A DNA stretch of 32,594 bases, taken from positions 1-32,594 of the IMG/VR virus record IMGVR_UViG_3300010388_000177. One strand, written 5' to 3'. This document shows positions 1-32,594 of the stretch, in pieces (the stretch's first letter is position 1; each line of letters starts with the position of its first letter). A model generated the notes under the pieces. It was not told where the DNA came from. It was given only the letters and a program-made list of their open reading frames with translations, and did no database searches. Origin of the DNA: a virus. The position numbers and the translations under genes were made by a program.

Positions 1-49
1 TTCTGGAACATCAGGATTATCGGGTTCAAGTGGATCTTCTGGAACATCA
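1..49. repeat. Terminal direct repeat, left copy
   Basis: Bases 1-49 are identical to 32546-32594. Because a gene reads in frame across the join, this is best explained as the overlap left when a circular or circularly permuted genome is assembled. It lies in low-complexity collagen-repeat DNA, so a collapsed repeat at the join is possible. Confidence 0.9.
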
Positions 50-592
50 GGATTAACATTTAGCCCAACAGGATATCACGGGGTTGGTATATATGCTGGT
101 GGTTCTATAAACACATCAATAAACAATGCTGGCCCAGGAACAGGTGCTTCATACTTGGCGACAAATAGAATATTCTTACAACCTTTTGTTCCTTTCAGAA
201 CATTTACAGCAACATCAATTTCTTGTGAAATAACATCACCTGGAACAGCAACAAATCTTTATTTAAGAGTTTATGATGATGTTAATGGAACACCAACAAA
301 CTTTTTATATGGTGGAACATTTAGTGGAACTGCCGCTGTTAAAACATATACATATTCATATCAATTTGAAGGTGGTAAATTATATTGGATTGGTTGTAAT
401 TCAGATGGAACCGCAACTATGAGGGCTGTTCCTTCGGCATCATCTATGATGATTAATTATGTTAATTCATCAACTTATGGAAGTGCCTGGACTTTTACAC
501 AAACAAGCACATCAACAACTATAAGTGGTTCAAGAACTATACAAAACCTTGGTTCGATTAATATATCATTTGCGGTGGCAAGTGTTCCATAA
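1..592 (+). CDS. Collagen-like tail fibre, C-terminal part (continues from 32070-32594)
   Basis: This is the 3' part of a fibre gene whose start is at 32070. The last 49 bases of the window repeat bases 1-49, and after removing that overlap the frame continues at base 50 without interruption, giving a protein of about 355 residues. The visible part begins with Gly-X-Y triplets (GTSGSSG type) up to about base 57. A likely beta-rich receptor-binding domain follows, with the motif LYLRVYDDVNGTPTN, a pattern common in phage tail-tip domains. The stop is TAA at 590-592. A TTG at 155 could be read as a start, but the frame is open upstream to the window edge, so I treat the gene as continuous. The probable role is host attachment. 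The fibre call is firm; the receptor is unknown. Confidence 0.8.
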   Translation, partial: SGTSGLSGSSGSSGTSGLTFSPTGYHGVGIYAGGSINTSINNAGPGTGASYLATNRIFLQPFVPFRTFTATSISCEITSPGTATNLYLRVYDDVNGTPTNFLYGGTFSGTAAVKTYTYSYQFEGGKLYWIGCNSDGTATMRAVPSASSMMINYVNSSTYGSAWTFTQTSTSTTISGSRTIQNLGSINISFAVASVP

Positions 593-606
593 AAACAAAT
601 TAAATT

Positions 607-768
607 ATGAAAACAATAAAACACGAAATTTATGATGAAAGCGGGCTTATAGAAGTTCGTGAATATCAAGTTGAAGAAGATAATATCGAACAAGAAATTG
701 CTGATAAAGAAGCACAACTTTTACAGATTTATAATGAAATTCAAGAATTGAAAAACAAACAGAATTAA
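607..768 (+). CDS. Small acidic coiled-coil-like protein (53 aa), unknown function
   Basis: A 53-residue ORF beginning ATG AAA ACA and ending TAA, 14 bases after the fibre gene and in the same direction. The first half holds a short beta-like segment (IYDESGLIEVREYQVEE). The second half is rich in Glu, Lys, Gln and Leu with heptad-like spacing (IADKEAQLLQIYNEIQELKN), suggesting a helix or coiled coil. Its position between fibre and appendage genes suggests a fibre-associated or assembly protein, but I recognise no family. The start follows AAATT, typical of the SD-poor starts in this genome. Confidence 0.6.
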   Translation: MKTIKHEIYDESGLIEVREYQVEEDNIEQEIADKEAQLLQIYNEIQELKNKQN

Positions 769-784
769 ATTAAACATATACAAT

Positions 785-949
785 ATGAGCGCAATCGATT
801 GGGAATTAATTAGAAAAAGGATGATATTGATGAAATATCAACCAGCATACTTTGCTTCAACAACACCACCAACATCAAACTGGATATTGGCACTTGGTGT
901 TTGGAACGATGGTGGTGATTGGATTGATGCTGAAAATTGGATTGATTAA
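785..949 (+). CDS. Small tryptophan-rich protein (54 aa), unknown function
   Basis: A 54-residue ORF starting at ATG after CAAT and ending TAA, 16 bases downstream of the previous small gene. It has six tryptophans in 54 residues and ends with WNDGGDWIDAENWID. The core WIDAENW is also found in the probable tail chaperone at 13114-13719. It lies in the appendage gene run and is probably a small structural protein. An internal Met at residue 13 is an alternative start, but the first ATG gives the tighter spacing to the gene before it. No family recognised. Confidence 0.55.
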   Translation: MSAIDWELIRKRMILMKYQPAYFASTTPPTSNWILALGVWNDGGDWIDAENWID

Positions 950-966
950 AAAGAAAATATAAAAAT

Positions 967-1389
967 ATGAGTTTAACACACATAAACAATGGCGACACGG
1001 GGCTTCAAGCCAGAACAAAAATCAATGCTTCTTTTACAGCAATTGATAATTTGCCTTTGCCTTCATCAGCAACTATTCAAACAACAAATGGTGCCACAAC
1101 ATCAATTGCTTCAATTTCTATGGGAACTTATTCAGTTTATTCAGTTGAGGCAACTATATCTGGTTATGACGCAACAAATCAATTAGCATACGGATCGCAA
1201 TTGTTTGCGACTTTTAAGAAAGTTGGTTCAACCGTAAGTCAAATATCAACAACAGATGTTTATGAAAAGTCAGGATTTTCAACAGCAACTTCACATCTAT
1301 ACGCAGATGGTGATATAGATATATCAGTTATTGGTGAAGCATCAAAAACAATTAACTGGATTGTAAATTATTCAATAACAAAAATATAA
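967..1389 (+). CDS. Tail appendage protein with repeated C-terminal beta domain
   Basis: A 140-residue protein. The N-terminus (THINNGDTGLQARTKINASF) resembles a short segment seen at the start of many phage fibre and baseplate proteins. The rest is a Ser/Thr-rich beta domain ending in INWIVNYSIT. The same domain pattern (a long hydrophobic strand, then FKK.GSTVSQI, D, FSTAT, DIDISVIGEA, W.V.YS) appears at the end of the protein at 22210-23361 and in the protein at 31452-32039. All three are likely surface appendages using one fold. Function in host binding is inferred from this sharing and from the neighbouring fibre and LamG-like genes. Confidence 0.6.
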   Translation: MSLTHINNGDTGLQARTKINASFTAIDNLPLPSSATIQTTNGATTSIASISMGTYSVYSVEATISGYDATNQLAYGSQLFATFKKVGSTVSQISTTDVYEKSGFSTATSHLYADGDIDISVIGEASKTINWIVNYSITKI

Positions 1390-1397
1390 TATAAATT

Positions 1398-2183
1398 ATG
1401 ATAATCAGAAACGATATAATATCAGAAGCAAGTTTTGCTTCTTGGCAACCAACTTCTATAACAAACTTATCTGATTGGTGGGTCGCATCATCTGGATTAA
1501 GTTTAAGTGGCTCATCTGTAAATAGTTGGTCTGGATTAAATTCAACATCTTTTGTTCCAGCAACATCAATAAAAGCGGCATACATATCAAGTGATCCAAA
1601 TCTTAATGATTTGCCTTCAATTCAATTAAATCCTGGATCTGTCGGTGGTGATAATGGTTATTGGGTTGATAGTGCTTATAGTGCGCTTGGTAAAACAATG
1701 ATTATCATTGGTTATATGATTGCTCCTCGTGGTGAAAACTGCGTAATGAGTATAGATACGGTTGATGGAACACCTTATGTTAATGGTTCAGGAGCACACG
1801 CTTCTATATTCGGGCACGATGCTGGTGATTATTGGGCTTACTATGCTGGTTCAGGTGGTTCAAATACTTCTTTTTTAACTTTGAATTATCCATCAAATAA
1901 CAATTCATTTTTATATGCGATGATTACGACTGATGCGATTACAGCAAAAGCAGATTTTTATACATCAATTTCACCTTCATTAAACAATAGTTTATTTACA
2001 AAAACTGGAATTGAAACTGGTTTAGACACATACAACACTTTGATATTAGGTGGTTATAATGGTGCTTATGGTGAAACACCAAAAATGAATATTTCAGAAG
2101 TTATATCATTAAATGGAACTATAAAAGATATTGATAAAATAAATTTGGATAATTACATATCAAATAAATATTTTAACATATAA
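1398..2183 (+). CDS. LamG/concanavalin-like lectin domain protein
   Basis: A 261-residue protein with the look of a laminin-G or concanavalin-like jelly roll. It is rich in Ser, Gly, Asn and aromatic residues, with a Trp-rich start (SDWWVASSGLSLSGSSVNSW). The C-terminus (EVISLNGTIKDIDKINLDNYISNKY) matches the usual ending of phage LamG domains, where the phrase reads roughly 'EVIIYNRALSDAEI.....YL..KY'. Such domains bind carbohydrate in tail spikes and fibres. It lies 8 bases after the previous appendage gene and probably recognises cell-surface glycans. The fold assignment is by pattern only; the ligand is unknown. Confidence 0.65.
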   Translation: MIIRNDIISEASFASWQPTSITNLSDWWVASSGLSLSGSSVNSWSGLNSTSFVPATSIKAAYISSDPNLNDLPSIQLNPGSVGGDNGYWVDSAYSALGKTMIIIGYMIAPRGENCVMSIDTVDGTPYVNGSGAHASIFGHDAGDYWAYYAGSGGSNTSFLTLNYPSNNNSFLYAMITTDAITAKADFYTSISPSLNNSLFTKTGIETGLDTYNTLILGGYNGAYGETPKMNISEVISLNGTIKDIDKINLDNYISNKYFNI

Positions 2184-2188
2184 TTTAT

Positions 2189-2323
2189 ATGTATATTCCA
2201 AAATCAGTAAAAATCGGTGAAGTTGAAGTTGATGGGAAAACTTATCAAGTTCAATCACCAAGGCATATTGTAAGAAAAGAAAAGATAAAGAACTTGTTTC
2301 AAATAAAAAAGCCACTTAATTAA
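2189..2323 (+). CDS. Small basic protein (44 aa), last gene of the plus-strand late run
   Basis: A 44-residue ORF beginning MYIPKSVKIGEVEVDGKTYQ and ending in the lysine-rich stretch KEKIKNLFQIKKPLN. It starts 5 bases after the LamG-like gene. Its stop codon (2321-2323) lies inside the stem of the terminator at 2306-2333, so the last codons form the left arm of the hairpin. This compact arrangement and the steady A-rich start context support a real gene, but the function is unknown. Confidence 0.5.
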   Translation: MYIPKSVKIGEVEVDGKTYQVQSPRHIVRKEKIKNLFQIKKPLN

Positions 2324-2333
2324 GTGGCTTTTT
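2306..2333. terminator. Perfect bidirectional intrinsic terminator
   Basis: A 28-base perfect palindrome with core GCCACTTAATTAAGTGGC flanked by five A on the left and five T on the right. Either strand gives a GC-containing hairpin followed by a U run. It sits between the end of the plus-strand appendage genes (2323) and the end of the minus-strand block (2337), exactly where convergent transcription must stop. Confidence 0.9.
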
Positions 2334-2336
2334 CTT

Positions 2337-3443
2337 TTATTGTAAGATTGCTTTTGCGCTCCATTGATGACGGCACCAAGGTGTTGTGTTCGGGCCTCTT
2401 TTGCCACCAGGTGTTGTATAAAAACCACCTTTATATTGAAACACATCAGGCGGATTAATTCCCATCTTAATCAAGTGTGAATTTGATAATTGTTGAATTT
2501 CATCATAAGTATAAGTTTTACCAAGATTTGTTTCACAGAAAGGTCGGCTTGAACCACCTTCTTTTAATGGCGGAGCATCAGGTCGTAATTCATATGTATA
2601 AACAACTTTAATGCTTACAAACTTCATATCAAATTCATTTATCATATCTTGTGCTGCTTTGGCTTCATCGAGGTTATTGATTACAATCGATTTAAGAACA
2701 TTAAAATCATTTTTGATACTTCCCATCAAATTCATTCTTTCGATGATTGGATCGGCTCCTGTAAGCAATAAATCATATTCATATTTATTATCAAGTTCTT
2801 TAACTTCACCAAACACAAGCGCATCTTCATTTAAGTTTGCTTGTTTTAATTTATTCCAAACCTTTTTATCTTTACGATAAATCTTTCTTGCCGATCTGAT
2901 ATGAACTTTGAAACCTGCTTCTTTATATTGTTTTGCGATTTCAGGATCGAAATCTTCATTGAAAATAACTTTCTTACTTTTACCAAACTTATAACCAATA
3001 CCAGGCAGAGCATCAACAACATCAGAATTGTTATCAATATGTTTATCAATTCCTAATTCTTTAATCTTTTCTTCTTTTGCTTTGTTTGAGCCAGTGGCAT
3101 AAACTCGTGAGTGAGGAATTCCTAATTCGTCAGCAACTGCCAACATACCTTCTTTATCACTTCTTGCTGATATGATATAAACATCATCGCCTCTTTCAAT
3201 TGCGGCAATTGCCAATTCTTTTCCACGGCTTGTTGAAAGCGTGTCGTCGTAATCAAAACTTACTTTTGAAAAGTTTATTTCTGCTGGTGGAAAGTCAGTT
3301 GATGCTGATGCTCCAAAGTTTTCCCACTTTGAATAACATATAGCCGCCGCTTGTGAAGGATCGACACCGTTTGCGATTTCAATTCCTATACAACGACCCA
3401 TAAATTCATCTTTACTTTCGCCTTCTTTCTTATTTATTGGCAT
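2337..3443 (-). CDS. Composite protein: phage head-type N-terminal motif, HAD-like domain, MuF-like C-terminus
   Basis: A 368-residue protein with three recognisable parts. Residues 11-42 carry the motif F-x2-RC...DPSQAAAICYSKW, which resembles a short module found in phage head and protease proteins. Residues 60-150 look like a HAD-superfamily domain: DYDDT (64-68) as the nucleophile motif, IISARS (90-95) as motif II, a Lys-rich stretch near 122-128 and DNNSD (137-141) as motif IV. Residues 285-362 (RPFC, GGFYTTPGGKRG, PWCRHQW) resemble the C-terminal segment of MuF-like minor head proteins. It is the last gene of the minus-strand block. The HAD part suggests a phosphatase or nucleotidase, with substrate unknown. 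Why head-type modules are fused to it is unclear. Confidence 0.6.
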   Translation of the reverse strand: MPINKKEGESKDEFMGRCIGIEIANGVDPSQAAAICYSKWENFGASASTDFPPAEINFSKVSFDYDDTLSTSRGKELAIAAIERGDDVYIISARSDKEGMLAVADELGIPHSRVYATGSNKAKEEKIKELGIDKHIDNNSDVVDALPGIGYKFGKSKKVIFNEDFDPEIAKQYKEAGFKVHIRSARKIYRKDKKVWNKLKQANLNEDALVFGEVKELDNKYEYDLLLTGADPIIERMNLMGSIKNDFNVLKSIVINNLDEAKAAQDMINEFDMKFVSIKVVYTYELRPDAPPLKEGGSSRPFCETNLGKTYTYDEIQQLSNSHLIKMGINPPDVFQYKGGFYTTPGGKRGPNTTPWCRHQWSAKAILQ

Positions 3444-3490
3444 AATCTTAATGATTTCTTTTTATATTATGTTTGATAAACCGCAATTGT

Positions 3491-3709
3491 TTATTTTACA
3501 CCACCATTATCATACCACCAAGTTTTTAATCGATTATAAACCCTTTGACGGCAACCACCACAAGATTTTGAATACTCCATATGATCTGGATAAACTCGAT
3601 TATGAAGATTGAATAATCTTGTTATAACTTCTGCGTTATGATTATGATTTTCTTTTCCGACTAATGATTTCATTAAATCATCGACTTCGTTAAATAATTC
3701 GTTATTCAT
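3491..3709 (-). CDS. Small CxxC protein (72 aa), unknown function
   Basis: A 72-residue protein beginning MNNELFNEVDDLMKSLVG. I chose the ATG at 3709 because it overlaps the stop of the upstream gene as ATGA (3706-3709); a longer frame to 3757 would overlap that gene by 52 bases. The C-terminal half holds SCGGCRQRVYNRLKTWW, a CxxC followed by a basic helix. Small phage proteins of Bacteroidota often carry this pattern, and it may bind zinc or nucleic acid. Translational coupling to the membrane protein gene upstream is likely. No family name can be given. Confidence 0.65.
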   Translation of the reverse strand: MNNELFNEVDDLMKSLVGKENHNHNAEVITRLFNLHNRVYPDHMEYSKSCGGCRQRVYNRLKTWWYDNGGVK

Positions 3710-3966
3710 ATTGTTCTGTTTAATTTTTGATAAATAAGTTCTGATATAATTCCACATAATGCCGCTCCTATAATATCTATTTGATTGAAAGCAAAAAGTT
3801 TATACCAAAAGTATAAATGAAATGACGAACACATCGCACATTCAAGTAATCTGAAATACCAAGTTGTTTCATTTTTTAAGATTAATCTTCTTAATCTTAT
3901 CGTTGGCTCTGACGCAATCCACATTACACCAATCGCCGCAATTCCAATTATTAGTTCCCAAGGCAT
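3706..3966 (-). CDS. Small membrane protein with CxxC (DUF1360-like pattern)
   Basis: An 86-residue protein with a hydrophobic N-terminal segment (residues 3-18), a basic stretch (RLRRLILK), then LLECAMCSSFHLYFW (41-54) and a second hydrophobic segment (64-78). The CxxC next to an aromatic membrane segment resembles the 'C-x2-C-x-G-F-W' pattern of small DUF1360-type membrane proteins in phages and bacteria. It overlaps the sigma-like gene upstream by 16 bases and the CxxC gene downstream by 4, so it is part of a tight operon. It probably sits in the inner membrane. A holin role cannot be excluded but is not shown. Confidence 0.6.
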   Translation of the reverse strand: MPWELIIGIAAIGVMWIASEPTIRLRRLILKNETTWYFRLLECAMCSSFHLYFWYKLFAFNQIDIIGAALCGIISELIYQKLNRTI

Positions 3967-4574
3967 CTTTCTTTAATTTTATTTTTTAATTCGTTTATCA
4001 TATTATAAACGGCTGAAAGTGGAATATCAAGTTTCTTACTTATGGCACGCATCGGCATCATATTTGTAAAATAAAGATCCCACATTACTTTATCGTGAGT
4101 TTCCATCTTTAAGTATATCTGTCGTAATCGTGTTAAGTTAATGACTTGTTCTTCACCAAAGTTTCTGTGTAAATCCATTAACCAATCTTTAATATCTTCA
4201 CGCTCAACATCACAATAAATATCTATGAATTGTTCTTCGCTTCCTTCATATTCACCATCATCAAAGAAATCTTTATTAACTGAATTTGAAAAGCCACGAT
4301 CGTTATCATCATACTTTACATCAGGATTAAGATTATTAACTGCGATTGATTTATTAAAATCTGAATTTCGCCAATTAACTGAATTCTTCATCCAGGTTTG
4401 CGTGAATTTTATTCGTTGTTCGTTATCGGGTATGTTATTAAACTTAACCCAATTCTTATCAAGATATAAAACATAATGCGCCAGTAATTCCCTCCACTCG
4501 ACAGGATGCCAATGTTTAGCCCATCTTTCAAGAATATTGTAATTATCTTCAATCCATATACCACCGTTCATCAA
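3951..4574 (-). CDS. Sigma-factor-like regulator with C-terminal HTH
   Basis: A 207-residue protein resembling the sigma-like proteins of Bacteroidota phages. The N-terminal half (residues 10-75) is helical and Trp-rich (ERWAKHWHPVEWRELLAHYV and QRIKFTQTWMKNSVNWRN), like the helices of a region-2 domain. An acidic linker (87-127) follows. Residues 144-205 resemble region 4, with a helix-turn-helix around 174-197 (MRAISKKLDIPLSAVYNMI). This arrangement fits a protein that recruits host RNA polymerase to phage promoters. A second sigma-like gene lies 12 bases upstream in transcription order (4587-4985), so the two may act together or in sequence. Divergence makes a DNA-binding regulator without sigma activity possible. 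Confidence 0.55.
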   Translation of the reverse strand: MMNGGIWIEDNYNILERWAKHWHPVEWRELLAHYVLYLDKNWVKFNNIPDNEQRIKFTQTWMKNSVNWRNSDFNKSIAVNNLNPDVKYDDNDRGFSNSVNKDFFDDGEYEGSEEQFIDIYCDVEREDIKDWLMDLHRNFGEEQVINLTRLRQIYLKMETHDKVMWDLYFTNMMPMRAISKKLDIPLSAVYNMINELKNKIKERCLGN

Positions 4575-4586
4575 GATTATTTAATT

Positions 4587-4985
4587 TTATATGGAAAACA
4601 CTCCATTGCCGTCATTTGCGCCATCAAGTGAAACAAGTTGAATTTCGTTGTTATCATCACCTTTCTTGCCGTAAATCTTTTTATAGCCAGCCGCAACACC
4701 ACGCTTGAATATTTCCGTCATATACGAAAAAGCGTTATCACCCTTGCCTTCATCGAAATTATACCAATTAGCAAACATTTGAATATAACCATTTTGTAAG
4801 CAATCAAGTTTATCATCTTGATTTTTGTAATAAAACTTTTTGATGATGTTTTTGCCTAAAAGAATAAGCATCTTTTCAGCATTTCTTGTAAGTTTGCCTT
4901 GTGCTTTTGAAACAATTAATTCACAATATAAATCTTTTGAAGATAAATATTCTTTACTTTTCTTTGTAATATACTTTTCAGACAT
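4587..4985 (-). CDS. T4 gp55-like (late) sigma factor candidate
   Basis: A 132-residue protein. Residues 60-107 match the pattern of the conserved core of gp55-type phage sigma factors: a short helix with DCLQNGYIQMF, then NWYNFDEGKGDNAFSYMTEI, then KRGVAAGYKKIYGKKG. In known members this reads as 'NFD..K..NAF.Y.T.I....F...' and corresponds to sigma region 2, which binds the beta' clamp and the -10 DNA. There is no obvious region 4, as in T4 gp55, which needs a coactivator for upstream contacts. It overlaps the 90-residue gene upstream by 8 bases. A role in switching polymerase to late phage promoters is inferred. Confidence 0.65.
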   Translation of the reverse strand: MSEKYITKKSKEYLSSKDLYCELIVSKAQGKLTRNAEKMLILLGKNIIKKFYYKNQDDKLDCLQNGYIQMFANWYNFDEGKGDNAFSYMTEIFKRGVAAGYKKIYGKKGDDNNEIQLVSLDGANDGNGVFSI

Positions 4986-5250
4986 TTAATATCATTTCAA
5001 TTTTTTTATCACGCTTCTTTTCAATGATTAATCGATCTATGATATCACAACAATCTTCAAAGTTTTCAATTGTTTGTTTCTTATAAATGATGTAATGACT
5101 TTTAAGAACTTCAATTCCTTTATGAATATCGATTTCTTCTATGTAAAACAGATTATCTTTATCAATTTGATTTGTTTCTTTCCAGTAATGATAAACTGAT
5201 GTTCCACGCTTACAGATAACTAATCTTTTAACGATTATTCTTTTATTCAA
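4978..5250 (-). CDS. Unknown 90-aa protein with probable TTG start
   Basis: A 90-residue basic protein beginning NKRIIVKRLVICKRG after the start. The first possible start is TTG at 5250-5248, which overlaps the stop of the zinc-finger gene upstream as TTGA, the same geometry as the ATGA overlaps elsewhere in this operon. No ATG occurs in frame until the last few codons, so TTG is the best choice. It is mixed alpha/beta with a Cys pair (FEDCCDIID) and a Lys/Arg-rich end. It lies directly before the gp55-like gene, overlapping it by 8 bases. No family recognised; a regulatory role is only suggested by position. Confidence 0.6.
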   Translation of the reverse strand: MNKRIIVKRLVICKRGTSVYHYWKETNQIDKDNLFYIEEIDIHKGIEVLKSHYIIYKKQTIENFEDCCDIIDRLIIEKKRDKKIEMILNV

Positions 5251-5900
5251 CTCATTGCTTTATTTTTATCGTATATCTGTTTTAAATCTTTCAACATATA
5301 TATTATTTGACCTTCCATTTCCATATTATCATAACCTTTTCCGTTTAACAAGTTTTCTTCACCCATTACACTTAAATAAAGATCGACTAATCTGAAATGA
5401 TCGACTGGATCATAACCACCAAACTTATATCTTACAATTATCAATCTTATTGCTTCAAGTATATGCTTATCAAGTCGTGCGTTCTTTAACTTATCTTTCT
5501 TTTCTTTTGAAGATAACATATCACGAATTGGAACATAACATCTTTTACAAAGTGATTTTGTTGTTCGATCCAATATTTCATCACCACACTTATCACACTT
5601 TTTTCCACCAACCTTTCTATAAATTCTGGCATAACAAGTTCGGCAATATTGGCTTGATGCTTTTTTAATTGGTTTGCCTCGTTTGTTTGTTCCACCGAAT
5701 AATCCACCACACGATAAACAATTTTCAGTAATGATGCGTTTTCCATCTTCATCATACTTAATGTTGTTGTTGGCACAATCCCTTCTTTTAACATAATGAT
5801 TATATGAATAACAACGATGGCAATTGCCTTTTGATCTTTCTTTGAATTCATCAGTGAATTCTTTTTTACATCTTAAACAATGAGTATGTAATGGTTTCAT
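5247..5900 (-). CDS. Triple zinc-ribbon/finger protein (217 aa)
   Basis: A 217-residue protein with three four-cysteine groups that look like zinc sites: C8/C11/C27/C30, C61/C64/C86/C89 and C102/C105/C118/C121, each as paired CxxC motifs. The linkers are Lys/Arg-rich, suggesting nucleic-acid binding. The C-terminal third (residues 140-212) is helical, with YDPVDHFRLVDLYLSVMGEE, and has no cysteines. It begins a transcription unit: a terminator for the preceding genes lies just upstream and a sigma70-like promoter candidate is at 5915-5942. It heads the operon with both sigma-like genes, so a regulatory role is reasonable but unproven. Confidence 0.6.
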   Translation of the reverse strand: MKPLHTHCLRCKKEFTDEFKERSKGNCHRCYSYNHYVKRRDCANNNIKYDEDGKRIITENCLSCGGLFGGTNKRGKPIKKASSQYCRTCYARIYRKVGGKKCDKCGDEILDRTTKSLCKRCYVPIRDMLSSKEKKDKLKNARLDKHILEAIRLIIVRYKFGGYDPVDHFRLVDLYLSVMGEENLLNGKGYDNMEMEGQIIYMLKDLKQIYDKNKAMS

Positions 5901-5914
5901 ATTACTTTATATGA

Positions 5915-5942
5915 ATTATAAGCCAGTAAGTTTATAAAACAA
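5915..5942 (-). promoter_or_regulatory. Candidate sigma70-like promoter for the sigma-factor operon
   Basis: Read on the minus strand: TTGTTT at 5942-5937, a 16-base spacer, then TATAAT at 5920-5915, with the start codon at 5900. The -10 match is perfect but AT-rich DNA gives such matches by chance. Placement just after a terminator and before a new gene run supports it. Confidence 0.35.
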
Positions 5943-5972
5943 AAAAGCCATCATACTCGAATGACGGCCTTT
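5940..5972 (-). terminator. Intrinsic terminator after the 68-aa zinc protein gene
   Basis: On the minus strand, a stem pairs 5961-5972 with 5944-5954 around a 6-base loop, with one bulge and one G-U pair. It is followed by a run of U from the A tract at 5941-5946. It lies 25 bases after the stop of the gene at 5997-6203 and would end transcripts from the upstream minus-strand genes. Confidence 0.7.
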
Positions 5973-5996
5973 AAGCATATGAAACAAAGAAAAGTT

Positions 5997-6203
5997 TTAC
6001 TTGTTTTTAAGATTTCTTTTATATTCTTTCTGGTAAATGTTCCACTTTTCAGGGTGTTTTTGTTGGTAAGTTTGATAACCTTTTGCTTTTCTTCTTAACC
6101 AAGAACACTTTTTACAAAAGTTTAACTTCCACTTTTTTCTTACTGATTGAAAATCATCGATTGACTTTTCTTGATTACAATCGATACAAACCTTTGTAAT
6201 CAT
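5997..6203 (-). CDS. Small four-cysteine zinc protein (68 aa), HNH-associated type
   Basis: A 68-residue protein with C6/C9 and C30/C33 separated by KSIDDFQSVRKKW, then a basic Tyr/Lys-rich tail. This layout is the zinc knuckle often found in front of HNH or endonuclease VII-like nucleases in phages, but here the nuclease part is missing. The 58-residue protein at 9074-9250 has the same layout. Its ATG overlaps the stop of the upstream gene by one base (TAATG at 6203), showing translational coupling. It probably binds zinc and nucleic acid. Confidence 0.65.
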   Translation of the reverse strand: MITKVCIDCNQEKSIDDFQSVRKKWKLNFCKKCSWLRRKAKGYQTYQQKHPEKWNIYQKEYKRNLKNK

Positions 6204-6874
6204 TATAACCAGTTATTTTGTTGTCGTTTATTGATTGCGGCGATAACTTCGTTTAAGAATTCAATATCTTTTGGTGTGTCGATATTCGCTTTGAACTTTG
6301 GTGAAACAGCAAGATCACGAGCCCATATACACCACTCTTTAAATGCTATTAATGACTTAAAGTTTTCAATAATGCTTTCAAGTGATTTAACATTACAACC
6401 GATATATCTTTTATCACGACGAATATAAATGTGTTTATCATCAACATAATCAAAAAGCCCTAACCAAAGTTTTGGTTGCTTTATTGTTTTTTCATCAATT
6501 TCATCGACTTCGATAAATGTTCTTTTCTTACCTGACTGATAAGTAATTGTGATTGATCGAATATCATCTTCAACAGGTTTAACTTCTTTAATTCCATCAA
6601 GACCTTTAACAAATTCAGTAAGTGTTCTTTTACTTAAATCTTGTGCGATTACAAAGTTTAATTGTTTGATGATATAATCGTGATGATTAAATAAAGTATA
6701 ATCAGACATACCAATCATTTTACTTTGTGCCGCTAATTTGCCTGCTGTTGATTTGATTATTGTTTTAATGTTTGATAAGTTTGGTGCTTCTTTTCCATAC
6801 ATACGAAAAACTTCATCAACAATTTTGTTTAATTTAACCTTTGTTTCAGGTTTAAGAAATGTTTTTTTACTCAT
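6203..6874 (-). CDS. Unknown 223-aa basic protein
   Basis: A 223-residue Lys-rich protein. The N-terminal third is helical (KVKLNKIVDEVFRMYG, then SAGKLAAQSKM-like helices). The middle (about residues 100-145) is beta-rich (SITITYQSGKKRTFIEVDEID). The C-terminal third contains WLGLFDYVDDKHIYIRRDKRYIGCNV and a Trp-rich helix (FKEWCIWARDL). It is the largest unknown in the minus-strand block and is coupled to the zinc protein gene that follows. I recognise no family. A DNA-binding or replication-related role would fit its charge and position but is speculation. Confidence 0.6.
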   Translation of the reverse strand: MSKKTFLKPETKVKLNKIVDEVFRMYGKEAPNLSNIKTIIKSTAGKLAAQSKMIGMSDYTLFNHHDYIIKQLNFVIAQDLSKRTLTEFVKGLDGIKEVKPVEDDIRSITITYQSGKKRTFIEVDEIDEKTIKQPKLWLGLFDYVDDKHIYIRRDKRYIGCNVKSLESIIENFKSLIAFKEWCIWARDLAVSPKFKANIDTPKDIEFLNEVIAAINKRQQNNWL

Positions 6875-6913
6875 AATAATATTTTTTATTTTTAAGTTAT
6901 ATGCCTTATTTTC

Positions 6914-6935
6914 AAAAAGATGGAAATTATTTTCC
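6914..6935 (-). terminator. Weak terminator-like hairpin
   Basis: On the minus strand a 5-bp stem (GGAAA/TTTCC at 6922-6935), overlapping the stop codon of the gene at 6927, is followed by a T-rich tract (6914-6918). The stem is short, so it may only reduce read-through into the next gene. Confidence 0.3.
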
Positions 6936-7253
6936 TAAAATATTTAAAATCGATAAATTTCTTATCATCTTTTTATGAATATCAGGCATCTGATCCAAGT
7001 AAGGATAAACTCCACCATCACAATTATCATACAAACTTTCAAGAAAGTCGCTGATATATCTGTAAATATATTCTATATCATCTTTACTTAAATCTTCAAA
7101 CTTAATTAAATCTTCGTGATTTATATGTTGTTCGCTTTGATTGATAAGTTGATCGTTAAGATCATCAAGAACATTATCAATTGTAAATATTTCACCAGCA
7201 ATATAATCTGGGTGTGATTGAAGTTCTTCAATTATTTCTTCTATACTTCTCAT
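6927..7253 (-). CDS. Unknown acidic protein (108 aa)
   Basis: A 108-residue acidic protein, mostly helical, beginning MRSIEEIIEELQSHPDYIAG and containing LSKDDIEYIYRYISDFLESL. The start overlaps the stop of the gene upstream as ATGA (7250-7253), supporting this start and coupled translation. It belongs to a group of short acidic proteins (6927-8265), the usual look of phage early host-takeover or anti-host genes. No family recognised. Confidence 0.6.
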   Translation of the reverse strand: MRSIEEIIEELQSHPDYIAGEIFTIDNVLDDLNDQLINQSEQHINHEDLIKFEDLSKDDIEYIYRYISDFLESLYDNCDGGVYPYLDQMPDIHKKMIRNLSILNILGK

Positions 7254-7567
7254 TTAAGTAAGATGTTAAGTTTTAAATCACGACGAATTGAATTAAGATT
7301 AATATCGTTTTCAACTTCATCACAATAAAGTGCGATATCAAAATCAGTCGCCAAATCATCATCGGTGTCTCGTGGTTCAATAAATTGTGCCACATAGAAC
7401 TTTCTATGTATGCCGTCAGGATCGTTCATATAAATGAAAGAACCAGGTAAAACAAGTGTTGGTAAATCACTGAAAAAGAAACCACCATCGATTAAAACAC
7501 AAAAGTATTGATAATCGTTATTTACATTGTTAAGTATATGGTTTGTTAAATTACACATATTAGTCAT
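7250..7567 (-). CDS. Unknown protein (105 aa), early-region
   Basis: A 105-residue protein with a beta-rich middle (YFCVLIDGGFFFSDLPTLVLPGSFIYMNDPDG) and an acidic second half (PRDTDDDLATDFDIALYCDEVEND). The ATG at 7567 overlaps the stop of the upstream gene by 8 bases; an in-frame ATG at 7558 would avoid the overlap and is a fair alternative. It is coupled to the next gene by an ATGA overlap. Function unknown. Confidence 0.6.
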   Translation of the reverse strand: MTNMCNLTNHILNNVNNDYQYFCVLIDGGFFFSDLPTLVLPGSFIYMNDPDGIHRKFYVAQFIEPRDTDDDLATDFDIALYCDEVENDINLNSIRRDLKLNILLK

Positions 7568-7844
7568 TTAGTAATATTTTTATTTTTTTATCACGCCCAA
7601 ACATATTGTTAATTCTTTTAAATGTGATCGCATCTTCATAATCAATCTCATTTGTTTGATTTGTGTGATCGTCAGGAAAACTTAATATAAAGTTCGGGTC
7701 ATCAAAGTCAAACGGGTTCCATAACCAATCTTCGATTTCTTCATCTTCAACGCCACAATAAATAAAGTGCTTGAATAGTTCATATGAAAAATCATCTTTA
7801 TATTCAAAAGTTTCCAAGAATTCTTTTTTTTCTATATTAATCAT
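7560..7844 (-). CDS. Unknown acidic protein (94 aa)
   Basis: A 94-residue strongly acidic protein beginning MINIEKKEFLETFEYKDDFS and containing EDEEIEDWLWNPFDFDDPNF. The charge and size resemble DNA-mimic or host-inhibitor proteins of phages, but that is only a resemblance. It starts 4 bases after the stop of the gene upstream (7849). No recognised domain. Confidence 0.55.
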   Translation of the reverse strand: MINIEKKEFLETFEYKDDFSYELFKHFIYCGVEDEEIEDWLWNPFDFDDPNFILSFPDDHTNQTNEIDYEDAITFKRINNMFGRDKKIKILLND

Positions 7845-7848
7845 ATTA

Positions 7849-8037
7849 TCAGTTGGCTAAATTATCTAAATATTTTAAGTCGTCGCTTAATTCATCAGCA
7901 TCGATTTCTTTGTTGTTTGTATATTTCCAATACATCATTGAAAGAGCATCTTCTTCGTGTTGAAAAACAATTAAATCTTTTGAATTTAAGATTGCTTTCA
8001 ACATCCATTGTTTTTGTTCGTCAGTAATTTGTTTCAT
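7849..8037 (-). CDS. Unknown small protein (62 aa)
   Basis: A 62-residue helical, acidic protein beginning MKQITDEQKQWMLKAILN and ending DELSDDLKYLDNLAN. It lies directly downstream of a well-formed Bacteroidota-type promoter (8060-8090), giving a leader of only about 15-20 bases, and is the first gene of that transcript. Function unknown. Confidence 0.55.
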   Translation of the reverse strand: MKQITDEQKQWMLKAILNSKDLIVFQHEEDALSMMYWKYTNNKEIDADELSDDLKYLDNLAN

Positions 8038-8059
8038 ATTGTCGTTTCTTTTATTTATA

Positions 8060-8090
8060 CAAAGATAGTGCTTTTATTTTATAAAAGCAA
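8060..8090 (-). promoter_or_regulatory. Bacteroidota-type promoter (TTGC-N19-TATCTTTG)
   Basis: On the minus strand, TTGC at 8090-8087 is followed by 19 bases and then TATCTTTG at 8067-8060. This matches the known Bacteroidota housekeeping promoter (-33 TTTG, about 19-21 bases, -7 TAnnTTTG). The same two boxes with the same spacing occur at 9255-9285. It overlaps the 3' end of the upstream gene, including a small hairpin at 8070-8088. Confidence 0.7.
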
Positions 8091-8265
8091 CTTTCAGTAA
8101 AGAACTTTCTTTTAAATCAAAAACATTTTCAATCTTTTTTTTACGATCTTGTTTTCGATTTTCACTTTTGATATAAAGTTCTTCATATTGCTTATCAAGT
8201 TCCCAGAAATCTTCTTCTGATTGAAGATTGATTAAGTCAAAGTAATATTCTTTTGTTTTACTCAT
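8074..8265 (-). CDS. Unknown small charged protein (63 aa)
   Basis: A 63-residue highly charged helical protein beginning MSKTKEYYFDLINLQSEEDF, with the basic stretch KSENRKQDRKKKIE. I chose the ATG at 8265 over one at 8313 because the longer version would begin upstream of the -7-like box at 8303-8310 and adds a hydrophobic, unlike tail. It is the first gene left of the structured non-coding region. Function unknown. Confidence 0.5.
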   Translation of the reverse strand: MSKTKEYYFDLINLQSEEDFWELDKQYEELYIKSENRKQDRKKKIENVFDLKESSLLKVAFIK

Positions 8266-8302
8266 AGTTATTATATTATAGATTATTGTTAATGTTGGAT
8301 TA

Positions 8303-8310
8303 CAAATATA
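8303..8310 (-). promoter_or_regulatory. Candidate -7 box TATATTTG
   Basis: On the minus strand TATATTTG matches TAnnTTTG and lies about 40 bases before the ATG at 8265. No clear -33 box sits at the expected distance, so this is weaker than the promoters at 8060 and 9255. Confidence 0.4.
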
Positions 8311-8360
8311 CAAAATTTATTTTAAACTTTTTGACTTTTAACCAATATATATTTTATCAA

Positions 8361-8380
8361 AGCAATCACAAGCAATAACA
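8361..8380. repeat. Tandem decamer pair (AGCAATCACA / AGCAATAACA)
   Basis: Two adjacent 10-base units identical at 9 of 10 positions, followed by looser A-rich units to about 8400. They lie in the gene-free stretch upstream of the structured element and could be a small iteron-like or curved-DNA element, or chance. Confidence 0.4.
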
Positions 8381-8439
8381 AGATTAACGGCAACATAACA
8401 CGGGCAATTAAGAGGTAAAAGATAATTAAAGTAAATTAG

Positions 8440-8827
8440 ACATGGCTCATCGGAGATTTATTCTGCTGATAAATATGCTGTAATGGCAATGGGGGACTTG
8501 TTGTAATACTTATATTGTATATTCGATAAGAAGATTAATAAACAGAAAATCTTTTTCATTTGATATAGTTATAGGGGCCGAAACTAATTGATGTTAATGA
8601 AAATAAATCCTACACGAAATCCTTAAAAATAAGATTTAGGTCAGTAATACTAATACTCAATAGGGAAATATGTTAAATTCATAACCCGAGAAATCAACTG
8701 AGTATGTGCCGAACGGAGGTGGGCTACAATAGAGAGGTAGCATCGGAGTTAGCGCTGGAATATAGAAATTAAAAGGTCTATATTAGAATTCATTAGATAT
8801 AATTAATGAAGGTTGTAAAACTCTCTA
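8440..8827 (+). ncRNA. Candidate large structured RNA, class unknown
   Basis: No ORF of credible size exists at 8338-8824 on either strand. In 8401-8820 I count 86 G against 46 C on the plus strand, opposite to the flanking minus-strand genes and typical of a plus-sense structured RNA. Helices that can be drawn: 8456-8461/8469-8474; 8528-8536/8548-8556; 8566-8570/8582-8586; 8617-8625/8630-8637 with one bulge; 8653-8659/8699-8705 enclosing GGG/CCC and TATG/CATA; 8723-8727/8737-8741; 8759-8766/8777-8784; 8789-8795/8804-8810. The loop of the 8723 hairpin (8730-8736, TAGAGAG) is a perfect complement of 8821-8827 (CTCTCTA), which would make a pseudoknot. I cannot match it to a named class; group I intron core motifs were looked for and not found. 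Ends are approximate; no clear promoter is seen. Confidence 0.5.
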
Positions 8828-9073
8828 TGTTCTGTTGATAAATAAATCTATAAACTTATCAATATTACAATCCGACCAAATATTGAATTTGTAATCTATA
8901 TTTGATATTCTGTTTAATCTTCCACCCGCTGGGTAGTAATCATAAACAAATCCATCAAATTCAAACTTATAAAAATGTTGATAAACATTAACATGATACT
9001 TATTCATAAAGTCAGGCAAAACTTCCGCTTTGAACCTTTCAACATTTTTCTTTTTTTCTATTTTAGTTGCCAT
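8825..9073 (-). CDS. Unknown 82-aa protein
   Basis: An 82-residue protein beginning MATKIEKKKNVERFKAEVLP, with an aromatic-rich middle (YQHFYKFEFDGFVYDYYPAGG) that looks like short beta strands. Its ATG abuts the stop of the zinc protein gene (TAA then ATG), so the two are one operon under the promoter at 9255-9285. Its stop (8825-8827) overlaps the right-hand strand of the pseudoknot proposed for the neighbouring RNA. Function unknown. Confidence 0.6.
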   Translation of the reverse strand: MATKIEKKKNVERFKAEVLPDFMNKYHVNVYQHFYKFEFDGFVYDYYPAGGRLNRISNIDYKFNIWSDCNIDKFIDLFINRT

Positions 9074-9250
9074 TTAATCTTTCAGTTTTAATCTTTGAAT
9101 TTTAATCTTTAATTTATTATTTTGATAAAACTTTCTGTTCTTTGCTTTATCACAATCCTTACAATAAGGTCGTAAGCCATCTTTATCACGCTTCTGACCG
9201 TAGAAATCGCTCAACGATTTCGTTTCCAAACATCTTTTACATTGCTTCAT
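9074..9250 (-). CDS. Small four-cysteine zinc protein (58 aa), HNH-associated type
   Basis: A complete 58-residue ORF, ATG at 9250 and TAA at 9076-9074. C4/C7 and C30/C33 enclose LETKSLSDFYGQKRDKDGL, then a Lys/Arg-rich tail (KAKNRKFYQNNKLKIKIQRL). The pattern C-x2-C-x3-K-x3-DF...GLR.YCK.C is the zinc knuckle usually found upstream of HNH/endonuclease VII domains, here standing alone. It shares the layout of the protein at 5997-6203. The promoter at 9255-9285 would start RNA within a few bases of the ATG, so the message may be nearly leaderless. Confidence 0.7.
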   Translation of the reverse strand: MKQCKRCLETKSLSDFYGQKRDKDGLRPYCKDCDKAKNRKFYQNNKLKIKIQRLKLKD

Positions 9251-9254
9251 AAAA

Positions 9255-9285
9255 CAAAGATAAGGAACTTATTTCAATCTGGCAA
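9255..9285 (-). promoter_or_regulatory. Bacteroidota-type promoter (TTGC-N19-TATCTTTG)
   Basis: On the minus strand TTGC at 9285-9282, a 19-base spacer, then TATCTTTG at 9262-9255. Boxes and spacing are identical to the promoter at 8060-8090. The expected start of transcription falls at about 9248-9251, on or beside the ATG at 9250. This is the first promoter of the minus-strand block. Confidence 0.75.
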
Positions 9286-9297
9286 GTTTAAAATAAA

Positions 9298-9331
9298 AAA
9301 AGAGCAAGAAATATTAAAAACTTGCTCTTTT
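9298..9331. terminator. Strong terminator-like hairpin in the divergent intergenic region
   Basis: An 11-bp perfect stem (9298-9308 with 9321-9331; core GAGCAAG/CTTGCTC) around a 12-base loop, with A tract before and T tract after, so it works on either strand. It lies between divergent transcription units. It may stop plus-strand transcripts coming from the RNA candidate region, or attenuate transcripts entering the genes at 9480. No gene ends next to it. Confidence 0.6.
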
Positions 9332-9347
9332 CATTATATGATTGAAC

Positions 9348-9425
9348 GAATAAGATAAGGTAAAATCAATAACAACCAAAGGCGATTATCTTATTCATAT
9401 GTTATATTAAAAAGGTTTGCCTTTG
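9348..9425 (+). promoter_or_regulatory. Competing inverted repeats upstream of the ParB-like gene
   Basis: An 11-bp perfect inverted repeat pairs 9348-9358 with 9386-9396 (AATAAGATAA/TTATCTTATT core). A second one pairs CAAAGGC (9377-9383) with GCCTTTG (9419-9425). Its left arm lies in the loop of the first and its own loop contains the first's right arm, so only one can form at a time. This resembles an attenuator or an operator pair. The rest of 9251-9479 holds no gene. Confidence 0.45.
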
Positions 9426-9479
9426 TTTTAAATAAACTTAATTATTATTTCATCATATAACAATAAAGGAAAAAATATT

Positions 9480-10004
9480 ATGAATATCGAAAAAGTAAAT
9501 ATCAATTCAGTAAAAGCAAATAAGTTAAATCCAAGGATTATCAAGAACGATAAGTTTTATAAACTTGTAAATTCAATCAAAGAATTTCCTGAAATGTTGA
9601 AAATCCGACCAATCGTTGTTGATGAAGATATGATTGTTCTTGGTGGTAATATGCGTTTGAAAGCGTGTAAAGAAGCCGACTTAAAAGAAATATGGATCAT
9701 TAAAGCAAACGACTTAACAGAAGAACAAAAGAAAGAATTCATTATTAAAGATAATGTTGGTTATGGTGAGTGGGATTTCGAAATCTTAAAATCAGATTGG
9801 GAAGAAGAACTTCTTGAAGATTGGGGCCTTGATATAGATTTCATTGAAGTTAATGTTGATGACGATGAAGATGATGAAGAAGAAGAACAACCAAACATTA
9901 GTCAGTTATGGTTCTTAAATATACAAATGGATAACGAAGCACAATGCCAGATGTGGTATGAAAAGTTATCATCAGAAGGATTAAATTGTAAAATCGTTCA
10001 ATAA
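9480..10004 (+). CDS. ParB-like domain protein
   Basis: A 174-residue protein with the ParB/Spo0J N-terminal fold pattern. It has LNPRI (16-20), then EFPEMLKIRPIVVDEDMIVLGGNMRLKA (35-62) in which GGNMR replaces the usual G-E-R-R box, and EEQKKEFIIKDNVGYGEWD (81-99). An acidic linker (126-137, nearly all Asp/Glu) leads to a small C-terminal domain (WFLNIQMDNEAQCQMWYEKL). Proteins of this type are common beside terminase genes in Bacteroidota phages. Proposed roles include DNA binding, nuclease activity or packaging control, none proven. It is the first gene of the plus-strand run, preceded by AAAGGA about 9 bases before the ATG, one of the few SD-like sites here. Confidence 0.75.
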   Translation: MNIEKVNINSVKANKLNPRIIKNDKFYKLVNSIKEFPEMLKIRPIVVDEDMIVLGGNMRLKACKEADLKEIWIIKANDLTEEQKKEFIIKDNVGYGEWDFEILKSDWEEELLEDWGLDIDFIEVNVDDDEDDEEEEQPNISQLWFLNIQMDNEAQCQMWYEKLSSEGLNCKIVQ

Positions 10005-10020
10005 AAAAAGAATAACAAAT

Positions 10021-11238
10021 ATGAATTTTCCAAAAAAAATAGAAATCAAATTACAAAGTGATGTTTTCAAAAACTTTCGATGCCAGATGGCCGCAAATTC
10101 ACTCGACATCGATGCTGAAAAGAAATCAATTCATCAATTAACAATCAACAACATAAATATACCAGAAGATTGGAACATTGGTTTAATCTATGGTTCATCA
10201 GGTTCAGGCAAAACAACATTAGTTAAAACTTTATTTGGTGAAAAAACATTTGATATTGAAATCAATGAAGATGAACCGATTTTAAATCAAATGCCAAGCG
10301 ACTTAACTTATGAAGAGTGTGCTAACTTATTAAGCGGCATTGGTTTGAATTCTGTGCCTTGTTGGATCCGACCTGTTAAAACACTTTCAAACGGCCAACG
10401 AGCAAGAGCAGAAGCCGTTCTTTTAATGTGTCGTGCCTTAAAAGGCGAAATCGTTTTCATCGATGAATGGACTTCTGTTGTCGATCGAACCGTAGCAAAA
10501 GCAATGTCGTTATGTTTATCAAAGTTCGCAAAAAGAAATAACAAAAAGATTATCTTGTTAAGTTGCCATTATGATATCATCGAGTGGTTATTACCTGATT
10601 GGATGATTGATTGTAATAAACAAGAATTCATACTTCCGAAAGCGGAGGATTTTTTTTTTGAAAGAAGAGATGAACTCCAATTCGACATCAAAGAAATCGA
10701 TAAATCAACCTGGAAGTATTTTAGCAAATATCATTATTTAAGTGATAAGTTGCCCGCAGGAAGAATTTACTTATATGGAATATTTCACGGCGATAATCAA
10801 ATTGGCTTTCAATGCTTTGCGAATTACACACCAAAGGCAAAAGGTCAGCCGTGGCAATTTCATTTCAACAGAACGGTTATACATCCAGATTATAATGGTT
10901 TAGGATTAGGCATTAAACTAATTAATGAAACATCAAGATTACTTCTTGATAAACTTCCAACAGAAGGATTATCCAATTCACAAGATGGTTTTAAGATAAT
11001 GGGTAAGTTTTCATCTATTCCAGTTTTCAAAGCAATGTCGAAACAAAAGTGTTGGAAGTTTCTTGGTGAAAAAAGAACAATGGGTGCCTTAAAAGGTGGA
11101 GCAAAGTTTGGAAGAGCAGAAGCCGATAAAAAGAAAGCAAGTAATGGTTCTTATTCAGGTGGTTCAACATCTGGTTTCAGGCAATATGGAATAAAAACAT
11201 TTCACTTTGAATTTAAATATAATAAATATGTTTTATGA
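10021..11238 (+). CDS. ABC-type ATPase fused to a GNAT-like acetyltransferase domain
   Basis: A 405-residue protein in two halves. Residues 50-200 form an ABC ATPase: Walker A GSSGSGKTT (58-66), signature LSNGQ (122-126), Walker B IVFIDE (144-149) and an H-loop His at 183. There are no membrane segments, so it is not a transporter. Residues 225-330 look like a GNAT fold, with VIHPDYNGLGLGIKLI (286-301) as the acetyl-CoA loop. The C-terminus has a Gly/Ser linker and an aromatic strand. Fusions of this kind sit upstream of terminase in several phage groups; the substrate is unknown. It overlaps the GIY-YIG gene by 4 bases (ATGA), so the two are cotranslated. Confidence 0.75.
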   Translation: MNFPKKIEIKLQSDVFKNFRCQMAANSLDIDAEKKSIHQLTINNINIPEDWNIGLIYGSSGSGKTTLVKTLFGEKTFDIEINEDEPILNQMPSDLTYEECANLLSGIGLNSVPCWIRPVKTLSNGQRARAEAVLLMCRALKGEIVFIDEWTSVVDRTVAKAMSLCLSKFAKRNNKKIILLSCHYDIIEWLLPDWMIDCNKQEFILPKAEDFFFERRDELQFDIKEIDKSTWKYFSKYHYLSDKLPAGRIYLYGIFHGDNQIGFQCFANYTPKAKGQPWQFHFNRTVIHPDYNGLGLGIKLINETSRLLLDKLPTEGLSNSQDGFKIMGKFSSIPVFKAMSKQKCWKFLGEKRTMGALKGGAKFGRAEADKKKASNGSYSGGSTSGFRQYGIKTFHFEFKYNKYVL

Positions 11239-11528
11239 AATATGATGTTTATAAAATAACAATTGACGGCACAACAAGATATGTTGGTTATACTGGTGAT
11301 CTGAAACAAAGACAAAATCAACACAATCGACTATATAAGATAGGCAAGAAAAAGATTTTGTATAATAATTTAAGAAGAAGAAATTATGAAGGTGAATTAA
11401 ATCTTGAAGTAATAAAAACATTTACAACGAAAGTAAGGGCAAAAAGATATGAGTGTTATCTTATCTTAAAAGATTACTTTACGAAAAATGAACTATGGCA
11501 AAGAGTGCCACGAATAACTGATATTTAA
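11235..11528 (+). CDS. GIY-YIG endonuclease domain protein
   Basis: A 97-residue single-domain protein: YKITIDGTTRYVGYTGDLKQR (5-25) gives the GIY and YIG strands and catalytic Arg, with QHNRLYKIGKKK following and a Glu in the later helix (YECYLILKD). The size fits a minimal GIY-YIG nuclease. It begins inside the stop of the ABC-GNAT gene and ends 3 bases before the small terminase gene. It could be a free-standing homing nuclease, or a nuclease used in packaging or DNA processing. Confidence 0.8.
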   Translation: MKYDVYKITIDGTTRYVGYTGDLKQRQNQHNRLYKIGKKKILYNNLRRRNYEGELNLEVIKTFTTKVRAKRYECYLILKDYFTKNELWQRVPRITDI

Positions 11529-11531
11529 TAA

Positions 11532-11912
11532 ATGAAACACGATCAAAAAAGAAATAAAGAAATGTTGCTGAAAGCACTTGAAAAGTCATTAGGCATCGTT
11601 TCAGCGGCTTGTAAAGATGTTGGTTTATCAAGAGATACTTTTTATGATTACTATAAAAAGGATGAAGAATTCAAAAGAAAAGTTGATGAACTAAATGAAT
11701 TCACACTTGACTTTGTTGAAAGCCAATTGATGAAAAAGATTAAAGAAGGATCTGAAAAGTCAATTCAATTTTATATGCGATATAAAGCAAAGAAACGAGG
11801 ATATACCGACAGCATTGATATTACAACAAATGGTGATAGCATAACAGATGTTAATGTAAGAATAATTTATCCAAGCGACAAAATCGACAATAGTAAAGAA
11901 AATGAAGATTGA
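11532..11912 (+). CDS. terS: Terminase small subunit
   Basis: A 126-residue protein with the usual small-terminase layout. An N-terminal helix-turn-helix (VSAACKDVGLSRDTFYDYYKKD, residues 23-44) recognises DNA. Next come a charged helix with VDELNEFTLDFVESQLMKKI and the phrase IQFYMRYKAKKRGYTDSI, typical of terminase small subunits in Bacteroidota and Firmicutes phages. The C-terminus, probably the large-subunit contact, is flexible and acidic. It overlaps the large subunit gene by 11 bases. Role: binds the packaging start site and activates TerL. Confidence 0.85.
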   Translation: MKHDQKRNKEMLLKALEKSLGIVSAACKDVGLSRDTFYDYYKKDEEFKRKVDELNEFTLDFVESQLMKKIKEGSEKSIQFYMRYKAKKRGYTDSIDITTNGDSITDVNVRIIYPSDKIDNSKENED

Positions 11913-13098
11913 TATCAAAGGTTCATATAACTTGGATCGTTTATTGAAATCTGATAAACGATTTCACTTATTGGTTGGTGGTTCAAGGTCAGGTAAAACT
12001 TACGCGATTATACAATGGATTTTAATTTATTGTTTTAAGAATAAGAACAAAAAGATTACAATCGCAAGAAAAACATTTCCAGCACTTCGTATGGGTGCTT
12101 ATCGTGATTTTATTGAAATCTTAAAAGCATATGAAGTTTATGATGTTAATAAACATAACAAGTCATCACACAACTATACATTGAATAATAACCTTATACA
12201 ATTCATATCAGTCGATCAATCAATCAAGTTAAGAGGTTTATCACACGATGTTGTGTTTGTTGATGAGGTTAATGAATTAACAAAAGAAGAAGCAGATCAG
12301 TTGTTTATGCGAACGACTGAAAGAATTATTATGGCTGAAAATCCATCTGACGCAATTCACTGGTCGTTATCATATCAAAACAATCCTGACGCTGATTATA
12401 CACATTCAACTTATAAAAACAATCCTTTCTTACCACAAGGCATTATCAATCAGATTGAAAGTTATAAAGAAACTGATGAAGATATGTGGTCGGTATATGG
12501 ATTAGGGCTTCCAGCAAGAAACAATGAACTTGTTTATACACATCAACAAACTTATCAAGATAATGACTTACTTGTTTCAGATGGTGAAAAGATGATTAAC
12601 ATTTATGATGATGTTATATACGGCATGGATTTTGGCTTCAACCATCCCACAGCACTGATTAAAGTTTATTTCAAAGATGATCGTATATGGTGTGAAGAAG
12701 TTATACATCAATCTTATTTAACAACATCAGATTTAATTCAATTGATGAAAGAAAAGATGGTGCCGTTTGATAAAAGAATATACTGCGACAGCGCTGAACC
12801 GAAAACAATTGAAGAAATAAGAAGGGCAGGTTTTGATGCTGTGCCTTCTATGAAAGAAGTTAAGCCAGGAATTGATATGATTAAAAGTTTGAAGTTCTTT
12901 ATACACGAAAGTTCAGTTAAACTTCAAGATGAGTGCCGTCGATATAAATGGAAGATGCGTGGTGAAATGAAAACAGATGAGCCAATAAGATTGTTCGATG
13001 ATGGTTTATGTGCCGTCAGATATGCTGTTTTCACTTATATGAATAAAGAAAGAAAAGCAAATGATTATGACTTCGATATTGAATTCATAAATCTATAA
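11902..13098 (+). CDS. terL: Terminase large subunit
   Basis: A 398-residue packaging motor and nuclease. ATPase domain: Walker A GGSRSGKT (26-33), an adenine/motif region near ARKTFPALR (55-63), Walker B VVFVDE (117-122). Nuclease domain: GMDFGFNHPT (241-250), YCDSAEP (294-300) and DDGLCAVRYAVF (366-377) supply the acidic metal ligands. The order and length fit the PBSX/SPP1-like Terminase_3 group. These commonly package headful style, which would agree with a circularly permuted assembly. It starts within the small subunit gene. Confidence 0.93.
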   Translation: MKIDIKGSYNLDRLLKSDKRFHLLVGGSRSGKTYAIIQWILIYCFKNKNKKITIARKTFPALRMGAYRDFIEILKAYEVYDVNKHNKSSHNYTLNNNLIQFISVDQSIKLRGLSHDVVFVDEVNELTKEEADQLFMRTTERIIMAENPSDAIHWSLSYQNNPDADYTHSTYKNNPFLPQGIINQIESYKETDEDMWSVYGLGLPARNNELVYTHQQTYQDNDLLVSDGEKMINIYDDVIYGMDFGFNHPTALIKVYFKDDRIWCEEVIHQSYLTTSDLIQLMKEKMVPFDKRIYCDSAEPKTIEEIRRAGFDAVPSMKEVKPGIDMIKSLKFFIHESSVKLQDECRRYKWKMRGEMKTDEPIRLFDDGLCAVRYAVFTYMNKERKANDYDFDIEFINL

Positions 13099-13113
13099 AA
13101 ATAAAACAAACAA

Positions 13114-13719
13114 ATGATAAAAACCTGGGATGATATAACAATCAGCATATGGCAAGAACTTGAAGCGATTGAAGCCGATAATGAAATAACAAGATTTATA
13201 AATCAAATATCAATTATCACAGATACTGATATAGATGAAATCAGATCTATGCCTGTAATTAAATTTAATAAGTTAAGAGATGACTTAAAGTTTATGAACG
13301 AAGCACCAAATAAAGAAGTTGTTGTTAAGTTTGAAATTGATGGTGTAAAGTATGGCATTATTCCTCAAATGGATTTCATTACAGCAGGTGAGTGGATCGA
13401 TGCTGAAAACTGGAAAGATAAAGTCGATGAAAACATACATTTATATTCTGCTTTGATATACCGACCAATAACAAAAGAAACGGCAACACATCACGAAATC
13501 GAACCTCATACATCATCTGGTTTTCTTGAACGAGCAAATCTATTCAAAGAAAGATTGCCGATAACGACCGTATATGGTGCCGTTCTTTTTTTTTCGAGTT
13601 TCGTAATGGGACTTACCAAAGTTTTAGCGGATTATTTGATGGAGGAGCATCAGGAGAACTTGACGAAGATTACGACGACGAAAGCGACCCGAACACATAC
13701 GAAGAAGCAAAACGATTAG
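13114..13719 (+). CDS. Probable tail assembly chaperone (short, unshifted product)
   Basis: A 201-residue protein beginning MIKTWDDITISIWQEL. Features typical of the tail assembly chaperones of Bacteroidota siphoviruses are a helical N-terminus (FINQISIITDTDIDEI), a middle with GVKYGIIPQMDFITAGEWIDAENW, and a hydrophobic helix after LPITTVYGAVLFFSS. The last 20 residues (KITTTKATRTHTKKQND) look like out-of-frame coding, because a better reading frame overlaps here in the -1 phase. A nine-T run at 13586-13594 lies at the changeover. I read this as the G-type product of a G/GT pair that helps build the tail around the tape measure. Its place beside terL, 10 kb from the tape measure gene, is unusual. 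Confidence 0.6.
   Translation: MIKTWDDITISIWQELEAIEADNEITRFINQISIITDTDIDEIRSMPVIKFNKLRDDLKFMNEAPNKEVVVKFEIDGVKYGIIPQMDFITAGEWIDAENWKDKVDENIHLYSALIYRPITKETATHHEIEPHTSSGFLERANLFKERLPITTVYGAVLFFSSFVMGLTKVLADYLMEEHQENLTKITTTKATRTHTKKQND
13586..13594 (+). other. Slippery nine-T run, probable -1 frameshift site
   Basis: Frame 0 reads CTT TTT TTT TCG here, so a T TTT TTT slip site is present. A -1 shift joins the N-terminal part to the open frame that runs to 13877. A one-base sequencing error in the T run would give the same appearance. Confidence 0.6.
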
Positions 13720-13877
13720 CATTTCAAAAGAATTGGGGTTTATATGATATGTTGGCTCGATTGGCTGATGGCGACCTTCTTAAAATTCAAGAATATTATA
13801 AACTGCCAATCAAGTCAGTTTTTAATCACCTTTCATATCAGGTTTCAGGTGGAATAAAAACAAACAAACAAAATTAA
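13590..13877 (+). CDS. Tail assembly chaperone, -1 frame extension (GT-like)
   Basis: This open frame of 95 codons has no upstream start of its own and is reached by a -1 shift at 13586-13594. The fusion would be about 254 residues. The segment contains an acidic linker (GELDEDYDDESDPNTYEEA), then LAFQKNWGLYDMLARLADGD and IQEYYKLPIKSVFNHLSY. This resembles the C-terminal 'KKWGW...L...L...D..K....' module of chaperone fusions in related phages. It fills the space up to the next gene (13891) exactly. It is far better protein sequence than the frame-0 ending, so I consider it expressed, most likely as a fusion. Confidence 0.6.
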   Translation, partial: FFEFRNGTYQSFSGLFDGGASGELDEDYDDESDPNTYEEAKRLAFQKNWGLYDMLARLADGDLLKIQEYYKLPIKSVFNHLSYQVSGGIKTNKQN

Positions 13878-13890
13878 AACATATACTAAT

Positions 13891-14373
13891 ATGATAGGAT
13901 ATTTAAGTCAAAATGGAGTTAATAAGATGTTTAATCAGTGGGCTGATGCCGATCCAAACATCAATCAATATGGTTTCGGTCAGTTGTATAATGAAAATGG
14001 TGAGCCAAAAGTAAAACAAGTTTATGCTGGCATGTGGGTTAATCCAGTCAGCACGAGTGTAAATGAATATACATTACTTCGTCAATATCAAATCTTGATT
14101 TATGATTTGGTGTTTCTTGATGCCAATGGTAATTCAAATCAAAATGCTGTTGTTTCTGATTGTGAAGAAATTGCTTTTCGATTAACAAGATTTTTGAATT
14201 ATCAATCTGACTTATTCATATTATCAGGTGTTCCAACAATTACACCTTTTAACGACAGGTTCGTCGATGATGTTTCAGGAGTTATATTGGATATCACGAT
14301 TGAGTTTAATGGTGAAAGCAGCACTTGTGAAGATCCTGATTATAACTTCAACATACAAAATAATCAAATATAA
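13891..14373 (+). CDS. Probable tail completion/terminator-type structural protein
   Basis: A 160-residue protein beginning MIGYLSQNGVNKMFNQWADAD. It contains a central beta region (YQILIYDLVFLDANGNSNQNAVVSDCEE), a helix (IAFRLTRFLN) and a C-terminal strand (VILDITIEFNGESSTC). The pattern of a measured strand, a 'D..E.A..L...L' helix and a final beta strand fits small tail terminator or neck proteins. Its stop overlaps the fibre gene start by one base (TAATG at 14371-14375). Family assignment is by general pattern and position only. Confidence 0.5.
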   Translation: MIGYLSQNGVNKMFNQWADADPNINQYGFGQLYNENGEPKVKQVYAGMWVNPVSTSVNEYTLLRQYQILIYDLVFLDANGNSNQNAVVSDCEEIAFRLTRFLNYQSDLFILSGVPTITPFNDRFVDDVSGVILDITIEFNGESSTCEDPDYNFNIQNNQI

Positions 14374-15734
14374 TGGCACAAAAGAAAATTGGATTTATAG
14401 AAAATAACGCACAAGCAGATAAGTTAATCTTAAACAACGGATTAACATCATCAGCATCATATAGATTTGAAGGCGGTTCAAATGTTGATTTCACCTTACC
14501 ACCAACTGATGGTTTAAGTGGTTGGGCTTTGAAAACAGATGGTTCAGGTAATCTTTCTTTTGGAACCGTTTCAGTCAATACAAGTTCAGGTTCATCAGGA
14601 ACTTCTGGTTCATCAGGCACTCGTGGAACTTCTGGTTCAAGTGGAACATCAGGTTCGAGTGGTTCTAATGGAACTTCTGGATCATCAGGAACTCGTGGAA
14701 CATCAGGTTCATCAGGCACAAGTGGTTTAACAGGTGTTTCAGGTTCATCAGGAACAAGTGGAACATCAGCACCAGGATTAACATCTGGTTCATCAGGAAC
14801 ATCAGGTGTAAGTGGTTCATCTGGTTCGAGTGGTTCATCTGGTTCATCAGGAACTCGTGGCACATCAGGATCTTCTGGTTCGTCAGGTTCAAGCGGATCT
14901 GCTGGAACAAGTGGTTCATCAGGCACATCAGGTTCTGCTGGCACTTCTGGATCTGCTGGCACATCAGGTTCAAGTGGAACATCAGGTCAATCTGCGGCAA
15001 CTTTCTTTGATGTTTATATTACAAACTCAACCGTTATATCAAGTTTAACAGCATCAACAAACTGGTCGGCTGGTGGAACTTATTCAGGCACAGCGATTAC
15101 AGGAACATATCAAGGTCAGAAATATTACAATGGTAAATATTTCTATGAAGCAACTGCTGATAATCAATGGGTTAGAAATGATTTAACATCAATTGGTTCT
15201 TTGCCTGATGGAACTCAATCAGAGCCATCTTTGGCTTTCTTAAATGATATCGACACTGGTTTATATCGACTTACATCTGGTGAAATCGGAGTGGCTTCAA
15301 ATGGAACAAGGGCTTTATGGATCGCAACAAACACCACTTTATTTAGGGATGGAACTGCGGCATTCCCAGGCATTGGCTTTCAAAACGATACAAACACAGG
15401 AATTTACAGAAGTGCTTCCGACACACTGGCGGTTTCAGTTGGTGGTAATGCTAATCTTGTTATCGATACTTCACGAGTTGCGGTTCCAACAGGAACAATT
15501 GCTTCGCCTTCATTAGTTTTTTCTGGTTCAAACACAACAGGTTTCAGCCGACCAGGCCCTGCGATATTAGGTGTTTCAATTGCTGGTGCGACTGCGGCTG
15601 TTTTTGGTGCGAATTTTACACCAACTTCATCAGCCGACACGACTGGTGTTGTAAATCAAATATCATTTGATGATAACTATATTTATATTAAAACTTCTGT
15701 TGGATGGAAGCGAGCAACATTAAATACTTTTTAA
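14373..15734 (+). CDS. Collagen-like tail fibre with triple C-terminal repeat
   Basis: A 453-residue fibre. Residues 1-70 form a phage attachment-like domain. Residues 72-206 are Gly-X-Y triplets, mostly GTS, GSS and GTR, interrupted once by TSAPGLTSGS (131-140). Residues 230-420 hold three imperfect copies of the fibre motif PS-[IL]-x-F-x-[NS]-D-x-[ND]-TGLYR...GVASNG, ending in DDNYIYIKTSVGWKRA, the usual end of such fibres. The trimer would pack as a collagen helix with a beta-rich tip. The other collagen-like fibre (32070 through 592) shares the same style of repeat and the SGTSGTSAPG break. Confidence 0.85.
   Translation: MAQKKIGFIENNAQADKLILNNGLTSSASYRFEGGSNVDFTLPPTDGLSGWALKTDGSGNLSFGTVSVNTSSGSSGTSGSSGTRGTSGSSGTSGSSGSNGTSGSSGTRGTSGSSGTSGLTGVSGSSGTSGTSAPGLTSGSSGTSGVSGSSGSSGSSGSSGTRGTSGSSGSSGSSGSAGTSGSSGTSGSAGTSGSAGTSGSSGTSGQSAATFFDVYITNSTVISSLTASTNWSAGGTYSGTAITGTYQGQKYYNGKYFYEATADNQWVRNDLTSIGSLPDGTQSEPSLAFLNDIDTGLYRLTSGEIGVASNGTRALWIATNTTLFRDGTAAFPGIGFQNDTNTGIYRSASDTLAVSVGGNANLVIDTSRVAVPTGTIASPSLVFSGSNTTGFSRPGPAILGVSIAGATAAVFGANFTPTSSADTTGVVNQISFDDNYIYIKTSVGWKRATLNTF
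14586..14990 (+). repeat. Low-complexity collagen-coding repeat (Gly-X-Y)
   Basis: About 405 bases of nine-base and longer repeats such as GGAACATCAGGT and GGTTCATCAGGA encoding GTS/GSS triplets. Such DNA recombines easily, so copy number may differ between isolates or be collapsed in assembly. Confidence 0.85.
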
Positions 15735-15737
15735 TAT

Positions 15738-16355
15738 ATGGCATACTTAAACCCACAATATAATGGTAAGGTCGGAGTTTATAGAACAAACGAAATTGAA
15801 AGGTTTGGAACAGCACCTGTTTCTTATGATATTTATGCTGATGAATATTTCGCATTTAAATTTACAGCAACAGCAAAATTAGCCACATCACCATTACAAA
15901 CAGCATTTGTATATTATAGTTCTATAAGTGGTGTTCCAACAGGTTATTATGTTCCAAACATAGCAATCAACAATTCTGCCTTAAACGAGCCATCAACAAT
16001 TAGTATATCTGGCTCACCATCTATACCAGCGCTTTATGAACTTAATTCATTATCTTGGGGTGGTTTTAATAATTATCTTGGAGTTGCCAAACAAATCGCA
16101 GAATTTGCTGGAAGTGGAAATTGGAACTTTACCGTTGGTTCTTCACCGCCAACAAACACTGAAACAGATCAAACTGACCTTACGATCGGTAATAGTTATT
16201 GGTTTATATCAAGGTGGAGTGGTGCCAGTTTTAATTTACAAACAACATACCCAGCATATGGTTCAGCATATCAAACAACTTGTAAAGTTATAAGAGGTGG
16301 CGTCTGGGCGACAGCAAGCACATCGGCATATTTTAACTTTCAAAATATTTCATAA
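15738..16355 (+). CDS. Putative tail appendage protein (205 aa)
   Basis: A 205-residue, Ser/Thr/Asn-rich beta protein with no recognised family. It contains YYSSISGVPTGYYVPNIAINNS, reminiscent of the 'G-x-P-T' loop in the tip domain of the fibre at 1-592, and a Trp-rich second half (NSLSWGGFNNYLG, NSYWFISRWSGASF). It starts 3 bases after the collagen-like fibre, so it may be a partner or tip of that fibre. Structural role inferred from composition and neighbours. Confidence 0.5.
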   Translation: MAYLNPQYNGKVGVYRTNEIERFGTAPVSYDIYADEYFAFKFTATAKLATSPLQTAFVYYSSISGVPTGYYVPNIAINNSALNEPSTISISGSPSIPALYELNSLSWGGFNNYLGVAKQIAEFAGSGNWNFTVGSSPPTNTETDQTDLTIGNSYWFISRWSGASFNLQTTYPAYGSAYQTTCKVIRGGVWATASTSAYFNFQNIS

Positions 16356-16369
16356 AATAAAAATATTAT

Positions 16370-16864
16370 ATGAACGAACTGGAAATTATATTAAGAAACA
16401 CTTACAATCAGTGGGGTAAAGAAACCGTTATCGCAATTCAAAAGAAGATTGATAGTTATAAACTGAACTATACAGGCACATTAAAGAAGTCAGTTCAGTT
16501 TATTCCTGGTGCTGATTTAAGTAATTTAGGTCAAGTTATTATCGCACCACCTGCTGATAAGTATGCTGACTTTATGGATCAAGGTGTAAGTGGAACTGAA
16601 ATAAAAAGAAATTCACCTTACAAATTCAAAGGCACACCGAAAACAATTGGTGGGATGGCTTTTTATCTTAAACCTTGGGCGACTTCAAAAGGATTAAATC
16701 CGTGGGCTGTGGCTCATTCAATGGCAAAGAAAGGTATAAAGGCACGCCCGTTCTTTAAGTCAGTTATAGAAGCAAGAACACCGATGCTTGGTGAAATGTG
16801 GGCTGATGCCGAAAAAGAATATCTTGAAAGTATGGTTGCGAAATTTAATGCGAGCAAACAATAA
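16370..16864 (+). CDS. HK97 gp10-like neck/tail completion protein
   Basis: A 164-residue protein with the HK97-gp10 family pattern. A helical N-terminus (IILRNTYNQWGKETVIAIQKK) precedes TGTLKKSVQFIP, then YADFMDQGVSGTE (64-76) marking the 'Y..F...G..' core, and ARPFFKSVIEA near the C-terminus. Members join head and tail or end the tail tube. The 50-base spacer after it contains no clear signal. Assignment is good by motif order; the exact position in the virion is unknown. Confidence 0.7.
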   Translation: MNELEIILRNTYNQWGKETVIAIQKKIDSYKLNYTGTLKKSVQFIPGADLSNLGQVIIAPPADKYADFMDQGVSGTEIKRNSPYKFKGTPKTIGGMAFYLKPWATSKGLNPWAVAHSMAKKGIKARPFFKSVIEARTPMLGEMWADAEKEYLESMVAKFNASKQ

Positions 16865-16914
16865 ACAACAAACCTTTCATAAAACATATTCTATAAAGAT
16901 AAAGCAAAAAGAAT

Positions 16915-18414
16915 ATGGCTATTTCAATTATAAGTAATTTCACATCAGGTAAATATTATCCAACATCAAATCCGATAAATATAACCATCGACAGCAATAA
17001 TTCTGGTAAATGTAATTTCAGATATATCTGTGATATCTATGTTAATAATGTAAAAGTGTTTTCAGATAAGTTGTTTCCAGATCCTCAAACAGGATATGGC
17101 TTCTTTCAAATCAGTCGAGTTTTACAAGATTACACAAAAACATATTTACCACCAACAAGTTCGCAAATATTTAATAATGCTGTTGATGCCAGTGCGCCGA
17201 CTTCATTGTTTCAAGTTGCTTGTAAGTTCGGTGAAGAATATGATAACTCAACAAATTGTGATGGCACGGTTCTTCAATATCAAAATTTAATTACATCAGC
17301 AACATTTTCTGCTTATCAAGGTGTTTTTGATTATGAAGATTTTCCTTCTTATACTTATACAAAATATCTTGTTGGAACTTCATCAACAAACACATCAACA
17401 AAGTTTTTAACTAATTCACCTCGTGAAGTTGAATTAACTTATAACGACACTTATTATCTTGACTTTTTATCAAACGCAACACCAGCCACAACGAACTGGT
17501 CGCTTGCTGTTGATTTAACTTACTATGATGGTTCAGATGTTGCTTTGACTATTCCTTCAACAAACTTATCAGCAAGAAAAAGATTTAGATTACATGTTGG
17601 CCCATATGATATCAATAAATATTACGCAACACCTGTAATCAATCAGTCAGTTTCATCATATAGTGTTTATCTTAAATTTGGCTCGAATATCATTTCAGAA
17701 ACATTTACTTTCAAAGTAAGAGATCCGAAAACATTTCAAACAAGAATTGGTTTTGTTGGTGCTTTGGGTGGCATCGAACACTTTACTTTCTTTCATAGAA
17801 ACAATAAGAAGATTGATATCGAAAGAAAAACATATGAAAAAACATTACAAGCAAATTCAGGTGGTGCTTGGAAGTATGCTGTTGGTGATCGAGGAACAAC
17901 AACATATAAAGTTAATGCCACTGAAAAGCATCTTGTTTCAACTTATTGTGATCGTGCTTCTTCTGATTGGTTATACGAAATGTGGTTATCACCAGAAGTT
18001 TTCACTTATAAACGACCTGAATTAAAAACAACAAGAATATATGACGAACTTGGAACATACGATCCAATTCAACCATCAGCAACAAAAATCCTTCTTTGGG
18101 TTAATGATGTTGATGATTTAAGTGTTGGTGATTATATTATGGTTCTTCCTGAATTCGTTGATGGTTATGTTGAATTTATCGGAAGATTTCAAATTCAATC
18201 AATTACTGGAAACATTGTTGATATCGGTGCGACTTATGGTTCATACTTTCCACCAAAAGAATTATGTGCTTTCATTTATAAAGATACAACATTTGAAAGA
18301 TTACCGATTGTTATATCTGATAATTCAATCGATGTTAAACAAAAAATAAGTAAGCCAATTGAATATGCGTTAAACTATACAATGGCTTATTCGAAAAATA
18401 CATTAAAAGGATAA
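16915..18414 (+). CDS. Baseplate/distal tail structural protein (499 aa)
   Basis: A 499-residue, mostly beta protein. It starts with a fibronectin-like strand set (ISNFTSGKYYPTSNPINITI). It contains VRDPKTFQTRIGFVGALGGIEHFTF (around 270-295), a phrase typical of the distal tail or hub proteins of Bacteroidota siphoviruses, then KKIDIERKTYEKTL and YCDRASSDWLYEMWLSPEVF. Its stop overlaps the start of the 1253-residue protein (TAATG at 18412-18416), so the two are made together and probably form one baseplate complex. Family inference from pattern and order. Confidence 0.55.
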   Translation: MAISIISNFTSGKYYPTSNPINITIDSNNSGKCNFRYICDIYVNNVKVFSDKLFPDPQTGYGFFQISRVLQDYTKTYLPPTSSQIFNNAVDASAPTSLFQVACKFGEEYDNSTNCDGTVLQYQNLITSATFSAYQGVFDYEDFPSYTYTKYLVGTSSTNTSTKFLTNSPREVELTYNDTYYLDFLSNATPATTNWSLAVDLTYYDGSDVALTIPSTNLSARKRFRLHVGPYDINKYYATPVINQSVSSYSVYLKFGSNIISETFTFKVRDPKTFQTRIGFVGALGGIEHFTFFHRNNKKIDIERKTYEKTLQANSGGAWKYAVGDRGTTTYKVNATEKHLVSTYCDRASSDWLYEMWLSPEVFTYKRPELKTTRIYDELGTYDPIQPSATKILLWVNDVDDLSVGDYIMVLPEFVDGYVEFIGRFQIQSITGNIVDIGATYGSYFPPKELCAFIYKDTTFERLPIVISDNSIDVKQKISKPIEYALNYTMAYSKNTLKG

Positions 18415-21400
18415 TGATTAAAACTCAATTAGTAATATTTCACAGGCCAAACAATGGTAATATAAGCACTGGAAGCGTTGATTATACATCAAGTTATTCT
18501 TTAAGAACATTAGGAAACTATAATTCACCTGTTTCACAAACTTCACAAAAATATACAATTCCTGCTGGGCCTCAATCAGGTCAAGGTTTATCAATTGACT
18601 TATATGATGATGTTCCAATTCCAATTACATTTTCAATTCTTGATATTCGTGAGCCAGATAAAAGAAAAACATCTTGGTCGAAAACGATAACTATTCCTGG
18701 AACAAAGAATAACAACAGAATATTTTCACACATCTATGAAATCGGTCAAGATGGTTGGATTACAATTGGCGGTCAATCTTTATACGAAGGTTTCAATCCA
18801 AACTTGGCAAAAGAAATCATTTTACTTAATGATGGAATTCAAGTTTTGAAAGGTAATCTTCAAATGAAAAAGATTAAGCGTGATAAGAACGGAAACATCG
18901 AATATGAAGTTGCCTTAAATGGTGATTTAACTTCTTTATTCTATGATGTTGGAACAACAAAACTTGCTGACCTTGATTTCAGTGAGTGGGATCACGATTG
19001 GTCGAAAGAAACAATTGAAAATTCTTGGAAAGGTTTGCTTCAAAAGGCAAACAACGGATCAACATATTCAATTACAAATGGTTCAAGTAAATCAATTAAG
19101 TCATTGTATAGAGATCCTAAAACAGGAAGATTAGGAATTGAAACTTATACAGCACACGGCTTGCTTGAAGATGATTGGGTTTTTCTTGATTTGAAAACAG
19201 ATGTTTCTGGTTCAGAAGCACTTAACGCCGCAAAAGGTGAGTTCATCATAACCGAAAGAACATCACTTTATAAGTTTGTTGTGAATTACTTTTATCCTGT
19301 TATCTTAATGAGTTCAGGTTCAACGGTTAATCTTCCAGCAGGATCTGTATGTTATAAAAGAACAGCCAATGGTGTTGGTTATATTTATCCTATGATTTCT
19401 TGGGGTGAAGAATATGATTACAACTCATTTGCCGTAAGTTCGTTCGTGCCTGGTTTCTATGTTAAAGAAATCTTTGATAAGATAATGAAAGAAACAAAAT
19501 CAACTTATGAAAGCACTTTCTTAAATAGTCAATTCTTTAAAAGATTATTTGTTATTCAAAAGAAAACATCTTATGACTTAAATCCTTCTGATATTCAAAA
19601 CAGAAGATTTCTTGTTGGAACAACGCAGTCATATTTAACTGGTGCTTCTTATCGTGCCGTTCAGAATTGGTATAATCCTAATTTTGCTAATCCAGACACG
19701 ACGGCAACGGCTTCTTTATTTCCTTCAACATTAAGTTTGAATATGCCTTTCAAATCAGAAAAAGGTGTTGGCTTAACGGTTTCATATTACGACTATGGTT
19801 TAACATCATCAAACATTTATGGCAACTGGGATCAGTCAGTTTATTCTTGGAAGGTTCAAGATACTGGTGAATATAGATTATCAGCCAATATAAGATTATC
19901 AGCGTGGATTGATATGAACGGTTATGATGGTTCGCCTGCTGATGGAACAGCAAGTTTTACATTAAATGATCCAAAGTATGTTTATTATACTGGGCCTTCT
20001 TATTGGGCGCCAAGTGGGCCTGTTGGAAGCAACGCAACAGGTATGGCAATCAAAGCAAAGATAATGCGAAGAAGAAATGGTTTCGTTTCTGAAATCGGAA
20101 CAAACACAACAAGTTTAGTAATGAACTCAAATTCAAGTTGGCCTAATTCAAACTGGAAATATTTTGGTCGTTATCAGCCAACAACTTGGGAAAACTTATC
20201 ATTAAACATTACATCAACAAGCACTTACTTTGCTGAAAATGATGAAGTGTGGATTGAACTTTCACATTTCGTTCAAGCAAGGCCAGGTTCTTGGTATTCA
20301 AATCAAGGAAGAACAACAGGAATTGCTTTCTATGAGTGGTATAATCCGCCAGGGTCAGATGATCCGCCAGAAACTTATGATATCAATGGTGAATTTTATT
20401 ACAAGGTTGAAGCAGGTTCATTTGTTGTTAATGATCCTTCACCTAAATCAACAGAAGGTTCAGTTATGAGATCTTCAAATGCTTTGCCAAAAGATATGGC
20501 TTGTAAGGACTTTCTTCTTGCGATTATTAAATCTTTTAATCTTCACATTGAAGGTGATAAGCAAATTGAAAGAAAATATTACATTGAACCTCGTGATGAA
20601 TATTATAAAACTGGTTCAGGTGGTTTAACTGACTATGTTGATTGGAGCAACAAGATTGACGAAACATCAATTGATATTATTCCAATGGGCGAACTTATTG
20701 CCAAGTATTATACATTTCAAAACAAACCTGAAAATGATTACTGGAACAAAAAGTTCAAAGAAGATCGTGGTCGTGATTACATGTCTTATACAAAAGAAAT
20801 TGAAAATGATTTCTTAAAGAACGAAAGTAAGATTGAAATTCCTTTTGGTTCAACCGTGATGATTAACAATCCATCAGATACTGATATTGTTATGCCTGCG
20901 ATTTTACAAAAAGAAAGTAATGCGAACAAACCAGTTTCGAATTCATTACCAAGAATGCTTATTTATGGTGGTTTAAGGCCATATACGGCACAAAGAGGTG
21001 GTGTGTTAGGTAAAGTATCATCAGCAAACGGATCAGCGATTGGATGGGAGTTATTATCGTCATCACAATCAACAACTATATCAGCAAGTTCATCTGCTTA
21101 TCCGCAATATCCTTATGCTGGAACGGTTGATAATCCAATCGATCCAATTTATGATATTAACTGGTATAATATGGAAGTTGGTGATTTCGTTTATTGGGAT
21201 ATGGCTCGATGGACTAATGAAAACTTATACAACAAATATTGGTCGAACTTTATCAGAGAAGTAAGTGATCCAGCATCAAAAGTAATTTCTGCTGATATGC
21301 GATTAACAGCAAAAGATATTTATGAACTTGATTTCAGAAAGATTTATGTTATCGATAATAATTATTTAAGATTACAAAAGATAATTGATTACGATCCAGT

Positions 21401-22175
21401 AAATGATGGTTTAACAAGATGTGAATTCTTAAAGTTGAAATCACCTTCAAAGTTCAGAAGAAAATCACAGATTGTTGATTATTCAGGTATGTCGGATATT
21501 GTTTTTGAAACTTATACAACAACAACTGCGGCGGCAATAAAAGGAACTATACTTGAAGTCGCACCAGCAAAAAGAAGACCCGATCTTGGTTATACAAACA
21601 CGAACTCAAATTCAAATCTTTCGAATTCAGCAAGTGTAATGACTAATGGTTTATCAAACTATGTTTCATCTGGTGTTAAGAACGCAAAGATAAACGGAAA
21701 TGAAAACGCAATCGGTGCTGATGTTATAAATGTTAATATCACATCAGGTGATGGAAACTATATTGCTGGTGGTGTTAAAAATGTAAATATAATCGGAACT
21801 GATAAGAAATATATTTCAGAAAGTGATGTAACCTATATCAACGGCATTAGATATAAAAATGGTATAGCCATATCAAAGTCAAATGTTATCAATGGTGGTT
21901 TCAATATGGCGATTGTTCGTTCATCCGACAGCACAAATGTAAATGTTATCAACGCATCAGAAGATGTTGTAATAACATCAGGAACATCAAACTATGAAAA
22001 CATAATCAATGCTGGAATTGACGCAATCTTGCCAGATGTTAAAGAACTTGGTATATCATCAACATTGAACCCAACACCAAGAACTTCATTGGCTGGTTCT
22101 TACAACTTGGCAATCGGAACTCAATCTTATGTTGAAGTCGTTCGTCAAGCACAAGCAAATGTTTCGCTTTCATAA
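18414..22175 (+). CDS. Large baseplate/tail hub protein (1253 aa)
   Basis: The largest gene in the window. Residues 60-110 (LYDDVPIPITFSILDIREPDK, SWSKTITIPGTKNNN.IF) match the start of large hub-like structural proteins in Bacteroidota phages. The centre has several beta domains with aromatic-rich strands, one of which may bind sugar. Residues about 870-1010 hold a compact domain with WYNMEVGDFVYWDMARW. The C-terminal 200 residues have a repeating N-V-N-I / G-x-x-N-x-I pattern (AKINGNENAIG, VNITSGDGNYIAG, VNIIGTDKKYIS) resembling a short beta-helix. The next gene has similar motifs, hinting that the two proteins interlock. Enzymatic lysis motifs were sought and not seen. Confidence 0.6.
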   Translation: MIKTQLVIFHRPNNGNISTGSVDYTSSYSLRTLGNYNSPVSQTSQKYTIPAGPQSGQGLSIDLYDDVPIPITFSILDIREPDKRKTSWSKTITIPGTKNNNRIFSHIYEIGQDGWITIGGQSLYEGFNPNLAKEIILLNDGIQVLKGNLQMKKIKRDKNGNIEYEVALNGDLTSLFYDVGTTKLADLDFSEWDHDWSKETIENSWKGLLQKANNGSTYSITNGSSKSIKSLYRDPKTGRLGIETYTAHGLLEDDWVFLDLKTDVSGSEALNAAKGEFIITERTSLYKFVVNYFYPVILMSSGSTVNLPAGSVCYKRTANGVGYIYPMISWGEEYDYNSFAVSSFVPGFYVKEIFDKIMKETKSTYESTFLNSQFFKRLFVIQKKTSYDLNPSDIQNRRFLVGTTQSYLTGASYRAVQNWYNPNFANPDTTATASLFPSTLSLNMPFKSEKGVGLTVSYYDYGLTSSNIYGNWDQSVYSWKVQDTGEYRLSANIRLSAWIDMNGYDGSPADGTASFTLNDPKYVYYTGPSYWAPSGPVGSNATGMAIKAKIMRRRNGFVSEIGTNTTSLVMNSNSSWPNSNWKYFGRYQPTTWENLSLNITSTSTYFAENDEVWIELSHFVQARPGSWYSNQGRTTGIAFYEWYNPPGSDDPPETYDINGEFYYKVEAGSFVVNDPSPKSTEGSVMRSSNALPKDMACKDFLLAIIKSFNLHIEGDKQIERKYYIEPRDEYYKTGSGGLTDYVDWSNKIDETSIDIIPMGELIAKYYTFQNKPENDYWNKKFKEDRGRDYMSYTKEIENDFLKNESKIEIPFGSTVMINNPSDTDIVMPAILQKESNANKPVSNSLPRMLIYGGLRPYTAQRGGVLGKVSSANGSAIGWELLSSSQSTTISASSSAYPQYPYAGTVDNPIDPIYDINWYNMEVGDFVYWDMARWTNENLYNKYWSNFIREVSDPASKVISADMRLTAKDIYELDFRKIYVIDNNYLRLQKIIDYDPVNDGLTRCEFLKLKSPSKFRRKSQIVDYSGMSDIVFETYTTTTAAAIKGTILEVAPAKRRPDLGYTNTNSNSNLSNSASVMTNGLSNYVSSGVKNAKINGNENAIGADVINVNITSGDGNYIAGGVKNVNIIGTDKKYISESDVTYINGIRYKNGIAISKSNVINGGFNMAIVRSSDSTNVNVINASEDVVITSGTSNYENIINAGIDAILPDVKELGISSTLNPTPRTSLAGSYNLAIGTQSYVEVVRQAQANVSLS

Positions 22176-22209
22176 AAACAATTAATAAAAAACAAAACAT
22201 AATTAGTAT

Positions 22210-23361
22210 ATGGCAAAAATAGAACAATATTCAAGAATAATCAATCACGCTGTTTCAACAAGTGGATTAGCATTTACGGTTCCTTCATCAAACGATCACA
22301 CTGACGAAACTTGGTTGGCAACAGATTTATACATTGCTGAACTTGGCGTCAATGTAACCGACGACACCGTTTATGTAAGAACAAATAATGGAATTGTTAA
22401 ACTGGCAACAGCAACATCATCAGCAGGTGTGGCACAAGTATGGAGTTTTAATTCACCGAACATTGTTATCGGTTCAACATATTCAGCATCAGCAATTACA
22501 AGAAATTCAAGTTCATATACTGATTTAGGTTCTTCATCTTTAAGATTTAAGGATATCTATGTTGGTGGAAGTTCAACTGGTAATTCAACAATTGATGTTA
22601 ATGCTGGATTATGGTTAAAAGAAGCAACCGACAGCATCTTAACAACAAATAATGTTGCTTCAACAAATGCTCCAATTGAAATCGATGGAAGTTCAAATGT
22701 AAATAAGGATCGAGTTCTTAACTTAAATTCAAGATACATAACTAATTCAGGTTCAACTAATTACAATGTTTCAATCGCATCACAAACCGTAAGTATGACG
22801 AACAATTCAAAAGCCGTTGTTATTGCTGGTTCAGATGTTTCATTACAAGATGGTATTTCAAATATAGTTCATTTAGGAAAAGGTTATTCGAAAACTGACC
22901 TTGAAGACGACCAAGTTGTTATTGGTGGTTCATCAGCCGTAAGAGGCACAGCAGATGATGGTTCAACAATCTATAACAATTCTGACTGGATTACAAAGCA
23001 ATCAAAGATTACAACAACTGACGCAACAATGGTCGATCTTGTTTCAATTCCTTGGTATGATGCTTCACTTTATGGTGAATTAATTCAAATCAAAACTTAC
23101 ATTATCGCAACTTCAATTGATGATGCTTCTGTTGCTTATTCATCTGAAATAACAGGAATTTATTCAGCAAATGAAAGTGCTTTGATTACAGAAGTTGGTT
23201 TGCCTGTTCTTAATCAATGGAGCGTTGATGGATTAGATTGTTTTACTGAAATGACGGCTGACGCATCAGGTGTTTATGTTAAAGTAAAAGGTGATGCTTC
23301 ATATACGATGAAGTGGCTCGCAACATATTCATATCACAGATTAATAAACATATTACCATAA
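22210..23361 (+). CDS. Tail appendage/fibre protein with shared C-terminal domain
   Basis: A 383-residue protein. Residues 1-60 (WLATDLYIAELGVNVTDDTVYVRTNNGIVKL) form a common fibre attachment motif. The middle contains the SSLRFKDIYVGGSSTG strand and a beta-helix-like N-V-S-I pattern (SIASQTVSMTNNSKAVVIAGSDVSLQDG). The C-terminus (TTTDATMVDLVSIPWYDASL to MKWLATYSYHRL) is the same type of domain as in the proteins at 967-1389 and 31452-32039. The first two parts link it to the hub upstream, so it may be a baseplate-attached fibre. Confidence 0.6.
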   Translation: MAKIEQYSRIINHAVSTSGLAFTVPSSNDHTDETWLATDLYIAELGVNVTDDTVYVRTNNGIVKLATATSSAGVAQVWSFNSPNIVIGSTYSASAITRNSSSYTDLGSSSLRFKDIYVGGSSTGNSTIDVNAGLWLKEATDSILTTNNVASTNAPIEIDGSSNVNKDRVLNLNSRYITNSGSTNYNVSIASQTVSMTNNSKAVVIAGSDVSLQDGISNIVHLGKGYSKTDLEDDQVVIGGSSAVRGTADDGSTIYNNSDWITKQSKITTTDATMVDLVSIPWYDASLYGELIQIKTYIIATSIDDASVAYSSEITGIYSANESALITEVGLPVLNQWSVDGLDCFTEMTADASGVYVKVKGDASYTMKWLATYSYHRLINILP

Positions 23362-23378
23362 AATAAAATAAAACTTAA

Positions 23379-26300
23379 ATGGCAGATTTTCAATTAAATG
23401 TCGTTCTTAATGGCGCACAACAAACGGTTTCAACAATTGCTGAAATTGAAGCGGCATTAAGGCAAACAAAAGAAGAATTAAAAAATGTTGCGGTTGGTTC
23501 AAAGGCCTTTGAAGATTTATCAGCACAGGCACAGAAACTTCAATTTCAATTCAAAGAAAACTTTAAGGAAGCAACAAACTTTTATCAATCACTTGGTGAT
23601 CTTGGTGAAAGTGTTGGTCGTTTAGGTGCCACAATTACATCTGGCTTTACAATCGCAACATCAGCCGTGGCTTTATTTGGTTCTGAAAATGAAGAAATTA
23701 CAAAGGCGGCTCAAAAGGCACAAGCAGGACTTGCGCTTGCTTATTCATTTACAACAATCGCAACAAACGCAAAACGATTATCAGAAGATTTAGCCAATGT
23801 TGCGACTTCATTAGGAATAAACTTAACAAGAACAAAAACTGCTGTTAATGAATTAGACACAGCGGCAACGATTGGAAACACCGTGGCAGAAGGCGCCAAC
23901 ACAACAGCAACGGTTGCTAACACAGCGGCAACAGGAGCACAAGCCGTGGCAACAAAAGGAGCAACAATCGCTCAACAAGCAATGAATGTTGCGATGAAGG
24001 CAACGCCAATTGGTTTGTTGATTGCTGGTTTAACAGCACTTGTTGTTTATTGGGATGATATCTTTGAAAGTGTTTCAAATGCCGAACAAGCCGTTCTTGA
24101 TTATAACGAAGCACAAAAGAAAGTTAATGATGACTTGGAACAAAAAACCTTCAAAACAATTGGTGATGGTGTAACCAAGTATAATGAATTAAGAAATGCG
24201 ATTGAAGGCGCATCTGATGTTGGTTCAAAACAAACTTGGATTAAAGAAGCACTTAAAGATTTGCCTGAATTATCAGCATTGACTGGTGAAGAAGCCGATG
24301 CGGCTGAAAAGGTCACCAGTGCTTTACAAGTTCGTGCGAACCTTATTGGTTATGAAGCCGAACGAGCAGAAATCATTGAAAAGATTGCTAATCAAGAAGC
24401 AAAGATTGTTGAATATAATAAAAACTATGGTAAAGGTTCAAAAGAACAACAAGAAATTCTTGCCGCTCAATCTGATGAAGCATTAAGATTAGTTAATTAT
24501 TATAGAACTTTATTACCTGGAATTGAAGATAGCATTTCAGCACAAAAGCAATTTCAAGAAGGAATTATTAAAGCAAATAAAGAACTTGAAAAACAAAGAA
24601 AAGCCGAAGAAGATGCGGCCGCAGAAGCAAAAAGAAAAGCCGAAGAAAGAAAGCGTGCTTTTGAAAAAGCATATGCTGATATTAAGAAAAGTGTAAGCGA
24701 CACCTTAAAAGAACTTGCGAAGATTGAAAAAGATTATGATCTTGAAGTTCAAAAGGCAAAATTCACAACTAAACAAGAAGAAGTTCAATTTGAAATCGAT
24801 CAAGAAAAAGCAAAGATTGAAGAAATCAAAACAACATCTTTGAAAGAAGTTGAAGATGCCAGAAAGAAAGGCGTTCTTAAAAAAGGTGAATATGAAAAAG
24901 CAAATGCTGATATTATTGCCGCTGAAAAGAAAGCACAAGATGAATTAATTCTTGCTGGTGAAGCACGACTTAAAGTTGCGATTGAAGAAGATAACCTTGT
25001 TAAAGAAGCAAGATTAAAGAACATTGAAGAAATCAAATTGGCAAATAAAGTTCTTGAAGAAGAAACGATGTTTGGTGATCAGAACACGGCTGATAATAAA
25101 ATCAGATTTGCTTTGAATTCAGCAAAACTTCAAGTCGAACAATTAAACTTATTGGCTTCATTAAATCAAGAAGATCGTCAAGAATTTATTGCTGGTTTGA
25201 AAGAAGAAGAACAAGCGCAGTTTTCATCTTTTACAACAAGAATATTTGACTATAAAGAATATTTGAAAAAGAAAGAAGAATTGATAAAGGCACAATTTGA
25301 TGTTGAGGAAAAACTTGCCATTGCTGATGCTGACGCACAAGGAAAAAGAATTGTTGAAGAAAATAAAAAGAACTTAAAAGAAAGATTTGCTGTTGAAATT
25401 GAGGAAGTTAAAAACGGAACAAAAACTGAATATAAGATTAAAGGTAATATTACGAAAGAAGAAGAAGCCATTATTCAAGAAAATTTAAGAAAGCAACAAG
25501 CAAACGCAACAGAACAAACTGAAAAAGAAAAGGAAAGAATTCAAGGTGAGTATAGAATTAAAAGAAAAGATAATGAAAAGAAAACCGAAGATGAAATCCT
25601 TGCTTACAAGTTAAGTCAAGTTCAGAAATATACAGATCTTGCGGCTCAAATCGCAAATGCTGTTTTAACAACAATTTCTGCTTTTAATGAATTGGCAAAA
25701 GTTAATTCTGAAAACTTTTTAAGGGAACAGCGTGATTTGACGGCTCAACAAACAAATGATTTAAATGTTGAGTATAATAATCAACGAGCATTATTGGATG
25801 AAAAACTTGCGGCTGGTGTTATATCACAAGAACAATATAACAACACGATTGATGAATTAAACAAAAATCTTACTAATTCAACTGATAAATTAAATAAAGC
25901 ATTTCGTGATAAAGAACTTGCTGAAAAGAAGAAAGCATTTGAAAGTGATAAGAAGTTAAAAACAGCACAGGCAATCATATCAGGAATTCAAGGTGCCGTT
26001 TCAGCATTTACTGGTGCGTTTCAATTAGGCCCGATTGCGGGTCCGATCGTTGGTGGTATATTATCAGCACTTGTTCTTGCGACGACTGCCGCACAAGTTT
26101 CAGCAATTCAAAAAACAAAGTTCGACAGCGGCGCACCTGAAATCACAGCACCAAACACTGGTGGCGGTGGCGGTGGTGGAGGCGGAACTGGCGGTGCGGC
26201 TTTAAGTCAAGCGGCAACTGGTGGTTTCACAGGATTTTCACCAACATTAACTGGCTCACCAACAACTGGTGGAGGTGGAACAACAGAAGGTGGTTTTGTT

Positions 26301-26393
26301 GGCGGATCACAACGAGTTTATGTTCTTGAAAGTGATATTACAAATTCACAAAGAAGGGTTTCAACACTTGAAAGTAATGCGACTTTTGGATAA
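23379..26393 (+). CDS. Tape measure protein (1004 aa)
   Basis: A 1004-residue protein with long Ala/Lys/Glu/Gln-rich coiled coils. A hydrophobic segment (ATPIGLLIAGLTALVVYWDDIF, about 207-228) and another near 865-905 are typical of tape measure proteins that enter the host membrane. Near residue 925 a run of Gly (GGGGGGGGG) is followed by more Gly-rich sequence. At about 0.15 nm per residue it predicts a tail near 150 nm. It starts 17 bases after the fibre gene. The gene before it is not a tail tube gene, unlike the usual order. Confident call from composition and length. Confidence 0.9.
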   Translation: MADFQLNVVLNGAQQTVSTIAEIEAALRQTKEELKNVAVGSKAFEDLSAQAQKLQFQFKENFKEATNFYQSLGDLGESVGRLGATITSGFTIATSAVALFGSENEEITKAAQKAQAGLALAYSFTTIATNAKRLSEDLANVATSLGINLTRTKTAVNELDTAATIGNTVAEGANTTATVANTAATGAQAVATKGATIAQQAMNVAMKATPIGLLIAGLTALVVYWDDIFESVSNAEQAVLDYNEAQKKVNDDLEQKTFKTIGDGVTKYNELRNAIEGASDVGSKQTWIKEALKDLPELSALTGEEADAAEKVTSALQVRANLIGYEAERAEIIEKIANQEAKIVEYNKNYGKGSKEQQEILAAQSDEALRLVNYYRTLLPGIEDSISAQKQFQEGIIKANKELEKQRKAEEDAAAEAKRKAEERKRAFEKAYADIKKSVSDTLKELAKIEKDYDLEVQKAKFTTKQEEVQFEIDQEKAKIEEIKTTSLKEVEDARKKGVLKKGEYEKANADIIAAEKKAQDELILAGEARLKVAIEEDNLVKEARLKNIEEIKLANKVLEEETMFGDQNTADNKIRFALNSAKLQVEQLNLLASLNQEDRQEFIAGLKEEEQAQFSSFTTRIFDYKEYLKKKEELIKAQFDVEEKLAIADADAQGKRIVEENKKNLKERFAVEIEEVKNGTKTEYKIKGNITKEEEAIIQENLRKQQANATEQTEKEKERIQGEYRIKRKDNEKKTEDEILAYKLSQVQKYTDLAAQIANAVLTTISAFNELAKVNSENFLREQRDLTAQQTNDLNVEYNNQRALLDEKLAAGVISQEQYNNTIDELNKNLTNSTDKLNKAFRDKELAEKKKAFESDKKLKTAQAIISGIQGAVSAFTGAFQLGPIAGPIVGGILSALVLATTAAQVSAIQKTKFDSGAPEITAPNTGGGGGGGGGTGGAALSQAATGGFTGFSPTLTGSPTTGGGGTTEGGFVGGSQRVYVLESDITNSQRRVSTLESNATFG

Positions 26394-26425
26394 GAAACAA
26401 ATATACAAAAATTAACATATCAAAT

Positions 26426-27466
26426 ATGAATAAAGATTTACCTATTTATGATATCATCTTAAAAGACGACACACAAGGTGTTGGTGTGATATCATTAGTT
26501 GATGAACCAGCAATTGGCGTTGATTGGATTAAGTTATCAAAACAAGCATCAATGGCGTTCAAAGCAAATAAAGATAAACAATTACTTTACGGCCCGTTTT
26601 TAATTCCTAATATGCTTATTTATCGTCATGACGAAAAGATGGGTGAATATTATGTAAGGTTCAGTAAAGAAGAAATTGAAAAGATTGCCACGAAGTTTAA
26701 CGAAGATCTTAACAATAAGAATATCACATTTCAACATACAGGTGAAAGCGTTGATGCTTTTGTGGCGCAGAATTGGGTTATCGATGGCGAACAAGATAAA
26801 TCACATAATCTTGGTTTCGATTTACCAGAAGGATCGTGGTTTGGCGCTGTAAAGATTAAAGATGAAAACTTTTGGTCGGATAAAGTCAAATCAGAAGAGG
26901 TTAAAGGATTTTCAGTTGAAATTCTTGCTGAATTAGAAATATCACTAAAAAATAAAGAACAAAAAATGGAAAACGAAATTAAATTATCCGAAGCAAAGTT
27001 GGCTGACGGAACTCCTGTTTATTATGATGGCGAATTATCACCAGAAACAATCATTTATATGGATCCAGAAATGACGCAATTGGCACCAGATGCGGATCAC
27101 GAATTGGAAGATGGAACAATCATCACAACAAAAGATGGCGTTGTAATGACGATTACACCAAAAGTTGAAGAAGAATTGGCTGAACCAGTAATGGCACCAG
27201 AAGCGGCACCATCAGCATCACCATTAACAGCAGAAGAAATTTCAGCAATGATCGACCAAAGATTTGCTGACTTAATGGAAGAAATTTCAAGAATGAAAGA
27301 ATTAATCGGTGAAGGTCAAACAGATATGGCTAACTATAAGAAAGAAGTAAATGAAAAGTTTTCATTAACTCCTGCTGTTGAAACGATTAAGAAAAACGAA
27401 GTTAAAATTGACGATAAGTTTGCGAAAGTTGAAAGCAGAATTCGTGAATTTGCGAAAAACAAATAA
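26426..27466 (+). CDS. XkdF-type prohead protease with scaffold-like C-terminus
   Basis: A 346-residue protein. Residues 1-170 follow the XkdF/prohead protease pattern: YGPFLIPNMLIYR (55-67), the His of FQHTGE (102-107), NLGFDLPEGSWFGAVKI (128-144) and the candidate catalytic Ser in KGFSVEI (160-166). Residues 181-346 form an acidic, Glu/Lys-rich scaffold-like region. An in-frame ATG at 26966 (residue 181) is preceded by an A-rich stretch like the other starts here and could give a separate 166-residue scaffold, as in lambda C/Nu3. It lies upstream of the major capsid gene. Role: capsid assembly and processing. Confidence 0.75.
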   Translation: MNKDLPIYDIILKDDTQGVGVISLVDEPAIGVDWIKLSKQASMAFKANKDKQLLYGPFLIPNMLIYRHDEKMGEYYVRFSKEEIEKIATKFNEDLNNKNITFQHTGESVDAFVAQNWVIDGEQDKSHNLGFDLPEGSWFGAVKIKDENFWSDKVKSEEVKGFSVEILAELEISLKNKEQKMENEIKLSEAKLADGTPVYYDGELSPETIIYMDPEMTQLAPDADHELEDGTIITTKDGVVMTITPKVEEELAEPVMAPEAAPSASPLTAEEISAMIDQRFADLMEEISRMKELIGEGQTDMANYKKEVNEKFSLTPAVETIKKNEVKIDDKFAKVESRIREFAKNK

Positions 27467-27531
27467 CAAAAACAAAAATCAGGTTTTTACTATATTAAAG
27501 TATATAACCACAAAAAATAAAATTAAATAAA

Positions 27532-28437
27532 ATGGCATTAACAGATAATACCACTTTTTACGGAAAAGACGCAGAAGGTTTTTTCAAAAAAGTTTTAACA
27601 ACAGGTTTGGCTAAAAACGAATTGACTTTGGTTCCTAATGTGAAATCAAAAATCAAATTGGCTTATTCCGATTTAGGGAATATTCTTCAAGCAGAAGATT
27701 GTTCTTTTTCATCAACAGGTGAAGGTTCTTTGAACCAAAAAACAATGGAGGTTTGCGATCTTAAAGTAAATCTTGAATATTGTGCTACGACTTTCGAAGC
27801 AAATTATTTATCGGCTCAATTAAGAGCAGGTTCAAACAACGAAGAAGTAATGCCAACATCATATGCTGATTTCGTTGTAAATTATGTTGCTGAAAAAGTA
27901 AGTTCAGATTTGGAAAAAGTAATGTTCCAAGGAAACACAGGAACGGCTTCTTATCCTTATTCTTTATGTGATGGTTTAATCAAACAATTACAAAATGACG
28001 GTGATGTTATCGATGTAAGCGCAACTGCTTCTTCAATCACTTCAACAAATGTTGTTGCTGAATTAAACAGATTATTAAGTGCTGTTCCATCAGAAGTTCG
28101 CTCACAAGCAAATTTCAAAATCTTTGTTTCACAAGAAATCGCTTTCGCTTACAAACAAGCACAAGCATCAACAACAGGTGGTTTATTCCTTGTTGGTGAT
28201 AAAGAATTGAATTACTTAGGTTTCAGAATGATCCCAACATCAGCATTAGGTGCTAAACAAATGGTGGCTTTCAATTCTGATAAAGTTTTCTTCTTAACTG
28301 ACTTGGTTTCAGATTGGGATGATATCATCATCATACCACAAAGAAACATCAGCGGAGCAAGAACAGAAAGATTTGCGACATCTTTGAAATTTGGTGTTAA
28401 TTATCTTTACGGTAATGAGATCGTTCTTTACGCATAA
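27532..28437 (+). CDS. Major capsid protein (HK97 fold candidate)
   Basis: A 301-residue protein beginning MALTDNTTFYGKDAEGFFKK. It has a helical N-terminus, central E-loop and P-domain like stretches (VSSDLEKVMFQGNTG, NFKIFVSQEIAFAYKQAQA) and an A-domain like end (DWDDIIIIPQRNISGARTERFATSLKFGVNYLYG). This order fits the HK97-type capsids of Bacteroidota phages. It follows the protease-scaffold gene and precedes a tail tube gene. The start is preceded by a 65-base AT-rich gap. A late promoter there is possible but not clear. Confidence 0.82.
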   Translation: MALTDNTTFYGKDAEGFFKKVLTTGLAKNELTLVPNVKSKIKLAYSDLGNILQAEDCSFSSTGEGSLNQKTMEVCDLKVNLEYCATTFEANYLSAQLRAGSNNEEVMPTSYADFVVNYVAEKVSSDLEKVMFQGNTGTASYPYSLCDGLIKQLQNDGDVIDVSATASSITSTNVVAELNRLLSAVPSEVRSQANFKIFVSQEIAFAYKQAQASTTGGLFLVGDKELNYLGFRMIPTSALGAKQMVAFNSDKVFFLTDLVSDWDDIIIIPQRNISGARTERFATSLKFGVNYLYGNEIVLYA

Positions 28438-28479
28438 TAAGTAATCCAATAAGGATAAAAAAATTAAAAAATTAACAAT

Positions 28480-28995
28480 ATGGCTTGTGTATCATTTTCA
28501 GGCGGAATTTCCAAAGATTGCGAAAACAATATTGGTGGTTTATCAAAAGTTTATTTAATTGACTTTGATAACATCACTGGTTATACTCAATCAGGTGGAA
28601 CCGTTTCATCAATAACATTAGCAGCAACGACTTCTTTCTATGAATTCCAATTCAACAGAAATTCGGCAACATTTACCGAAGATTTAGTGAAGTCAGTTGA
28701 GGCGGGGTCTGCTTTATTCGAGCAAACCTTAACGCTTACAATTCCAAGAAGAGATGTAAGCAAAAGAAACACTTTGAGTTTATTAACACAAAGAGATCTT
28801 GGCGTAATCGTAAAGGATAGTAATGGCCTTTACTGGTATGCTGGTGCTGTCGAAGGTATGTATTTATCTGAAAGCACTTCAACATCTGGAACAGCGAAGG
28901 CTGACGGATCAAACTATGTTTTAACCCTTAAAGGTTTCGAACAAGTAAGATCATACGGTGTTGCTCCTGGCATCATTGCGGCACTTGTTGCTTAA
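28480..28995 (+). CDS. Major tail (tube) protein candidate
   Basis: A 171-residue beta-rich protein. It has a small Cys-containing start (MACVSFSGGISKDCENNIGG), a core with FYEFQFNRNSATFTEDLVKSVEAGS and LTLTIPRRDVSKRN, and an end with YVLTLKGFEQVRSYGVAP. The size and strand pattern suit a siphovirus tail tube or a similar ring-forming protein. It is the last gene before the terminator at 29021-29055, so the capsid and tube genes share one transcript end. A capsid decoration protein is an alternative. Confidence 0.6.
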   Translation: MACVSFSGGISKDCENNIGGLSKVYLIDFDNITGYTQSGGTVSSITLAATTSFYEFQFNRNSATFTEDLVKSVEAGSALFEQTLTLTIPRRDVSKRNTLSLLTQRDLGVIVKDSNGLYWYAGAVEGMYLSESTSTSGTAKADGSNYVLTLKGFEQVRSYGVAPGIIAALVA

Positions 28996-29020
28996 TGAAT
29001 TTCCACTACGAATAGATTTG

Positions 29021-29055
29021 AAAAAAGCCACGACCTAATAAGTTGTGGCTTTTTT
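29021..29055 (+). terminator. Strong intrinsic terminator after the tail tube gene
   Basis: A 14-bp stem (29021-29034 with 29042-29055; core GCCACGAC/GTTGTGGC with one G-U) with a 7-base loop, six A before and six T after. The GCCAC core and the flanking A and T runs resemble the terminator at 2306-2333. It ends the capsid/tail transcript. Confidence 0.85.
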
Positions 29056-29094
29056 CATTTAAATAAAAACAACTTTCTTTTTAACAACATATCA

Positions 29095-29102
29095 TATAAA
29101 TA
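29095..29102 (+). promoter_or_regulatory. Candidate late promoter box TATAAATA
   Basis: TATAAATA lies 12 bases before the ATG at 29114 and directly after a terminator, so a new promoter is expected here. It equals the T4 late promoter -10 box recognised by gp55, and this phage encodes a gp55-like protein. In such AT-rich DNA a chance match is quite possible. Confidence 0.35.
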
Positions 29103-29113
29103 ACCTTAAAGAA

Positions 29114-29473
29114 ATGATATACTTAACACCAGGAATAACACAATCAGTTTGGATGAGTTTAAGGGAAAGCATCAGTTATGGTTCAACAGCAAGTTTCAAA
29201 TTCACCTTCACAAATGATATGACGGGCAACAGCAAAATCTTTTATCCAACAGATTTACAACCCGACAACAAGTGGAGCCGATTTGATATTGTTGCTGGAA
29301 CACCTGAAAACTTACTTATTCCTCGAATTGATATGCGCCAAGGTATGTGGTCGTATAAAGTCGAGGCTGGAACGACATTACTTGAAACTGGCAAAGTTAT
29401 GGTTGAAGAAACAAAAGATTGGATTACTTTGGATCGACCAGCAAAAGATATTAAGGTTTTAAAAAGAAATTAA
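29114..29473 (+). CDS. Small structural protein (119 aa) upstream of the portal
   Basis: A 119-residue beta-rich protein (FKFTFTNDMTGNSKIFYPTDL, WSRFDIVAGTPENLLI, RQGMWSYKVEAGTTLLETGK). It resembles small proteins often found between tail and portal genes in Bacteroidota phages; an immunoglobulin-like or head-decorating fold is likely. It is the first gene after the terminator at 29021-29055. It lies 3 bases before the portal gene, so it probably belongs to the head or connector. Confidence 0.5.
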   Translation: MIYLTPGITQSVWMSLRESISYGSTASFKFTFTNDMTGNSKIFYPTDLQPDNKWSRFDIVAGTPENLLIPRIDMRQGMWSYKVEAGTTLLETGKVMVEETKDWITLDRPAKDIKVLKRN

Positions 29474-29476
29474 ACT

Positions 29477-30631
29477 ATGGCACTATTCGACAGATTTAGC
29501 AGAAAACCAGAACCCGTAAATGAAGCGGAAAAATTAAGCGGCGCAATAATGGAAACAATCAATATGAGATCGATTGATTTACCAATGCCGAAAGAACAAC
29601 GAGGTTATGACTGGGTTTTATTTGGCCCAAACAATCAGTTTCCAATTGAAATTCTTGAATATAGAAATTCAAGTTCAATTCACGACAGCATCATTGAAAG
29701 TAAAACAAACTTAATTGCTGGAAACGGCTTTATGTTTGGATTAACTCGTGAAGAAAGTAATGAATTTTTGGTTGATAATTGGAAGTTGGTTCCGTTTTGG
29801 AGCAAACTTGATAAAGTGTTTTGGATGGTCGCAAGAGATCAGCAAACATTTGGTTATTCTTGTTTTGAAGTTATTTATTCAATGGATCGAACAAGAATTG
29901 TTGATATCAACTGGATTGATGCTTCAAGAATTGCTTGTGGTAAAAAAGAAAACGGAAGCATAGATGATTATTATTATTCAGAAAATTGGAGTAATGTTAA
30001 ACAATATCCACCAAGAAAGATTGAAGCGTATAACCCAAACAAAGATGGTGTTCGTCAATTGATGTTTATTAAGCGTGATGATAACAATATGGATTATTAT
30101 TCTTTGCCTTATTATTACAGCGCACTTCGTTGGATTAAAGCGGATGGATTAATGGCTGAATATAACTTATCAGCAATATCAAATGGCTTTTCACCTTCAA
30201 TGGTTTTCAAGTTTTATAGAAAGCCAACACCAGAAGAAAGAAGGATGAACGCAGAAGGAATTAAAGCACAACACGGTGGCGCAAAGAACGCAGGAAAAGC
30301 AATCATACTTTATTCTGACGGAAAAGATTTGGCACCAGATGTTGATAAGATTGACGCAACTAATATTGACGCAAGATTACTTCAAGTTGCCGATCAAATC
30401 GTTCAACAAATCATTACAGCACACAGGGCACATCCTCAATTATTAGGAATTCAAACTCCTGGAAAATTAGGTTATTCATCTGAATTACTCCAATCTTGGG
30501 AAATCTTTGATGCGATGGTTATTCGACCAGAAAGAAAACTTGTGTTCGATGCGTTCAAACAAGTTCTTGCTTACAATGGTGTGGTAAGAGTTCAAATTGA
30601 ACCACTTGTTCCAATAAAAATTATACAATAA
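29477..30631 (+). CDS. Portal protein
   Basis: A 384-residue portal of the SPP1/HK97 type. The start (MALFDRFSRKPEPVNEAEKLSGAIM) is followed by YDWVLFGPNNQFPIEILEYRNSSSIH and the core FWMVARDQQTFGYSCFEVIYS. Later segments include VQQIITAHRAHPQLLGIQTPGKLG (about 310-335) and the crown-like end. It is short for a portal but complete in motif order. It sits after the capsid-tail module and 16 kb downstream of terL, an unusual place. It forms the ring through which DNA enters and leaves the capsid. Confidence 0.85.
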   Translation: MALFDRFSRKPEPVNEAEKLSGAIMETINMRSIDLPMPKEQRGYDWVLFGPNNQFPIEILEYRNSSSIHDSIIESKTNLIAGNGFMFGLTREESNEFLVDNWKLVPFWSKLDKVFWMVARDQQTFGYSCFEVIYSMDRTRIVDINWIDASRIACGKKENGSIDDYYYSENWSNVKQYPPRKIEAYNPNKDGVRQLMFIKRDDNNMDYYSLPYYYSALRWIKADGLMAEYNLSAISNGFSPSMVFKFYRKPTPEERRMNAEGIKAQHGGAKNAGKAIILYSDGKDLAPDVDKIDATNIDARLLQVADQIVQQIITAHRAHPQLLGIQTPGKLGYSSELLQSWEIFDAMVIRPERKLVFDAFKQVLAYNGVVRVQIEPLVPIKIIQ

Positions 30632-30633
30632 AT

Positions 30634-31200
30634 ATGGCAGCAACATTTTCAGCATTAATCATAGATGATGTTTATTTAAAACAATATACGCCACTTGGTA
30701 AGTCAGTTGATATTGACGAAATTTATCCATTTGTCGAAGAAGCACAAGATGTTTATATTCAGGATGTTTTAGGAACACCTTTATATAACGATATAATCTA
30801 TAAACTATACGCAGGTATAACTTATTCAGCCGTTGAAATGACTTTGGTTGATATTTGTTCGAAAGCACTTGCTTACTGGACTATGTATATGGCTTTGCCG
30901 CATTTAGCAATCAAGATAAGAAATCTTGGTGTGGCTCGACCAGTTGCTGAAAACGCACAGATATCATCAATGGAAGAATTAAAGTATATCAGGGAAGAAA
31001 TGAAAAATCTTGGTGAATTCTGGAATACTCGTGTTGTTAATTTCTTATGTGCGACTTCAAATCAATTTCCTTTATACGATGCGGCAACTGACGATATGTA
31101 TCCATCTGTGCGTCAATATGATAGCGATATTTATCTTGAAGATGGTTATAAAGATTTAACCTATGAAGAATTAAAGTTCTTAAAAAAATATTTATCTTAA
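30634..31200 (+). CDS. Head-tail connector (DUF6712-like)
   Basis: A 188-residue protein beginning MAATFSALIIDDVYLKQYTPLG, followed by EEAQDVYIQDVLGTPLYNDIIYKLY (35-59). This matches the head-tail adaptor-like family seen next to portals in Bacteroidota phages. The C-terminus is acidic with Tyr-rich repeats (YDSDIYLEDGYKDLTYEEL). It starts 2 bases after the portal stop, so the two are coupled. It probably binds the portal ring. Confidence 0.75.
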   Translation: MAATFSALIIDDVYLKQYTPLGKSVDIDEIYPFVEEAQDVYIQDVLGTPLYNDIIYKLYAGITYSAVEMTLVDICSKALAYWTMYMALPHLAIKIRNLGVARPVAENAQISSMEELKYIREEMKNLGEFWNTRVVNFLCATSNQFPLYDAATDDMYPSVRQYDSDIYLEDGYKDLTYEELKFLKKYLS

Positions 31201-31452
31201 ATGGCGACGATTGATATATTAACAATGATCGGTGGTGTTATGCTGGCGATAATCGGATATTTCTTAAAATCAACAATGGGTGAGTTAAAAGAAGTTAAAG
31301 AATTATCTTATAGAACGAAAAATCAATTGGATATTCTTAAAAACGACCATACAAATAAGTATGCGAATATAACCGATAAATTCGATGAATTAAAAACCGC
31401 TGTTGTTGATTTAACGAAAGAAATTAAAGAATTAAATAAAAGAAGCAGATAA
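31201..31452 (+). CDS. Small membrane protein with coiled coil (possible holin-like)
   Basis: An 83-residue protein. Residues 5-24 (DILTMIGGVMLAIIGYFLKS) form one membrane segment; residues 28-83 are a Lys/Glu/Leu coiled coil (GELKEVKELSYRTKNQLDIL, DELKTAVVDLTKEIKELNK). The layout resembles XhlA-type helpers of holins, or an inverted holin with a cytoplasmic coil. It abuts the connector (31200/31201) and shares a one-base overlap with the next gene (TAATG). No endolysin is recognised in this window, so the lysis role is only a suggestion. Confidence 0.55.
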   Translation: MATIDILTMIGGVMLAIIGYFLKSTMGELKEVKELSYRTKNQLDILKNDHTNKYANITDKFDELKTAVVDLTKEIKELNKRSR

Positions 31453-32039
31453 TGGCAATAAAAAACCTTTTAATAAAAAACAATCACTACGATGGTGTAA
31501 GAGCCGTTATAACCGCATCACAAAGCGGCATAACAAATTATTACTATACAGAAGCACAAGGTGATCGATTTTATTATACAATTACAGGAGCAACAGCATC
31601 ACCAAGATTGGAAACGGTTACCTTTGATGCTTACTTATCATTTACTATGTCGGGTTCGGCAACATATACATTTGATATTATTCCGATGCGTGCTGGTGAA
31701 ACTTGTTTTCTTGATGTAAGCACAACTGCTGTAAATGCTGATTGCTCGAAGGGTTATATCGCAAAAACATTTGGTGGTTTTAGGCATACAGGAACAACAC
31801 TGGCAAAAGTTCAAAATCAAATTGATATACAAAATCATAGTGATTTTTCATCAGCAGTTAAAATGGATTTTCAGGCATCAGGAACAGCATCAGTTCAAAT
31901 GATTTTAACAGGTCAATCAGGTGAAGTAATTGATTGGGATATTTACTTAAAATATACAAAAGGTTATCATACATTAACGACTGGCGGAAGTGGTGGTGGT
32001 GGTGCTTCACCTTGGTATCCAGTTCCACCAGAAGCATAA
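31452..32039 (+). CDS. Appendage protein with the shared C-terminal beta domain and Gly-rich tail
   Basis: A 195-residue protein. Residues 50-170 contain the domain pattern also found at 967-1389 and 22210-23361, with FGGFRHTGTTLAKVQNQIDI, FSSAVKMDFQASG and VIDWDIYLKYTKG. The tail GGSGGGGASPWYPVPPEA is a flexible Gly/Pro-rich end that could anchor a fibre. It is followed 30 bases later by the collagen-like fibre, and overlaps the membrane protein gene by one base. Probably a virion surface protein. Confidence 0.6.
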   Translation: MAIKNLLIKNNHYDGVRAVITASQSGITNYYYTEAQGDRFYYTITGATASPRLETVTFDAYLSFTMSGSATYTFDIIPMRAGETCFLDVSTTAVNADCSKGYIAKTFGGFRHTGTTLAKVQNQIDIQNHSDFSSAVKMDFQASGTASVQMILTGQSGEVIDWDIYLKYTKGYHTLTTGGSGGGGASPWYPVPPEA

Positions 32040-32069
32040 ACAAGTTGCCGATAAAAAGATATAATAAAT

Positions 32070-32594
32070 ATGAACGATAATAATAATTACATATACAAGA
32101 AGTTATCAGATGGTCGATATATCAAAGAACTTGATAATAAAATCGAACACCTTGCGTCAGCAGAAGAAGATGCTAAACTGGCAACTGATATTAGATCTTT
32201 GTTAAAAGGTGATAAAGGGCTTGATGGAACATCTGGAACATCTGGTCGTGATGGTGTTGATGGTGCTGACGGAAAAGAAGGTAAGATTGGAAGAACTGGT
32301 TTAACTGGGCCTCGTGGTTTTAATGGAACATCAGGTTCATCAGGTTCATCAGGTCAAGATGGAACATCTGGTCGTGATGGTGAAAAAGGTGAAAAAGGTG
32401 ATCGTGGTTTAAAAGGTGATAAAGGCGATCGAGGTGATAAAGGTTTTCCTGGATTACAAGGGCCCGCAGGTCGTGATGGATCTGCTGGTGTTTCAGGAAC
32501 ATCAGGAACATCAGCACCAGGATTTTCATCAGGAACTTCTGGATCTTCTGGAACATCAGGATTATCGGGTTCAAGTGGATCTTCTGGAACATCA
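32070..32594 (+). CDS. Collagen-like tail fibre, N-terminal part (continues at base 50 of the window)
   Basis: The first 175 codons of a fibre gene, ATG at 32070 after an A-rich stretch (TAATAAAT). Residues 1-46 form a helical, charged head (YIKELDNKIEHLASAEEDAK). From residue 47 on there are Gly-X-Y triplets of two kinds: acidic/basic (GEKGEKGDRGLKGDKGDRG, a strong collagen-stabilising type) and GTS/GSS (as in the fibre at 14373). The SGTSGTSAPG break (143-151) is shared with that fibre. The frame is still open at the window end and continues at base 50, giving about 355 residues in total. Probable role: a long trimeric tail fibre. Confidence 0.85.
   Translation, partial: MNDNNNYIYKKLSDGRYIKELDNKIEHLASAEEDAKLATDIRSLLKGDKGLDGTSGTSGRDGVDGADGKEGKIGRTGLTGPRGFNGTSGSSGSSGQDGTSGRDGEKGEKGDRGLKGDKGDRGDKGFPGLQGPAGRDGSAGVSGTSGTSAPGFSSGTSGSSGTSGLSGSSGSSGTS
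32546..32594. repeat. Terminal direct repeat, right copy
   Basis: Identical to bases 1-49. It lies within the collagen repeat and joins in frame to base 50. See the left copy at 1-49. Confidence 0.9.

Follow-up and report, generated by a model that had tools for sequence, protein, structure and literature searches.

The longest gene-free interval of a 32.6-kb virus record ascribed to a Bacteroidota phage (IMGVR_UViG_3300010388_000177) is non-coding. The interpretation that we place first, at somewhat less than even confidence, is that of a real non-coding spacer, equipped with a leftward promoter and a cluster of 3'-end hairpins. The whole stretch of 32,594 nucleotides, referred to as the window, was analysed, and its gene block 2337-9250, which is read leftwards, contains the interval together with the following features:

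8314-8824, no strand: gene-free interval of 511 bases, the longest gap in the window, with 30% G+C against 15-29% in most other gaps
8390-8728, both strands: middle of the spacer, with a plus strand rich in purines and G, a minus strand rich in C and poor in G, and no structure on either strand by z-score
8825-9073, minus strand: gene of 82 amino acids whose 3' end abuts the spacer, its stop codon (8825-8827) lying inside a closing helix

Coding potential and composition of the interval

In agreement with the preliminary description, which had reported an element free of open reading frames, none of at least 60 amino acids is present in any of the six frames of 8314-8824. A codon model trained on the window's own genes, with the best of six frames scored in 150-nt windows, gave values of -0.23 to -0.55 across 8390-8790; all are below +0.03, the 1st percentile for gene windows, and shuffling of the interval gives an average of -0.35. 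With the stop codons TGA read as W and TAG as Q, singly or together, no frame of more than 50 codons opened up. For the six-frame read-throughs of the interval, PHROG gave no match at E≤1 and Pfam only a chance-like plant domain below the cut-off. Codon scores, recoded frames and family searches therefore define the interval as non-coding and without sign of a broken gene. This also applies to a frameshifted protein gene spanning the interval, the counter-explanation raised in the preliminary description, which was searched for and not found in any frame. Alternative genetic codes, a decayed gene and tandem repeats were likewise tested and are unsupported. The second long gap of the window, 593-966, holds two small plus-strand genes, and the gap at 13720-13890, between the genes 13114-13719 and 13891-14373, is partly coding-like and possibly represents an extension or broken end of the 13114 gene.

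The count of 86 G and 46 C on the plus strand of 8401-8820, given previously together with a skew reversed against the flanking minus-strand genes, is exact. With 30-31% G+C the interval is near gene level, and its plus strand is purine-rich, A-rich and richer in G than in C; the same numbers describe a leftward transcript that is rich in C and poor in G. Gene-like G+C content and G>C composition constitute the strongest point in favor of an RNA gene, since structured RNAs of AT-rich genomes are enriched in intergenic regions that are long and comparatively rich in G+C, the basis of the GC-IGR approach (PMC6429828).

Gene-like G+C and the purine bias of the plus strand would also be compatible with a former plus-sense gene, eroded or inserted, which lost its frame and left only its purine-rich composition behind, and a possibly truncated zinc-ribbon/endonuclease-VII-like ORF nearby (9074-9250) makes DNA traffic by homing-type genes plausible. 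However, no 150-nt window has a frame that scores as high as the 1st percentile for gene windows, read-through of stops retrieves no Pfam or PHROG family save the plant domain mentioned above, and in comparison with the window's own proteins none of the matches listed exceeded shuffled controls. We regard such an origin as improbable. The nearby ORF itself, on the minus strand, encodes a zinc ribbon of 58 amino acids and matches only the N-terminal part of endonuclease VII/HNH families (phrog_1035, E 2e-11); it is either a truncated homing-type endonuclease or a stand-alone ribbon.

A sensitive self-BLAST of the record, which may be an incomplete genome, yielded only short AT-rich matches and thus neither a near-copy of the interval elsewhere in the record nor the template repeat of a diversity-generating retroelement. 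Short words recur toward the two ends of the interval at near chance level, namely TTCTG[CT]TGATAAATA at 8461-8475 and 8830-8844, and CATCGGAG at 8449-8456 and 8742-8749.

Folding of the plus strand and the proposed RNA

A gene for a plus-sense non-coding RNA, spanning roughly 8390-8828 (about 400-440 nt), belonging to an undescribed class and acting in trans during infection, is a doubtful yet serious competitor of the spacer interpretation. Its 3' domain would comprise a stem at 8653-8659/8699-8705, a GCUAC hairpin, two perfect hairpins and an 8-bp pairing between loop and tail. The elements concerned are:

8723-8741, plus strand: alternative hairpin GCUAC-AAUAGAGAG-GUAGC, seen in the fold of 8650-8760, whose loop would form the proposed pseudoknot
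8729-8828, both strands: 100-nt element with an 8-bp closing helix (8729-8736/8821-8828) around two perfect hairpins, overlapping the stop codon of the minus-strand gene
8759-8784, both strands, symmetrical: perfect 8-bp hairpin (AATATAGA/TCTATATT)
8789-8810, both strands, symmetrical: perfect 7-bp hairpin (TTCATTA/TAATGAA)

A long gene-free stretch in a compact genome, the composition of its plus strand, the absence of a codon signal and the exact 8-bp complement between loop and tail all speak for such a gene. The folding statistics, on the other hand, argue against it. When scored against dinucleotide shuffles, the plus strand of 8400-8830 has a minimum free energy of -78.2 kcal/mol, compared to -81.7 ± 5.5 kcal/mol for the shuffles (z +0.64), whereas the similar-sized RNase P RNA of E. 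coli (rnpB, 377 nt), used as positive control, reaches z -2.98 in the same test. In 150-nt sliding windows and on an unselected genome-wide grid of 130-nt windows, z over 8400-8720 stays near 0 or is positive, which is ordinary for this genome (grid median -0.3), so that excess stability is found neither for 8400-8830 as a whole nor for its windows. The preliminary description had portrayed the element as hairpin-rich, with at least eight short-range helices, three of them perfect over 7-8 bp. Two perfect Watson-Crick stems of this length do exist (8759-8766/8777-8784 and 8789-8795/8804-8810; 0.49 expected, p 0.068), the third is absent, and stems of at least 6 bp including G-U pairs number seven, against 6.5 expected (p 0.48). 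The sole nominally low value among twelve tests was obtained for stems of at least 8 bp with G-U pairs (four against 1.5 expected, p 0.014), and an exact match of at least 8 between a loop and its flank is present in 5.8% of the shuffles. Although the sequence had been described accurately, the structural argument drawn from it is no better than chance.

Neither a promoter (8300-8480) nor a terminator of the RNA gene was found on the plus strand, and no relative emerged from the Infernal search against Rfam that the preliminary description had proposed. None of the Rfam 15 families, including GOLLD and ROOL, exceeded its gathering score, also when a permissive threshold was tried; the top match below the cut-off, Fungi_SRP, attained 21.7 bits instead of 65, mainly through an 11-nt GCUGUAAUGGC hairpin. 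ARAGORN and Rfam detected no tRNA or tmRNA in the interval and no tRNA in the window, and a host tRNA or tmRNA as source of the interval is unsupported. A group I or II intron was rejected, there being no Rfam match and the flanking genes being antisense to the supposed RNA rather than halves of one gene. ROOL env-120 measures 659 nt and GOLLD often more than 800 nt, and these covariation-supported RNAs are frequently located near tRNA islands (PMC12286853). The interval resembles them as a non-coding stretch of a phage genome with proposed loop-loop or pseudoknot potential, but differs in that it measures about 400 nt, matches no Rfam family, shows no excess folding and lies in a window devoid of tRNAs.

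Composition and non-coding state fit the plus-sense RNA of the preliminary description, but the tests and searches described here gave no finding that establishes it. An RNA of about 400 nt and of an undescribed class in a Bacteroidota phage, closed at its 3' end by the 8-bp loop/tail pairing and possessing a fold that minimum-free-energy statistics miss, is in our view rather unlikely.

Hairpin cluster and leftward signals at the borders of the spacer

The complementarity between a hairpin loop (8730-8736) and 8821-8827, on which the proposed pseudoknot was based, is real and even extends over 8 bp (8729-8736, ATAGAGAG; 8821-8828, CTCTCTAT), but given its frequency in shuffles it does not surpass chance. 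Moreover, when 8700-8830 is folded alone, the program gives up the GCUAC/GUAGC hairpin and selects the 8-bp pairing as an ordinary nested helix closing around the two perfect hairpins, instead of a pseudoknot. This yields an element of 100 nt with near symmetry between the two strands. It is on the minus strand that 8700-8830 stands out, with z -3.37 and a stability beating 200 of 200 shuffles (plus strand z -1.35), and the unselected grid window 8701-8830 of the minus strand has z -2.76, where the 5% quantile is -2.47. The element includes the stop codon 8825-8827 of the minus-strand gene and is therefore explained at least as well by a structure at the 3' end of the leftward mRNA as by a pseudoknot of the plus strand.

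The opposite end of the spacer carries promoter-like sequences:

8303-8310, minus strand: promoter element TATATTTG(T), read TATATTTGT leftward, an exact -7 box 38 nt upstream of position 8265, the likely ATG of the 8074-8265 gene
8349-8386, minus strand: two weaker leftward promoter-like sites, TATATTGG at 8349 and TAATCTTG at 8386, both preceded by TTG at a distance of 18-19 nt
8356-8382, no strand: 10-bp direct repeat (ATCACAAGCA) in 2.8 copies just upstream of the leftward promoter, a possible operator

The sites were judged by the Bacteroidota sigma-A criterion, which asks for TTG about 19-20 nt ahead of a -7 box TAnnTTTG, the sequence known for sigma-A of flavobacteria (PMC9723704). The box at 8310-8303 matches the -7 sequence exactly, and full promoters of the form TTG-N20-TATCTTTG are found leftward in the same gene block at 9285-9255 and 8090-8060, before the genes starting at 9250 and 8037. 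Unlike a complete promoter of the flavobacterial type, the spacer's own promoter has an imperfect -33 partner with no perfect TTG. AT-rich promoter stretches like the 8303-8310 region match three related phages (L011, L018 and L068). In 8300-8480, the plus strand has no site combining TTG with a TAnnTTTG-type box by the Bacteroidota consensus, from which phage-specific promoters may differ.

A consensus scan of 7500-10100 for intrinsic terminators, limited to loops of up to 8 nt, found none; the hairpin at 9298-9331, with its 12-nt loop, falls outside this limit. This hairpin is a perfect 11-bp helix (9298-9308/9321-9331, AAAAGAGCAAG/CTTGCTCTTTT) with T-runs on either side, and the surrounding 9278-9340 has z about -3.4 on both strands; it appears to act as an intrinsic terminator in both directions, separating the leftward promoter from the rightward ParB operon. 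The strongest-folding 130-nt windows of the record, 2201-2330 and 29001-29130 (z about -6, plus strand), lie in intergenic gaps, the former at the convergence of rightward and leftward gene blocks and probably representing a terminator.

Taken as a spacer, the interval would separate two leftward transcription units of the phage. The hairpins at 8729-8828, overlapping the stop codon of the upstream unit (9250 to 8825), would provide its mRNA with a 3' hairpin, the supposed pseudoknot arm being one side of the 8-bp closing helix. Beyond the stop codon, where translation ceases, the C-rich, G-poor and unfolded middle of the leftward transcript may allow Rho to load, so that transcription would be terminated inside the spacer and restart at the next promoter, the region formed by 8303-8310 and the weaker sites and direct repeats at 8349-8386, which would serve the 8265-to-8074 gene. 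This reading assumes that the phage uses host sigma and Rho. Consistent with an open RNA, shuffles fold better than the minus strand of 8400-8700 (z +0.8 to +1.7). The C/G ratio of the minus strand in the spacer, taken per 78 nt, has a median of 1.67 and a maximum of 3.2 immediately behind the stop codon, compared to a median of 0.78 in sense coding sequence. The value of 1.67 corresponds to the 75th-90th percentile genome-wide and is thus moderate rather than extreme. The RhoTermPredict criterion demands a 78-nt region with C>G, in which Cs recur at intervals of 11-13 nt, and a pause site behind it (PMC6407284); C ladders of this style are sparse in the spacer, with three overlapping starts at 8503-8530, and are commoner antisense to genes elsewhere. 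In comparison with a Rho-dependent terminator, the spacer RNA of the minus strand is thus alike in being unfolded and richer in C than in G after the 8825 stop codon, but unlike in its few regular C ladders, its excess length and a C/G ratio that is not extreme for the genome. Because the C excess is moderate and the ladder sparse, we infer the Rho step rather than observe it. Further points against the spacer reading are the length of 511 bp, which is large both for a phage spacer and for a single terminator, a G+C content near that of genes and unlike that of other gaps, the lack of a U-tract after the 3' hairpins, and the -7 element at 8303 having no clear -33 partner.

The position of the interval also raises the possibility of a DNA-level element, such as a replication origin, packaging or partition site. 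A ParB-domain gene (9480-10004) is found about 650 bp away, the cumulative GC skew reaches its minimum nearby (about 9400), and the interval contains short direct repeats. However, the skew minimum tracks the switch in gene orientation, the direct repeats are few in number and short, the ParB-like protein belongs to nuclease/methyltransferase-associated families, and relatives with the same ParB-ATPase pair mostly lack such a spacer; a role of this kind is accordingly very improbable. Ahead of the ParB-like gene, 9340-9435 (z -1.9) forms a possible leader structure, in which the loop of an 11-bp stem (9348-9358/9386-9396) contains one arm of a second stem (9374-9383/9419-9428), a geometry suggestive of an H-type pseudoknot or a switch.

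Search for relatives and implications

BLAST of the interval against 50,697 phage records and 72,556 plasmids returned short chance matches only. Eight scans of IMG/VR were carried out via the ATPase, the terminase, the two neighbouring genes and exact core DNA patterns. The ATPase retrieved 78 loci with up to 68% identity and the terminase 27 loci with about 40-43% identity over most of the length, plus one partial match at 48%; the two neighbouring genes retrieved no loci, and in the exact-core scans every low-G+C match had a coding context. GTDB genomes yielded no loci for the terminase and two for the ATPase. In the fetched loci (3.5 Mb), sensitive blastn and nhmmer uncovered only AT-rich promoter-like and chance matches, BLAST against 50 records gave nothing beyond such matches, and none of the phages with the nearest terminases (about 40-43%) carries the element. 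Hence, the interval has no detectable homologue among phage, plasmid and reachable IMG/VR records, of which near-identical ones might escape the search, and this adds to the evidence against an RNA gene.

Dozens of phages carry the ParB-domain and ABC/AAA-type ATPase pair (9480-11238) at about 55-68% identity, with terminases that reach at most about 43%; the module seems to move independently of virion genes. One phage with the same pair contains a gene-free, hairpin-rich stretch of 473 nt directly before ParB (L002:2316-2788), which was considered as a counterpart but does not align with the interval. Its z is -5.1 with a terminator-like hairpin at the 5' end and -1.96 when this hairpin is left out (2440-2730); searches of Rfam and for divergent homologues of the stretch returned nothing. 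A 'CGAAC...TGG...AGAGAG' pattern seen by eye in this stretch and in the interval is at chance level for so many comparisons.

In an AT-rich phage, a G-rich composition combined with a few AT-rich hairpins is insufficient to call a structured RNA, and 3'-end hairpins of the opposite strand together with a promoter offer a simpler reading of the interval. A discrete RNA, should one be demonstrated in the interval, would extend the large phage RNAs, a group still without known roles, by a new one.
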